This document shows, piece by piece, positions 1 through 64,000 of a stretch of 64,000 nucleotides of DNA. The stretch is from Salinibacter grassmerensis (GTDB lineage: Bacteria > Bacteroidota > Rhodothermia > Rhodothermales > Salinibacteraceae). The notes below the pieces were generated by a model. The model was not told the DNA's origin, searched no databases, and saw only the letters and a list, made by a program, of their open reading frames with translations. How positions within the stretch are numbered: position 1 is the first letter of the stretch; each line of letters starts with the position of its first letter. The stretch covers positions 1 through 64,000 of the forward strand of contig NZ_CAMTTF010000003.1 in the NCBI RefSeq assembly GCF_947077765.1, read 5' to 3'. Made by a program: the position numbers and the translations under genes.

Positions 1-828
1 CGCCCACGCGTCCAAGATGCCAATGCCGTAGGGCTCCGCGAGGTGGAGCATCCGAAACGGAAGGTAAGCCATCAGCAGGTACCCGGCCCACATGCCGACC
101 GTCGACACGACAATGGCCCCGCGGCGGGGGGAGGACACCAGGGTGGCCATCCCTTCCTGGAACGACACCGCGGCGGGCTTGAGGGTGGTCGTCCAGATGC
201 GCCCAAGCCACGAGTCTTCGCGCCGGAGGAGCCGGCGGGTGCCCCCCACGGCGAGCACGAGCACGAGGAGCAGGCCGACTACGCCCCCGGCGAGCCAGTC
301 CAGGGAGATGGACTGGAGGCGGGTCCATGCAGGGGCCACGAATTGCTCGCGCAGCACGTCGAGACGATTGAAGAGCAGCCCGACGGCACTCAGAAGGGCC
401 GCGCCCAGCACGGCCGTGTCGAAGATGCGCTCGGAGACGACGGTCCCGAAGATGCTGCTAAACCGGTGGCGGGTGCGGGCCGAGAGGTTTGCGGTCCGCG
501 CCACCTCGCCCATCCGAGGGGCCACGTAGTTCACCATGTAGCCGATCATGACGGAGGAGAAGGAGGCCTCCAGCATGCGCGAGGACGAAGGCGCATCCTC
601 CGCCTGCTCTTCGGGGCCGGGCAGCGCCTCAACCAGGATCTGCCACCGCCAGGCCCGAAACAGGTTGCTGCCCAGGACGAGCACGACGAGGGGGAGCAGC
701 CACCGGTAGTCGGCCTCGCGGAAGGCCGTCCAGATGTTGTCCATGTCCACGCCGTACACGGCGAGGGCCAGGAGGCCGCCCGCCAGGACGAAGCTTCCGA
801 TTTGAAACCACCGCCGTCGACTCAGCAC
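1..828 (-). CDS. Flippase-like membrane protein (LPG synthase TM / YbhN family), 3' end cut off
   Basis: The minus-strand frame is open from a GTG at 828 to the window edge, giving 276 residues with no stop. It reads LSRRRWFQIGSFVLAGG and then several long hydrophobic helices. Charged patches such as NYVAPRMGEVARTANL match the conserved loop of the lysylphosphatidylglycerol-synthase transmembrane (UPF0104/YbhN, PF03706) family. Family members are polytopic inner-membrane proteins, some of which act as lipid flippases or carriers; the substrate here is unknown. An upstream in-frame TGA at 856-858 limits the start to the GTG or nearby non-ATG codons. It lies 52 bases downstream of lolA on the same strand and may be co-transcribed with it. 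Confidence 0.75.
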   Translation of the reverse strand, partial: MLSRRRWFQIGSFVLAGGLLALAVYGVDMDNIWTAFREADYRWLLPLVVLVLGSNLFRAWRWQILVEALPGPEEQAEDAPSSSRMLEASFSSVMIGYMVNYVAPRMGEVARTANLSARTRHRFSSIFGTVVSERIFDTAVLGAALLSAVGLLFNRLDVLREQFVAPAWTRLQSISLDWLAGGVVGLLLVLVLAVGGTRRLLRREDSWLGRIWTTTLKPAAVSFQEGMATLVSSPRRGAIVVSTVGMWAGYLLMAYLPFRMLHLAEPYGIGILDAWA

Positions 829-880
829 GCGTCGTGGGGTCTGTTCCAGAGCTATTCAATCCCCCCAGGGCCCTTGTGGG

Positions 881-1522
881 TCAGTCGGTGGGCCGGAGGT
901 CCACCACCTCCACGTCCTCGGGGGGCGAGAACGAAAAGGGATCCCCGCTAATTGGCGGGTCGATCCGGATGTCGCGCAGGCGAAGGTCCAAAATCGACCC
1001 GTTGCGGTCGACCGCCCGGAGGCGCGTGACGACGCGGTCGGGGCGCCGGACCCACAGCGTCGCCTCTTCAAACCGGGCCGATGAATTCGCCGCGGCCAGG
1101 GACAGCACCTCGTGGGCCGTTCCGGCCCGGGTAGCGGAGCGGGCGGACGTACGATCATATTTCTCTGCCGCGGTCGTGAGGAAGGCCTGCGGGGTCAGGG
1201 TGGACGCCTCCGCGTCGGCCGTATTCACCACAACCTGACTGTCGGCGGGGGAGTAGATCCACGTCGTCGCGCCGTCCGTCACGACCGTCTGGGCGGGCGT
1301 CTCGACCCGATACCGGTTCCCGGCAAGAAGCACCGTCCCGTCAATCCGGGTGGAGTCGTCCGCAAACTCGGAGGCGGTCACCTGCGTGAAGGCGGCCCGG
1401 AGCCCCGCCAAGGCATCGTAGCGCGACTGGAGGGCTTGCAGGGTCGGACCGCTGTCCTGGGCGCCCGCCGGAAGGGCGACTGCGCACAACAGGACACCGA
1501 GCAGCAGGAGGCGTCGTGACAT
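881..1522 (-). CDS. lolA: Outer-membrane lipoprotein carrier protein LolA-like
   Basis: The 213-residue product starts MSRRLLLLGVLLCAVALP and is followed by AGAQD, a clear signal peptide with an AxA-type cleavage site, so the mature protein is periplasmic. The body has the LolA layout: an early helix (LQALQSRYDALAGLRAAFTQ), then alternating strands such as GTVLLAGNRYRVETP and TTWIYSPADSQVVV. LolA family proteins chaperone lipoproteins from the LolCDE complex to the outer membrane. An upstream in-frame methionine would add 20 residues before the signal peptide, so I chose the ATG at 1522. It sits between thpR and the flippase-like gene on the same strand. Confidence 0.85.
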   Translation of the reverse strand: MSRRLLLLGVLLCAVALPAGAQDSGPTLQALQSRYDALAGLRAAFTQVTASEFADDSTRIDGTVLLAGNRYRVETPAQTVVTDGATTWIYSPADSQVVVNTADAEASTLTPQAFLTTAAEKYDRTSARSATRAGTAHEVLSLAAANSSARFEEATLWVRRPDRVVTRLRAVDRNGSILDLRLRDIRIDPPISGDPFSFSPPEDVEVVDLRPTD

Positions 1523-1632
1523 CGGTGGCGAAGGAGACGAGAAAACAGTACGCTGGGCCAACGTAACGAGCGGCCGCGCCAATTATCGTGTGTGCGTCGC
1601 CCGATCACGAAAAATTGATGGCCGAGAGGGGG

Positions 1633-2172
1633 CTATCCGTTGAGTGAGTAAACGGCCTGCGCGTCGTGGGCGGCTCCGTTGGGGGCGAGGGTGCTCTCGT
1701 AGAGTACAAACTGGTCGGCCCGGAAGGCAGGAAACGAGTGGGCGTTGAGGGTCCGGAGAAATGCGTGCACCGTCTCCGAGGCCGTATCGTCCACCCGGGC
1801 GAGCGTGATGTGAGGGGTGTAGTCCCGGTCCTCCAGAGACAGGCCTTCCCGTTCGAGGGCGCCGCTTACAGCCTCGTAGAGGGCCACGAGGGACGCGGTG
1901 CGTTCCAGTCCAAGGACCAGAACGCGGGGGGAGCGCCGAGACGGCAATACATCCAGTCCGTAGGGCTTGCAGCGGGCGGGTGGAGCGGTCATGTCTGCGA
2001 GGGCCTGCTCGTAGCGCGCCGTCTGCTCGGCGTTGGCGTCGCCAATAAATCGGAGCGTCACATGAAACTGGTCCGGATCGGTCCATCGAGCGTCAAGCGC
2101 GGACGGCGCCTGCAGGGCGGCCACCTCGTCTTGAAATCCGTCGGGGAGATCAATCGCCGTAAAGAGTCGCAT
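1633..2172 (-). CDS. thpR: RNA 2',3'-cyclic phosphodiesterase (ThpR/LigT family)
   Basis: The 179-residue protein begins MRLFTAIDLPDGFQDEV, the usual start of this 2H-phosphoesterase family. It carries both catalytic HxTx motifs: HVTLRFIGD near residue 37 and HITLARVDD near residue 120. The family hydrolyses 2',3'-cyclic phosphate RNA ends to 2'-phosphates and can ligate tRNA halves in vitro. The length is normal for the family. It lies about 110 bases upstream of lolA on the same strand; no functional link between the two is evident. Confidence 0.9.
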   Translation of the reverse strand: MRLFTAIDLPDGFQDEVAALQAPSALDARWTDPDQFHVTLRFIGDANAEQTARYEQALADMTAPPARCKPYGLDVLPSRRSPRVLVLGLERTASLVALYEAVSGALEREGLSLEDRDYTPHITLARVDDTASETVHAFLRTLNAHSFPAFRADQFVLYESTLAPNGAAHDAQAVYSLNG

Positions 2173-2289
2173 GCGAGGTGAGTTTGGGCGAACGAAAATG
2201 CACTTCGGCGGGAACGGCCCTGACGAAACTGGACGATGGACGGAGGGTTCGGATCGTTAGCGTTGTCCCCGACATGCCTGTGCAGTCGC

Positions 2290-2748
2290 ATGCAGTTTCA
2301 AAAAATCATATCGGGCGGGCAGACCGGCGTCGATCGGGCGGCGCTGGACGCGGCGCTGGCCCATGACGTAGCGGCTGGGGGATGGTGCCCACGGGGACGA
2401 CGGGCGGAGGACGGGCCGATTGCCCCGCGCTACCCGCTCCGAGAGACGCCCACAGCCATGTACGCGGAGCGGACGGCGCGGAATGTGCGAGACAGCGACG
2501 GGACCCTCATCATTGCCCCCGGCTCCTTGAAGGGCGGGACGGCCCTCACCCGCCAGGAGGCCGGGGCGCGCGAGAGCCCGCTGCTCCACGCCCGCCTGAC
2601 GGATCCCGCGCCGGTGCCGATGATCCATGCCTGGGCGGCCGAAAACGATGTGCGGATCTTGAACGTGGCGGGGCCGCGGGCAAGCGAGGTGAATGGCATC
2701 TACCGCCGTGCCCGGTCCATTCTTGGGGACCTGCTGGCATCAACGTAA
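2290..2748 (+). CDS. Putative molybdenum carrier / SLOG-type Rossmann protein
   Basis: The 152-residue product starts MQFQKIISGGQTGVDRAAL. This glycine-rich motif and the following GGWCPRGRRAEDGPI are characteristic of the 'putative molybdenum carrier' family (PF12694), a member of the nucleotide-binding SLOG/LOG-like superfamily. A second conserved stretch reads NVRDSDGTLIIAPGSLKGGT. The biochemical role is unproven; ligand binding through the GGxxG loops is inferred. An upstream start would add 18 non-conserved residues, so I took the ATG at 2290. It is divergent from thpR and convergent with the small membrane protein gene that ends at 2752. Confidence 0.8.
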   Translation: MQFQKIISGGQTGVDRAALDAALAHDVAAGGWCPRGRRAEDGPIAPRYPLRETPTAMYAERTARNVRDSDGTLIIAPGSLKGGTALTRQEAGARESPLLHARLTDPAPVPMIHAWAAENDVRILNVAGPRASEVNGIYRRARSILGDLLAST

Positions 2749-2751
2749 CGG

Positions 2752-3075
2752 TTATTCGGGCTCCTGTGGGGGCGGTGGGTCGGAGCGGCGGCGACGGTGG
2801 CGTTGTGCAAAGAGGTCCTCGCCATCTTCAACACGTCCGGCCGCGATCCAGAGAAGTCGGACCCCCACGGCCGTGGCGGCCAGGACGAACAGGGTGAAGG
2901 CGGGCCACAGCGGGGCCTCGAAGCCGAACTGGCTCGCGCGGGCCTCGGGGTAGCGCACCCATTTGTCGATGCCCCACGCCGCCATCCCGCCCCCGAGCGT
3001 GGCAAACACGAGGGCCGCTCCCTTTAGCAGGCGGACCGCTGTGGTGGAGTCGGAAGAGTCAGTCCGTGGCGGCAT
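2752..3075 (-). CDS. Small two-helix membrane protein, unknown function
   Basis: The 107-residue protein has two hydrophobic segments, roughly residues 15-35 ([20 protein letters not shown]) and 55-77 ([21 protein letters not shown]). A charged, proline-rich C-terminal tail ends in [16 protein letters not shown]. Its start at 3075 lies inside the end of hisF, overlapping by 17 bases, so translation is probably coupled to hisF. I do not recognise a named family. Two helices and a basic tail fit a small inner-membrane protein. Confidence 0.6.
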
Positions 3076-3865
3076 ATCGATCGGTCCAGTTGTTCAGGGC
3101 AGGCCGAACCGGAAGGCCGGCGTCGCGGAGATGATCTTTGGCCTCCTCCACGGTGTGCTCACGAAAGTGAAAGATCGAGGCGGCCAGCACGGCGCTGGCC
3201 CCGCCGTCGACGAGGCCCTCCCGCAAATGCTCGAGGGTGCCGGCCCCCCCGGAGGCGATGACTGGAATCTGGGTCCGCTCCGTGACGGCGCGGAGGAGGT
3301 CCAGGTCGTATCCGTCCTTCGTGCCGTCCCGGTCCATCGAGGTGAGCAGAATCTCACCGGCCCCTCGCGCTTCCGCCTCGGCGGCCCACTCCACGGCGTC
3401 TCGCCCAGTCGGCTTGCGGCCGCCGTGGACGACCACCTCCCAGGCGGGCCCGTCCCCGTCCCGCCGCTTCGCGTCGATGGCCACCACGATGCACTGGTCC
3501 CCGAACGCGTCGGCGCCGCGGGCGATCAGGTCCGGGTCCTTCACGGCCGCGGAGTTGATGGCCACCTTGTCGGCGCCGGCCTGGAGCATTGCCCGCATGT
3601 CGTCGACCGAGCGGAGCCCGCCGCCGACGGTGAGGGGAATGAACACCTGGTCGGCGGTGCGCCGCACCACGTCGTGCATGATGTCGCGGTCCTCGTGGGT
3701 GGCGGTGATGTCGAGGAACACCAGCTCGTCCGCCCCGGCGGCGTCGTAGGTGCGGGCCTGTTCCACCGGGTCGCCGGCGTCGCGGATGTCGACGAAGTTG
3801 ATGCCCTTCACGACGCGGCCTTCGTCCACGTCGAGGCAGGGAATAATGCGTTTCGCGAGGGGCAT
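3059..3865 (-). CDS. hisF: Imidazole glycerol phosphate synthase, cyclase subunit HisF
   Basis: The 268-residue TIM barrel begins [21 protein letters not shown]. It contains the catalytic aspartates of the CLDVD strand and of VVAIDAKR. Other conserved stretches are [15 protein letters not shown], the phosphate-binding ASGGAG, and LAASIFHF near the end. It uses ammonia from HisH to convert PRFAR into IGP and AICAR, the fifth step of histidine synthesis. It lies 39 bases after hisA on the same strand and overlaps the next small membrane gene. The length is slightly above the usual ~253 residues, with extra residues around the [10 protein letters not shown] loop. Confidence 0.97.
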
Positions 3866-3904
3866 ACGGACACGGAAAAGGAAATCAGGTCGAGCGAGAA
3901 GAGA

Positions 3905-4681
3905 CTACCGGAGAGACGCCGTCGAGAACGTGTCGAGGTCGACCGCGCCCTTGTCCTGCCAAGCCCAAAACTGCTGGCACGGGAAGCGGTTCTCGTAGAG
4001 CGCCGTGCCGACGATCACCGAATCGACGCCGTAGGGCTCAAGCGTCTGAATATCGAGCAGGTCGTCGTGGTCGCCCACGCCGCCGGACGCCGTGATTTGG
4101 GCGTGGGAGAGCTGGCGACCGAGCGTCCGGTACGCCTGAATGTTGGGGCCGTCCATCGTGCCGTCCCGGCTGATGTCGGTGTAGACGAGACGGCGCACCC
4201 CGCGTCGCTCCATGTCTTTCGCAAACGCGACGGCGTCAAGCCCCGATCCCTCCGTCCATCCCTGTACGCGGACTTCCCCGTCGCGGGCGTCAATGCTCAC
4301 GACGACCCGCTGGGCGGAGAACTGCTCCACCGCCTGTTCCACGAAATCGGGGTCGCGGACGGCCGCGGTGCCCAGGATAACCCGGTACACCCCCCGGTCC
4401 AGGGCGGCCTCAATCTGATCCATGGAGCGGATGCCGCCGCCAAGTTGGATTGGGATGTCGAGCGCATCGCACATTTCCCCAATCACGTCCCGGTTATGGT
4501 CGCCCTCTCCCCGGGCCGCATCGAGGTCGACCACGTGGAGCGTCTGCGCGTTCTGCACGCGCCACAGCTTGGCCATCTTGACCGGGTCCTCGAAGTACAC
4601 CGTCTCGTTGTCGTAGTCGCCCTGGTGCAGGCGTACACACCGGCCGTCGCGGATGTCGATGGCGGGAATGACGAGGGGCAT
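3905..4681 (-). CDS. hisA: Phosphoribosylformimino-5-aminoimidazole carboxamide ribotide isomerase HisA
   Basis: The 258-residue TIM barrel starts MPLVIPAIDIRDGRCVRLHQG, with the catalytic Asp of AIDIRDG. It has GGGIRSMDQIEAAL, the second active-site strand YTDISRDGTMDGPN, and the phosphate loop ASGGVGDHDD. It isomerises ProFAR to PRFAR just before the HisF/HisH step. I chose the ATG at 4681 because the family starts at that methionine; an upstream GTG would add 11 unrelated residues. It is transcribed toward hisF, with a short spacer. Confidence 0.97.
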   Translation of the reverse strand: MPLVIPAIDIRDGRCVRLHQGDYDNETVYFEDPVKMAKLWRVQNAQTLHVVDLDAARGEGDHNRDVIGEMCDALDIPIQLGGGIRSMDQIEAALDRGVYRVILGTAAVRDPDFVEQAVEQFSAQRVVVSIDARDGEVRVQGWTEGSGLDAVAFAKDMERRGVRRLVYTDISRDGTMDGPNIQAYRTLGRQLSHAQITASGGVGDHDDLLDIQTLEPYGVDSVIVGTALYENRFPCQQFWAWQDKGAVDLDTFSTASLR

Positions 4682-4980
4682 GAAAAGAGGGGGATGGAGG
4701 GGAGACTTGCGCAAGAACCGTTACTTCCATTCACGAGGCGGCGCAATGTTCGTGGGCGCACTTTCTTGTGCTTCGGGCACCCGGTCCCGACCGGAAAACG
4801 GGAACTGGGTGAAGAAGCGGCCCAGGCCACCCTGGCCCGGAACTGTGAAGACGACCGCGGATGCGATCTCTTAACTCTATACTAAACTTGCGCTTCCTTC
4901 ACTGCCTCGCCGCGCCGACTACCCTGGACGCGGGCGCTGCATCGGCGGAGCGCTCCAACAAACACAACGACGGTTACAGT
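4682..4980. other. Divergent hisA / csp intergenic region
   Basis: These 299 bases separate the divergent starts of hisA and csp. I see no supported gene in them. On the plus strand the sequence TAAACTTG at 4883-4890 resembles the Bacteroidota -7 element (TAnnTTTG). If used, it would give csp a leader of roughly 80-90 bases, as is common for cold-shock genes. No convincing -33 TTTG lies at the expected distance. Confidence 0.4.
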
Positions 4981-5190
4981 ATGCAACGCGGAACGATTAA
5001 GTGGTTTGACACCGAAAAGGGATTTGGCTTCATTGAGCCTGAAGAGGGCGGTGAGGACGTATTCCTGCACGTAAGCAACATTACCGGTTCGACGGGCGGC
5101 GACGACCTGCGCGAAGGCCAGACCGTGGCGTTCGAGACAGAGCGAACGGAGAAGGGGCTCAGTGCCCTCAACGCCTCGCCGGTCGGATAA
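4981..5190 (+). CDS. Cold-shock domain protein (CspA family)
   Basis: The 69-residue single cold-shock domain reads MQRGTIKWFDTEKGFGFIEP, with RNP1 (KGFGFIEP) and RNP2 (DVFLHVSNI). This OB-fold binds single-stranded RNA/DNA and acts as an RNA chaperone. The frame is open for 40 codons upstream, but homology begins exactly at the ATG at 4981. The gene lies on the strand opposite to the his genes. It is monocistronic: a strong intrinsic terminator follows about 30 bases after the stop. Confidence 0.95.
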   Translation: MQRGTIKWFDTEKGFGFIEPEEGGEDVFLHVSNITGSTGGDDLREGQTVAFETERTEKGLSALNASPVG

Positions 5191-5220
5191 CGGCGGCACA
5201 ACCCAGTATGAGAAGACCCC

Positions 5221-5249
5221 AGCCCGTCCCCCCTGGGACGGGCTTTTTT
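5221..5249 (+). terminator. Intrinsic terminator of the cold-shock gene
   Basis: A perfect 10-bp stem, AGCCCGTCCC paired with GGGACGGGCT around a CCCT loop, is followed by a run of six T residues. It lies 30 bases after the csp stop codon. Confidence 0.93.
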
Positions 5250-5581
5250 GGTTGTTGGGCCGCGACACGGCGTCCCGTGAATGGCGCATGGCCCGTAAGA
5301 GTTACGAGTTTGATATCCAGAACGGCCGCCGAAAACCCTGAATGGGGGGCAGAGCCGCGTACGGCCTGTGATGGCACCCTTTTTGGTCATTCTGTTGGCC
5401 CCGCGAAGCATAGGGTGCATCCGATGTCCTGCGTTGGTCGTTCCGGCCCCATGGAAAATCCCGTCGATACCGCAATCCGATTTTTAACCATCGCTGCGGG
5501 GGGCGTAGGCTTCCTCCTTCTGCTGTTGATTCAGCTGCTCTAGGCGCGGCCGAGACGGGACGAGATCAGCGGGGGCCACTC
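5250..5581. other. Intergenic region between csp terminator and hisH
   Basis: About 330 bases lie between the csp terminator and the end of the minus-strand hisH. The only candidate I see is a 30-codon plus-strand ORF at 5451-5543, listed separately. Otherwise I see no RNA gene, repeat or clear terminator. Confidence 0.4.
5451..5543 (+). CDS. Possible 30-residue single-helix membrane peptide
   Basis: ATG at 5451 opens MENPVDTAIRFLTIAAG followed by a run of hydrophobic residues ending LLIQLL and a TAG stop. The composition is exactly that of a short transmembrane peptide, and hydrophobic small proteins are common. There is no clear ribosome-binding site, and the frame continues open upstream. 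It could equally be a chance ORF. Confidence 0.25.
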   Translation: MENPVDTAIRFLTIAAGGVGFLLLLLIQLL

Positions 5582-6238
5582 CTACGCCGAAACCGACCGC
5601 CCAGCCTCCTCGGTCGTCGGAAGCGTCGCAAAATTTTCGAGTAGTCCGAGGCCGGCGGCCTGCGACTTCTCGGGGTGGAATTGCACGCCGAACACATTGT
5701 CGCGCTGCACCACGGACGGGAAGGTGTGCCCGTAGGCAGTAGTGGTGAGCACGTCGTCGGGGGCCTCCGCCACGGGGTGGTAGGAGTGCACGAAGTAGAC
5801 GTACGGCGTGTCTCCCAGTCCGTCGAGCAGCGGGTGGTCACGGGTGGGGTCGATTGCGTTCCACCCCATGTGCGGGACCGACAGCTCGTCGGGCATCCCC
5901 GCGTCGGTGTCCCGAAAGTGGGCGACGTGACCGGGCAGAATGCCAAGCCCTTCGTGCGTGCCCTTTTCGTAGCCGGTCTCGAAGAGCAGCTGCATGCCCA
6001 CGCAGACCCCCAGAAACGGAACGCCACGGTCGATGGTGTCGTGGATCGGCCCCTCCAGGTCGCGCCGCCGGATCTCGTCGATGCAGGCCCGGAACGCCCC
6101 CACCCCCGGCAGGACCAGCCGCTCGGCCTCCGTGATGGCCTCCGGGTCGTCGGTGCGGTGCACCGCCGCGCCCACGGTCTCGAAGGCTTTCTCGATCGAG
6201 CGAAGGTTGCCAATGCCGTAGTCGATGATGGTCGTCAT
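5582..6238 (-). CDS. hisH: Imidazole glycerol phosphate synthase, glutaminase subunit HisH
   Basis: The 218-residue class I glutamine amidotransferase begins MTTIIDYGIGNLRSIEKAFE. It has the nucleophile-elbow GVCVGMQLLFETGYEKG, containing the catalytic Cys, and the His-Glu pair in FGVQFHPEKSQ. It releases ammonia from glutamine and channels it to HisF. It lies on the same strand as hisA/hisF but is separated from them by the oppositely oriented csp gene. It follows proC by 83 bases. Confidence 0.97.
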   Translation of the reverse strand: MTTIIDYGIGNLRSIEKAFETVGAAVHRTDDPEAITEAERLVLPGVGAFRACIDEIRRRDLEGPIHDTIDRGVPFLGVCVGMQLLFETGYEKGTHEGLGILPGHVAHFRDTDAGMPDELSVPHMGWNAIDPTRDHPLLDGLGDTPYVYFVHSYHPVAEAPDDVLTTTAYGHTFPSVVQRDNVFGVQFHPEKSQAAGLGLLENFATLPTTEEAGRSVSA

Positions 6239-6321
6239 GGGGGCAGAAGGGGCAGAACGAACAGTCCGAGCGTGAAGGTGGGGGCGTCGTGTTTCGCTGC
6301 GCGCCGGGGCCGGGGCAACTC

Positions 6322-7140
6322 CTATTCGTCGTTGAGCTCCTCGGAGCGTTGGGTGGCGGTGCCGACAGCGTTGATGAGCATGGTGCGGAGCCCATGCTCT
6401 TCGAGCGACGACACCGCGGCGATGGCGGTTCCGCCGGGGGTGGTGACCTCATCGCGCAGGATGGCAGGGTGCTTGTCCGTGTCAATGGCCAACTTGGCGG
6501 CGCCATACACCGTCTGCCGGGCCAGCTTTGAGGCGTCTTCGCGGGACATGCCCTGCTTCACGCCCGCATCGGTCAGCGCCTCGATGAACATATATACGTA
6601 GGCGGGGCCGCTCCCCGACAGTCCCGTGACGGCGTCCATGTGGTCCTCGGGCACGACCACGGCGTCCCCCACGGCCTCGAAGATTGCCCGGGCCTTCTCC
6701 AGGTGGGCGTCGGTCGCGTACGTGCCGGGAGAGAGCGCCGTTGCGCCGGCGTCGACGAGGGCCGGGGTGTTTGGCATGGCGCGGATCACCGGTTGGTCCT
6801 GCCCGAACCCGAGCTGGAGCCGCTCGCTGGTAATGCCGGCCAGCACGCTAATGACGAGGACATCGCGGTCCACGTGGTCGCGGATGTTGGTAATGACCTC
6901 GGCCCGGCTCTGGGGCTTGATGGTCAGCAGAATGATGGAGGCGTCCTGGACGGCCTCTACGTTGTCGGTCGTGGTGCGCAGGCCAGGAAACTCCTCGGCC
7001 AACGCGTCGAGGGCCGAGCCGGTCCGGCGGGTCGCAATCACGCTCTCGGTCTCGATCAGGTTGCCGCTGATCATGCCGCCGATGAGGGAGTGGCCGATGT
7101 TGCCGGCGCCGATGACTGCGACCGTGTCGTCTGAAAGCAT
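6322..7140 (-). CDS. proC: Pyrroline-5-carboxylate reductase
   Basis: The 272-residue protein starts MLSDDTVAVIGAGNIGHSLIGG, an NAD(P)-binding Rossmann motif. It has the ProC signature segments AMPNTPALV, GLSGSGPAYVYMFIEAL and TTPGGTAIAAV. It reduces 1-pyrroline-5-carboxylate to proline, the last step of proline synthesis. The longer frame upstream (74 codons) is arginine- and proline-rich and not conserved, so I placed the start at 7140. It lies between hisB and hisH on the same strand, an insertion of a proline gene into a histidine gene run. Confidence 0.95.
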   Translation of the reverse strand: MLSDDTVAVIGAGNIGHSLIGGMISGNLIETESVIATRRTGSALDALAEEFPGLRTTTDNVEAVQDASIILLTIKPQSRAEVITNIRDHVDRDVLVISVLAGITSERLQLGFGQDQPVIRAMPNTPALVDAGATALSPGTYATDAHLEKARAIFEAVGDAVVVPEDHMDAVTGLSGSGPAYVYMFIEALTDAGVKQGMSREDASKLARQTVYGAAKLAIDTDKHPAILRDEVTTPGGTAIAAVSSLEEHGLRTMLINAVGTATQRSEELNDE

Positions 7141-7261
7141 GGAGGGGTCGGGCGTATTTCGTAGGAGGGCTCGCGTCGAAATCACCGTCGTGCACGGTTG
7201 GGGGGAACGAGCAGGGGGGACGGGCGCCGGATCTGCCGCTCCCGATCCGCCATCGTCCTGA

Positions 7262-7870
7262 TTAGGCAAGTGTCCCCTTCGTGGACGCCACCTCGGCGTG
7301 GTCGGTGCGGCGACGTACGGCCGTGCGCAGGGCACAGGCAGCCGCCTTGAAGAGGGCCTCAATCTTGTGGTGGGCGTTGTGGCCGCGAAGAACGGTCAGG
7401 TGCAGGTTGCAGCGGCCGTGGTCGGCCACGGAGCGCCACACGTGCTCGACCAGTTCCGTCGACAGGCCGCCGACCTGGTCTCGCTGGAAGGCGGCCTCCA
7501 GGTGGCAGTAGCTCCGTCCCGAAAGGTCGACCACGGCACGGGCTAGCGCATCATCCATCGGCACGTAGGCGTGTCCGTAGCGGGCGATGTGCGCCTTGTC
7601 CCCGAGGGCGTCGTCGAGGGCGCGGCCGAGGCCGATGGCCACATCCTCGACCGTGTGGTGGTCGTCCACCTCCAGGTCGCCGTCGCACTGCACTTCGAGG
7701 TCGAGCGCGCCGTGCTTGGCGAAGAGGGACAGCATGTGGTCGAAAAACCCGACGCCGGTGTCGATGTCGTAGGTCCCGTCGCCGTCGAGGGTGAGGGCGA
7801 CGGACACGTCCGTCTCGGCAGTGGTACGCTCGACGGTCGCTGTGCGAGGGGAGAAGCGGGAGTCGGACAT
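7262..7870 (-). CDS. hisB: Imidazoleglycerol-phosphate dehydratase HisB (monofunctional)
   Basis: The 202-residue protein has the IGPD signatures GVGFFDHML, DDHHTVEDV and NAHHKIEALFKA. The paired histidines bind the Mn ions that dehydrate imidazole glycerol phosphate. There is no histidinol-phosphatase domain, so it is the monofunctional form. It is the first gene of the minus-strand hisB-proC-hisH run. Confidence 0.97.
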   Translation of the reverse strand: MSDSRFSPRTATVERTTAETDVSVALTLDGDGTYDIDTGVGFFDHMLSLFAKHGALDLEVQCDGDLEVDDHHTVEDVAIGLGRALDDALGDKAHIARYGHAYVPMDDALARAVVDLSGRSYCHLEAAFQRDQVGGLSTELVEHVWRSVADHGRCNLHLTVLRGHNAHHKIEALFKAAACALRTAVRRRTDHAEVASTKGTLA

Positions 7871-7962
7871 GAAGTGGCCGGGGACTGAGCAAAGAAACGA
7901 GTCGTCCCTGTTTTCACAGGGGGCTCACGCGTCGTGAACACGCAGAAGCATCCGCTGATTCA

Positions 7963-7970
7963 TATACTTG
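7963..7970 (+). promoter_or_regulatory. Candidate -7 promoter element (TATACTTG)
   Basis: TATACTTG lies 28 bases before the ATG at 7999. It matches the Bacteroidota -7 consensus TAnnTTTG at all but one fixed position. The same octamer occurs before the DUF1015 gene at 48141. No good -33 TTTG is seen here. Confidence 0.3.
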
Positions 7971-7998
7971 GATCCGAAGGAAGTGCCCACCGGTTGGT

Positions 7999-8364
7999 AT
8001 GTGTGCTCCAATCTCCCACGAAGAATCGCAGCGACCCGTGGCAACCTATAGCGAGGCCGATTTCGAGGACAGCCGATTTGACTATGGCGAGCGTGTTCGC
8101 ATCCTGCTGCGCCACCCCAAGCTGGGCGGCGTGTACGGAGAGGCCGAGGGAACGTGTGCCGCCCGGGAAGACGAAGTTGAGTTTGAGGCGAAGGACGGCA
8201 CGATGCGCACCAAGACGCTTGTCTGGCTCAAAGACATCGAGGGCTACGAGAAGCCCCACGAGGACCTTCCGGACACGACTCAGGCAGTTGAGGAGGCCTG
8301 GTTCGCGGAGGAAGCCCTCCGAAAGAAGGAGGGGGACCCGCTCGATGGGGTGAGCTTCAACTAG
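7999..8364 (+). CDS. Conserved-looking acidic hypothetical protein, 121 aa
   Basis: The frame encodes a very acidic soluble protein. A core, FDYGERVRILLRHPKLGGVY through EDEVEFEAKDGTMRTKTLVWL, looks like a small beta-rich domain. The tail is helical and charged (AVEEAWFAEEALRKKEGDP). I do not recognise the family. A GTG at 8038 is an alternative start that would remove the first 13 residues, including MCAPISHEE. It is a single gene between divergent hisB and metG, with a candidate promoter just upstream. Confidence 0.65.
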   Translation: MCAPISHEESQRPVATYSEADFEDSRFDYGERVRILLRHPKLGGVYGEAEGTCAAREDEVEFEAKDGTMRTKTLVWLKDIEGYEKPHEDLPDTTQAVEEAWFAEEALRKKEGDPLDGVSFN

Positions 8365-8483
8365 ATCTTGGGGGAGACGGGCGGGTGCGGACCGCCGGGG
8401 TTTCCTGCTTCCCTCCGGACACCCACCGTGTCCCGAGATTCGAGCCCACTCTCCACGCTACACACGCCTACGACTGATTGCTG

Positions 8484-10622
8484 ATGGAAGACTCTTCTGC
8501 ATCCGAGCGGTTACTCGTCACCGCGGCCCTTCCGTACGCTAACGGCCCCATCCACATCGGCCACCTGGCAGGGGCGTATCTCCCGGCGGACCTCTTCGTG
8601 CGCTACCAGCGGCTGAAGGGAGAGGACGTGGCCTTCATCTGTGGCTCCGACGAAATGGGCGTCGCTATTCTCATGCGGGCCATTCGGGAGGACCGGACTC
8701 CGGAAGACATCATCGACACCTATCACCCCCAGATCCGCGACAACTTCGAGCGGTTCGGAATGAGCTTCGACCACTACGGGCGTACCTCCAGCGAGACGCA
8801 CGTGGAGACGACCCAGGATTTCTTCCGGGTGCTCGACGAGAATGATGTTTTCGACCTCAAAACCAACGAGCAGCTCTATGACCCGGAGGCCGAGATGTTT
8901 TTGGCCGACCGGTTCGTGATCGGCACGTGTCCGGTCTGCGGCTTCGAAGAGGCCTACGGCGACCAGTGCGAACAGTGTGGCTCGTCCCTTAGCCCGACGG
9001 AGCTGGAGGACCCACAGAGCACGCTTACCGACGCGACGCCGGAATTCAAGGAGACGACCCATTGGTACCTGCCCCTCGGGGAGCTTCAGCCCCAACTGGA
9101 GGAATGGATTGGCTCGCACCCGGAGTGGAAAAACAACGTCGTCGGGCAGATTCAGAGCTGGTTCGACGAGGGGCTCAAGGGCCGTGCGATTACCCGTGAT
9201 GTGCCCTGGGGGGTGCCGGTCCCCGACGACGTTGCCGAGCGGCACGGGCTGGAGGCGGAGGGGAAAGTCATCTACGTGTGGTTCGACGCCCCGATCGGCT
9301 ACGTCTCGGCCACGAAGGAGTGGGCCGAGGAGCAGGGCGAGCCCGACATGTGGGCCGACTACTGGCAGGGAGAGGACACCCGCCTTGTGCATTTTATTGG
9401 CAAGGACAACATTGTCTTCCACTGTCTCATGTTTCCGTCCATGCTCATGGAGCATGGCGACTACGTCCTGCCGGACAACGTGCCCGCCAATGAGTTCTTG
9501 AATCTGGAAGGGGAGAAGCTGTCCACGAGCCGCGGCTGGGCGGTCTGGCTCCACGAGTACCTCGATGACTTTGCGGACGAGCGGCACGCGCCCGACCTGC
9601 TCCGCTACGCCCTCGCCACGACCCTGCCCGAGACAAAAGACGCGGACTTCAGCTGGGAGGGATTTCAGCAGCGCGTAAACGGGGAGCTCGCCAACGTCTT
9701 CGGCAACTTCGTGCACCGGACGCTCACCTTTGCGCAGCGCTACTTCGACGGAACGGTCCCGCCGCTGGAGGCTCCCTCCGAGACCGACCGGGCCATGCTC
9801 GACCGGATGGCCGAGGTGCCCGACACGGTAGGCGCGGCCTACGAGGAGCACCGCACGCGGGACGCGGTGTTCGAGACGATGGCGCTGGCGCGTCGCGGCA
9901 ACAAGTACTTCAACGACACGGAGCCGTGGCACACCCACGAGAGTGACCCCCAGGCGTGCGCCAACACAATTCACGTCAGCCTGCAGGTGTGCGCCGCGCT
10001 GTCCATTCTGTTCGAGCCGGTTTTGCCCAGTGCCGCGGCGAAGCTGCGGGAGCGCATCGGGCTCGAGAATGTGCGAACCAGCACCCCCGACGACGATCCT
10101 GCCGACGCGGTGGGCTGGGGGGATGCCGGAACGCCCCTTCTGTCCGCCGGTCACGCAATTCCGAGCGGCGCCGACCCGGAGCCGCTCTTCGAAAAAATCG
10201 ACGACGACACCATCGAGGCCCAGATCGAGAAGCTCCGCGAGCGGGCCGCTGAACGAGATTCAGACTCATCCACTACTGACATGGACTACGAAGACCTTAG
10301 CGATAACATTTCGTTCGACGACTTCACCAAGCTCGACCTGCGCGCCGGGACTGTAACGACCGCCGAGCCGGTGCCCGACGCCGACAAGCTGCTCCGACTG
10401 GAGATCGACCTCGGCTTCGAAGAGCGACAGATCCTCGCGGGGGTGGCCGAGCAAATGGCCCCCGACGAGGTTGTGGGGCTAGAGGTAGTGGTCGTCGCCA
10501 ATATGGCCCCGAAGGAGATGTTCGGGTTCGAAAGCCAGGGCATGGTCCTGATGGCCGAAGAGCCGGACGGCACATTCGTCCCGGTGACCACCGCGGCCGA
10601 AGACGGATCGATTGTGCGGTAG
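8484..10622 (+). CDS. metG: Methionyl-tRNA synthetase with C-terminal tRNA-binding domain
   Basis: The 712-residue class I synthetase has the HIGH motif in PYANGPIHIGHLAGAY near residue 15. It has a zinc knuckle CPVCGFEEAYGDQCEQCG around residue 150 and the KMSKS counterpart KLSTSRG near residue 345. The last ~110 residues, from DDFTKLDLRAGTV, form a Trbp111/EMAP-II-like OB fold that strengthens tRNA binding and dimerisation. A TTG two codons upstream is possible, but the ATG at 8484 is the better start. The acidic linker before the OB domain is rich in Asp/Ser. The nucleosidase gene follows closely. Confidence 0.97.
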   Translation: MEDSSASERLLVTAALPYANGPIHIGHLAGAYLPADLFVRYQRLKGEDVAFICGSDEMGVAILMRAIREDRTPEDIIDTYHPQIRDNFERFGMSFDHYGRTSSETHVETTQDFFRVLDENDVFDLKTNEQLYDPEAEMFLADRFVIGTCPVCGFEEAYGDQCEQCGSSLSPTELEDPQSTLTDATPEFKETTHWYLPLGELQPQLEEWIGSHPEWKNNVVGQIQSWFDEGLKGRAITRDVPWGVPVPDDVAERHGLEAEGKVIYVWFDAPIGYVSATKEWAEEQGEPDMWADYWQGEDTRLVHFIGKDNIVFHCLMFPSMLMEHGDYVLPDNVPANEFLNLEGEKLSTSRGWAVWLHEYLDDFADERHAPDLLRYALATTLPETKDADFSWEGFQQRVNGELANVFGNFVHRTLTFAQRYFDGTVPPLEAPSETDRAMLDRMAEVPDTVGAAYEEHRTRDAVFETMALARRGNKYFNDTEPWHTHESDPQACANTIHVSLQVCAALSILFEPVLPSAAAKLRERIGLENVRTSTPDDDPADAVGWGDAGTPLLSAGHAIPSGADPEPLFEKIDDDTIEAQIEKLRERAAERDSDSSTTDMDYEDLSDNISFDDFTKLDLRAGTVTTAEPVPDADKLLRLEIDLGFEERQILAGVAEQMAPDEVVGLEVVVVANMAPKEMFGFESQGMVLMAEEPDGTFVPVTTAAEDGSIVR

Positions 10623-10688
10623 CACGTGGGGAAGCCCCCAGCCCCTGGTTCTCAGACACACCGAGCGCAAACCGAGTACGACCCCGGC

Positions 10689-11408
10689 ATGACCCTGGCC
10701 GTCCTGTCCGCGATGGAGGTTGAAATGGAGCAGTACATGGAGCGGTGTGCGCCCGAGCACTCCACGCAGCGGGCCGGTCGGACGGTGCACGAGGCCGAGT
10801 GGCAGGGCCATGACCTGATCCTCGTCCAGACCGGGGTGGGAAAGGTGAACGCGTCCTCCTGCACGCAGCTGCTGATCGACCGGTACGACGTCGACGCCGT
10901 TCTTTGCACGGGCTCTGCCGGGGCGTTGAATCCCGCGCTCGACATCGGGGACGTCGTGGTGGCGACGGACTGTGTACAGCACGACGTGGTGGTCGACTTC
11001 TTAGGACTGCCTCGCGGCCAGATTCCGTTTACCGATCTCCGGTTCTTCGAGACGAGCCCATCGCTTCGCCGGGGCGCCGCGGCGGTGACGCTGCCGGAGC
11101 ACTCGATCGTGGAAGGGCGGGTGCTGACGGGCGATACGTTCGTCGAAGACGCGGCGCACCGCCATCAGCTGCGGGAGGAGTTGGACGGAGATTGCGTCGA
11201 GATGGAGGGCGCGGCCGTGGGGCAGGTGTGCGCGATGAACGACGTGCCGTACCTCGTGGTGCGGGCCATCTCCGACCATGCAGACGGCACGTCCGACGTT
11301 GATTTTGGGGCATTCATGCAGGAGGCCGCCCGGTCCTCTTCCGAGATCGTCCTGTCTCTCCTCAGTGCCCTGGAAGCGGGCGAAGCCCTGTCTGCACCCG
11401 GGCGTTGA
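10689..11408 (+). CDS. mtnN: 5'-methylthioadenosine/S-adenosylhomocysteine nucleosidase
   Basis: The 239-residue protein starts MTLAVLSAMEVEMEQYM, like other MTA/SAH nucleosidases. It shows the purine-nucleosidase segments TGVGKVNASSCTQLLI, CTGSAGALNP, the ribose-binding VEMEGAAVGQVC, and the catalytic Asp in VRAISDHADG. It cleaves adenine from MTA and SAH for methionine/SAM recycling, which fits its place directly after metG. A GTG start at 10626 would add 21 non-conserved residues. An assignment to another purine phosphorylase-like nucleosidase is possible but less likely. Confidence 0.88.
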   Translation: MTLAVLSAMEVEMEQYMERCAPEHSTQRAGRTVHEAEWQGHDLILVQTGVGKVNASSCTQLLIDRYDVDAVLCTGSAGALNPALDIGDVVVATDCVQHDVVVDFLGLPRGQIPFTDLRFFETSPSLRRGAAAVTLPEHSIVEGRVLTGDTFVEDAAHRHQLREELDGDCVEMEGAAVGQVCAMNDVPYLVVRAISDHADGTSDVDFGAFMQEAARSSSEIVLSLLSALEAGEALSAPGR

Positions 11409-11494
11409 CGCCTTATTCAACCCCATTTGCGAACAGAGCCCCCTGCCTCGTGTAACAGGTCTGCATCAAACGCTTGTGTCTTTCAACGGGCTCT

Positions 11495-12934
11495 ATGAGG
11501 TTCTACGCAGTCGGGCTTAATCACGAGTGCACCTCGCTGGAGCAGACCGAAACGTTCACGCTCAGTGCGGAAGAACAGGAAGCCTTGTACGCAAACCTTA
11601 GCCTGAGCGCCGACGCGGAGGTCGTGGTCCTGTCGACCTGCAACCGCACGGAGGCCTACCTCTACGGCACCGAAGCGGACCTGCGCCAGGTGAAGGCCCT
11701 GATCGGGCAGGGAGGCGGCACGCGGTGGCCCGAAGAAACGGCCTTTCACAAGCGAGATGAGGCCGCGGTGCGGCACCTGCTGCAGGTGACGAGTGGTCTT
11801 CGCTCCGTAGTGCTCGGCGAGCGTCAAATCTTTGCCCAGGTGAAGGCGGCCTACGAACGGGCGGTGGACGCCGGCGGCGTGCACTCTGTAATGCACCGGC
11901 TCCTCCACACCGCGTTTCGGGCCGCCAAGCGCGTTTCGTCGGAGACGGGACTGGCCCGTGGGGCCGCGTCGGTCTCGACCGCGGCCGTGGAAATGGCCCG
12001 CCAAGACCTTGCGGAGGCCGGCGATGGGGAGCTTCGCGACACGGACATCGTGCTCGTGGGCGCGGGCAAGATGGGACGTCTCGCCCTGGAGGCCCTCGCA
12101 GACGAGCCCCTTGGGTCGCTGACCGTGGTGAACCGGTCGCCCGACCGGGCCCGTGAGGTGGCGTCGTCGTTTGGGGGCGATACTGAACCGTGGGCCGACC
12201 GCCACCAGGCCGTGGCCACCGCCGATCTTGCGCTGGTCGCCACGGGCGCGTCCGATCCTGTCCTTCACGCTCCCGCGCTGTCGGCTCCCGACGCGGCGAC
12301 CCTGGTCGTGGACGTGGCCATGCCCCGCAACGTGGACCCCGCCGTGGGCGAGCGCCCTGGATACCGGCTCCACGATCTGGACGACCTGGAGGCCTGGACC
12401 GCGGAGGTCCGCGAGCGCCGGGCCGACGCCGTGCCTCAGGCAGAGTCCATCTGTGAGGATCTCCTCGAAGACTTCGTGACCTGGGTGTTCCACCAGCAGG
12501 CCCTTCAGCCCGCCATTCAGGCCATCCGCAGCACGTTCGACACGATCCGGGAGCAGGAGGTCGACCGCCACGCCCACCGCACGGGGATGGACCGCGAAGA
12601 GGTTGACCGCCTCACGGAGTCGATCATGCAGAAGCTGCTGGCGGTTCCCATCGTGCGGCTCAAAAACGTCGACCCGGAGAGCATCGACTTCGTCCAGGGC
12701 ATCGAGCTGCTCCACGCGCTGTTCGCGCCGTCCGACGAGAGCGACGCGGGACGGGCCCTGGCGGAAGCGTCCGACGCCGAGACGCCCGACCTGGGCGAGG
12801 CCCCGTCCCGCTGTCCCTACATGACCCACGATCCGGGAGGCGACGGGAAAGAAACAGAGGAAGTGCAGAAGGCCCTTCGCCTGTCGGCCGCGCACCAGGC
12901 CGCCTCGCATCCCGAGGAGGTCCACGACCGGTAA
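11495..12934 (+). CDS. hemA: Glutamyl-tRNA reductase
   Basis: The 479-residue protein starts MRFYAVGLNHECTSLEQTE. It contains the catalytic cysteine in VVLSTCNRTEAYLYG, the signature HLLQVTSGLRSVVLGERQIFAQVK, an NADPH-binding VLVGAGKMGRLALEAL, and a C-terminal helical dimerisation domain. It reduces glutamyl-tRNA to glutamate-1-semialdehyde, the first step of C5 tetrapyrrole synthesis. The C-terminus carries an unusual ~60-residue acidic tail after the dimerisation domain. It heads a hemA-hemC-hemD run. Confidence 0.97.
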   Translation: MRFYAVGLNHECTSLEQTETFTLSAEEQEALYANLSLSADAEVVVLSTCNRTEAYLYGTEADLRQVKALIGQGGGTRWPEETAFHKRDEAAVRHLLQVTSGLRSVVLGERQIFAQVKAAYERAVDAGGVHSVMHRLLHTAFRAAKRVSSETGLARGAASVSTAAVEMARQDLAEAGDGELRDTDIVLVGAGKMGRLALEALADEPLGSLTVVNRSPDRAREVASSFGGDTEPWADRHQAVATADLALVATGASDPVLHAPALSAPDAATLVVDVAMPRNVDPAVGERPGYRLHDLDDLEAWTAEVRERRADAVPQAESICEDLLEDFVTWVFHQQALQPAIQAIRSTFDTIREQEVDRHAHRTGMDREEVDRLTESIMQKLLAVPIVRLKNVDPESIDFVQGIELLHALFAPSDESDAGRALAEASDAETPDLGEAPSRCPYMTHDPGGDGKETEEVQKALRLSAAHQAASHPEEVHDR

Positions 12935-13046
12935 GACGGGCCCGCCGACCGGCGTCTCGATCGTGTACTGTGCGACTGGAGGGGGCTGTGTCGTGGCCGC
13001 GGGGAGCATCGCTTGCATTCTCTTCTGAGCTTCCCCTGGACTGTGC

Positions 13047-14018
13047 ATGTCGATTCCCGATCCGCTCGTTCTCGGCACTCGAGGCAGTGAGCTGGCCCTC
13101 CGGCAGGCCAATGTCGTGCGGTCGAAGCTCGAAGCCGCCGGGCACCGCGTTGAGCTGCAGACCATCACGACGCGTGGCGACGAGGCGACAGACACGCCCA
13201 TCTCGGAGATTGGGGACGAGGCGGTCTTCACCAAAGAGCTGGACCGCGCCCTTCTCGACGGGAGCGTAGATCTGGCCGTCCATTCCCTCAAGGATATTCC
13301 GTCGACGGTTCCGTCGGGGCTCGCATTGGCCGCGATCGGGGAGCGCGAAGATCCGCGTGATGCGTTCGTCGCTCACCCGTCCTTCGACGGTCACCTCCAT
13401 GACCTGCCGGAGGGGGCCACGGTGGCGACCGCCTCGCTCCGCCGCACGGCCCAGCTGCTCACCTGGCGGTCCGACCTTGAGGTCGTGCCGGTTCGGGGCA
13501 ACGTGGACACCCGCATCGAGAAACTGAGCGAGAGCGGCTGGACGGGGATGGTCCTGGCCGTGGCGGGCCTCGCGCGGCTCGGGCTGTCCCTCCACATTCG
13601 CGACCGGATCGATCCGTCGCTCATCGTGCCGGCGGTGGGACAGGGGGCGCTCGGCATTGCGTGTCAGGAGGAACAGGATGCGCTCCGCGACCTGCTGCGA
13701 GAGACCCTCCATCACGCCCCCAGTGGGTTTGCCGCGGACGCGGAGCGGGCGTTCCTGAAAAAAGTGGGTGGGGGATGTCAGGTGCCGCTCGGGGCGTGGG
13801 CCCGCATGGAGGACGGCACGCTGGTGTTGGACGCCTGCATCGCTGCCCTCGATGGCAGTGAGCACTACCGCGACCAGCGGCACTGCGCGCCGGAGGACGG
13901 GGCGACCGTCGGGCGTGAGCTGGCCGCCGACCTGTTGGCGATGGGGGGCGATCAAATCCTCGACGATGTGCTGGGGGAGGGCCGGGAGGGAACGTCGAAC
14001 TCCCCATTTCGGCCCTGA
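13047..14018 (+). CDS. hemC: Porphobilinogen deaminase (hydroxymethylbilane synthase)
   Basis: The 323-residue protein starts MSIPDPLVLGTRGSELALRQA. It has the conserved FTKELDRALLDGSVDLAVHSLKD, the substrate-binding VRGNVDTRIEKL, and GGGCQVPLGAWA. The last of these holds the cysteine that anchors the dipyrromethane cofactor. It polymerises four porphobilinogen units. It lies 112 bases after hemA and 45 bases before hemD on the same strand. Confidence 0.97.
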   Translation: MSIPDPLVLGTRGSELALRQANVVRSKLEAAGHRVELQTITTRGDEATDTPISEIGDEAVFTKELDRALLDGSVDLAVHSLKDIPSTVPSGLALAAIGEREDPRDAFVAHPSFDGHLHDLPEGATVATASLRRTAQLLTWRSDLEVVPVRGNVDTRIEKLSESGWTGMVLAVAGLARLGLSLHIRDRIDPSLIVPAVGQGALGIACQEEQDALRDLLRETLHHAPSGFAADAERAFLKKVGGGCQVPLGAWARMEDGTLVLDACIAALDGSEHYRDQRHCAPEDGATVGRELAADLLAMGGDQILDDVLGEGREGTSNSPFRP

Positions 14019-14063
14019 TTGGGGCTCTGTCTCTCGCGGCCCTGTGGAAACCGGACATCAATC

Positions 14064-14807
14064 ATGAGCGCCGCCCCCGACGTCATTCTTCTCCGGTCGG
14101 CGGACGAAGAGGATCCGGACCGGTACCGTACCGCCTGCCGACAGGCGGGACTACGGGCAGTCTGCGAGCCTGTGCTCGCCTTCGAGTTTCCCCGACAGGG
14201 GCAACTCCGAGACCGGCTTGCCTCGTCCGATCCGTACGCAGGGCTCATCGCCACCAGTCCGCGTGCCACGGCCGCCCTCGACCGGGTGTTCTCGACCCAC
14301 GATGCGCTCGTGGACGAATGGACGGACCGTCTGGCGTACGCGGTGGGGCCGAAAACGGCGGCGCGCCTTCGGGCCCTGGGGCTTCGTGTCCGTGGTGCTG
14401 ACACGGGAACCGCGGACGCCCTGGCGGCCCAGATCATCGAGGCTGACCCGGACGGGCCCCTGCTCTTCCTGTCCGGCAACCGACGGCGCGAGGCGCTGCC
14501 GGAGGCCCTGCGGGCGGCGGCGGTTCCCTTCGACGAGTTGGTAGTGTACGAGACACATCCCCGCACTGACCTCAACGTACCCGGGCCGGAACAGACGCCT
14601 TGGCTCGTCTTCTTCAGCCCGTCCGGTCTGGAAGCAGTGACCCACGCAGAGGGAGTAGACGTGCAGGACCACCGACTCGCGGCCATCGGGCCGACCACGG
14701 CGGGGGCCCTAAAGGCCGAGGGACATGTCGTGGAGGCAGTGGCGGACGAGCCGTCCCCAGACGGGCTCGTGGCGGCCCTCCAGGAGGCGGGCGCGAGGGT
14801 TTCCTGA
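14064..14807 (+). CDS. hemD: Uroporphyrinogen-III synthase
   Basis: The 247-residue protein shows the two-lobed HemD pattern. An early ILLRSADEEDPDRYR and ATSPRATAALDRVF are followed by AVGPKTAARLRALGL. The second lobe has LFLSGNRRREALPEAL, FFSPSGLEAV and AAIGPTTAGALKAEG. It cyclises and inverts ring D of hydroxymethylbilane. Sequence conservation in this family is low, and the position after hemC strengthens the call. Its stop at 14807 nearly abuts the convergent thiE stop. Confidence 0.9.
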   Translation: MSAAPDVILLRSADEEDPDRYRTACRQAGLRAVCEPVLAFEFPRQGQLRDRLASSDPYAGLIATSPRATAALDRVFSTHDALVDEWTDRLAYAVGPKTAARLRALGLRVRGADTGTADALAAQIIEADPDGPLLFLSGNRRREALPEALRAAAVPFDELVVYETHPRTDLNVPGPEQTPWLVFFSPSGLEAVTHAEGVDVQDHRLAAIGPTTAGALKAEGHVVEAVADEPSPDGLVAALQEAGARVS

Positions 14808-14808
14808 G

Positions 14809-15492
14809 TCACGAGTCCGTTTCGCGGAGCACCCCGTCGATGGCGGCTCGGAAGCGGGCCGTGGCCTGCTCGGGGTTGCGGGCCGTGGCGACGGCGGACA
14901 GCACGGCGATGCCGTGGGCGCCCGCCTCCAGCACGCTCCGCACCCGATCGTGGGTGATGCCTCCGATTGCGATGACTGGAATGGGAACGGCCTCACACGC
15001 GTCGGCCAGGCCGTCGGGGCCCTTTACCGACTTGGGGTTGCGCTTCGAGGTCGTGGGAAAGACGGGCCCGAAGCCGATGTAGTCGGCCCCCCGCTCGTAG
15101 GCCTCTGCCGCCTGGTGGGGCTTGCTGGCCGTACCGCCGATGACGGGGGATGTGCCCAGCACCGAGCGGGCCGCGTCGATCGGGAAGTCTTCCTGCCCGA
15201 GGTGCACGCCGTCGGCGTCGGTGGCCTGCGCGATGTCGAGGTGATCGTCGATCAAGAGCGGCGTGGAGGCGTCGGCACACACCGCGGCGACCCGGCGCGC
15301 CTCCAGCAGTTTGTTCTGGACGCCGCCGTGCTTCTGCCGAAACTGGATGGTGTCGGCCCCGCCCCGAATGGCGAGCCGGGCCAGCTCGGCGTGGGAGCGA
15401 TCCTGCTGGAGGTGAAAGTCGGTAAGTACATGCAGGCGACCGATGGGCGGGTCGGTCGGAGTGTGTTCTCCGTTGGGGGAGGGATCCTCCAT
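14809..15492 (-). CDS. thiE: Thiamine-phosphate synthase
   Basis: The 227-residue TIM barrel has RLHVLTDFHLQ, the pyrimidine-binding GADTIQFRQKHG, and DDHLDIAQATDADGVHLGQED. It also has IGFGPVFPTTSKRNPKS and IPVIAIGGITHDRV. It joins HMP-PP and THZ-P to give thiamine phosphate. It stands alone here, convergent with hemD. I looked for a TPP riboswitch in the ~107-base leader and saw none. A TenI-type paralogue cannot be excluded, but all the substrate-binding segments are present. Confidence 0.9.
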   Translation of the reverse strand: MEDPSPNGEHTPTDPPIGRLHVLTDFHLQQDRSHAELARLAIRGGADTIQFRQKHGGVQNKLLEARRVAAVCADASTPLLIDDHLDIAQATDADGVHLGQEDFPIDAARSVLGTSPVIGGTASKPHQAAEAYERGADYIGFGPVFPTTSKRNPKSVKGPDGLADACEAVPIPVIAIGGITHDRVRSVLEAGAHGIAVLSAVATARNPEQATARFRAAIDGVLRETDS

Positions 15493-15599
15493 GACTGAGG
15501 GCGGCGCATCTCAAAAGTACGTGCGGCGCCTTCACTTTTCAGCTCCGACGCGGTTCCGTGGGGTCCAAACGTGGGGCGGCTGAATTCCCGAACCACGTG

Positions 15600-16628
15600 T
15601 TATTCCGAGCGGCCTCCGTATCGATAGCGGGCATACTCGAGGATCCCGTGTACGAGAAGCAGAACGGCGGTGGAAATGACAGCGACGACGGCCACCGGTC
15701 CGTCTCCGGAGTAGGCGTCCGGGTGGGTCCAGTGGAGCCATTTGGTGTACCCTGCGAGGCCTGCAAGTGCCACTAGGGGGGCTTCGATGAACCCCCATGC
15801 AAACCCGAGGCTTCCCTTTACGCCGTTCCACACGTTCGCGCCAAAGCACCCGTATGTGAGAAGGCCCGGATAGACAAGAAGAATCATCTGTGAGGCCCAC
15901 TTGAACACTGTTGAGATTCGAGACCCCGGTGCTCCATAGTGTTCGAGGAGTCCGAAAATGAAGTCGGCACACTGTAAGAGGATGACCGCGTGGGCGGTGG
16001 CGTACGTTGCGACGGCGAAGGCCTCGGCGGGAAAGTTCGTGTTTCGCCGGAACAGGACCCAGTAAAGGAGCCCGACGAGCCCCGCGATCAGCACGAGCAC
16101 CAACGCAGGGTACGCGCCGAACTGTTCGAGATCCTGAACGGCCGCGCGCCACGCGGTCCCTTCGAGTGGTGTTGTTTCACTTGAATCCTGCATTGCGTCT
16201 TCAAAGCCATTCGCAGCCGGCACAGCGAGCCGTCCGATGTTCGAGCCCGAGGCCCCAATCCCCTGTAGCGTCGTAGAGATGACCGTGACGACGAGTGCGC
16301 CGACCAGGAGATATCGCCCTGGACTCGTGAATGGACGTCGTGACCCTGCCAAGTATCCCCGTACAGCTGTACCAGGACGGAGGGTGAGGTCCCTGAAGGT
16401 GCGCCAGAGCCCACGGTCCGTGTCGACGAGTTCCCGGACGAACCCCCCGAGGATATGGAGGATGGAGAGTTCCGATTCTGCCCGCTGTCCACAGCCCGGG
16501 CAGTACTTGCCAATGAAGGTCCGTCCGCAGTTGGCACACGTCTGGGGGACCGCGGGCGGCTGTGCCGTCTCCGAGACCTCCGAGTCGGCCGTGCCCGTGG
16601 CGGGATCGTCATCGGGAGGGGAGGACAT
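15600..16628 (-). CDS. DUF3667 membrane protein with N-terminal zinc ribbon
   Basis: The 342-residue protein has a zinc ribbon CANCGRTFIGKYCPGCGQ around residues 31-48. Then comes ILGGFVRELVDTDRGLWRTFRDLTLRPGTAVRGYLAGSRRPF, the hallmark of DUF3667, and then about five transmembrane segments. The family is frequent in Bacteroidota and its function is unknown. The ribbon is expected to face the cytoplasm. It is convergent with nothing close and is divergent from the glycerate kinase gene, with a 196-base gap. Confidence 0.8.
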   Translation of the reverse strand: MSSPPDDDPATGTADSEVSETAQPPAVPQTCANCGRTFIGKYCPGCGQRAESELSILHILGGFVRELVDTDRGLWRTFRDLTLRPGTAVRGYLAGSRRPFTSPGRYLLVGALVVTVISTTLQGIGASGSNIGRLAVPAANGFEDAMQDSSETTPLEGTAWRAAVQDLEQFGAYPALVLVLIAGLVGLLYWVLFRRNTNFPAEAFAVATYATAHAVILLQCADFIFGLLEHYGAPGSRISTVFKWASQMILLVYPGLLTYGCFGANVWNGVKGSLGFAWGFIEAPLVALAGLAGYTKWLHWTHPDAYSGDGPVAVVAVISTAVLLLVHGILEYARYRYGGRSE

Positions 16629-16824
16629 AGAAACTGATTCACCTTGACAGGTCTAGACTGAGCTACACCGAAGCTTAACATCAGATATGCCCGAAGAGGT
16701 TTCGTCCCAGGGGCCGACCATCAAAACCGCTGCGGAGTTCTTTCCCCCCACGCAATGGGGGCGAAGAGGAGTCGGACCGCCGTCAGTTTCTCACCGATGA
16801 CATCCTCCCGGACAACACTGCTCG

Positions 16825-18213
16825 GTGTCCCGTAGGACCCCGCGATCAAGTTTCTCAAGACAGCCTTTGCCTGTGCCTCACGCTTCTCCCCTAGACCCTG
16901 TCATCTCGGACGCGAAAGCGCTCTTTCAGGCGGCCGTCCGCCGCGTGCAGGCCCCCCGCCTGCTTGAGTCGACCAACCCGGCCGCGTGGGCGCCCCGACC
17001 GCTGGACGACTACGATGGGATTCGCATCGTCGGACTCGGAAAGGCCGCGATGGCGATGATGGGGCAGGTCGAGCAGGTGCTCGGCGACGCCATGACGGAC
17101 GGATATGCCATCGTGCCGGAGGGGTACCCCGAGCATCTTCCGGCGTCGTGCCCGGCCCCGATGGCCGGGACCGTGCTGGAAGGCGGCCACCCGCTCCCTA
17201 CGCAGGCGGGGGTGCGAGGGGCCCGACGAATCGTGGAGCAGGCCGAGGCCGCGGGGGCCGACGAGTTGCTTCTCGTGCTGGTGTCGGGGGGCGGCACGGC
17301 CCTCGGCACGCTGCCGGCGGAGGACATGGCCCTCGCGGATCTGAAGCGCACCTACCACCTTCTGTTGCAGAGCGGGGTGAACGTCCACCAGATGAACGCA
17401 GTGCGCAAGCACCTGACGCAGGTTGGGGGAGGCCAGCTGGCGCGGGCGGCGGCCCCGGCGGACGTCGGCAGCCTCATTGTCTCCGACGTCGTCGGGAACG
17501 ATGCGTCTGTTATTGCAAGTGGGCCCACCGTGCCCGACCCCACCACGTACGAGGACGCCATGCGCGTGCTTTACACGCGGGACCTGTGGACCGAGGTGTC
17601 CGGCCCGGTGCGCACGCATTTCAGCACGGGTGCACGGGGGCGTCGCCCGGAGACCCCCGGCCTGGGGGCGGACTGCTTCGAGCGTACGACGAACACGCTG
17701 GTGGGAACCAACCGGACGGCCCTCGCAGCGGCCCGGGAGGCAGCGGAGGCTCGCGGGTATGCGGTGCGACAGGTTACGGAGGAGGTGGACGGGGAGGCGC
17801 GGTCGCTGGGCAAGGCGCACGTCCAGGCCATGCTCCAGGCGGACCCCGACACCCCAACCTGCTGGCTGTGGGGCGGGGAGCCGACGGTCACGGTCACGGG
17901 CGACGGGACCGGTGGGCGCAACCAAGAAGTGGCGCTGGGGGGCGCCCTCGCCCTCGAAGACGCGCCTCAGCCGACGGTGCTTCTGAGCGGCGGAACCGAT
18001 GGCATCGACGGCCCGACGGATGCAGCGGGGGCCTGGGCAACCCCCAGAACAACCGACAAGGCCCGTGCTGTGGACTGCGACCCCAAGGACCACCTCCGGC
18101 AAAACAACGCGTATCCGTTCTTTGACGCTATCGATCAACTCTTGCGCCCGGGACCGACCCACACAAATGTGATGGACGTGCACGTGGGCCTCAGTGTCCC
18201 TGTCGGGACCTAG
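16825..18213 (+). CDS. Glycerate 2-kinase (MOFRL family)
   Basis: The 462-residue protein starts at a GTG. It carries DAKALFQAAVRRVQAPRLL, VGLGKAAMAMMGQVE and LVLVSGGGTALGTLP. Near residue 350 is the MOFRL C-terminal domain: WLWGGEPTVTVTGDGTGGRNQE and LLSGGTDGIDGPTDAAGAW. The family phosphorylates glycerate at C2, feeding serine-cycle or glyoxylate carbon into glycolysis; hydroxypyruvate reductase is an old misnomer for it. A second GTG at 16873 would remove 16 residues that lie outside the domain, so the start is uncertain. Confidence 0.9.
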   Translation: MSRRTPRSSFSRQPLPVPHASPLDPVISDAKALFQAAVRRVQAPRLLESTNPAAWAPRPLDDYDGIRIVGLGKAAMAMMGQVEQVLGDAMTDGYAIVPEGYPEHLPASCPAPMAGTVLEGGHPLPTQAGVRGARRIVEQAEAAGADELLLVLVSGGGTALGTLPAEDMALADLKRTYHLLLQSGVNVHQMNAVRKHLTQVGGGQLARAAAPADVGSLIVSDVVGNDASVIASGPTVPDPTTYEDAMRVLYTRDLWTEVSGPVRTHFSTGARGRRPETPGLGADCFERTTNTLVGTNRTALAAAREAAEARGYAVRQVTEEVDGEARSLGKAHVQAMLQADPDTPTCWLWGGEPTVTVTGDGTGGRNQEVALGGALALEDAPQPTVLLSGGTDGIDGPTDAAGAWATPRTTDKARAVDCDPKDHLRQNNAYPFFDAIDQLLRPGPTHTNVMDVHVGLSVPVGT

Positions 18214-18349
18214 TCCTGGAAAGAGTGTCCGACGAGTACGGTCCTCTTTTCACGAGGCTGTCATTTCACCTGCCGTGACGAATCGGTATAATGCGTTCAC
18301 GGTCAGTTCCCCTTCGCTCTGCCTTCGCATTGGACCCTCTCACGTACTG

Positions 18350-20947
18350 ATGTCTCTTCGATCTTCTCTTCGGCGCCTCGTGGTTCTCGGGGCCATTCTC
18401 ATCGGCCTCTGTCTCGTGGCGGCGCCGGTGTCCGGTCAGGACCTCCCGCTCGCCATGGATACCCCCCTCCCAGGGACCGACAGCTATAACGATGCCATTC
18501 CCACCCCCACGGAGGTCATCGGCCACGAAATTGGGACGCGCCACACCCGTCCGGCCCAGGTCGTGCGCTACTTTGAGGCGGTGGCGGAGGCGAGCGACCG
18601 GGTGCAGCTTCGGGAGCACGGCCGCACCTACGAGGGGCGGCGGCTCATCCACGCCGTCGTGACGAGCACGGACCATCAGGAAAACCTGGACCAGATCCAA
18701 CGCGCCAACCGGCGTGCCACCACCGCGCCGAACCAGGTGTCGGACGAGGACCTGCAGGACCGTCCGGCCGTCGTTCTCATGGGGTATAGCATCCACGGCG
18801 ACGAGGCAAGCGGCACGGAGGCCGCGATTCTGCTCCTGTACCACATGGCGGCCGGCCGTGGGCCCGATGTGGAAGCGGCCCTCGAAAACGCGGTCACCCT
18901 CATCGATCCGATGTTCAATCCCGACGGGCGCGACCGCTTCGTGGATTGGGTCAACGGCAACCGCGGGGGCACGCCAACGGCCGACCCGCAGGATCGCGAG
19001 CACAACCAGTCCTGGCCGGGGGGGCGCACCAACCACTACTGGTTCGACCTGAATCGAGACTGGCTGCCCGCACAGCACCCGTCCTCGCAGGGACGGCTCG
19101 ACTACTTCCACGACTGGAAGCCGCAGGTGCTCACGGACTACCACGAGATGGGATCGGAGGCGACCTACTTCTTCCAGCCGGGCGTGCAGAGCCGCACGAA
19201 CCCCAACACCCCGGAGGTGAATCAGGAGCTGACCGGGCGCATCGCGGAACGCCACGGCGAGTACCTCGATCAGATCGGGTCTCTCTACTACACCCGAGAG
19301 ACGTTCGACGACTTCTACTACGGAAAGGGGTCGACGTACCCCGACATCAACGGCTCGATTGGGATTCTCTTCGAGCAGGCGTCCTCGCGGGCCCTGGTAC
19401 AGGAGACGAGCAAGGGCGAGCTGACCTACCCCTTTACGGTGCGAAACCAGTTCATGACTTCGCTCTCGACGATGAAGGCCGTCGTGGAAATGCGGACCGA
19501 CCTGCTGGAGTATCAGCGCGACTTTTTTGCCAACCGGGACGAGGCGCTCCAGGACACCGACACCGAGGCCTTCCTCGTCGACCGGTCGTCACAGCCCACC
19601 CGGGCCCGGGCCCTGGCGCAGGTGCTCGACCGCCACGAGGTCCAGATGTTTGATCTCGACGAGTCGGTCCAGGCCGACGGAAACACCTTTCGGCCCGGCG
19701 ACGCCTACATGGTTCCGCTCGACCAGCCGCAGGGCCGCTTCGTGAAGGCGGCCATGGAGCGTACCTCTTCGTACCCCGACTCAATCTTCTACGACGTGTC
19801 GACCTGGAGCCTGCCGCTGGCCTTCGGCGTGGAGCACGCGTCTGTCTCCGACGCGCCGGCGCAGGGGCAGCGAATTCAGGACCCGAGCTACGAGAGCGGC
19901 GAGGTCGTCGGAGGCCGCTCCGAGTACACCTACGTGTTGCCTTGGGGGAGGTACTATGCCCCGCGGGCTGTGCAGCGCCTCCACAACAACGACATCCGCC
20001 CCCGCGTGATGACCGACCCGTTCACGGCGCGCGTCAACGGATCGTCTCAGTCTTTTGACCGGGGCGCCATTGTCGTGCAGGTGGAACAGCGTGGCGTGGC
20101 CGCGGACAGCATCCATCAGGTCGTTCAGCGCATTGCCGAGAACGACTACGTCAACGTCTACGCCGTGGATCAGGGGATGACCCCGCAGGGGCCGGATCTT
20201 GGGAGTCGCAACTCCCCGATTCTGAGTCCGCCCAAGGTCGCGATTGTCACGGGAACGGGCGGCGGCTCGCGGTACAGCGGCACGAGCCCCTACAACGCAG
20301 GGGAGGCCTGGCACCTCCTGAGCGAGCGCATGAACGTGCCGGTGTCCCTGGTCGACCTGTCCGACGTGCAGTACGCGGACCTCGACCGCTACAACACCAT
20401 GGTGCTGGCCGGTGGCAGCTTCGACGACCTGCCCACCGACGACATCGAGACCTGGGTCCAGAACGGCGGTACGCTCATTGGCGTGGAGGACGCTGTGGAG
20501 TGGCCCATCGAACAGGGCATGGTGGACCTGGAGGAGCGCGAGCTGGACGTGGATTCGCTGGTTCAGAATCAGTCGTACGCGGACCTGGACAATGCCTATG
20601 GGGCGCAGGGCATTGGCGGCTCCATCTTCGAAACGAACCTCGACCCCACTCACCCGGTCGCTTACGGCTACGACGAGAGCGTGCCTGTCTTCCGCGTGGG
20701 AACGGGCTTTTACGACCCAAGCGATGAGCCGGGGGCGAGCGTGGGCACCTACGACGCCACGCCGCGCCTGAGCGGCTACCTCTCCGACGAGCAAGAGGCC
20801 CAGGCCCGTGGCGCCGCGTCCATCGAGGCCCATGAGGTGGGCGGTGGTCAGGTCATTCTCTTTATGGATAATCCCAACTTCCGGGCCTTCTGGTACGGCA
20901 CCAACGGCCTCTTCCTGAACGCCGTCCACTTCGGCCAGATCTTGTAG
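18350..20947 (+). CDS. Secreted M14-family zinc carboxypeptidase
   Basis: The 865-residue protein begins with a signal peptide ([24 protein letters not shown]...SGQD). The M14 domain has the zinc motif [10 protein letters not shown] (His149, Glu152), [15 protein letters not shown], the third ligand in [11 protein letters not shown] (His265) and a Glu in [10 protein letters not shown] long C-terminal part follows, with a segment ([24 protein letters not shown]) that looks like a glutamine-amidotransferase-like flavodoxin fold. It probably degrades peptides in the periplasm or outside the cell. The frame is open 52 codons further upstream, but the signal peptide fixes the ATG at 18350. Confidence 0.87.
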
Positions 20948-20996
20948 CGCCCAGAGAGCGTGTTCACGTACTCAGGTTCACCGACACACTGACGCC

Positions 20997-23102
20997 ATGC
21001 CCAACCGCCTCGCCGACGAGCAGAGCCCATATCTGCGCCAGCACAAGGACAACCCTGTTAACTGGCGCCCGTGGGGCGAAGCGGCGTTTGCGAAGGCGCG
21101 CGAAGAGGACAAGCCGATCTTCCTGTCCATCGGGTACTCGACGTGCCACTGGTGTCACGTCATGGAGCGGGAGTCCTTTGAGGACGACGACGTGGCGACG
21201 CTCCTCAACGACGGCTTCGTGCCGATCAAGGTGGACCGCGAGGAGCGCCCCGACGTCGACAGCATCTATATGGACGTCTGCCAGATGATGCGGGGGCAGG
21301 GCGGATGGCCGTTGACCGTGCTCCTGACCCCCGACCGGAAGCCCTTCTTCGCGGCGACGTACCTGCCAAAGGAAGGGCGTTTTCAGCGGACGGGCCTCAT
21401 GGACCTCCTGCCCCGGGTCAGGCAGCTCTGGAACAGCGACGACCGGGCGAAGCTTCTCGACGACGCGGAGCAGGTCACCGACCGGCTCCAAAGCGTTGGA
21501 GACGATCAGACGGACGGGGATGCGCCCGGGCCGACGCTCCTCGACGAGGCGGCGCGACAGCTCTCTCAGCAGTTCGACCGGACGCACGGCGGATTCGGGT
21601 CGGCCCCGAAGTTCCCGGCGCCGCACAACTTGCTTTTCCTGCTTCGTCACTGGCACCGAACGGGGGAGCAGGAGGCCCTCGATCTGGTCACCACGACGCT
21701 CGACCGGATGCGGTGGGGTGGCCTTTTTGACCAGGTGGGGTACGGCTTCCACCGGTACTCCACCGATCAGCAGTGGAAGCTGCCCCACTTCGAGAAGATG
21801 CTGTACGACCAGGCCATGCACGTCCTGGCCTACACGGAGGCCTACCAGGCAACCGGCACCGACCGGTACGAACGCACGGCCCGCGAGGTGCTCACGTACG
21901 TTCTCCGCGACCTTCAGGCCCCGGATGGCGGGTTCTTCTCCGCCGAGGACGCCGACAGCCTGAATGCGGAGGGCGACATGGAAGAGGGGGCGTTTTACGT
22001 CTGGTCGATCGAAGACATTCGAGAGCGCCTGGAGCCGGCCCTGGCGGACCTCGTGATCGACGTCTACAACATGTCTCCGGAGGGCAACTACCAGGAGGAG
22101 GGGACGGGCGAGCGGACCGGGAAAAACGTGCTGCACCGCGAGCAGTCCCTCGCCGCGGCGGCTGAGCAGCGAGGGACGGACGTGGAGACGCTCCGGGATC
22201 GCCTCGACACGGCCCGCCGTGCCCTGCTTGACGCCCGATCCGAGCGTCCGCGCCCCGGCCTCGATGACAAGGTGCTGACGGACTGGAATGGTCTCATGAC
22301 GGCGGCGCTCGCGAAGGCCGCCCGCGTCTTTGACGAGCCCACCTTTGAGGAGGCCGCCGTTCAGACGGGTCGGTTTGTGCTCGACACGATGCACGACGCG
22401 GACGGTTGCCTGCTCCACCGGTACCGGGAGGGCGAGGCTGGCATCCAGGCCACCCTCGACGACTACGCGTTTCTGATCTGGGGACTCCTGGAGCTGTACG
22501 AGACGACGCTCGACACCGACTGGCTCCGGGCGGCGGTCGAGCACATGGAGGCGGCCCTGGATCGCTTCTGGGACGCCGAGGGCGGCGGCTTTTACATGAC
22601 TCCCGAGGATGGAGAGGCCCTCATCGTGCGCCCGAAGGAGGCGAACGACGGTGCCCTGCCGTCCGGCAACTCGGTGCAGCTGATGAACCTGTTGCGGCTG
22701 GCTCGCTTCACCGACCGCACCGAGTTTGAGGAGCGGGCGGCGGCGTTGAGCCGGTGGGCCGGGGCTACCGCCCGGCGCCGGCCGACCGGGTTCACGGCGA
22801 TGCTCTCGGGGTTGCATTGGGCGCTGGGCACCCCGCGGGAGGTCGTGGTGGTGGGCGAGCCCGATTCGGACGACACCAATGCCCTGATTCGTGTGCTTCG
22901 GGACACCTACACCCCAACCACGGTCACGCTGCGTCGCCCCCCCGGCGACGCGGACATCACGTCCCTCGCCCCGTTTACGGAGTCGCAGACGCCCGTCGAT
23001 GGACAGGCCGCCGCGTACGTCTGTGAGGCATTCCGGTGCCAGGCGCCCGTCACCGCCCCGGAGGCACTTCGAGATCAGCTCCGAACCGACGGAGAGGGCT
23101 GA
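20997..23102 (+). CDS. Thioredoxin-domain protein of the YyaL/DUF255 (spermatogenesis-associated 20-like) family
   Basis: The 701-residue protein starts [23 protein letters not shown]. It has the DUF255 thioredoxin-like active site [15 protein letters not shown] near residue 45. The rest is an (alpha/alpha)6-type barrel with [44 protein letters not shown] and [12 protein letters not shown]. The architecture resembles AGE/cellobiose epimerase-like toroids. The role is unknown. It lies 49 bases after the M14 peptidase and 57 bases before the thiolase, all on the plus strand. Confidence 0.93.
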
Positions 23103-23159
23103 TGCGCCCGTTTCTCCGTCCTCTCATTTCTGCTTTCTCAACAACTCTGTTGCTTCGCT

Positions 23160-24350
23160 ATGCGTGATGTTTACATCGCCGCGGCTGCCCGGACTCCGAT
23201 GGGCCGCCTCGGCGGCGCCCTTAAAAGCCACTCTCCCGTCGACCTTGCCGCGCCGGTCATGCGGGCGGTGCTCGACCGTGCCGAGGTCGATGGAGGGGGG
23301 CTCGACCTCTACATTTTTGGGAACGTGCTCCGGGCGGGGCAGGGCCAGCTGGTGCCGCGTCAGGCGGCCCTTCAGGCGGGGATTCCCGAGAGTGTCGACG
23401 GGTATGCCGTGGACATGGTGTGCGCTTCTAGCATGATGTCGATCATGAACGGGGCGACGATGATCAAGGCCGGAGAGGCCGACCTCATCCTTGCGGGCGG
23501 CACCGAGGCGATGTCCGACGCGGGCTTCTATCTAGATTCCGATGCGCGGTGGGGCTACACGTTCTCGCCGGGGGGAGAGCAGCTGCAGGATGTCATGCAT
23601 CGCGATGGCCTCAGTGATCCGGAGACCGGCAACGCTATGGGCGAGCAAACCGAACGGCTCTGTGCGGAGCACGACATCGAGCGGGCGGCGCTTGACGAGA
23701 TTGCGGCCGCTTCCCAACAGCGTGCCGCCGAGGCGACGGATGCCGGTCGCTTCGATGACGAAATTACCCCGGTGGAGTACGACACGCGGTCGGGGCCCGA
23801 GACGCTGGAGACGGACGAGGGCATCCGTCCGGGCACGACGGCGGAGGGGCTTGCAAACCTGGGACCGGCCTTCGCGGAGGACGGCGTGTTGACGGCGGGC
23901 AACAGCAGTCAAATCTCCGACGGGGCCGCGGCGGTGCTTCTCGCCAGCGCCGATGCGGTGGACGCACACGGCCTCACGCCGCTTGCGAAGGTGCATCGCG
24001 GCGGCTGGTCGGCACGCGAGTCGTGGCGCTTTCCGGAGGCGCCCATTCCGGCGGTTCACAATGTGCTCGACGCGACCGACACGACGCTGGACGACTACGA
24101 CCTCTTCGAAAACAACGAGGCCTTTGCGATCAACAACATCCTCTTTCACCGCGAGCTCGACGTGCCCTACGACCGGTTGAACGTGCACGGCGGCGCAATC
24201 GCGCTCGGCCATCCCATCGGGGCGTCGGGGACACGAATTACGGTGACGCTCCTTCATGCCCTGCGGCAACGCGACGAGACGATGGGCATGGCTTCCATCT
24301 GCCACGGCACGGGCGGCGGTGTGGCGCTGGCCATCGAGCGTACCCCCTGA
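23160..24350 (+). CDS. Acetyl-CoA C-acetyltransferase (thiolase)
   Basis: The 396-residue thiolase starts MRDVYIAAAARTPMGRLGGAL. It has the nucleophile cysteine in DMVCASSMMSI near residue 88, the NENEAF-type ENNEAFAINN, the catalytic His in GGAIALGHPIGASGTR, and a C-terminal Cys in ICHGTGGGVALAIER. The last motif differs from the usual CIGGG form but keeps the cysteine. It condenses or cleaves acetoacetyl-CoA. No other beta-oxidation or polyhydroxyalkanoate genes flank it, so the pathway is not shown by context. Confidence 0.92.
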   Translation: MRDVYIAAAARTPMGRLGGALKSHSPVDLAAPVMRAVLDRAEVDGGGLDLYIFGNVLRAGQGQLVPRQAALQAGIPESVDGYAVDMVCASSMMSIMNGATMIKAGEADLILAGGTEAMSDAGFYLDSDARWGYTFSPGGEQLQDVMHRDGLSDPETGNAMGEQTERLCAEHDIERAALDEIAAASQQRAAEATDAGRFDDEITPVEYDTRSGPETLETDEGIRPGTTAEGLANLGPAFAEDGVLTAGNSSQISDGAAAVLLASADAVDAHGLTPLAKVHRGGWSARESWRFPEAPIPAVHNVLDATDTTLDDYDLFENNEAFAINNILFHRELDVPYDRLNVHGGAIALGHPIGASGTRITVTLLHALRQRDETMGMASICHGTGGGVALAIERTP

Positions 24351-24371
24351 CGGGCGAGGCCCCACGGACAA

Positions 24372-25313
24372 CTATGCCCTGGACACTGCGCGACACTGCG
24401 CCGTTCCCTGAACGGCTCGGCCCTCGAACGAGGCCCCTCCTCCGTTGAGCCGGCCTTCGACACGGTGGGCCGTTTGTGTCCCCTCGAACGCAAAGTCGTC
24501 GTCGAGGGTTGCGCGAGAACCCGAAAGCACAAGGGCAGCGGCCTGGTCAGAAGGGAGATGCATTCGGAGGGGGCCGCCGATGGACTGAAGGGTGGTGGCC
24601 TGGGTGGGGGCTCCCCGATAGGTGAGCGCCCCGCCCTGGACCTGGGCCTCGCAGGGCCCGGTCAGGCCTCGCAGGGTCAGCGCCGCGCCGTGGACCGACA
24701 GGTCGGCGGATCCGCTCAGGTCCTCAACGGTCGTGGGGGAGGACCGCGCCTGCAGGGTGACGGACATGTCCTGGAGGCGTTCGAGGCGGACGGTGCCGGC
24801 TGCCCACTGAGCGTTCAGGGCGGCATCGGTGCCGTCCTGAACCGTGAGGTCGCCGCCGCTTCCCTGAATCTGGAGCGGCCCCGCCAGCCCGCTGGCGTGC
24901 ACCGAACCGCCCGGTACGGTCAGGGCAACGCTGCCGGCCAAGTCGGAGACCTCGACCGCTCCCCCCGAAGCCTGGGCGGTCACGTTGAGACTGGGCGGAA
25001 GGAAGACGTTGAGGCGGACGGCCGTCGGGTGATGGTGATGCCGGCGCCAGTCCGAAATTCCGCCAGAAACGCGATGCCCAGAAACGTACAACCGGTCGCC
25101 CGACTGTTGGGCGGAGATTTCCTTCTGGTCAAACAACCTACGGGCGGTGTCTGGGGCGGCCTTTGGCACTGTGCCGTGGACCTGGACACGGTTGGCCTCG
25201 TCGTGGGGCTGGAGATGGAGGTGCGCGTCGGGCACGTCGAGAACGAGCGTGTCGAACGCATAGGCTTCGAACGCCGCGTCCATGACGGTCGCCGTTGAGG
25301 AAGGAGAAGGCAT
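24372..25313 (-). CDS. DUF4097-like beta-helix protein
   Basis: The 313-residue protein is built of repeating short strands with glycine turns: SGGAVEVSDLAGSVALTVPGG, SVHASGLAGPLQIQGSGGDL, SPTTVEDLSGSADLSVHGAAL. This is the pattern of DUF4097/DUF2807 putative-adhesin right-handed beta-solenoids. There is no signal peptide, so it is probably cytoplasmic unless a missed start adds one. ATGs at 25313 and 25283 are both plausible. Its N-terminus is divergent from the AAG glycosylase gene. Confidence 0.6.
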   Translation of the reverse strand: MPSPSSTATVMDAAFEAYAFDTLVLDVPDAHLHLQPHDEANRVQVHGTVPKAAPDTARRLFDQKEISAQQSGDRLYVSGHRVSGGISDWRRHHHHPTAVRLNVFLPPSLNVTAQASGGAVEVSDLAGSVALTVPGGSVHASGLAGPLQIQGSGGDLTVQDGTDAALNAQWAAGTVRLERLQDMSVTLQARSSPTTVEDLSGSADLSVHGAALTLRGLTGPCEAQVQGGALTYRGAPTQATTLQSIGGPLRMHLPSDQAAALVLSGSRATLDDDFAFEGTQTAHRVEGRLNGGGASFEGRAVQGTAQCRAVSRA

Positions 25314-25392
25314 AACACCGATTGGGCGAAAAGTCCGCGAGCATCTATGCCGCCTGGATCTACCGACCACCCCACCAACTGTTCATATTGAC

Positions 25393-26013
25393 ATGGAGCC
25401 CCTCCCTGCGTCCTTTTTCAACCGGCCGACGGTCTCCGTCGCTCGGGACCTACTCGGCGCTCGTCTCGTCCACGAGGCCCCGACGGGCACTCGCATCGTG
25501 GGACGGATCGTGGAGACGGAAGCCTACACGGAGGACGATCCCGCCTGCCACGCCTCCCACCTCTCGCGTGACCCAGAGACCGGTGAGGTGGTGGGACAGG
25601 GACGGGGCCAAGACTTGTTTGCCGCACCGGGCACCGCGTACGTGTATCTCATATACGGCATCCATTGGCTCCTCAACGTGGTGACGGAGCCGGAGGGCAC
25701 GGCGGGAGCCGTGCTGATTCGAGGGGTGGAGCCCGAAGCGGGCATCGACGACATGCGAAAAGAGCGGGGCGTGGACCGCAAGGTGAATCTAACGAATGGG
25801 CCGGGGAAGCTGGCGGAAGCGTTTGGCATCGACGGCGACGCTCACAAGACGCGCCTGACGGCCCGCCCGCTGTTTTTTACCGACGGGGCCTCAGTCGAGG
25901 ACGAGCGGGTCGCACAGTCGTCACGCATCGGCATCTCCAAGGGGGTGGAGCGCCCCTGGCGCTGGTACGTGGCCGAGAACCGGTTCGTCTCACCGGCCAG
26001 CCCGAGCAGCTAA
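25393..26013 (+). CDS. 3-methyladenine DNA glycosylase (AAG/MPG family)
   Basis: The 206-residue protein starts MEPLPASFFNRPTVSVARDLLG. It has the catalytic Glu in GRIVETEAYTEDDPACHAS, the nucleotide-flipping AYVYLIYGIHWLLNVV, and VLIRGVEPEAG. It excises alkylated purines in base-excision repair. The start at 25393 is set by the family N-terminus; the upstream 37 codons are not conserved. It lies 261 bases upstream of alaS. Confidence 0.93.
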   Translation: MEPLPASFFNRPTVSVARDLLGARLVHEAPTGTRIVGRIVETEAYTEDDPACHASHLSRDPETGEVVGQGRGQDLFAAPGTAYVYLIYGIHWLLNVVTEPEGTAGAVLIRGVEPEAGIDDMRKERGVDRKVNLTNGPGKLAEAFGIDGDAHKTRLTARPLFFTDGASVEDERVAQSSRIGISKGVERPWRWYVAENRFVSPASPSS

Positions 26014-26274
26014 CCGCAATTGCGCCGTCTGAAAGGACGACCTCGCTTGGGAATCCTCGACGACTTCAGCCGTACATACGAGCACTCGGACACGTACACT
26101 CGTAAAGCCTCCAAGACCTGGCCACTGCAAGGAACCGTAATGCCGTGTGTGCCTGCTCTGCACGCGCGTCAGAAAGCGGAGAGCTTGAGCAAAACCCCAA
26201 CCATTACTTGAGGTGGTCGGGCATACTTCGCTGACTCCGAAATCTGTACGACTTATCCAATCAGCCAAAATCGA

Positions 26275-29175
<2,901 letters not shown>

Positions 29176-29542
29176 CGATCGTTCCGGCCCGAACGTTGAT
29201 TTGGGGCGTCCGCCGAGTGCAGGGCGGGGCTGAGATTTCGGCGGGCCGACGGCGCAAGTCGGGAGGACAAGTCGCTGACGGGAGTGGCGGAGGAATGAGT
29301 CAACGACTGGACGCCACGCATGCCTCTGCGCCCCATTGGTCTCAGTCTCTACGATCAGGCGGTGTTCTTTACGGCACCGCCCTGTATGGCGCATGGGCTG
29401 ATGCTTGGCCCTTGAGGCCGTGGATCGGATCGAGGACGAATTGTGCAGCGGGGCGGAACGGTTCACAGTGATTTAGCTGCGATCCGCGCACGATGAGTGG
29501 AACGTGGCCTGTGGCACGATGTACGGCACTATCGACATTCAC
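29176..29542. other. alaS / tRNA-Ser intergenic region
   Basis: These 367 bases contain no supported gene. A perfect 7-bp hairpin, GGCGGTG (29359-29365) with CACCGCC (29376-29382) around a 10-base loop, could end alaS transcription but lacks a T run. Confidence 0.4.
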
Positions 29543-29631
29543 GGTGGGGTGGCAGAGCCTGGTTGAATGCACCGGTCTCGAAAACCGGAGGGCCCTCGCG
29601 GGTCCCGGGGGTTCAAATCCCTCCCCCACCG
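29543..29631 (+). tRNA. tRNA-Ser (anticodon CGA)
   Basis: The acceptor stem GGTGGGG pairs with CCCCACC at 29624-29630, with G as discriminator, the serine identity base. The anticodon stem CCGGT/ACCGG encloses CTCGAAA, giving anticodon CGA. The T arm GGGGG-TTCAAAT-CCCTC is intact, and the long variable arm (GGGCCCTCGCGGGTCC) is typical of serine tRNA. CCA is not encoded. A terminator follows directly. Confidence 0.95.
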
Positions 29632-29640
29632 CCCCGACAA

Positions 29641-29672
29641 AAAGCCTCTCAGCGTCTGCTGAGGGGCTTTTC
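29641..29672 (+). terminator. Intrinsic terminator of tRNA-Ser
   Basis: AAAGCCTCTCAGC pairs with GCTGAGGGGCTTT around a GTCT loop, with one G-T pair, and ends in a short T run. It lies 10 bases after the tRNA. Confidence 0.88.
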
Positions 29673-30086
29673 GTGTTTAAAAGGGCCTTGCGCGGAGACT
29701 GGCTACTGCCACCTCAATCGGGTGTGACTGCTCTCATTTGAGCAATAATTGAGCAGTCGCCCCATCTCAATGGCCTCTCGTGTCCGACTGTGCTCCGAGA
29801 GCTTTTCGGACCTGCGATGAGGTCCTGCGGCGTTCTACAAGCGTTCTCCGAGAAGGCCTCTCAATATTGGGCCAGGCTTGCGAGTCGTTTCCTGGTCAGT
29901 CATCACTCGGCCCATCACAAGCAGTGAGGTCGCTGGGCGTTCTGGGAAGGACGTTAGACCCACAGAGCTGACGTGTCTCCGTAAATCCCAAGGCCTTCCA
30001 CCAAGCCCTGAGGGCCGCTGGAGGGCGCTTGGTGTCCTGCTCAAGTCCGTCCGCGTCTGCCCCGTGTGCATCTCACCTTTGAGTCT
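29673..30086. other. Intergenic region downstream of tRNA-Ser
   Basis: These 414 bases hold only short, poorly coding frames in all directions. I see no tRNA fragment, inverted repeat pair or integrase remnant. It marks the start of a gene-poor stretch that continues to about 34.3 kb. Confidence 0.4.
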
Positions 30087-31211
30087 ATGACCGGCCAGTC
30101 CAGCCCTAAAACTACGGCCCCTGACACGAGCACCGAGGCGGTCCCCTCTGTTCTGATTGTTGCCGCCGTCTGTCTCGTCCTCTGCGCCTGCAATCCACAA
30201 GAGATGGCACTCGTCGGGAGCGAAGACACAAGCGAGGTGGCAGCTTTCGAGCCTAGCACGAGCACCATTCAAGGAAGTGTTTCCATCCCGAACGTAAGTA
30301 GGGGGGCCAGTGAAATCCTGCTTCGCCGAGACGGTCAGATGGGCTACGTGCGGGGCGACGTTGCGCAGGGGCAGACCACTATCCACGTGGTAGACATCGG
30401 GTCGCCACCTACGCTGGAGGGAACGCCGACAACGGTGTCCTACATCGCCACCGACATGGCAGAGGTAAATGCCCTGACGATCGTAGGTACGGGCCGAGAC
30501 GCGTTGGGGTCGGGCGACATCCTGGTCTCGAGCGCAGTTCCTGCTGCTCAGTCGGAGGAGGATGTGCTTAACCTAGGGCCGGGGTCTAGCCCGACGGTCG
30601 ACGTTTGCGACGACGAATCGACGGTGCTCGTTGCGATGAATGGCACGGGGAGCCAGCGGGCTGTGCGTAAACTCAAGATTGATGACCAACAGCAGCTCAC
30701 CGACACCGGCGATTCGTTCCAGACATCTGGTCCGCCTCAGAACGTTCACTGTGCTCCTGGGAGCCAGGCCGGAATCGTCGTGAACACGCTCGGGACGGCC
30801 CAGACGTTCACCACGGCAAGCATGAACGTGGCGAATACGCAGAACCTCGCGGCACATGGTCAGGGAACAGCTTCCCTTGCTCACTCCGCCGACTTCAACT
30901 CCGGTGGCAGCGCCGTATACGTGGTGAGCAGCGTCGGAGACTTTACGGGAACGGGTTACGTGGAACGGTTCTCATTCAACTCGTCGACTGGAGTGCTTGG
31001 GGCTGGGACGCAGAAGACAATTGAGCCTGTCACCCGTACGACGGTAGGTCTTGAGCTGGTGGGCGTAGGGCCGAAGGGCAACAATATATTTGTGACCGAG
31101 TGGCGGAAGGATCGTATCCTCGTCCTGGACGCAACCACCTTGTCTCGGCAAAACACCATCTCCGGATCGGCCATCAACGCGCCACTGTCGATCAATGTCG
31201 TCGGCAAGTAG
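30087..31211 (+). CDS. Putative lipoprotein with beta-propeller-like repeats
   Basis: The 374-residue protein starts MTGQSSPKTTAPDTS and has a hydrophobic segment VPSVLIVAAVCLVLCACNPQ. This ends in a lipobox-like LCAC, so Cys35 is probably lipidated. The body repeats short strand patterns: LRRDGQMGYVRGD, TIHVVDIGSPPTLEG, NNIFVTEWRKDRILVLDATTL. These resemble YVTN/NHL-type blades that report a name and a value. A GTG at 30066 is an alternative start. The gene stands alone, and I do not recognise a specific family. Confidence 0.65.
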   Translation: MTGQSSPKTTAPDTSTEAVPSVLIVAAVCLVLCACNPQEMALVGSEDTSEVAAFEPSTSTIQGSVSIPNVSRGASEILLRRDGQMGYVRGDVAQGQTTIHVVDIGSPPTLEGTPTTVSYIATDMAEVNALTIVGTGRDALGSGDILVSSAVPAAQSEEDVLNLGPGSSPTVDVCDDESTVLVAMNGTGSQRAVRKLKIDDQQQLTDTGDSFQTSGPPQNVHCAPGSQAGIVVNTLGTAQTFTTASMNVANTQNLAAHGQGTASLAHSADFNSGGSAVYVVSSVGDFTGTGYVERFSFNSSTGVLGAGTQKTIEPVTRTTVGLELVGVGPKGNNIFVTEWRKDRILVLDATTLSRQNTISGSAINAPLSINVVGK

Positions 31212-31526
31212 GACACCACAGGTGGCTGAGACCTCAGCAAGCGCTGCCCAATGATCGATCTCTAGGATCTCCCGGATGGCGGTTGGAAGGCGATGGAACC
31301 GCTCGTGTGCTTCTCTCCGAAGTGATTCCCGCCGTTCTCGATGATGTTCGAGGAGCCGCATTCCCTGGACCCGCGGGCTCTCTGGGTCGTCGGACCAGCT
31401 GGGCCGGTGAGTCGAATGGGACGCAGTCCAGACAGGAATCGTCACCACGGAGCCGTTGCCGAGAAGAGATGCGTCTTTCCGTACCCCATTTGAAGATCAA
31501 GACAGGCTGCTGCGTGGGTCGGTGAC
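31212..31526. other. Intergenic region
   Basis: About 315 bases separate the lipoprotein gene from a convergent small secreted protein gene. I see no gene, RNA or clear terminator in it. Confidence 0.4.
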
Positions 31527-31904
31527 TCATTCGTCCCATTCTCGGTTCGAGGTTAGGGTGGGGACGGACGACTGGGTGGGGTGGGGCGGTGCGCATCGTA
31601 CAATGAGGCGTGTGTTGATAGCGTCTCCGTCGTAGCGTTCTGCGAGGGTTTCTGCCCTCCGCTGGTCGACTGCGCGCACTACGGTAACCACCCTGCACCG
31701 TCCTCGTCCTGTCCGGTTGATGAGGGCCCGAACGGCCTTCTTGTCGTCGTGCGGCTTGAAGAACGACGCGGTGTCTACCTTGACGAAGTACGTCTCGACC
31801 TCGTAGTCCACCGAGTCGGACGTTGTCTCTAGCGTGTCGAGCACCTGGGCCTCGGCGGCTAGTGGCAGGAGGGCAGCGGTGAGCAACACGGCAACCGTTC
31901 GCAC
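31527..31904 (-). CDS. Small secreted hypothetical protein
   Basis: From a GTG at 31904 the frame starts VRTVAVLLTAALLPLAAEAQ, a good signal peptide with an AEA cleavage site. It leaves a mature protein of about 105 residues. The mature part has DYEVETYFVKVDTASFFKPHDDKKAVRALI and a strand-rich RCRVVTVVRAVDQRRAETLAERYDGDAI. A GTG at 31949 would add 15 residues. No family is recognised. It lies in the gene-poor stretch between 29.7 and 34.3 kb. Confidence 0.5.
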   Translation of the reverse strand: MRTVAVLLTAALLPLAAEAQVLDTLETTSDSVDYEVETYFVKVDTASFFKPHDDKKAVRALINRTGRGRCRVVTVVRAVDQRRAETLAERYDGDAINTRLIVRCAPPHPTQSSVPTLTSNREWDE

Positions 31905-32092
31905 GACCGGTAGGCGGACGTCCGGTGGAGAAGGGGTCGGAATGAGCACAAGGGGGAAGAAGAGAGGGACTTTTGCTCGAAAGACAGTTGGGGGGTGACA
32001 ACGTAGTCATCGTACTCAATCAAGGGAAAAGCCATCTCCTCGAGAGGCCACGACGGCGATTGACCAGCCATGCCGTTGCCAGGGGAAATCCA

Positions 32093-32419
32093 TCATGCCG
32101 GAATGTCGATGCCCTCGATAAGGCGGAGTGGAATGTCCCTCTCTTCGCCGCCGGCACTGATCACGCGCACTGTAGGCATAGAGGCCGATCGGTCATCGAC
32201 GCGCTGAACTGTCTTTGCGGCGACGACGGTCTCTGGGAGGGTTAGGAGGCAGGGACGAGGCTGCCGCTCGAGCTCGAGAAGCTGTTGGTACACCTTTGCG
32301 TTGAGCTGACCCATGCGGCGTCTGCGTGCCCTGAATGCCTTGATTTGGGGACCGTAGATGGCATGCGCGCCCTCAGGCGAGTGATCCCGGTCCCCCACCA
32401 AGAAAATAGAAGAGGCCAC
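32093..32419 (-). CDS. Hypothetical protein, 108 aa
   Basis: The frame encodes a basic N-terminal half (KAFRARRRRMGQLNAKVYQQ) and a strand-like C-terminal half (MPTVRVISAGGEERDIPLRLIEG). The C-terminal part has ordinary coding character, but I recognise no family. An internal ATG at MGQLN is an alternative start. The plus-strand frame overlapping its first part (32285-32662) looks less protein-like. Support rests only on frame and composition. Confidence 0.35.
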   Translation of the reverse strand: MASSIFLVGDRDHSPEGAHAIYGPQIKAFRARRRRMGQLNAKVYQQLLELERQPRPCLLTLPETVVAAKTVQRVDDRSASMPTVRVISAGGEERDIPLRLIEGIDIPA

Positions 32420-33009
32420 ATAGACACGAGGGGAGCTTCAACTCTTCTTCTGACCCGCACCTACGGTCGGCAGGTCAAGGCCACCGCGGTAGATCTGTGG
32501 CGTACACGGGGCTTGCGCTCTATGGCGGAGCGGGCCTCCGATCTGCCTCATAACCGCAAAGACGTGTTAGCCCAAATCTTTCCAGACGTTAACGCTGTTA
32601 TTGCACGGTGCGCTGTAAAATCACGGGTCTCTTCGGGAGCAGCCTTGGAGCGGTGCCGCTGACTCATGTGTGTTCGTGAGAACTGGGTCGCCTTCCCACT
32701 TTGGAAGTCCTGGTGGAGAACAAGAGGTGTTTCTCCTTGTCATTTCAACGCCTCCGTTTTCGCGTACGACAATCTGTACGTTCGGCCGACTACGAGGGCA
32801 ATAGGAAGCTTCCTCGTGTTCGTTCAGGATGGTCCGTTCGCACACGGACCTGTGTCCATCCGCACCATCGATCTCGTCTCCGCTCGTCCGCAGAGTGATC
32901 TCTGCCACTAGACGAGGAACAAGTGGCCCGAGGAACCCTCGGCCGTGCCTGATTCCCGGTCTGGGCCTCCGCCTAACGTTGTATTTAATCCCCCGACCCC
33001 TGAGTTCTC
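32420..33009. other. Gene-poor stretch with at most one weak minus-strand ORF
   Basis: About 590 bases precede the GIY-YIG gene. A minus-strand frame at 32621-32908 begins MAEITLRTSGDEIDGADG and is 95 codons long. Its second half (TRRNTSCSPPGLPKWEGDP) does not look like protein, so I do not call it. GC content here is lower than in neighbouring core genes. Nothing else is supported. Confidence 0.4.
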
Positions 33010-33864
33010 ATGGATGACGCCCGCCCGAAGACGGTACAGATCTTTCTTCCCGACGGGAATGCCCAGAGCCTCCGGGTCGCCGAAATCACCAGTCGCACCG
33101 TGCAGGCGGTGCAGATTCCCCGTCAGAAGCTCGGCGTGGCCGAACAACGCGACGAGGTGCATCGGGTTGGGGTGTACTTCCTGTTTGGCGAGGTCGGGGA
33201 CGACGCGAGCAAACCCCCGGCGTATGTTGGAGAGGCGGAGAACTGCCTACAGCGCATCGTCGGGCATCACCGGCGAAAAGACTTCTGGACGACCGCCGTC
33301 ACCATCACGTCGAAGACCCGCAGCTTCACAAAGGCCCACGCCCGGCGTCTGGAATACGACTGCATCCGCACGGCGCAGAAGGCCCAGCGCTTCCGGCTTC
33401 AAAACACCCAGACGCCCGCGGAGCCGCACATTCCCGAGGCGATGCTGGCAGAGCTGCGGGACAACTTCGGGACCATCGAGACGCTTCTTTCAATGCTTGG
33501 CTTTCCAATTCTCAACCCGCTGCCCACGGAGAAGGATACCAGCAACGGGCAGACCAAACTGTACTGTCAGGGAAACGGCGCGAAGGCCACGGGCGAGTAC
33601 ACGGAGGATGGTCTCGTGGTCTTTGAAGGATCGACGGCCCGTTTGGAGACGACCCCATCAGCCCCAGAGGCGATCGAGCGACGGCGGAAGAATCTCCGGG
33701 CAGATGGGGTTTTGCAACGCCAGGACGACCGGCTCGTCTTTCGGGAGAACCACGCCTTCAATTCGCCGAGCGCTGCCTCCGGTGTCGTGCTTGGCCGATC
33801 GAGCAACGGATGGAGTGAGTGGGCGGACGACGCCGGACACACGCTCGATCACCTGGAACGCTGA
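33010..33864 (+). CDS. GIY-YIG nuclease-like protein with C-terminal DUF4357
   Basis: The 284-residue protein has a GIY-YIG fold: VGVYFLFGE near residue 53, AYVGEAENCLQRIVGHHRRKDFW, and a catalytic-type Glu in THARRLEYDCI-like AHARRLEYDCI. The last ~60 residues, SPSAASGVVLGRSSNGWSEWADDAG, match DUF4357, which often follows GIY-YIG domains. Such proteins occur near mobile or restriction-type loci, but no partner methylase is present here. Its substrate is unknown. It is the most gene-like element of the 29.7-34.3 kb stretch. Confidence 0.82.
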   Translation: MDDARPKTVQIFLPDGNAQSLRVAEITSRTVQAVQIPRQKLGVAEQRDEVHRVGVYFLFGEVGDDASKPPAYVGEAENCLQRIVGHHRRKDFWTTAVTITSKTRSFTKAHARRLEYDCIRTAQKAQRFRLQNTQTPAEPHIPEAMLAELRDNFGTIETLLSMLGFPILNPLPTEKDTSNGQTKLYCQGNGAKATGEYTEDGLVVFEGSTARLETTPSAPEAIERRRKNLRADGVLQRQDDRLVFRENHAFNSPSAASGVVLGRSSNGWSEWADDAGHTLDHLER

Positions 33865-33982
33865 TCAGACTGCCCGCTGCCGTTGGGCACAGAGACGGAT
33901 GTGGGGTTGATCGCTGCGCGAGAGAGATTCCCCTGAACCTGCCGTGGATGTGACACCCGCCCACGACTGACCTGAGGATTCC

Positions 33983-33998
33983 AAAGCCCCTCAGCAGA
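33983..33998 (-). repeat. 16-bp inverted match to the tRNA-Ser terminator
   Basis: AAAGCCCCTCAGCAGA is the exact reverse complement of 29655-29670, the 3' arm of the tRNA-Ser terminator. There is no complementary 5' arm next to it, so it is not a terminator in its own right. Confidence 0.7.
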
Positions 33999-34010
33999 AG
34001 CAGAGAACTG

Positions 34011-34028
34011 TGATAATAAATTTTATCA
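34011..34028. repeat. AT-rich palindrome
   Basis: TGATAATAAATTTTATCA has perfect 6-bp arms (TGATAA/TTATCA) around a TAAATT centre. It stands out in this high-GC DNA and could be a protein-binding site or a weak terminator. Confidence 0.4.
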
Positions 34029-34351
34029 TGCATATGTGCACCGGTCTGCCTGTAGAAGACCTCGCGGGAATCTGTCGGAGCACTTGAGTCAATTCTCGTG
34101 TAGACCATACTACAGTCGCCCCAAGACAAAGCATGTGTGATAGAGCGGAAACTCTAGACGGCAGCGGACTGGTGCGTATTCTGTGGCCCAAGCGGAAGAC
34201 TTGAGATCATCGGCCCCAGGGCGGTTCCGCAGGGTGGACGTGAGTCACGGCAAGCCAGAAGCGGAGCCCACACCGAATGGGCTGCTGGACATGCCCCCAC
34301 CGCGGAGAGCTTCCTGGTGCGTATCCCCCATCTCTTCTGAACTCCTTAACG

Positions 34352-35473
34352 ATGAGCGGCCACGACACCGACGGCACGTCTGGAGGGGACACGCAAAAAG
34401 ACCCCCGCCGAATTGTCCACGTGGACATGGACGCTTTCTACGCCCAGATCGAGCAGCGTGACTTTCCGGATCAATACGGCGGGAGGCCCATCGCGGTCGG
34501 GGGCAACCCTCCCAGGGGGGTGGTCCAGACGGCCAGCTACGAGGCCAGGCCCTACGGCGTGCACTCGGCGCAGCCGGCGGTGGAGGCCGATCGGAAGTGC
34601 CCTGATCTCATCTTCGTTTCTCCCCGCATGGACGTGTACCAGGAGGAGTCGAAGCGTATTCGGAAGATCCTTCGGCGGTATACCGATCTGGTCGAGCCGC
34701 TTTCGCTCGACGAGGCGTACCTGGACGTGACGGAGCCGAAGAAGGGGCTGCCGTCGGGCACCTTGATTGCCCGTCGCCTCCGCGACGAAATCTACGAGGA
34801 GACCGGGCTCACCGCCTCCGCGGGGGTGGGGCCCGGAAAGTTTGTCGCGAAGGTGGCCTCCGACCAAGACAAACCGGACGGGCTTACCGTGATCCGTCCC
34901 GACGAGCAGATGAAGTTCATCGCCCAACTGTCAATCGAGGAATTTCATGGGATCGGGCCGGTCACCGCGGAGAAGATGCGGGGGATGGGAATTCAGACTG
35001 GGGCTGACCTACAGGCGATCGCGGAGCGAAAACTCGTCCACCACTTTGGCAAGCGGGGGCGTCACTTCAAGAAGCTCGCGGAGGGAACCGACGACCGGCC
35101 CGTTCAGCCCGATCGGGACCGCAAGTCGGTGGGGGCCGAACGAACCTTCTCGGAGGACATTGCCGAGACGGGGAAGATGCTGGAACGGCTGTCCCCGATC
35201 GCCGAGAGGGTGGCTCAACGTCTTCGAAAAGCGAAGCGGAAGGGACGAACCGTAACCCTCAAGCTTAAGAGCCACGACCACCAGGTGTCCACCCGACAGA
35301 CGACGGTGGAACGGCCCCTTCGCGCAAAGGACGAGCTCATGATCATGACGGAGCGTCTCCTGCAACGCCCTCACCCCCCGAAAGAGCCCGTTCGGCTTCT
35401 GGGGATCAGCGTTTCCTCACTCACCGAGGGCGAAGAGGCAGGCGGCCAGCTGGAGTTTGACTTTCGTCCGTGA
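34352..35473 (+). CDS. dinB: DNA polymerase IV (Y family)
   Basis: The 373-residue protein has the catalytic metal-binding residues in HVDMDAFYAQIEQ (Asp25) and LSLDEAYLDVT. It has the HhH segment EFHGIGPVTAEKMRGMGI and a little-finger domain (VGAERTFSEDI). It ends GGQLEFDFRP, a likely beta-clamp-binding peptide. It performs translesion synthesis. The start at 34352 leaves a 17-residue Asp/Gly-rich leader before the palm. I saw no convincing LexA-type box upstream. It is convergent with the GDPD gene. Confidence 0.95.
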   Translation: MSGHDTDGTSGGDTQKDPRRIVHVDMDAFYAQIEQRDFPDQYGGRPIAVGGNPPRGVVQTASYEARPYGVHSAQPAVEADRKCPDLIFVSPRMDVYQEESKRIRKILRRYTDLVEPLSLDEAYLDVTEPKKGLPSGTLIARRLRDEIYEETGLTASAGVGPGKFVAKVASDQDKPDGLTVIRPDEQMKFIAQLSIEEFHGIGPVTAEKMRGMGIQTGADLQAIAERKLVHHFGKRGRHFKKLAEGTDDRPVQPDRDRKSVGAERTFSEDIAETGKMLERLSPIAERVAQRLRKAKRKGRTVTLKLKSHDHQVSTRQTTVERPLRAKDELMIMTERLLQRPHPPKEPVRLLGISVSSLTEGEEAGGQLEFDFRP

Positions 35474-35486
35474 GGGACGCACGGGC

Positions 35487-36437
35487 TCAGTTGGATGCCT
35501 GGAGGTCGTAGGTAGCGGCCGCCTGGCTGGCAAGGGCAGTCTCGTCGGTGGAGATCACGTCGACGCCCTGGTCAAACAGGCGGTGGTACACGATGAGTCC
35601 TTGGTTGCGCGCCTGCTGGTCGGTTTCTCCAAAGGTCCCGACGGACATCGGGACCTTGTTTTCCGAGAACACCTGGGCGGGGCCGTCGGCAATCGCCCCG
35701 ACCCCGACCCACCCAAGCAAACGGGAGGGGTCGATGTCCCGAACGAGGGTGCTGGCTTCCTCGCTTGTCTCTGCCGAGACTGAGAGGATGAGGTTCGGCA
35801 GGCGCTGGTGATACCACCGGGCATCCTCCAGCGTGTAGGTGATGACCAGTGCCTGATCCAGGGCATCATGTTGCTGGAGGGCCGTCGCAACCCGGGAGCG
35901 GGGCACGTTGTCCTTCACGTCGAGCTGAAGAACAGTCCGCCCTTCCGCCCAGGCCAGTGCCTCTGAGAGCGTAGGGATTTCAAATCGAGTTCGGGTGCCA
36001 CTGTCGGTGACAAGTTGGAAGGACCGGAGCTCCTCCAACGTACGGGTCTGGACAGAGTCACGTCCAGTTGTCGTCCGGTCGAGGGTCTCGTCGTGCATCA
36101 GCACGAGTACACTATCCCGGGTCATCCGCACGTCGGTTTCCAGAAGGACCGGCCCTTGAGTGAGGGCGTGGCCAAAGGTTGGGAGTGCATTCTCGGGGAA
36201 GCCCGTATCCGGGCCGCCCCGGTGGGCACTCACCAGAGGATCCGGAGAAGAACGGAGATAGGCCGCTAGGCTGTCTGCGTGGGGAAAGTCCCGGTAGTTC
36301 TCCGCCAGGGGCTTGGCGACCGCCTTGCCGGCCGTCTCCTGCTCGGAGCCCTGGCATCCGCTGAGGGCAAAGGCCCCGAGGACACACGTGCAAAGGAAGA
36401 GCCATGCCGGAGGCCATGGCCGAGGAAAACGTCTCAC
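35487..36437 (-). CDS. Glycerophosphodiester phosphodiesterase lipoprotein
   Basis: From a GTG at 36437 the product begins VRRFPRPWPPAWLFLCTCVLG and continues AFALSGC, a lipoprotein signal with an LSGC lipobox. The GDPD domain follows: VSAHRGGPDTGFPENALPTF (catalytic His), LLETDVRMTRDSVLVLMHDETLDRTTTG (metal Glu/Asp and second His) and LQLDVKD. A C-terminal DVISTDETALA closes the barrel. It should hydrolyse glycerophosphodiesters at the cell envelope. A GTG at 36515 would lengthen the signal's n-region implausibly. Confidence 0.88.
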   Translation of the reverse strand: MRRFPRPWPPAWLFLCTCVLGAFALSGCQGSEQETAGKAVAKPLAENYRDFPHADSLAAYLRSSPDPLVSAHRGGPDTGFPENALPTFGHALTQGPVLLETDVRMTRDSVLVLMHDETLDRTTTGRDSVQTRTLEELRSFQLVTDSGTRTRFEIPTLSEALAWAEGRTVLQLDVKDNVPRSRVATALQQHDALDQALVITYTLEDARWYHQRLPNLILSVSAETSEEASTLVRDIDPSRLLGWVGVGAIADGPAQVFSENKVPMSVGTFGETDQQARNQGLIVYHRLFDQGVDVISTDETALASQAAATYDLQASN

Positions 36438-36789
36438 AGTACTGAATTGAGTGACATTCGTGGTGCGGCGTCCCCCACTTTCTTTAAGGATGTGCGTGGT
36501 CGCGGACCTCAACACGAACCGTGGTGGTATCGGTGCGCGCTGAGATCAGATGTCCGACCTTTCCACTGCACGATACGCTTCTAACCCCGTGCACAAGAAC
36601 AGGTCCCTGCTAGATGGCGTCGTCAGCGATTTTTTTGGAGAACCGACGTGGGTGTTTCTGGATGTTCGCCCAAAGAAGCGTTCTCGCGCCAAGCCCTGCT
36701 TGTGATTCTGCAGAACTTATGCCGTCGGAGGCGGAAACGGATGCATCCTCTGATTCGACTTGGCCACTGCCAAAGAGCAGAACGCTCAG
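36438..36789. other. Intergenic region
   Basis: About 350 bases separate the GDPD and CYTH-like genes. I see only short frames without protein character. Confidence 0.4.
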
Positions 36790-37434
36790 CTAGTTGCGGG
36801 GAATTTGCACGCTGGAGGCGGGGCGTGTCGTGACGGTGGGGCGCTGCTGCAGCCAGCGCACGTACCCAAACGACTGGTCGGGGGCCAGGGAGACCGGTAG
36901 CGTCTCGTCCAGCACGACCGCGCCGGCCGCCGTAAGCGTATCCACGAGGCCCGCCACAGGCCCTTCGGCTTCCAGGCAGAAGGTCCAGGCGGTCTCCTCA
37001 TCGGCCTCGACCGTCGTCAGTTCGGCTTCAAGAGTCGCCGCAGGCGTCGTGGGGAGGCGTTCTGTCAGGGCAGACTGCTCCCCCGGAGCAAACGACAACT
37101 GACGGCGTGTCTTCTTTACGGGCACCCACAGGTCCGTGGGGTCGTCGTCCCACAGGTGGGACGCAGAGTCCGCCAGATCCAGGGTCCATTTTCCCCACTG
37201 CTCACAGCGCCCGCTCGCCGCGTCGCTGAAAGCAGTGCTGAGCGGTCCGGCGAGGCGCCGCTTGATCTGGAGCTGGCCGTCTCGCATTTTCAGGTTGAGG
37301 GCAGGGTCCTCTGCGGGAAGATACAGGTCGGTCTGGGTGAAGGTCTCGACGGGGCCCAACGCGGCGAACCATTTGTGGAGGGCGTCGGGGAGGGGGGCAG
37401 GGCCGAACCAGCGGGCTTCGAGGGTGATCGTCAT
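36790..37434 (-). CDS. CYTH-like hypothetical protein
   Basis: The 214-residue soluble protein starts MTITLEARWFGPAPLPDALHKWF. It continues TDLYLPAEDPALNLKMRDGQLQIKRRL, which looks like the CYTH pattern (xDxYL ... lkxRxxxxxxIKRR) of triphosphate tunnel enzymes. Later acidic strands, LEAELTTVEADEETAWTFCLEAEG, fit the tunnel fold. The usual leading ExExK is not clear, so a catalytic role is uncertain. It is divergent from the large envelope protein gene at 37595. Confidence 0.55.
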   Translation of the reverse strand: MTITLEARWFGPAPLPDALHKWFAALGPVETFTQTDLYLPAEDPALNLKMRDGQLQIKRRLAGPLSTAFSDAASGRCEQWGKWTLDLADSASHLWDDDPTDLWVPVKKTRRQLSFAPGEQSALTERLPTTPAATLEAELTTVEADEETAWTFCLEAEGPVAGLVDTLTAAGAVVLDETLPVSLAPDQSFGYVRWLQQRPTVTTRPASSVQIPRN

Positions 37435-37594
37435 TAATCAGAGTGGGCACTGAACAGGGCAGAGGCGCGGCCGCAACCGGCGTCGGCCGCCACAGGCAGG
37501 ACAACAAGAACGACCAGTTTTGGCATTGGTCTACTGGCCTGAAGCAACGCCCTCCGCGCGCCGCGGTTCAGACAACTGAGAGCAGACAATCCAT

Positions 37595-40573
37595 ATGTCT
37601 CAAGTCCTTCGTCTCGTTCGGTCCTGGATTGTCAAGCCCTCGCCGGCCCTTCTCCGGTGGAGCGTTATAGGGGGACTGGTGGGGAGCCTCTGCCTGGTGT
37701 GGGGGGCGCGTCCTGGGGCGGCGCAACGAGCAACGCAGGGCGCCAGCGACGTGTATTCCGTGACCTACCGGCCGCCCGACGTGGAGTACACGACCTACCC
37801 CGGCGACCACTTCGACCTCATCGTTCAAGACGGGGTGGAGGACACCGCGTGGCGCATCCGAGAAGCCCTGGAGCGCACCCGAGAGGGCACGACCGACCTC
37901 ATGGGAGTCCGTTCGTCGATCCATATGCCGGTGGTGGTAGATGGCTTTTCGGACCGGTCGAACGGGTTCGTCACGCCCTTCCCGTTCAAACAAGAGATTG
38001 AAGCCCCGAGTCTTCGGGCCGATGCCCTCGTTGCCCGTGCTTCCTCCTGGCCGTCAATCGTGGGGTCACACGAACTCGTCCATGCCACACAAGCGGAGAT
38101 TAACTCGGGCTTCGGGCTCGGGTCTGTGGTGCGGTTTTTCGCCCCGGACGTGGCGCGAGCGGGCAACCTGACAGCCCCGCGCGGGCTGCTGGAGGGGGCG
38201 GCCGTTTACCGTGAGAGCCGCATCGAGGAGGGGGCCGGGCGCCTCAACGCGCCCCTCTTCACAATGAAGATGCGGGCCGCCATGTTATCGGACGATCCCT
38301 GGTCGCTCACTCAGATGCTGGCCCCGCCCGCCTACACGCAGCCGTTCAACCGGTTCTACATTGGCGGGGCCCACGCCTTCAAGGCCTGGGCCGAGCAGGG
38401 CGACACCACGAGCACGAAGTTCTTTCAGCGAGCAACGGCCCTCCACAACCAGTTTCCGTTTCTCGGGTTCGGGGTTGGACTGTGGAATGGGCTCGGAGAG
38501 TCCCCCAAACGCATCAGCGAGGATCTTCGGGCGACGCTCCGGGCTGACTACCAGCAGGACCTGAGTCGCCGACGTCCGTTTACGGACGCCCGCCGCATCG
38601 CCGGGCAGCCCGGTCACAACTACCGGCGGCCCTACTGGCTGACTGAGGACACCCTGGTGACCTACCTGCACGGGTACGACGTGCGGCGGGGCTTCTACCG
38701 GGTGAACGCCGAGACTGGGGACCGGTCGCTCATCCGTGTGCAGTCAATCACAGAAGATTACACCTACAGCCTGGGCCGCGACACGAGCGCGCTCTACGCA
38801 TCCCGGTACGTCCCGGATCCGCTGGTGCCCACACAGAATATCGCCGAGGCGGAGCGGGTGGGGCTAAAAGACGGCGCCGCCACCCAGGTAACGGAGGGGG
38901 GGCGTGTCTTTGCACCGGTGGAGGCCCCAAACGACTCTCTCTGGGCGGTTCGGAACGACGGGTCTTTCAGCCAATGGGCGGCCGTTCAGAATCGGACTGC
39001 GAAGTCCCTCACCGACTTCGAGCGGGCGCGGTTTAAGAAAATCGCGCCGTCCCCAGCGGAAAATACGATTGCGGTTCTGCTAAATGTGGACGGCACACAG
39101 CGGCTTTACCGGGTGGACCACCACCGGCGAGACCGGGTCCGACTGCGCCCCTGGATCGGCCTACAGGACGCGGTGATTTATGACGTCAGCTGGGGGCCGG
39201 ACGGTCGCTATCTCCTTTTCGCGGCCGATCTCGACGAGACCCCTGACGTGTTTGCCTTCGACACCAAAGATCACGAGGTCCGGCGCCTGACGAACGTACG
39301 GTTCGGAGCCCTGGAACCGACGTTGTCTCCCGATCGCGAGACGGTCGCCTTCGTCGAGTACCAGCACGAGCGCCACGAGCTCGCGCGGATTCCCTTTCGC
39401 CCACAGGCGGCTCCCCTGGTGGACTCCACGCGAGTTGTCCGGGGCGGAGAGTCGCCTCAGCCGCCGCCCCGCGTGCAGTCCACCGAGACTGCGGACTTGG
39501 GCGCCGGCCGCGCGTACGAGGCATGGCGTCACCTTGCCCCCCGGATGGTCTACCCTACGCTCTCCTACGATCCGGACGAGACCGACCGCCCCGGTGCGGC
39601 TCGCTTCGAGCGCCTTGGGGTGGGCGTCGGGCTAGGGGTGGCCGGCAGCGATCCGCTGGGGCGGTGGCGGTACCAGGGCAACGGGTTTTGGCAAGACGGC
39701 CGGTTGTGGGGCTCGGCGACCGTGCAGACGGGCCGCTGGCTCCTCCGCCCGTCACTGACGGCGTACAACACCCCCGACACGCTCCCGGTCCGACTCGAAA
39801 CTGGGAGAGGGCTGCGTGCCGCACGGATCGGATTTGAAGAGCGGGGCATCGCCCTTGGGACACAAATTCCCATCCGCCTTCAGTCGAACGTGTACCGGAG
39901 CGCACTGTCCCTGTCGCTCGGGGCCGAGTATCGACAAACCCGGTACTTTGGTTCGGCCCTGAACGTGCTGGCAGAGGACCAGGCGGCTCGTCTGGGGCAA
40001 TGGCGGGACCGCATCACCTTGTCCCCGCGCGGGGCGTGGGGGCATCGCGTGCAGCAAAACCCCCGAGATCTGGTTCCCAATCAGGGCGTGGTGGTGCAGT
40101 CCCGTGCCGAAATCGATGCCTGGACGGAGGGCGTGGCGGCGAGTCGGGCCTTGATCTCTGAGGTGGACGTGTACCTCCCGTTGTTCCTGAGAAGTCACAC
40201 TGGGGTGCGGCTGGGGGCCGGTGTGCTGTCCCAAAATGCCGGGGCGGTGCTGGGGACTGATCAGTTCATTCCCCGCGGCTACGAGGATCGATCGCTCGGG
40301 GCAGGGTCGTTTGTGCGAGTTGGGGCGGAAGTCACACAGCCCATCTGGTACATTGACGACGGGTCGACGCTCGTTCCTTTCTACGCGAAGGCGCTCTATG
40401 GCTACGGCTTTGGGCAGGCCCTCACGCGGGTCGACTCGTCCGGGCCGACATACTCTTCGTTCGGGGCAGGAATCGGCTTCCAGTTCCGCTTCTTCTATGC
40501 GCTCGAGTTTGATCTACAGGTTGGCGCTGCGGTTCGGCTTGAGCCAGGAGACGTGGAGCCCGTGTGGCGCTAG
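37595..40573 (+). CDS. Predicted peptidase-propeller-outer-membrane barrel protein
   Basis: The 992-residue protein has an N-terminal signal or anchor (LLRWSVIGGLVGSLCLVWG...GAAQ). Residues ~55-300 look like a gluzincin peptidase, with GSHELVHATQ (His159, Glu160, His163) and a third-ligand candidate Glu200 in LLEGAAVYRES. Residues ~340-640 repeat PD40/TolB-like blades: DVSWGPDGRYLLFAADLDETPDVFAFD and PTLSPDRETVAFVEY. Residues ~680-992 are amphipathic strands typical of an outer-membrane barrel: AGIGFQFRFFYALEFDLQVG. The start is the ATG at 37595. The domain assignments come from motifs, not from a search. Confidence 0.75.
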   Translation: MSQVLRLVRSWIVKPSPALLRWSVIGGLVGSLCLVWGARPGAAQRATQGASDVYSVTYRPPDVEYTTYPGDHFDLIVQDGVEDTAWRIREALERTREGTTDLMGVRSSIHMPVVVDGFSDRSNGFVTPFPFKQEIEAPSLRADALVARASSWPSIVGSHELVHATQAEINSGFGLGSVVRFFAPDVARAGNLTAPRGLLEGAAVYRESRIEEGAGRLNAPLFTMKMRAAMLSDDPWSLTQMLAPPAYTQPFNRFYIGGAHAFKAWAEQGDTTSTKFFQRATALHNQFPFLGFGVGLWNGLGESPKRISEDLRATLRADYQQDLSRRRPFTDARRIAGQPGHNYRRPYWLTEDTLVTYLHGYDVRRGFYRVNAETGDRSLIRVQSITEDYTYSLGRDTSALYASRYVPDPLVPTQNIAEAERVGLKDGAATQVTEGGRVFAPVEAPNDSLWAVRNDGSFSQWAAVQNRTAKSLTDFERARFKKIAPSPAENTIAVLLNVDGTQRLYRVDHHRRDRVRLRPWIGLQDAVIYDVSWGPDGRYLLFAADLDETPDVFAFDTKDHEVRRLTNVRFGALEPTLSPDRETVAFVEYQHERHELARIPFRPQAAPLVDSTRVVRGGESPQPPPRVQSTETADLGAGRAYEAWRHLAPRMVYPTLSYDPDETDRPGAARFERLGVGVGLGVAGSDPLGRWRYQGNGFWQDGRLWGSATVQTGRWLLRPSLTAYNTPDTLPVRLETGRGLRAARIGFEERGIALGTQIPIRLQSNVYRSALSLSLGAEYRQTRYFGSALNVLAEDQAARLGQWRDRITLSPRGAWGHRVQQNPRDLVPNQGVVVQSRAEIDAWTEGVAASRALISEVDVYLPLFLRSHTGVRLGAGVLSQNAGAVLGTDQFIPRGYEDRSLGAGSFVRVGAEVTQPIWYIDDGSTLVPFYAKALYGYGFGQALTRVDSSGPTYSSFGAGIGFQFRFFYALEFDLQVGAAVRLEPGDVEPVWR

Positions 40574-40677
40574 TTTAGGAGTAAGCTCTCTGGGGGTTGG
40601 GCCTGGCTGAACGAACTTGTGCGCGGACGGGGCGTTCACCTCATCGCATTGACTGTTCATCAGTCTACCCCGCCTGT

Positions 40678-41058
40678 ATGGAAACGCTCCGCTGTAAGAC
40701 GTGTGGATGTGAGAGTCTGCGTCCGATGCAGGTCGTCTTCGAAGAGGAAGATCAGTTCGACAATCTGCTCGGTGAGGAGCAGGAGTCTCGCTTTTACAGC
40801 TGCCAAGTCTGCGGCGATAACTGGCTGTCCGTGAAGGAAAAGACGGCCGATGGCGAGTGCACCATTACGTTTGTTCACCAAATGGAGACCTCTCCCATTC
40901 TGAAGCGTGTGGCCCACATGTCGAACGCAGTCGTCATCTCCGACGACAGCGTTGACGAGTGGGAATACTTTAAAGGGGACGAACTGGTCGACGAAGACGA
41001 GTGGGAGGACCTCCTTTCGGATCGACGCGACACGCTCAAAGCCACATGCGTGAACTAG
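40678..41058 (+). CDS. Zinc-ribbon hypothetical protein, 126 aa
   Basis: The protein starts METLRCKTCGCESLRPMQVVF and has a second cysteine pair in SCQVCGDNWLSV, forming a four-cysteine ribbon. The rest is highly acidic (DDSVDEWEYFKGDELVDEDEWEDLL). I recognise no named family. It may bind nucleic acid or protein in the cytoplasm. A clear terminator follows 45 bases after its stop. Confidence 0.7.
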   Translation: METLRCKTCGCESLRPMQVVFEEEDQFDNLLGEEQESRFYSCQVCGDNWLSVKEKTADGECTITFVHQMETSPILKRVAHMSNAVVISDDSVDEWEYFKGDELVDEDEWEDLLSDRRDTLKATCVN

Positions 41059-41102
41059 AATCCAGTAAGGATCCCGCGTGAACTACGTTTGAGCCCGTTG
41101 TC

Positions 41103-41132
41103 AAGCCCAGGGCCTTTGGTCCTGGGCTTTTC
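41103..41132 (+). terminator. Intrinsic terminator after the zinc-ribbon gene
   Basis: AAGCCCAGG pairs perfectly with CCTGGGCTT around a 9-base loop and is followed by TTTT. It lies just beyond the stop of the minus-strand response-regulator gene and could serve both strands in part. Confidence 0.9.
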
Positions 41133-41149
41133 TGTGGTTCCAATGGCCA

Positions 41150-41533
41150 CTATGCTGGATTCAGGGTGCTCTCGATCGCTTCCGTGAGGTCGTCTCGGGT
41201 AAACGGCTTGCTGACGTACTCGTTGAAGCCTTTTTCGAGGAAGTCCTCTCGGTCTCCCGGCATGGCGTAGGCCGTGAGCGCGATTGCCGGGACCTGGCCC
41301 ATGCCGTCCCGTTCCCGGATGAGGTGAAGCAAATCTGTTCCTGTCTGATCCTCACTGAGGTTGATGTCGAGCAGCAGGACCTCAAAAGCGGTCTCTTCCA
41401 CGGCGGACAGGGCCGCCTCGACACCGGGCACCACTTCGGTTTCGTATGATCCCTTGAGCAGATGCTCCAACAGGAGTTGAGTCTCTGAGTTGTCTTCTAC
41501 GGCCAGAATGCGGGGGTTCTCCGATGCGGTCAT
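41150..41533 (-). CDS. Single-domain response regulator (CheY-like)
   Basis: The 127-residue receiver domain starts PRILAVEDNSETQLLLEHLL with the acidic pair. It has the phosphoacceptor Asp56 in VLLLDINLSE, the Thr in IALTAYAMPG, and the Lys in YVSKPFTRDDL. There is no output domain. The sequence style matches receivers that follow hybrid histidine kinases. No kinase gene is nearby, so the partner is unknown. Confidence 0.92.
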   Translation of the reverse strand: MTASENPRILAVEDNSETQLLLEHLLKGSYETEVVPGVEAALSAVEETAFEVLLLDINLSEDQTGTDLLHLIRERDGMGQVPAIALTAYAMPGDREDFLEKGFNEYVSKPFTRDDLTEAIESTLNPA

Positions 41534-41737
41534 AGATCGAAAGAAAGGTGGGGGTGAAGACCGAGAAAAACGTGAGCCGACGAGTGCCGTCTACGGGCTC
41601 TGGCTCATACTGGTACGAGTGAGGTGGGCATCAAAATCAGATACCGAATGCGTGCGTGACCCCTAAGATCCAGGCGGTCCCCGTTTACATCAATCATCAT
41701 GCCAGGCTTCAAAGAAGATTCGGCATCTCCCGACACG

Positions 41738-43843
41738 CTACAGGGCCCAGCGAACCTGTAGTCGAAGCTCGCGACGTCGGGACCCTTTTACCTGATTGAG
41801 CCCGGAGCCGATCGTCGTTCGGTTCTCGTAGCGGGTAACCCCGTACTTTGCCTCAAGGGTCAACGAGGGAAATGGCTCGTACTGCACGAGGGCGTAGGAC
41901 CGTCGGCCTCGATCAAAGAAAACGGGGGCCGAGAAGCTGTATCTGAGGTCATGCTCGTAGGCGTAAATGCGGGCCGGAAACCCGTCCGTATCGAAGAACG
42001 CAATCCGTGCGTCGACGGTGAGAGTAAAATGGGGCCTCCAACGAAGTCCTTGGGACAGGAAGAACCCGCGTGAACGCGTGTGCGGGGTTGTGTGCTGGGA
42101 CAGCTCGAGGCGCGTCCGGGCGGTCAGGGCGTCGCTGAACGAGTACTCGGTATGCCACCGCGTCGAGTACCGGCGTTCTCGCCGAAGGCCTTCGAGGGAC
42201 CGACCGGTACGGCGGTACTCCGTGCCCTCGTCGTCATCCTGCACACGAACCTGAATGTAGCTGGAAAGCCAAGGGCGGGGCTCATAGTCAAGGACCACAC
42301 GCGCCTCCCATCCGGTGGAGGAACGAGGCACATTGAATTGGAGCCAGGGGGCACGGTATTGATCGAGGTAGGCCCCAATGCTCCACCTCGGGGCCAGTTG
42401 GAGTTGCAGGCCCGTGTAAACGCCCATCTCGTTCTGTGGCCGGCTCCCGTCCCCGAACGCATTGCCGTAAAACGACGCAAAGTCGGACGGATACCGACGT
42501 CCCATTACGACCGCTTCGGCGTAGTCGCCGTCCAGCGCGGCGCCCAAGAGGGCGCCATAGGATCCGCGAGGAGAACGAGCAGCTTCGCCGAACAGGGCGT
42601 AGTCCCCAAGCAGGACGGTTCCGTACGTCCCAATCATTGATGCTTTGTCCCCCGCCACCCGAAACCGTCGGTAGGGCCGGTCACCAGGCCGAAGTGGCCG
42701 TGAGAAGCGGGCCTGATAGCCCGTGATCCCGAGGTGGAGCCCAGGCCGGCGGTACGCCAATGCGCCGCCGATGGTCGTTTCGCCAAAGGCACCTTTGCGC
42801 GCAAGTTCACTCGGGGTACGGTGCTGTCCCCCGCCGGATAGGGTGCGGACCGGAAGTGGGCCGTCGGTGCCCGCAAAAGAAGAGTCGACCGACGCGTCCC
42901 GGTTTCGACGCGAGGCAAATGCGGTGAGAGACAATTCGCCGGGCAGTCCAATGGTGGCCGCGGCCCCGCGAAAAAACGAGGTCTCCGAGGCTGAGCGGTA
43001 GGGGCGAATGCCGCGGCCGCGCTTCTGGGCCGGGGCGACTGGGTCGCGTCCCTTTCCGAACCGAAGGCCCTGCCAGAGGGCGATGCCCTGCCCAAACTGG
43101 GCCGTGAAGTCGCCGAGGACGAGCGTTTCGAGGCGGCCGAGATCGCGGAGGGCAAGGCTTCCAGTGATGTGGTCAAACCCATAGGTCTGTGCTTGGGGAG
43201 CCCACCGGACTGGCTCGCCGGGATCCTTGTCGAGCGTCAGGGCGAGCTGAAGGCGGCGCTCGTGAGCGAGCTGGAGACGGGTTGTGAGGCGACCCGGGGG
43301 GCCGAGAAATCGATCCTCGTGGAACCCGCGTCCCAAATCGAGCCGCCGTGTAAATCGCTGGGTAAGGTGGAAGCTAAGGTTCGACGTGATTGTGTTGAAC
43401 GTGGGAAAGATCGACTGGGAGGTCGCCTTCTCGAGCCGCACGAAGGGGCGAACCGACTGAACCGTTGCGGGTCCAATGCCGTCTACAGCCCGCAGATCTC
43501 CCACTTCATCGAAGAGCCCGTTGTCAGTCCGGTGCTGCACGATGCGGTGGGCGTCTCTCGACGTAAGATTGGGCAACATCGAGAGGTCGGCGGCGGAGGC
43601 TTGATTGAGGGCGAGGGGCCGCGTCTTCAGGTCGGCAAGATGCTCGGCTGCCAGCGTGGCCGTACGGTCCGTAGTCCCGAGCGCATCCAAAATGGGTTCG
43701 AGACGCGGACCGAGATCCATGGTATCCGCCTTCAGCGTATCCGTGTGAGGCTGAGCAGTGGTGCAGATTGGTCCAGCGAAAAGAACGAGCAGGCCGATCT
43801 GGGCTGGCAGGACAAGTCGAGAGATGGGCCCTATGGAAGACAT
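41738..43843 (-). CDS. Helix-hairpin-helix protein with predicted outer-membrane barrel
   Basis: The 701-residue protein starts MSSIGPISRLVLPAQIGLLVLF, a signal peptide. Residues ~78-137 form a tandem ComEA-like HhH unit: LALNQASAADLSMLPNLTSRDA and GDLRAVDGIGPATVQSV. The remainder is long amphipathic strands with aromatic girdles (SYIQVRVQDDDEGTEYR, DLRYSFSAPVFFDRGRRSYAL) and ends in VRWAL, a barrel C-terminus. Similar HhH-barrel proteins exist in Bacteroidota with no known role. The start follows the stop of the PorV-like gene by 10 bases, so the two are an operon. An upstream frame extends into that gene and is not used. Confidence 0.75.
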   Translation of the reverse strand: MSSIGPISRLVLPAQIGLLVLFAGPICTTAQPHTDTLKADTMDLGPRLEPILDALGTTDRTATLAAEHLADLKTRPLALNQASAADLSMLPNLTSRDAHRIVQHRTDNGLFDEVGDLRAVDGIGPATVQSVRPFVRLEKATSQSIFPTFNTITSNLSFHLTQRFTRRLDLGRGFHEDRFLGPPGRLTTRLQLAHERRLQLALTLDKDPGEPVRWAPQAQTYGFDHITGSLALRDLGRLETLVLGDFTAQFGQGIALWQGLRFGKGRDPVAPAQKRGRGIRPYRSASETSFFRGAAATIGLPGELSLTAFASRRNRDASVDSSFAGTDGPLPVRTLSGGGQHRTPSELARKGAFGETTIGGALAYRRPGLHLGITGYQARFSRPLRPGDRPYRRFRVAGDKASMIGTYGTVLLGDYALFGEAARSPRGSYGALLGAALDGDYAEAVVMGRRYPSDFASFYGNAFGDGSRPQNEMGVYTGLQLQLAPRWSIGAYLDQYRAPWLQFNVPRSSTGWEARVVLDYEPRPWLSSYIQVRVQDDDEGTEYRRTGRSLEGLRRERRYSTRWHTEYSFSDALTARTRLELSQHTTPHTRSRGFFLSQGLRWRPHFTLTVDARIAFFDTDGFPARIYAYEHDLRYSFSAPVFFDRGRRSYALVQYEPFPSLTLEAKYGVTRYENRTTIGSGLNQVKGSRRRELRLQVRWAL

Positions 43844-43853
43844 GGAAACACGG

Positions 43854-44681
43854 CTACCAATGAACGTCCAGCGACGCGGAGGGCGTCCAGCCGAGTTCGG
43901 CGTGTTGTTCGGCGGCAACGTGTGCCTGCAGCCAGTCGAGGTGAAGGCCAACGCCCCCGGTGAACCGGGTGGGAACGGTCGTGACACCAGCGCGAAGTGC
44001 GATCAAAGACAGAGGGCGGACTTCGAGTCCGCCCCGCACCGCGGCGGGAAAGGCGCGATCCTTGAACACGTCCACGAGGACCCGAAGATGATCGCCCGCG
44101 CGGTACTGGAGGCCTACCGATAGGGTTTGGGGCAACGGCTCTCCCTCGACCAGCGAAGGGCCATTGACGTTCGTGGCGTGGGCCCCCAGGTCCAGAGACG
44201 ACAAGAGCGGGAGGAGAAGGCCGAGGTGCAGTCCGACCGTGGCGGTGCCCCCGTACCCCTCAATGCGTGTATGGTAGTACCGTCCCGTCACGCCGAGTTG
44301 CATCCGACGGCTGGTACCAAAGGAGAGCCCGCGCGCATACCCCAGACTGTAGTGAATCTCTCGATACCCGTCGCCCCCGAAGGTGCTGGCGCCGGCCGAG
44401 ACGCTCCCCCACGCAGCAGGCCAGGTGCCCGACACCGATCCGTACCGGAGGGCCGATAGTCCGAACGCCTCCCGGGCGAAGAACGAGACCACTCGGTGGG
44501 TGCGTCGGGCCGCCGCGGCCGGATTGGCGTGCACGCCAGACGTCGTTGTGAGTGCGGTCGCGGCGTAGCCGAGGGCGGACGATCGAGCACCGCCGAACAA
44601 GTCGTACGTGGATTGCCCGTGCGCCGGGGCCGGTCCGACCACGAGGCACCCAACAATGAAAAGCCCCAAGAGATGACGCAT
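43854..44681 (-). CDS. PorV/PorQ-like outer-membrane protein
   Basis: The 275-residue protein has a signal peptide (MRHLLGLFIVGCLVVGPAPA...HGQ). It then has the family opening: STYDLFGGARSSALGYAATAL, GVHANPAAAARR. Repeated barrel strands follow: AWGSVSAGASTFGGDGYREIHYSLGYARG and LGVTGRYYHTRIEGYGGTATVGL. PorQ and PorV are FadL-type barrels linked to type IX secretion, but related UPF0164 proteins have other roles. It is the first gene of a pair with the HhH-barrel protein and diverges from the DUF4835 gene. Confidence 0.72.
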   Translation of the reverse strand: MRHLLGLFIVGCLVVGPAPAHGQSTYDLFGGARSSALGYAATALTTTSGVHANPAAAARRTHRVVSFFAREAFGLSALRYGSVSGTWPAAWGSVSAGASTFGGDGYREIHYSLGYARGLSFGTSRRMQLGVTGRYYHTRIEGYGGTATVGLHLGLLLPLLSSLDLGAHATNVNGPSLVEGEPLPQTLSVGLQYRAGDHLRVLVDVFKDRAFPAAVRGGLEVRPLSLIALRAGVTTVPTRFTGGVGLHLDWLQAHVAAEQHAELGWTPSASLDVHW

Positions 44682-44745
44682 GGCAGAAGGGCGACCGATG
44701 CCATGACGCGATGGTATCCATTGTACTCTTTCGTTATAAAAAAAT

Positions 44746-44753
44746 CAAATATA
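44746..44753 (-). promoter_or_regulatory. Candidate -7 promoter element for the PorV-like gene
   Basis: On the minus strand the sequence is TATATTTG, a perfect TAnnTTTG. It sits in a strikingly AT-rich tract (44732-44758), 65 bases before the start codon. A -33 TTTG is not seen at the expected distance. Confidence 0.4.
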
Positions 44754-44910
44754 AAAAATGGACCGTGCAGCCGAGGGACACGAGACAGGGATTTTGGTCT
44801 GCCGAGACGGCTGCAAGACGGGGCCTGAGTTAGAAACCTCACGGCGAAGAGAGAGGTAGCATTGTCCCTTCACGCGTTTACCATCCGTCCCCTCCGCAAC
44901 TGTGTTTAGA

Positions 44911-45813
44911 ATGCCGACGGCCGTGTGGGGGCTTGCTGTCTTATTAGGGACGCTCTCGTTCGCGCCCCCGGCCGATGGACAAGAGTTGCGCTGCCGCGTC
45001 CAGATTGACGACTCGCAAATCAGCGGCGCCGAATCGGAGTTCGAGTTTCTCGACGATCTCGAACGTCAGGTCCGAGAGTACATGAACGAGCGCTCCTGGA
45101 CCGACGACGAGTTTCTGCCCCGCGAGCGCATTTCCTGCTCGATGCAGATTATCCTTCAAGAGTCGGTTAGTCTGTCCGAGTTTCGGGCCCGGCTCATCGT
45201 GACGACCCGGCGGCCCATTTACGGAACGTCGCAGTCTTCGGTCGTCGCCCGCGTAAACGACCCAGAATGGCGCTTCGAGTACAGCCGAGGCTCGTCCCTC
45301 AACCATGACCTCGACCGGTACGACCCACTGACGTCGGTGCTGGACTTCTACGCCTATCTGATCCTCGGCTACGACTACGACACGTTCAGTCCGCTCGGCG
45401 GAGCGCCCTTCTTCGACCGAGCGCAGACCGTGGCCGATCAGGCGGAGGGGAGTGGAGATCCCGGGTGGTCCTCCGTGGGCACCCAGCAGACCCGCGTGCA
45501 GCTTCTCTCCAACCTGCGTGCCCAACGCCATGAGCCCCTGCGCCGAGTGTACTACGAGTATCATCGAAAAGGCCTTGATCGGTTTGTGCAGGACACCGAG
45601 GCGGCCCGGGAGACCCTGATGGAGGTGCTCCGGACGCTCCGAACGGCCAGCGATCGTCTGTCTCAGTCCTATGCCCTGAATCTCTTTTTCGCGACGAAAA
45701 ACCAGGAGCTGACCGCGATCTTCGAGGAAAGCGATGTTGAGAGTCAGGCGCAGCGTCTCCTCGTTCAGATGGACCCCTCTCACTCCTCGCAGTACAACCG
45801 TCTCACGGAGTGA
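44911..45813 (+). CDS. DUF4835 (PorD-like) secreted protein
   Basis: The 300-residue protein has a signal peptide (MPTAVWGLAVLLGTLSFAPPADGQ). It then has the DUF4835 features: an early ELRCRVQIDDSQISG, NERSWTDDEFLPRERISCSMQIIL, VVARVNDPEWRFEYS and LTSVLDFYAYLILGYDYDTFSPLGG. The length matches the family. Members are annotated in some Bacteroidota as the type IX secretion component PorD; that function is inferred from the family. A GTG at 44902 would add three residues. It lies between the divergent PorV-like gene and recA. Confidence 0.85.
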   Translation: MPTAVWGLAVLLGTLSFAPPADGQELRCRVQIDDSQISGAESEFEFLDDLERQVREYMNERSWTDDEFLPRERISCSMQIILQESVSLSEFRARLIVTTRRPIYGTSQSSVVARVNDPEWRFEYSRGSSLNHDLDRYDPLTSVLDFYAYLILGYDYDTFSPLGGAPFFDRAQTVADQAEGSGDPGWSSVGTQQTRVQLLSNLRAQRHEPLRRVYYEYHRKGLDRFVQDTEAARETLMEVLRTLRTASDRLSQSYALNLFFATKNQELTAIFEESDVESQAQRLLVQMDPSHSSQYNRLTE

Positions 45814-45846
45814 GGAGCCCCGTCCCGTCCAGACGCCGCGGTATAT

Positions 45847-45949
45847 GTTCGAACCATGTGCCTAAATTTCTGGACTCGGGACCATCCAGGAGGCTACTTC
45901 GTTCGCTTTTTTGAAGTTTAAGTCCCCTTAGGCACGTTAGATCTGTGCC
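45847..45949 (+). promoter_or_regulatory. recA leader with short palindromes
   Basis: The region upstream of recA contains the 8-bp palindrome GTTCGAAC (45847-45854). It also has the inverted pair GTGCCTAA (45858-45865) / TTAGGCAC (45928-45935), whose GGCAC can alternatively pair with GTGCC at 45945-45949. The first recalls half-sites of SOS boxes but does not match a known full LexA site. Confidence 0.3.
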
Positions 45950-46034
45950 GTTCTCGTGTCTACGAAGCCACGAATCGGCCGGGGGCGCTTTGCACCGACA
46001 CCTGCTCTTTTGATCGAGTCGCGCGAGGTACGAT

Positions 46035-47099
46035 ATGTCAAACAAGGACGGAGAAGCACAGGAAAAAGCCCTCGACCTCGCCGTTGAACAAATCCAGCGG
46101 GATCACGGCGAAGGGTCAATCATGCGCCTTAGCGATGACCCCAACCAGGAGGTTGAGGCGATCCCGACGGGGTCCCTCGCGCTCGATGATGCGCTGGGGA
46201 TTGGGGGCGTACCCCGTGGACGCATCATCGAAATCTTCGGTCCCGAGTCCTCAGGCAAGACGACCCTCGCAGCCCACGTTGTTGCGGAGGCCCAGAAGCT
46301 TGGCGGAACGTGTGCGTTTGTGGACGCCGAACACGCGTTCGACCCCAACTATGCCGAACAGCTTGGGGTGGACACGGACGAGCTCTTGATTTCGCAGCCG
46401 GACACTGGGGAGCAGGCCCTCAACATCACGGATACGCTGGTGCGCAGCGGGGCGCTCGATGTGATTGTCATCGACTCCGTATCGGCGCTCGTGCCGCAGG
46501 CCGAGCTGGAGGGAGACATGGGTGACACCCACGTAGGCCTTCAGGCCCGTCTCATGAGCCAAGCCCTCCGCAAGCTGGCGGGTAACATCAACCGCACCAA
46601 GACGGCCCTGATGTTCATCAACCAGATCCGCATGAAGATCGGGGTGATGTTCGGAAACCCAGAGACGACCTCCGGCGGCCGCGCGCTGAAATTTTACTCG
46701 TCGGTCCGCATGGATATTCGCCGGATTGGGGCCGTCAAGGACGGGCAGGATGTCGTGGGCAACCGGACGCGCGTGAAGGTCAAGAAGAACAAGGTAGCCC
46801 CTCCGTTCAAGGAGGCGGAGTTTGACCTCATCTACGGGGAGGGCATCTCGTCGCTTGGAGAGATTATTGATCTGGGAACGGAGTACGATATTCTTCAGAA
46901 GCGTGGGTCCTGGTTCTCGTATCAGGACGAAACCGTCGCCCAGGGACGTGAAAACACGAAAGAGTGGCTCGAAGAAAACGACGAGCAGCGCGACGAGATC
47001 AAGTCGGCGCTTCGTAAGGAGATTGGGCTCTCGACGGTCGACGAGGAATCGGAGGCCGAGAACGAGGAGGAGTCCGAAGCTGCCGCCGAAGAAGCATAA
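46035..47099 (+). CDS. recA: Recombinase RecA
   Basis: The 354-residue protein has the Walker A motif [14 protein letters not shown], Walker [22 protein letters not shown], and the signature [16 protein letters not shown]. The L1/L2 DNA-binding loops are present. The C-terminus is extremely acidic (Glu/Ala-rich over the last ~25 residues), in line with a salt-in halophile. It drives homologous recombination and SOS co-protease activity. The PAP2 gene starts 5 bases after its stop. Confidence 0.98.
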
Positions 47100-47103
47100 A
47101 CCC

Positions 47104-47856
47104 ATGGCCGTCCGACGATGCCTGCACGGATCGATCTGGCTGCTTGTTATCTTCGTGCATGTGGGGGGGCAGGAGGCGGCCCAGGCGCAGCCCTCACACT
47201 CGTCGCCGGATCTCGCTGAGTCACGCTTCTGCGAGGAGGCGCCCGACCGCTCGCCTGACGTTCGGGGCCTCGCGCTTTTCTACTGCACAACGCAGTCGGC
47301 GCTCGTTGGTGGGCTGTGGGGAGCGCACCGATCGGCCCGCCCAGTATTCTACGGGGCCGTCCCGCTTGCCTGGGGGGGCGCAGCACTCACTGGAGCCCCG
47401 GCCGCACGGGCCGCCGCCTACCGTTTGACCCTCACCCAAGGGCTCACGTATGGGCTCGTGGTTGGAGCGAAGCACGTGGTGGGGCGTCCCCGTCCGTACG
47501 TCCATCGGCCGTTGGAGGCACGCGCCGATCGTCACAGGCCGCCGGCCCCTGGAGATGCCCGCCTGTCGTTTCCGTCCGGTCATGCGTCCCTCTCGGCGGC
47601 CCTCGTCACGTCCTGGGGGCTGTCCTACCCCCGGTGGTACGTCGTGGGCCCCGGTGCGCTCTGGGCCGTGGGTGTGGCGCTGAGTCGCGTGCATCTCGGG
47701 GTGCACTATCCCAGCGATGTGCTGGTCGGGACCGTTTTGGGCACAGGGATCGCCTTGCTCGTCCATCAACTTCGCCACGCGGTGACGCCGGCTCCACTGC
47801 GGGCCTCCTCAGGCGCGTCTTTCAGCCCACCTCTCGTCCTGCGGGTCACCTTTTGA
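47104..47856 (+). CDS. PAP2-family phosphatase
   Basis: The 250-residue protein starts MAVRRCLHGSIWLLVIFVHVG, a signal anchor. It shows the three PAP2 motifs: KHVVGRPRPY, FPSGHASLSAALV, and SRVHLGVHYPSDVLVG with the catalytic His/Asp. Four to five hydrophobic segments are present. It probably dephosphorylates a lipid phosphate such as undecaprenyl- or phosphatidylglycerol-phosphate at the periplasmic face. Its ATG follows the recA stop almost directly, so it may be co-transcribed. The longer upstream frame lies inside recA and is not used. Confidence 0.9.
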   Translation: MAVRRCLHGSIWLLVIFVHVGGQEAAQAQPSHSSPDLAESRFCEEAPDRSPDVRGLALFYCTTQSALVGGLWGAHRSARPVFYGAVPLAWGGAALTGAPAARAAAYRLTLTQGLTYGLVVGAKHVVGRPRPYVHRPLEARADRHRPPAPGDARLSFPSGHASLSAALVTSWGLSYPRWYVVGPGALWAVGVALSRVHLGVHYPSDVLVGTVLGTGIALLVHQLRHAVTPAPLRASSGASFSPPLVLRVTF

Positions 47857-48180
47857 GTGGGGGGGAGGGGATGTCCCGGCTGGAGGGGCAGGATGCCCGC
47901 GCTGCCCAACTCAGAGCGGTGCCTACCCCGGCGGCCCGTGCGTGGATCCCCGGACCGGAGGGGATCCGTGGTCGCGTGCTGGTGGCACGCCGGTTGCAAA
48001 GCCGTCCGGTACGCATGCTAGAGCCCCATGCGAAGCACAGCATGCTGCTTCCAGACCGGAAGCGAGAGGCCGTGGATTTTGGAACGGAAAACCCTTTCTA
48101 AAAAACAAAGGCTGAGTATGTGTCTTCATCCGCTGGCCAATATACTTGAGTAGTTCGTGTGTCCCCTCACCCAAGCTCAG
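47857..48180. other. Hairpin-rich intergenic region upstream of the DUF1015 gene
   Basis: These 324 bases contain no protein gene. Between 47944 and 48063 lie four perfect stems of at least 6 bp: GGATCCCC/GGGGATCC (47944-47967), GCGTGC/GCACGC (47974-47990), CGCATG/CATGCG (48012-48032) and GCTTCC/GGAAGC (48047-48063). There is no T run after any of them. It may be a structured RNA or leader; I cannot match it to a known family. Confidence 0.4.
48117..48148 (+). promoter_or_regulatory. Candidate promoter of the DUF1015 gene
   Basis: TATACTTG at 48141-48148 resembles TAnnTTTG and is preceded, 20 bases upstream, by TATG (48117-48120), near the -33 TTTG. It lies 32 bases before the start codon. 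Confidence 0.35.
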
Positions 48181-49455
48181 ATGTCTATGGCCACCGTGCA
48201 TCCATTTCGGGCCGTACGCCCCCTTCCTCAGCACTTTGAAGAAATTGCGTCGGTGCCGTACGACGTGGTTGATACGACTGAGGCGCGCGACCGGGCCGAA
48301 GGACGGCCGCGAAGTTTCCTGCACGTAGCCCGGCCCGAGATTGACCTGGCCCCGGAACGGGACACCTACGAGGACGCCGTGTACGAACAGGGGGCCGTCA
48401 ACCTGCGCCAGTTCGTGGAGGCGGACTACACGTTGCGGGACGAGGCGCCCACCGTCTACGTATACCGTCTCGTGATGGACGGCCGAGAGCAGACCGGAGT
48501 GTTCGGGGGCGTGTCGGTTGCCGAATACGACGAGGGCACCATTGTGAAGCATGAAGAGACGCGCCCCGCCAAAGAGGACGATCGCACCCGGCACATCCTC
48601 GCGCAACAGGCCCACGCCGAGCCCGTGATGCTGACGTACCGTGACAACGAGACGATTCACGCGCTCGTGTCGGATACCCAAGAGCACGAACCGCTATACG
48701 ACTTCGAGGCGGAGGACGGCGTACGGCACACGGTATGGAAGGCCTCGGCGCCGAGCCCGCTCGTCGAGGCGTTTCAGAACGTCGATCACCTCTACATCGC
48801 GGACGGACACCATCGGTGCAAGGCAGCCAGCCGGGCCGCGGCGACGCTGCGACAATCGGAAACAGCGGGGAGCAAGGCGGACATCCCCGGATACGAGATG
48901 TTTACCGCGGTCCTCTTTCCCATGAGTCACATGCACATCATGGCGTATAACCGGGTCGTTTACGAGTTGCCCGCTTCTCCCGGCGACTTTTTGGAGCAAC
49001 TGGCCCGCGACTTCGATGTGGTCCGCGACGTCGACGACCCGGTTCCGTCCCAGAAGGGGACCGTGTGCCTGTATCTGGACGGGGGGTGGCACCGATTGGC
49101 CCTTCCGGAAACGAGCGGCGACCGTGTGGTCGATCGGCTGGACGTATCGCGCCTGAGCGAGCACCTGCTGGAGCCCCGGCTCGACATCAGCGATCAGCGG
49201 CGGGATCCCAACATTGACTTCGTCGGGGGCATCCGGGGAACGGATGCGTTGGAGGCCCGGGTGGAGAATGGAGCGGCCCAGCTGGCCATCAGCATGTACC
49301 CGACCCGCATTGAGGAGCTGGTGGCGGTGTCGGACGAGGGGAGCCTGATGCCCCCGAAGTCCACCTGGTTCGAGCCCAAGCTTCGGAGTGGGCTGCTGGT
49401 GCACGACTTCGCCGGAGACGTGCCCGGCGATGCGTCGGTGACACCCGCAATCTAG
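48181..49455 (+). CDS. DUF1015-family protein
   Basis: The 424-residue protein starts MSMATVHPFRAVRPLPQHFE and continues IASVPYDVVDTTEARDRAEG. It also has YVYRLVMDGREQTGVFGGVSV, HEETRPAKEDDR and LYIADGHHRCKAASRAA, all marks of DUF1015. The family is widespread and often near serine or glyoxylate metabolism genes, but its activity is unknown. The ADGHHR motif suggests a catalytic or metal site. Start codons at 48181 and 48187 are both plausible. It is convergent with rnr. Confidence 0.9.
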   Translation: MSMATVHPFRAVRPLPQHFEEIASVPYDVVDTTEARDRAEGRPRSFLHVARPEIDLAPERDTYEDAVYEQGAVNLRQFVEADYTLRDEAPTVYVYRLVMDGREQTGVFGGVSVAEYDEGTIVKHEETRPAKEDDRTRHILAQQAHAEPVMLTYRDNETIHALVSDTQEHEPLYDFEAEDGVRHTVWKASAPSPLVEAFQNVDHLYIADGHHRCKAASRAAATLRQSETAGSKADIPGYEMFTAVLFPMSHMHIMAYNRVVYELPASPGDFLEQLARDFDVVRDVDDPVPSQKGTVCLYLDGGWHRLALPETSGDRVVDRLDVSRLSEHLLEPRLDISDQRRDPNIDFVGGIRGTDALEARVENGAAQLAISMYPTRIEELVAVSDEGSLMPPKSTWFEPKLRSGLLVHDFAGDVPGDASVTPAI

Positions 49456-49531
49456 GTGCGGGTTCGTGCCGAACCGATGATCGTCGGTCCCCAAGCGATT
49501 CTGACAGCGCGGGGGACAGGGAAGACGTGGT

Positions 49532-51673
<2,142 letters not shown>

Positions 51674-51766
51674 GGTAGGAGGGGGCTATGCTGAAAAAGG
51701 AGTTATTATGAATCTTGTATATCGCAACGACCGTCTGCCCGTCGACGTTCGAACCGCACGAAAAAG

Positions 51767-54700
51767 TCATACGGGCTCGTTCTGGGCAGGCGGCCCCTGC
51801 GCCCTGGTGGAGGCAGTGGAATCGGGCGGAGGGACGGGGGGCCCAGCGACTGGATCAGGGGTGGGACGCTCCTCGTCGTCCGATGGAGAATCGGTCGGCA
51901 ACATCCAGCCAAAGATGCTGTGGAGGAGGGTCCGCCAGGTCGAGAACTGAGTCTGATACGAGACGCCGGCCCCACGGCTACTTGTGAGGGCGCGGCTGGG
52001 GGTCAGCTCGTCCCCGGTCCGCCGGTAGAAGACCTTCGCACTCACGCTGGGACTGAGCCGCACCTCCACCACGAACTCCCCCTGTGGGCCTTCGGCGCGT
52101 TGGGCCTCCGGGTCGGCCGGGTCATCGTTGGTGTAGACCCCTTCGCCCCGAATGATGAGACGCTCATTGAGCAGGCGCAGGGCCACACCGTAGATCAGGT
52201 CCAGGTTGCTCGGGTCCTCGCCCTGCACGCCAAAGTTGAGGTCCACGTTCGGGAGTGCCTCCCCGAGGTACCGGTTGAGCTGGCTCGACACGAGCTGGGA
52301 CACGCTGTTGAACGCCAGCTGGTTGCCCGCCGTCGTCAACTGATTGCTCTCGCCGTCGGACCCGGGCGTACCGGTCTGGGTGATCGACTCGGTAGTGAGG
52401 AGAAACGTGTTCGTCAACAACACGCTCGTGGCGTACTCCGTGGTCCGGGCGGGCTGGTTGAGAACGGCGTCCAGGGTCTCGGAGCCGATCAGGTTCCGCT
52501 CCTCACTCCGCGTTATGGATAGGCCAAGGTCCACCTGGGGCGAGGCCACCCGCCCACTGATGGCTAGTTGAACCGTGACGGGGATGCGCCCGCTGTAGCC
52601 GTCGAAGCCCGGCAGCCCGGAGGGAGAGGCACGGGTACGGTATTCGGCATCAAGATCCAGTTGTGCGTTGGTGGGGCTTCCGTCCCAGGTAATCGTTCCC
52701 TGGTTGATGGCAAAGCGGCGCACGAAGACCTCTCCGGCCGTGAACAAATAGGTGCCGCTGGTCGCATCGAAGCTCCCGTAGACCGAGAAATCGCCCTCTT
52801 CTCGCTGCAATTGGACCCGACCGGACCCGACCACCGTCACCACGTCCCCCACCAGCGGATCGAAGACGAGGTTAACCGTTGATTGGTCCGGGGCGGTTAC
52901 GTTGAGGTTCAGGTTGAGGCCCTCGACGAAGGACGGCACTCCCTCGGGGCGGTCGGCCAGAATGTTGGGCCGACGCGTCAGTTGCGACACGGACGGGGCC
53001 TGGCCCGTGGAATCGGCAAAAACGATGAAGCCCGCGTCCTCTTCTACCGTCCGTCCGGAGACGGGGATGTAGAGCTCGCTGTCCGGTGTCGTTCGGGCCG
53101 AGTTTGACTCGAGGGTCGCGTCGGGGAGAGGACCGGTGAGGCGCAGGGGGCCTGAGGCGCGGATCTGGCCATAAAACGGGAGATCTTCGGCCTGCGACAC
53201 GTCGATTACCGTGATGCCATCCAGCGAGGCCGACAGGTCAAAAGAAAAGTACTGGTAGTCGTTAAACAGGATGCTCCCGTCCACGGTGGCCGTGCCCTCT
53301 TCGTCCTGAACCCGGAGCGTGCGGGCGTGGATGCCGCGTTTGTCCACCTCTACGGGGCCCTCCACCTCGTAGGCCAGGCCAAAGACCGGTAGCCGAACGG
53401 CCCCATTTACGATGTCGAAGTCCGCCTCAAACCGAGGGTCCAGCACCCGACCTCCGATGTGAAGCGGGCCGGTCACGAACCCGCGCACCCCGGCGACACG
53501 CTCCTCAAAGATGTACCGGAAGAAAAAGAGATCCGCGCGATCGACGTCCACCGAAAGGTCTAGGGTCTCTCCCGGAGGAAGGGCCGACGTCCGATTGGAG
53601 GAAGCCGCACGCGCCCACTCCGGGAGGCGCACCCGGCCCGACACGGAAATGTCGTTGGGCTCCACAGTCCGCGCCCCCGACGGAACCAGTTCCGGGCCCG
53701 TCAGCTGCTCCATGTCCTGGGCCTCTGAGCGGAGCCGCCCCCGCACCCGGAGATCTGGGGACTGGGGGGCGTAGGCCAGACGGAGCTGGGCTGAGCCCAG
53801 GACGCGACGGTCGAAGGAGAGACGCTGCACCGCCACGTCACTGACCAACTCCGGTTGTCCCAACGCGCTCCGGAGACGAACCTCCCCGTCCAGGTTGCCG
53901 CCGATGAGCTGCGGCAGTCCCAATGCCTGCGAGAGGGGCGGGAGGTAAACATTTTGGGCCTCCACGGCCAGAGTGTCTGAGGAGCGCGCCGAGACGGTGC
54001 CGCCGATTCGGATTTTTTGCAGGGATGGGGTGTCGGGATGAGGCTGCTGTATCCTGAACGGGGTGACGACAAGGGCGTCCGAGTAGGCCCGAAGCGAAGC
54101 AGGCGAGGCGTTTGTCCATTCGCTGCCGTTGATATTCGCCGAGACGTCTTGGAGGCGCAGTTCGTTGGCTCGGGGGGTCACGCGAAGCCCCCCGGACAGG
54201 TATACGGAGTCAGCAATACCGAGGCTGTCTGCCTGTGCCTGAAGCCGTCCGGTGCGGCCCCCGTAAGTGAGGGACACGGTGGGGTTCTTGAGGGCAGGCC
54301 CTCTCAGCGCTGCGCGCCCAGCAGTGACGGAGGCGGTGGCCAATGTTGACTGTGCGAGCGGGGCATTGATACGGCTGGAGACGTCGTACTCAGCCCTCAG
54401 GTCCGTCGCGGCATTCGGCCCGGACTGAATAAGATCGGCCGAGACGCGCCCGGCGGTGTGAAAGCTGTCGGGGCCGACGGAGAGCCGAGTTTCGGCGGTG
54501 AGGTTTTCGGTTCTCTTCGGAAAAGCGGGCCACCAGGCATGCACGATCTTTGGCTGGAGGACCTCCATCGTGGCCTTTGCCTTAAGGGGAATCTGGGACT
54601 GGAGGGATGCCCGCGATGAGGATTCGGTCGGCAGGTAGAGGGACGGCTGGATGGAAGACTGTTGGCGAGACGGGGACGGCTTGTTGCGCTCGCGACGAAC

Positions 54701-56608
54701 TGCATCTTGAAGCTCTGCGCCCCAGGTCCGTGCCGCCGCCCAGAGGGGAGGGCCGAGAGAGGTACCGTCGGCCGTGAGACGAAGCACGGAGCCGCTCAGC
54801 TCGATACGTGGGCGGTCGGCGGTTTGGTCGGCCAGGCGGAGGGCGACGGAGTGTGGAGGCAGCATCACTGTGCTGTCTCCATGATTCACCCGAGAACTGT
54901 CTACCTGGAGGACGGCCGTGCCGGTAAGAGAGCGCCACTGAGCCCCACTCCCCCCAACGGTCATGTGTCCATTCAGTTGGGTGGACGGGGCGGGCGGCCC
55001 CACGATCGATCCCAAATCGAGATCGGAGCCGGTCACCGTGGCCGTATAGGTCGGTCGGCGATCGATGCCCTGAGCCGCCCCGTTCACATACAGACGTCCT
55101 CCGTTGTCCTGCCGGACGTTGAGAGTGCCGTTTGTGCTGTCCCCGTTGATTGTAAGCATGCCGTCGGCGGCGGTGAAGGAGCGACCGCCAATCCGAGAGT
55201 CTGAGAGGGACACGTCGACCGAGCCCCGGAGCGTGCCAAGTTGGGTGCCCGACCCGCTGCCCTCAACTTGGCCCGACAGTTGGCTCGCCAGGGCCGGTCG
55301 TCCGGTCAGGGGCGCAAGGTTGAGGCTGTCTGCCTTGAGCGTGCCGTTGTAGGTGAGGCCGGAAGACGCCGATCGGGCCACGCCCAGCGAGCCCCGGACT
55401 GCTCCGTGCGGGCTCTCCACAGCCAGGCGGGTCGCAAGATCGAACGTGCGAGGACCGGATTGCGCATTAGCGGTCGTGCCCTGCAGCGACGCGGTGAGGT
55501 TGAATGGTCCATTGTCGGTGGGGGGCAACGGGGGAGCAGCCGGCCACACATCACGGAGGTCTTCTGGGGCAAGGCGACTGTCTGTGAGACGAAGATCCAT
55601 CGTGAGCCCCTCGGAGGCCCTTTGGAGGGTCCCGTTCAGGGTGGCGGTGGACGCATTGTGGGTGATCGTGACGTCGTCCGCGCTGAGCCGACGTGCAGTC
55701 CCCCCCAACGTGCCCTCGAGTGTCACAACGTCCGCGAGCGGGAGTCGGGGGACAATGCGTCGGATCTCGCCCTGGTCGATCCGGCTCCGATCGAGGCGTA
55801 CCGAGACCTGGGGCGAAGCTCCGTCCGGCGCGCTAGTTTGGATAGAGGCCCGTCCTCGAATGCGGGTCGTATCTAAGGACAGATCCAGCCCCGTTATCGA
55901 CCAACTGTTCGATGTCCGCTGCAGTTGCCCTTCGACGAACGAGACCCGGAGGTCCTCGTCCGGCATGGAGAACGACCCGTTGCTAAGCTCCACGAAGCGC
56001 CTCGTGCCCGTCCGTTGGGCGACGGCGCTGAACGAAAGCCCCTTGACGGTTGTCTGCGTGTAGTCGAACAGCCAGCCCCGTCGGACGAGATCGGGGGCGG
56101 AACCGCTGCGAGTCGTGGTCACGCGGCCCCTCTGCACCTCAATATCCGCAAACGTTAAGTCCAGGGCGTTTCCCGAAGAGGAGGGCGACACCTGCCGAAA
56201 GGCATCCGCGGCGTTCCAGGCCCCCGCAGAGTCGCGGTGCAGTACGAGGTGAGGCCGAATTAGGGTGAGGGACTGGACGGATAACTCCGCGGTCAAGAGG
56301 TTGGCCCACTGCGGCGTGGCCTGGATCCCCTCGACCGTCCCGACGAGCGTGCCCGAAGAATCCCGTAGTTGTACCCCGCTTGCTTCAATGCTGGTGAGAA
56401 GAGAGCCGCTCAGGGAATCGATTGAGAGGGTTCCCAGGAATTGCTGGTCGAACTGCGCCTCAATTTGTTGTCGGATCTGATCACGGCCCACCTCCGTCCG
56501 CGTGAGTCCGACGAAGAAGACGACCCCAACCATCACCGCTGCGAAGGCCACGCGGAAGGCTCGCCACAGCGGTTGGGTGAAGGAACGGCGGGTGGACGAA
56601 TCGGGCAC
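51767..56608 (-). CDS. TamB-like translocation/assembly module protein
   Basis: The 1613-residue protein has one N-terminal membrane helix (AFRVAFAAVMVGVVFFVGL, residues ~18-36). An AsmA-like opening (IRQQIEAQFDQQFLGTLSIDSL) and over a thousand residues of repeating beta-strands follow. The C-terminus is the DUF490 domain, with segments such as GSGRVQLQREEGDFSVYGSFDATSGTYLFTAGEVFVRRF. TamB-type proteins span the periplasm and help move lipids or barrel proteins to the outer membrane. The TamA partner is not in this window. It lies between aroB and rnr on one strand. Confidence 0.9.
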   Translation of the reverse strand: MPDSSTRRSFTQPLWRAFRVAFAAVMVGVVFFVGLTRTEVGRDQIRQQIEAQFDQQFLGTLSIDSLSGSLLTSIEASGVQLRDSSGTLVGTVEGIQATPQWANLLTAELSVQSLTLIRPHLVLHRDSAGAWNAADAFRQVSPSSSGNALDLTFADIEVQRGRVTTTRSGSAPDLVRRGWLFDYTQTTVKGLSFSAVAQRTGTRRFVELSNGSFSMPDEDLRVSFVEGQLQRTSNSWSITGLDLSLDTTRIRGRASIQTSAPDGASPQVSVRLDRSRIDQGEIRRIVPRLPLADVVTLEGTLGGTARRLSADDVTITHNASTATLNGTLQRASEGLTMDLRLTDSRLAPEDLRDVWPAAPPLPPTDNGPFNLTASLQGTTANAQSGPRTFDLATRLAVESPHGAVRGSLGVARSASSGLTYNGTLKADSLNLAPLTGRPALASQLSGQVEGSGSGTQLGTLRGSVDVSLSDSRIGGRSFTAADGMLTINGDSTNGTLNVRQDNGGRLYVNGAAQGIDRRPTYTATVTGSDLDLGSIVGPPAPSTQLNGHMTVGGSGAQWRSLTGTAVLQVDSSRVNHGDSTVMLPPHSVALRLADQTADRPRIELSGSVLRLTADGTSLGPPLWAAARTWGAELQDAVRRERNKPSPSRQQSSIQPSLYLPTESSSRASLQSQIPLKAKATMEVLQPKIVHAWWPAFPKRTENLTAETRLSVGPDSFHTAGRVSADLIQSGPNAATDLRAEYDVSSRINAPLAQSTLATASVTAGRAALRGPALKNPTVSLTYGGRTGRLQAQADSLGIADSVYLSGGLRVTPRANELRLQDVSANINGSEWTNASPASLRAYSDALVVTPFRIQQPHPDTPSLQKIRIGGTVSARSSDTLAVEAQNVYLPPLSQALGLPQLIGGNLDGEVRLRSALGQPELVSDVAVQRLSFDRRVLGSAQLRLAYAPQSPDLRVRGRLRSEAQDMEQLTGPELVPSGARTVEPNDISVSGRVRLPEWARAASSNRTSALPPGETLDLSVDVDRADLFFFRYIFEERVAGVRGFVTGPLHIGGRVLDPRFEADFDIVNGAVRLPVFGLAYEVEGPVEVDKRGIHARTLRVQDEEGTATVDGSILFNDYQYFSFDLSASLDGITVIDVSQAEDLPFYGQIRASGPLRLTGPLPDATLESNSARTTPDSELYIPVSGRTVEEDAGFIVFADSTGQAPSVSQLTRRPNILADRPEGVPSFVEGLNLNLNVTAPDQSTVNLVFDPLVGDVVTVVGSGRVQLQREEGDFSVYGSFDATSGTYLFTAGEVFVRRFAINQGTITWDGSPTNAQLDLDAEYRTRASPSGLPGFDGYSGRIPVTVQLAISGRVASPQVDLGLSITRSEERNLIGSETLDAVLNQPARTTEYATSVLLTNTFLLTTESITQTGTPGSDGESNQLTTAGNQLAFNSVSQLVSSQLNRYLGEALPNVDLNFGVQGEDPSNLDLIYGVALRLLNERLIIRGEGVYTNDDPADPEAQRAEGPQGEFVVEVRLSPSVSAKVFYRRTGDELTPSRALTSSRGAGVSYQTQFSTWRTLLHSIFGWMLPTDSPSDDEERPTPDPVAGPPVPPPDSTASTRAQGPPAQNEPV

Positions 56609-56701
56609 GAAGACGGGCCGAAGCCGGAGAGGTGGTGAAAGGCGTCATCGAGGCAACCGCCTGCTATCGGCGTGTTGACACGACTGAGGGGGCTGGGCGT
56701 T

Positions 56702-57784
56702 TCAGTCTGAACATGCAAACTGCCAGGCATGACGAGCGTCGGCCTCCGTCACATCGCCAGTCACGTACGCCTCGCCCAACTGTTCTAGAAGCACGAAGCG
56801 GATGGTGTCCCCTTTGTTTTTCTTGTCCGCCGCCATTGCCTCATAGAGGTCGGGAAACGACACCTCGGCGGGGTCGGACGCAATCGGCACGGCACGGAGT
56901 ACGTGATCGAGACGCTCTCGGGGCAGTGCCTCGGGATGGCGCTGATGGGAGAGATAGAGCCCGGCCCGCATTCCGAGCGCGACGGCCTCGCCGTGGGTGA
57001 ACGCGCCGTACCCCGCCACGCGCTCAAGGGCGTGGGCAAAGGTATGGCCGAAGTTCAGAATGGCGCGCCGGCCCTCTTCTCGTTCATCGGCACTTACGAC
57101 GTCGGCCTTCACGCCCACGGCATCCTCAATTACCGACGAGATGACCGTTCGGTCTTTGCGGGCCATGACGGGAACCAGGTGATCCTCCAGGACCTCGAAG
57201 AGCTCGGGGTCACGGATGAGGGCGTGTTTAATCACCTCCGCCATCCCGCTTGTGTACTCCCGCATCGGCAGGGTGTCAAGCGTCTGAGGGTCGGCGCAGA
57301 CGAGTTCTGGTTGATAGAAGGCGCCGATCAGGTTCTTGCCGGTGTCGTGGTTGATGGCCGTTTTGCCCCCCACCGACGCGTCGACCTGGGCGAGAAGGGA
57401 GGTCGGCAGCTGCACAAGGGGCAGACCGCGCAGGAGGGTCGCCGCGGCAAACCCGGCAAGGTCGCCGACGACGCCGCCCCCGAGGGCAAGCACCGGGGTC
57501 TGCCGATCGATGCCCCAGGTGAGGGCGTCGTCGTAGACACGGTGAAGGCACGAGGCCGACTTGGTCTGCTCGCCGGGGGGAAGGACGATGGAACGCACCG
57601 TCCAGCCTGCGTTGGAAAGGCCCTCAATGAGGGGCGTCTTGTAGTGGTGGGCCACGTTCTCGTCGGTGACGAGGAGACACTGCTCAGCCGCGAGCCCGGC
57701 GTCCTCTAGCAGTGACGGGACCGTGGCAAGGGAGTCGAAATGAACGGTGTAGCTCCGCTCATCAAGGTCAACAAAAACGGCCAT
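56702..57784 (-). CDS. aroB: 3-dehydroquinate synthase
   Basis: The 360-residue protein has the NAD-binding LALGGGVVGDLAGFAAATLLRG, QLPTSLLAQVDASVGGKTAIN, and the metal ligands in SGMAEVIKHALI, FGHTFAHALE and THGEAVALGM. It converts DAHP to dehydroquinate, the second shikimate step. No other aromatic genes are near. It opens a minus-strand run with tamB and rnr. Confidence 0.97.
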   Translation of the reverse strand: MAVFVDLDERSYTVHFDSLATVPSLLEDAGLAAEQCLLVTDENVAHHYKTPLIEGLSNAGWTVRSIVLPPGEQTKSASCLHRVYDDALTWGIDRQTPVLALGGGVVGDLAGFAAATLLRGLPLVQLPTSLLAQVDASVGGKTAINHDTGKNLIGAFYQPELVCADPQTLDTLPMREYTSGMAEVIKHALIRDPELFEVLEDHLVPVMARKDRTVISSVIEDAVGVKADVVSADEREEGRRAILNFGHTFAHALERVAGYGAFTHGEAVALGMRAGLYLSHQRHPEALPRERLDHVLRAVPIASDPAEVSFPDLYEAMAADKKNKGDTIRFVLLEQLGEAYVTGDVTEADARHAWQFACSD

Positions 57785-57950
57785 GGACGCGAGAGTTGTT
57801 GGTGTGGGTCTCTCTTCTCTTCACGGACCGGCGGGGCGTGAGATTCCTTCTCCCTCCGGAATTTGATGAGTCTGGTCGTGTGTCTCCGGAGCGTTTCCGG
57901 TTCCGGGTCGATCGTGCATTCTGCCACGCAACAATTCCTCCTCCATCTGT

Positions 57951-58532
57951 ATGGTGATCCCGTCGATCTTGGAGCACGCGCACACCCTCGCTGGGCGAGC
58001 AGTGGAGGAAGGCGGGGTTGCAGTAGACGCCACGGTTGGCAACGGACACGACACGGCGTTCCTGGCCCGGGCGGTCGGCCCGGACGGGTCTGTTGTGGGA
58101 TTCGACGTACAGGAGAAGGCCCTCGCCGAAGCCCGAGAGTGCTTGGAGGCGGAGGCCCCCGCCGCATCTGTTCGGCTGGTGCACGCGGGGCATCAGACCC
58201 TCGCCCGACACTTAGATGAGGCGAAGCAGGGCCGGGTCGGCGCCATCATGTTCAACCTGGGCTATCTGCCCGGCGGGGACCACTCGATCACGACGCGTCC
58301 CGAGACGACCCGTCAGGCCCTGAAAGCCAGTGCGGAGGTGCTCCGGCCTGGCGGTGTCATCACGACGGTGGCCTACACAGGGCACGAGGGCGGGAAGGCA
58401 GAGGCCGAAGCGGTCGAGACCTGGGTGTCGGCGCTTCCACAAGAGCAGTTTCGGGCCCTGTCCTACCGATTTCCGAATTGGAGCAACGACCCGCCGCGTC
58501 TGTTTGCAGTGGAGAAGCGACGTGACGCGTAG
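57951..58532 (+). CDS. MnmM/YtqB-family SAM-dependent methyltransferase
   Basis: The 193-residue protein has the SAM motif VAVDATVGNGHDTAFLARAVG and VVGFDVQEKALAEAREC, then IMFNLGYLPGGDHSITT. This combination is characteristic of the YtqB family, which includes the tRNA (mnm5s2U34) methyltransferase MnmM of Gram-positive bacteria. The exact tRNA substrate is inferred from the family. It starts a short plus-strand run with the NRDE and hydrolase-OsmC genes. Confidence 0.85.
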   Translation: MVIPSILEHAHTLAGRAVEEGGVAVDATVGNGHDTAFLARAVGPDGSVVGFDVQEKALAEARECLEAEAPAASVRLVHAGHQTLARHLDEAKQGRVGAIMFNLGYLPGGDHSITTRPETTRQALKASAEVLRPGGVITTVAYTGHEGGKAEAEAVETWVSALPQEQFRALSYRFPNWSNDPPRLFAVEKRRDA

Positions 58533-58594
58533 ACGTTGGCCGGGTTCGCTGCACCGGCGCCTGCTTCTTCCCTTACTCATACGACGGCCGCGCC

Positions 58595-59374
58595 ATGTGC
58601 CTGATTCTCTTCGCAAACGACGTGCATCCGGAGTACCCTCTCATCTTCGCGGGGAACCGGGATGAGTTTTACGACCGGCCGACGGCCCCCGCCGCGTTCT
58701 GGGACGACGCGCCCCACGTGCTGGCCGGGCGAGACCGGAAGGCGGGAGGGACGTGGCTCGGCATCACGCGCCGGGGGCACTGGGCGACGGTGACCAACGT
58801 CCGGGACGAGCGGCCCCATCGGGAGGACGCGCCGTCGCGAGGGCGTCTCGTGGCGGACTACTTGCGGGACGAGCCCGCGCCGGATGCGTACCTCGAAGAC
58901 GTTGAAGCGGAGGCGGATCAGTACAACGGGTTTAATCTGCTCGTGGGGACGGCCGAGAGCACATTCTACTACTCCAATCGGGACGGCACCCCGCGGCCCG
59001 TACAGTCCGGAATCCACGGCATGAGCAATGCGCAGCTCGACGATCCGTGGCCCAAAGTGGAGCGAGGCACTTCCCGTCTAGACACGCTCTGTAACGAAGA
59101 CGAGCCTTCTGTGGAGGCTTTCTTCGATGTCCTCGACGATCGCCGACCGGCCCCGGACGAGAACCTTCCCCAAACCGGGGTGGGGCGTGAGACCGAGCGG
59201 ATGCTCTCGCCGCCGTTCATCGATGGTGACGAGGCGTACGGGACCCGCGCCTCCACCGTTTTTCTTGTCCACCGCAGCGGGCACGTGACGTTTGCCGAGC
59301 GGAGTTTTGACGGCGGAATCTCGACGGAGACCCGGGACTTTACATTCGACGTGACCTCCCGCGTGGCGTCTTAG
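58595..59374 (+). CDS. NRDE/TANGO2-family protein
   Basis: The 259-residue protein begins MCLILFANDVHPEYPLIFAGNRDEFYDRP, with the N-terminal Cys2 and the Asn-Arg-Asp-Glu motif that name the family. It also has GRDRKAGGTWLGITRRGHWATVTNVRD. The structure is Ntn-hydrolase-like, but the substrate is unknown; eukaryotic TANGO2 is linked to lipid and heme handling. It lies 62 bases after the methyltransferase gene. Confidence 0.92.
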   Translation: MCLILFANDVHPEYPLIFAGNRDEFYDRPTAPAAFWDDAPHVLAGRDRKAGGTWLGITRRGHWATVTNVRDERPHREDAPSRGRLVADYLRDEPAPDAYLEDVEAEADQYNGFNLLVGTAESTFYYSNRDGTPRPVQSGIHGMSNAQLDDPWPKVERGTSRLDTLCNEDEPSVEAFFDVLDDRRPAPDENLPQTGVGRETERMLSPPFIDGDEAYGTRASTVFLVHRSGHVTFAERSFDGGISTETRDFTFDVTSRVAS

Positions 59375-59417
59375 TTTCCATCTCCAGTGTGCATTCGCAG
59401 TAGGACTTTTTTCGTTT

Positions 59418-60638
59418 ATGTCCGAAAAACTTCGATTTGAAAACGCGAATGGGAATACCCTGGCCGCACGGCTCGACCGTCCCGATGGCGAGTCGCCCTG
59501 CGCATTCGCGCTCTTTGCGCACTGCTTCACCTGCTCCAAGGATTTGCGGGCCGCCGGGGCCATCAGTCGGGCGCTGACCCGGCATGGCATCGCCGTGCTT
59601 CGATTCGACTTTACCGGGCTCGGGGAAAGCGAGGGAGAGTTCGCGGACACCAATTTCTCGTCCAACGTCGAGGATCTGATCGCGGCGGCCGATCATCTCG
59701 CCGAGCACCACGAGGCGCCTCGCATTTTGGTGGGCCACTCGTTGGGGGGCGCCGCGGTGCTCCAGGCCGCTCAGCGGCTCGATTCCGTGCAGGCGGTGTC
59801 AACCATCGGAGCCCCGTACGACCCCGAGCACGTCACCCGGCACCTCGAAGATGCGGTAGCGGACATCAAAGAAAACGGGGAGGCCCGCGTCCGCCTGGCC
59901 GGGCGTACCTTTACTATCCGGAAGCAATTCCTCGACGATCTGGCGGCGACGAAGATGGAAGACACCATCCGAACGCTCGACCGGGCGCTCCTGATCTTTC
60001 ACTCGCCGGTGGATCAGACCGTCGGGGTGAACAACGCCGCCAAGATTTTTCAGGCCGCCAAGCACCCGAAGAGCTTCGTCTCACTCGACGATGCCGATCA
60101 TCTCCTCACGGATCGGTCGGACGCAGAATATCTGGGGGTGGTCCTGGGAGCCTGGGCTGAAAAGTACGTCGACCGGTCCGCCTCCGAACCCGAAACACCG
60201 GACGGCGACGTGGTGACGCGTACCGAAGGGGCCTACCGCACCGAGATCCAGGCCGGTCGGCACTCTCTGGTTGGAGACGAGCCCGAAGGGGTGGGGGGCG
60301 ACGACGAGGGCCCCACACCATATGGCTTTCTGCTGTCGGCACTCGGCAGTTGTACGGGGATGACCCTTCGCATGTACGCCGATCGCAAAGAGTGGCCCCT
60401 CGACGAGATCGTCGTCCGTCTATCCCACGAAAAAGTTCACGCAGAGGACTGCGAAAAGTGCGACACGGATCAAGGACAGGTGGACTGCATCGAGCGAGAA
60501 ATTGAAGTCCGGGGCGACCTCAGTGATGCCCAGCGTGAGCGGCTTTTCGAAATCGCCAACAAGTGTCCTGTCCATCGCACCCTCCTCAGTGAAGTCGACG
60601 TTTCTTCTTCACTCCGAACCCGATCCGACACGCAGTAG
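59418..60638 (+). CDS. Alpha/beta hydrolase fused to an OsmC domain
   Basis: The 406-residue protein joins two domains. Residues 1-250 are an alpha/beta hydrolase with the nucleophile Ser108 in LVGHSLGGAAVL, a candidate Asp199 (SPVDQTV) and His228 (DDADHLL). Residues ~265-400 are OsmC-like, with the peroxidatic Cys312 in LGSCTGMTL and a second Cys383 in NKCPVHRTL. OsmC proteins reduce organic hydroperoxides. The fused hydrolase may release lipid-derived substrates. Two further cysteines (345, 348) lie between them. Confidence 0.92.
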   Translation: MSEKLRFENANGNTLAARLDRPDGESPCAFALFAHCFTCSKDLRAAGAISRALTRHGIAVLRFDFTGLGESEGEFADTNFSSNVEDLIAAADHLAEHHEAPRILVGHSLGGAAVLQAAQRLDSVQAVSTIGAPYDPEHVTRHLEDAVADIKENGEARVRLAGRTFTIRKQFLDDLAATKMEDTIRTLDRALLIFHSPVDQTVGVNNAAKIFQAAKHPKSFVSLDDADHLLTDRSDAEYLGVVLGAWAEKYVDRSASEPETPDGDVVTRTEGAYRTEIQAGRHSLVGDEPEGVGGDDEGPTPYGFLLSALGSCTGMTLRMYADRKEWPLDEIVVRLSHEKVHAEDCEKCDTDQGQVDCIEREIEVRGDLSDAQRERLFEIANKCPVHRTLLSEVDVSSSLRTRSDTQ

Positions 60639-60762
60639 CCGTTTCGGTGCGGCCGCCAATCAGCACGCCTTCGTCGAGAACTCATAAGAATCGAGCCCCG
60701 ATTTGACCCCGATGGTCCGAACCCGCGGTGGCCTGCATCATATTAGGTCTTGCAATTAAAAA

Positions 60763-60836
60763 CGGGACGTGGCGCAGCTCGGTAGCGCACATGTATGGGG
60801 TACATGAGGTCGCCGGTTCAAATCCGGCCGTCCCGA
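60763..60836 (+). tRNA. tRNA-Pro (anticodon GGG)
   Basis: The acceptor CGGGACG pairs with CGTCCCG (60829-60835), and the discriminator is A. The anticodon stem CATGT/ACATG encloses ATGGGGT, giving anticodon GGG. The T arm GCCGG-TTCAAAT-CCGGC is intact. CCA is not encoded. Confidence 0.94.
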
Positions 60837-60850
60837 CTTCTTGGGCCTTG

Positions 60851-60889
60851 AGGCCGTTTCTCCGGATCTTGCCGGCGGAACGGCCTTTT
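60851..60889 (+). terminator. Intrinsic terminator of tRNA-Pro
   Basis: AGGCCGTTTC pairs with GGAACGGCCT (one G-T pair) around a loop that can itself fold (CCGG/CCGG). It is followed by TTTTCTTTT. It lies 15 bases after the tRNA. Confidence 0.85.
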
Positions 60890-60985
60890 CTTTTGCGGGT
60901 TTGCCGACTGGCTCCGCCGGTGAGCCCCCGTTCAGTCAGAGAGTAACGCCGGGTTCGGGACCTCCCACCGACTCTTCTCGTCGCC

Positions 60986-62308
60986 ATGCCCGATGATTTG
61001 GACACTCCCGCTCTGCGGCGGTTCGCGCGCGACCTGAGCCGGATCCGTGAAGACCGGGGTGTATCTCGTGCAGCAATTCAGGAGGAAACCCAGGTACACG
61101 CCTCGCACCTGAAGTCCTTCGAGGAGGGCGTTCTCCACGAAGAGGAGAGAATGAATGGCGTCTACCTGAAAGCGTTCGTCCGTGCCTACGCCGAGGCGAT
61201 TGGGCTTTCCACGGAGACAGTCGTGGATCACCTGGAATCTGCGCTCTCCGGCACCTACGACGATCAGCTTGCTGCCGCATTTGTCAGTGTGCCACCGGCG
61301 GAAGACGAACCGGATGATCCTGAGACCTCCGCGCCCAAGTCCTCGGCGGAGGAAGAACAGGAGGCCGCCCCATCGCCGGGCCCGGTCGATGAGCCTGAAG
61401 ATGCTTCCGAGGCCGCAGGCGGCGTCTCTCAGGGGGCGGCGTCCGAGCCGACCCAGGCGCCCCCTCAAGATGAGTCTCCAGCAGCCCACCCCCAGGCCCC
61501 AAACAGCTCAGGTGCGTCTGCTTCCTCGACGGACAGCGACCGTTCGTCCGGAGACTCACAGGAGGGGAAGCATTTTTCGGACCTGACTGAAGAGGAAGAG
61601 GCGAAGACAAGACGTAATCAATCCTCAATGTCCGAGCCCCCTCCGGCACGTCGCGCCTCCCGGACAGACTCATTTTCCGGGGACGTGCAGGAGTTTTTCG
61701 CGGATCATCGCGGCAAAGTTCTTTTGGCTGTTGGGGTTGCCCTCGTGCTCGCACTGGTGGGGGGACTGGGAATCTACCTCACGGGGGAGGACGCGACTTC
61801 TGAGGCATCATCGGAGGGCGAGACCCTAGAGGCTTCTCCTGCTGCTGAGGCCGGCCCGTCGGGGACCGAAGCCGCTGGCGATACGAGTACATCGCCGCCG
61901 CAACCCCCTCGGCAGCCCCCGGCCGACATCACGCTTGGCGACACCCTTCACGTCACGGTTCGTGCAACCGCGGACGTTCGGGAACTCCGGGTTCAGCAAG
62001 ATGACAACCTCCGGCGGCCGTACTGGATCGAGGCGGGCGAGGCCCGCGTCTTTCCGTTTGCCGAACGGGTGACGCTCCAGAATCAGCTTGATAGCCTGGA
62101 GGTTCTTCTCGAAGGGTACCGGTACCCCATCACCTCGACCGACGAGCAAGGGCGGGTCATCATTCGCCGGGACACGGCCGAGCAGTTTGCAGATACCCTC
62201 CGTGGCCCCCCTCTCTCCATCCCGGAATCCCCCGACACGATCCGGGGCCAAGACTCGTTTCCAGATCCAGATACTACGTCCTCGGGGAGGGCTGGCGCGG
62301 AGTCCTGA
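60986..62308 (+). CDS. RodZ-like helix-turn-helix membrane protein
   Basis: The 440-residue protein has an N-terminal HTH_25-type domain: ALRRFARDLSRIREDRGVSR, IQEETQVHASHLKSFEEG and YLKAFVRAYAEAIGL (residues ~8-75). A long disordered acidic/Ser/Pro linker follows, then one membrane helix at ~244-267 (VLLAVGVALVLALVGGLGIYL). The periplasmic end is a DUF4115-like beta-domain (DTLHVTVRATADVRELRVQQDD). RodZ links MreB to the envelope and shapes rod growth. MreB is not in the window. Confidence 0.82.
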   Translation: MPDDLDTPALRRFARDLSRIREDRGVSRAAIQEETQVHASHLKSFEEGVLHEEERMNGVYLKAFVRAYAEAIGLSTETVVDHLESALSGTYDDQLAAAFVSVPPAEDEPDDPETSAPKSSAEEEQEAAPSPGPVDEPEDASEAAGGVSQGAASEPTQAPPQDESPAAHPQAPNSSGASASSTDSDRSSGDSQEGKHFSDLTEEEEAKTRRNQSSMSEPPPARRASRTDSFSGDVQEFFADHRGKVLLAVGVALVLALVGGLGIYLTGEDATSEASSEGETLEASPAAEAGPSGTEAAGDTSTSPPQPPRQPPADITLGDTLHVTVRATADVRELRVQQDDNLRRPYWIEAGEARVFPFAERVTLQNQLDSLEVLLEGYRYPITSTDEQGRVIIRRDTAEQFADTLRGPPLSIPESPDTIRGQDSFPDPDTTSSGRAGAES

Positions 62309-62440
62309 GTGCTCGTGCGGATGCCCGAAAGGATCCTCTTTGTCCCTGTACGCATTCGGATTGTCCTTGGCATCACGTCACGGCCCGTCCCTCTGAACGT
62401 CGAGGGACGACGGTCTTCGTCATTGGTTGCACGGTCCACT

Positions 62441-64000
62441 ATGGGACTTCTCGAGTTGCTCGGTTGGAGCCGGCGGACGCCTCAACCCGTGGGGCATGAC
62501 CTCGAAACCGGGGACGGGTCCGAAGACCCTGAGGCCTGGAAGCGGTGGGCCCTGCGCGGAGGACTCTTTTTGGGCCTTGTGGCCCTCACTGTCGCGGCGT
62601 TCCCACGGGGCGATTTTTACGAGTATACGGTCGAGGTGGGCGACACGTGGCGACAGTCTACACTCAGCGCCCCCTTTAACTTCCCCGTGTACCTCGATCA
62701 AGAGCGTGTAGAGGCCCGGCGTGACACCGTTCGAGAGAATACGCCTCCGTATTTTCGCGAGGTGCAGGGGGCGTCACAGAAACTCACGCAAAACCGCGAC
62801 ACCCTGCGTGGCCAATTGGATCGTATTCTGGAGGCCTACGCGAGTTACCGCTACCATCAACAACAGGGAGAACGGGAGGCCGCCCGTCAAGACTCCCTGG
62901 ACTACGTCCGGCGTCGCCGGAATGCTCAGGTCACGCTTAGCGCTTCGCAGTGGGAGTACCTAGCAGCCGAGTACGCGGAGGACGTGCAGAACCTTCGCTC
63001 CCCCTCTCGCCAGTCTGCCGACCAGCCGTCATCCCGTCTGCACGGACGCCTGCTTGACGCGGCGTTCGAGGTGGGCGGACAGCTCTTGAGTCTCGGGGTT
63101 ATGAACCGGCCGCGCGATTCTGTGTTAACCGACGAGATTCTGGTCCGGAACCAACAGGACCAGACACAACGCAGGGTCCAAAAAGACAACCTTTATGGTC
63201 TCAACGAGGCGTTCGAGTACGCCGAGCGCCAGCTCCGCGAGAGGTTTTCTGCGAACCGGGAGCACTCCCGCGTCGCAGCCTCCTTCTTCCGGGCGATCTT
63301 CGTGCCGTCGCTCCAGTATCTCCGCGAAAATACGATGGAGGAGCGCGAACGGCGCGCCAAAAAAGTAACTGCTATCCAGGGAGGGGTGGAGGAAGGGGAA
63401 CCAATCGTACGGACGGGCCAGCGAGTCACCCAGGAAATCAAACGCAAACTCACCTCCCTCGAACGGGCGAAGAGTGATCAGCTTGGGTCCAACATCGTCG
63501 TGAAACAGTTGAGTGGGGAGGTTCTCTTCACCCTTCTTGGCTTTGGGTTCTTCTTCTTTTACCTGTATCTCCTCCGGCCCGAGATTTGGTCCAAAAACCG
63601 GGACCTAATTCTGATATCGGTGGTTCTTGCGTTCATCACTGCCCTCTACGGGATCGCGATTCGGACCCCTTGGTCCCTGTACGTGGTGCCCGTGCCGCTC
63701 GCGTCGGTGCTGCTCACCATCGTCTTTAATTCTCGCATCGCCCTCATTGGGACCCTGGTGCTGGCCCTGACCGGGGGGCAGATGTTGGGCCTCGACCTCG
63801 AGTACACAATCGCCACCTTCTTTGCCGGCGCGTTCGGGATCTTCAGCGTCCGGGACATAAAAAATCGAGGCCAGTTTTTCGTGAGTGGCGGACTGGCATT
63901 CGCCGGGTATGCGCTCGTGCTCTTTGCCACCTGGCTGTACCTCGACCTCCCCTTTGGACGTGTGGCGCCCGACCTGGCCTACGCGGCGATCGCCTCCGTC
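62441..64000 (+). CDS. PgpH-like 7TM-HD phosphodiesterase, 3' end cut off
   Basis: The 520 visible residues are open to the window edge. A first membrane helix (LRGGLFLGLVALTVAAFP, ~38-56) precedes a large periplasmic 7TMR-HDED-type domain (residues ~60-355, with NTPPYFREVQ and EGEPIVRTGQRVTQE). Several membrane helices follow (from VLFTLLGFGFFFFYLYLL). The cytoplasmic HD domain lies beyond the edge, so the call rests on the N-terminal architecture. PgpH-type proteins hydrolyse c-di-AMP. The start is the ATG at 62441. Confidence 0.8.
   Translation, partial: MGLLELLGWSRRTPQPVGHDLETGDGSEDPEAWKRWALRGGLFLGLVALTVAAFPRGDFYEYTVEVGDTWRQSTLSAPFNFPVYLDQERVEARRDTVRENTPPYFREVQGASQKLTQNRDTLRGQLDRILEAYASYRYHQQQGEREAARQDSLDYVRRRRNAQVTLSASQWEYLAAEYAEDVQNLRSPSRQSADQPSSRLHGRLLDAAFEVGGQLLSLGVMNRPRDSVLTDEILVRNQQDQTQRRVQKDNLYGLNEAFEYAERQLRERFSANREHSRVAASFFRAIFVPSLQYLRENTMEERERRAKKVTAIQGGVEEGEPIVRTGQRVTQEIKRKLTSLERAKSDQLGSNIVVKQLSGEVLFTLLGFGFFFFYLYLLRPEIWSKNRDLILISVVLAFITALYGIAIRTPWSLYVVPVPLASVLLTIVFNSRIALIGTLVLALTGGQMLGLDLEYTIATFFAGAFGIFSVRDIKNRGQFFVSGGLAFAGYALVLFATWLYLDLPFGRVAPDLAYAAIASV

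Follow-up and report, generated by a model that had tools for sequence, protein, structure and literature searches.

The question raised by this locus is what a single protein would do with a peptidase head, a β-propeller and an outer-membrane barrel in one chain. The window, that is, the whole 64,000-nucleotide stretch of Salinibacter grassmerensis DNA that was analysed, contains an open reading frame of this design at 37595-40573 (+), beginning with ATG, the features of which are collected in Table 1. The preliminary description had presented its product as a protein of three parts, and this was borne out for each of them: conservation identified the head with its HExxH motif and downstream Glu, Pfam and TIGR02800 matches identified the TolB/PD40 propeller, and a structural model identified the C-terminal transmembrane barrel. 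The positions and residues that it had given (HELVH at 159-163, Glu200 in E-G-A-A-V-Y-R-E) are correct as well. The signal region, as read by eye, contains no lipobox in residues 1-43.

Table 1. Features of the three-part protein gene in the window.
Feature	Position	Strand	Evidence
Complete gene for 992 aa with signal peptide, peptidase head (HExxH/Glu), propeller (PD40/TolB) and Omp85-type barrel	37595..40573	+	Open frame, full-length relatives
Probable signal peptide, residues 1-43	37595..37723	+	Sequence read by eye: hydrophobic stretch, then ARPGAAQ
Probable peptidase head, about residues 48-330	37736..38584	+	Profile match to A2-branch head; invariant columns
HELVH, residues 159-163, with His159 and His163 as putative zinc ligands and Glu160 as putative catalytic residue	38069..38083	+	Invariance of H159, E160 and H163
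EGAAVYRE, residues 200-207, with Glu200 as putative third zinc ligand	38192..38215	+	Invariance; A2 alignment
R253-F-Y255, candidate transition-state residues	38351..38359	+	Invariance of R253 and Y255; analogy with the gluzincin Tyr
β-propeller, about residues 340-605	38612..39409	+	PF07676 PD40, TIGR02800 and TolB structure matches
Linker without conservation, residues 606-640	39410..39514	+	No column at 90%
Predicted Omp85-type 16-stranded barrel, residues 641-992	39515..40570	+	AF2 model, Foldseek, ortholog PF01103 matches
PRGY, residues 893-896, predicted counterpart of the Omp85 loop-6 (V/I)RG(F/Y) motif	40271..40282	+	Position in the barrel model

The head of the protein carries the signature of the MA(E) gluzincins, HExxH with a downstream Glu, although its peptidase region did not match any Pfam family, including Peptidase_MA_2 (PF13485), at E ≤ 10. 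The assignment of this region as a probable zinc protease of the gluzincin type rests on relatives. We compared the window gene's own branch (A1, aligned as 48 full-length members) with a second branch, A2, whose proteins of about 1050 residues contain HELVH and [NI]EGxAEY in the same domain order, and match Peptidase_MA_2 in 8 of 11 cases (best 3.7e-13), PD40 in 11/11 and Omp85 in 2/11. The A1 and A2 heads could be aligned with each other (hhalign 98.8%, E 8.7e-17), and in this alignment the two HExxH motifs coincide and Glu200 pairs with the Glu of [NI]EGxAEY. A motif of the HExxH type would be expected by chance only 0.013 times in a protein with the composition of the 992-residue query. 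Moreover, H159, E160, H163, E200, R253 and Y255 are invariant in all 48 A1 members, down to 23% identity, and so are G201, A203 and E207. Altogether, 25 columns of the A1 alignment are invariant, 18 of them in the head (residues 48-330), three in the propeller and four in the barrel, and in the linker (residues 606-640) no column is conserved at 90%. The signature proposed in the preliminary description is supported, and the invariance of the six residues is the pattern that would come from an active enzyme, unlike a relic. By analogy with gluzincins, R253 and Y255 are candidate transition-state residues. The full-length AlphaFold2 model, built from only four sequences, had a pLDDT of 41.9 (about 30 in the head region), and thus it was not used to assess the geometry of the putative zinc site.

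The propeller gave the sole Pfam match in the protein (PF07676 PD40, 24.1 bits with a cut-off of 20.9). It was also recognised in part by the NCBIfam TolB model TIGR02800 (residues 486-599, E 1.7e-9), and the family profile matched TolB structures at 3e-18. Despite this similarity of the propeller sequence to that of TolB, the protein is not TolB, as its TIGR02800 score of 37.1 bits is far under the equivalog cut-off of 343.15. Tricorn proteases of about 1060 residues (L061), which were also considered, have the propeller alone in common with it and were excluded.

The barrel region, like the head, did not match any Pfam family at E ≤ 10. When residues 636-992 were modelled alone by AlphaFold2 from four sequences, the model (pLDDT 72.3, pTM 0.63) had about 16 strands by manual count in the C-terminal approximately 350 residues, in support of the barrel that had been proposed from the sequence. 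The 50 matches listed in a Foldseek search of PDB were all to the Omp85 superfamily (E 1e-5 to 6e-4), with Sam50, TamA, BamA, FhaC, CdiB and Toc75 among the proteins listed. Their TM-scores were low, about 0.4, probably owing to the thin alignment behind the model; the topology was recognised as that of Omp85, but the model itself is rough. VIA-align did not discriminate between barrel types, as it ranked generic porins equal to Omp85 proteins (Z about 15 for MOMP and CymA, about 14 for Omp85 proteins). In Omp85 proteins, as the structures of BamA and FhaC illustrate, loop 6 with its (V/I)RG(F/Y) motif lies between strands 11 and 12. Our model has a PRGY sequence, with P in place of V/I, at the corresponding site: model residues 258-261 fall between the eleventh and twelfth predicted strands. 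Many A1 relatives retain PRG[YFW] and others lack it, suggesting that the function of the barrel may have drifted in a part of the family.

Sequence comparisons of relatives point in the same direction. Two orthologs, 2/48 A1 members in all, exceed the PF01103 Omp85 cut-off of 24 bits: L028 with 29.6 bits (profile positions 48-292) and L040 with 24.2 bits. Direct comparison of the A1 barrel with local Omp85 sequences, by contrast, gave weak matches (hhalign E 0.002-0.006, and likewise weak ones with hmmsearch). The A2 barrel matched Salmonella BamA (5or1) at 9.6e-8 in an alignment of 273 profile positions; with local Omp85 sequences, hhalign gave 97.6%. Pfam scans of the query and its relatives revealed no POTRA family, which does not exclude membership in the Omp85 superfamily, since subfamilies with non-POTRA architectures are described in the text of the 2014 survey (PMC4104836). 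The grounds for the assignment to Omp85, a feature that had escaped the first reading of this sequence, are the barrel model, the position of loop 6, the two ortholog matches and a paralog, L096, described below. With a barrel of this type, the protein is related to BamA, TamA, FhaC and PlpD, and its barrel would belong to a class whose members insert other membrane proteins or transport them (as in BamA, TamA, FhaC and Sam50).

At least six members of the family, the window gene included, are encoded in the same genome: contig C6 has two A1 paralogs, C1 and C2 have two A2 members between them, and the sixth is L096. The latter (C1:478206-480983, a 1076-residue frame) contains HELTH, matches PD40 with 52.4 bits and Omp85 with 29.1 bits (cut-off 24), and has a weak Peptidase_MA_2 match in the same frame; it is the clearest single proof of the three-part fusion. 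The window copy is patchy within the genus: the loci L019 and L021, from other genomes of the genus, are closest to orthologs of the paralog on contig C6 (79-81% to L005), and are only 41% identical to the window gene.

The three relatives found among the genome contigs searched are 70, 67 and 37% identical to the window protein (70, 67 and 37-48% for full-length relatives). A match to it at 1e-8 was found in 84 of 296 genomes of the phylum, including nearly all of the same class. The A2 branch is present in 101/148 phylum genomes, representing 70 of 82 genera. A further branch, A3 (L139-L161), occurs in other classes of the phylum; its members have HEYRH, HEFRH or HELRH and the same three-part architecture, and they align with A1 over the full length (hhalign 100%, E 6e-66), although their barrel gave no clear sequence match to Omp85 in this analysis. 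All 30 further loci retrieved in the A3 search, some of which repeat members already counted, contain HExxH. Thus, there are at least two branches beyond A1 with the same domain order, and in every family member read the head with HExxH and its downstream Glu is N-terminal to the propeller. No relatives were found in plasmids or in viral contigs. Most genera of the phylum have the three-part design, and several paralogs are encoded per genome; contrary to the preliminary description, which had missed the spread outside halophiles, the design is not restricted to halophilic Rhodothermota.

The neighbourhood of the gene at 37595-40573 showed no evident operon partner. A small downstream protein with Cys-x-x-Cys pairs (40597-41058, +) adjoins the gene in L001, L002, L012, L013 and L022, and is kept beside it in several families of the order; neither Pfam nor NCBIfam gave a match to it. 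The same is true of a 214-aa protein that is encoded divergently from the gene (36790-37434, -) and is 63% conserved in L001 and L002. The frame at 41738-43987 (-), about 60% conserved in the same two loci, shows an odd pairing of a DNA-binding motif with a barrel: a ComEA-like helix-hairpin-helix (HHH_3, residues 126-184) is followed by about 550 residues that resemble an outer-membrane barrel.

The type IX secretion protein PorD (NF052317, 279.7 bits) is encoded at 44902-45813 (+), 4.3 kb downstream of the gene. The two genes are close together here and in L002, and they are no more than 1.5 kb apart in a different family of the order (L027, L029, L030, L032-L034). An obligate link to type IX secretion, suggested by this proximity, was not borne out by the phylum-wide co-occurrence of A2 with SprA: among 148 genomes, 100 had both, 1 had A2 only, 17 had SprA only and 30 had neither. 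Those listed of the 30 genomes with neither belong to two genera of one family, and some ten genera that have SprA are without A2, which argues against such a link.

The N-terminal domains of Omp85 proteins are periplasmic. This, and the finding that the patatin domain of PlpD is periplasmic (PMC11116518), favours the periplasmic side for the head of our protein. From the domain order and such precedent we infer a periplasmic head on an Omp85-type barrel, in which the propeller serves as an adaptor for partners or substrates and the peptidase does the actual work. With moderate confidence, we propose that the protein is a zinc protease anchored in the outer membrane, whose head replaces the POTRA domains, and which serves in the processing or quality control of outer-membrane proteins. 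In this mechanism the protein would be exported and then inserted in the outer membrane by its Omp85-type barrel, so that an active, zinc-binding peptidase head and the propeller would be held in the periplasm, where BamA-type proteins have POTRA domains. The propeller may capture partners or substrates and hand them on to the peptidase. Working at the membrane, the peptidase would process or degrade proteins that are exported or belong to the outer membrane, as if the arrangement of BepA at the BAM complex of E. coli were condensed here in a single polypeptide.

Three other readings were weighed against this one. It is possible, but unlikely, that the barrel brings the peptidase-propeller head of the same chain to the cell surface, by export or display, where the head would trim surface or environmental proteins. 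Such a type Vd-like route was once proposed for PlpD, whose N-terminal passenger and C-terminal Omp85-type barrel were read as a means of surface delivery, according to the text of the 2014 survey (PMC4104836), and several paralogs per genome would fit a diversified use of substrates; however, the N-terminal domain of PlpD was found only in the periplasm (PMC11116518), and this route would require a 16-stranded barrel to let through a folded head of about 550 residues. We consider it rather improbable that the protein is in the first place an assembly or translocation factor, with a BamA/TamA-like insertase or translocase barrel, a BamB-like propeller and a peptidase that clears stalled substrates. 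Membership in Omp85, occurrence in most genera of the phylum and the analogy that Heinz and Lithgow drew between WD40-Omp85 proteins and a BamA-BamB fusion (in the text of PMC4104836) speak for it, but Pfam scans detected no POTRA domain, the loop-6 motif is gone in a part of the family, and the invariant columns are concentrated in the peptidase head rather than in the barrel. Finally, a gluzincin-like fold acting only as a metal-dependent binding or sensing module, as the lack of a direct Pfam match to so diverged a head might suggest, is very unlikely, because HExxH and the downstream Glu are retained across three branches and pure scaffolding needs neither.

Omp85 proteins build the outer membranes of diderm bacteria, mitochondria and chloroplasts. 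With an apparently active protease in a large, unstudied branch of them, outer-membrane assembly and proteolysis would be joined in one molecule. It is possible, but unlikely, that the protein is a one-polypeptide Omp85 machine in which the barrel engages or moves clients and the built-in zinc peptidase cleaves them, a widespread third Omp85 mode beside assembly and translocation in the phylum. In a major phylum the branch reaches most of the genera, and only recently was the BAM complex of this phylum found to be unlike the one in E. coli (PMC12611786).

BepA, an M48 zinc peptidase, sets a precedent for zinc proteolysis at BAM (PMC8423444; PMC13067283). The likeness lies in the role that we propose, the cleavage of outer-membrane proteins by a zinc enzyme at an Omp85 machine; unlike our protein, BepA is a separate periplasmic protein that acts on LptD at BAM, and we claim no membership of its family for the query. 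PF00149 comprises calcineurin-like metallophosphoesterases rather than peptidases, and Pfam found no such domain in our protein. It is the domain of the 'Metallo' subfamily of Omp85 proteins which, as described in the text of the 2014 survey (PMC4104836), resembles the present family in having an enzyme-like N-terminal domain on an Omp85 barrel, and is discussed there in terms of periplasmic quality control. PlpD likewise has an enzymatic N-terminal head on an Omp85 barrel, but its head is of the lipase type and it has one POTRA domain, whereas the query has a head of the zinc-peptidase type and a propeller; in the 2024 paper that placed the PlpD patatin head in the periplasm, the WD40-like and metalloprotease Omp85 subfamilies are still listed as not well characterised (PMC11116518).

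Among the closest known systems is also WD40-Omp85, one of ten Omp85 subfamilies named in the text of Heinz and Lithgow in 2014 (PMC4104836), with an N-terminal propeller most like TolB followed by an Omp85-type barrel and no POTRA domain detected. Our protein has the arrangement that characterises this group, a propeller directly N-terminal to an Omp85 barrel (PD40, TolB-propeller, barrel). The claim that no named family has all three parts holds only in part: the combination of propeller and barrel already had a name, but the main text of that paper makes no mention of a peptidase head, in contrast to the HExxH and Glu head found here. We found nothing in the literature on the three-part architecture beyond the 2014 survey, and no experimental work on propeller-Omp85 fusions; the design has apparently not been described as a protease before. 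A protease head would extend the view of the WD40-Omp85 group given in the text of that survey, where its members were compared only with a BamA-BamB fusion (PMC4104836).
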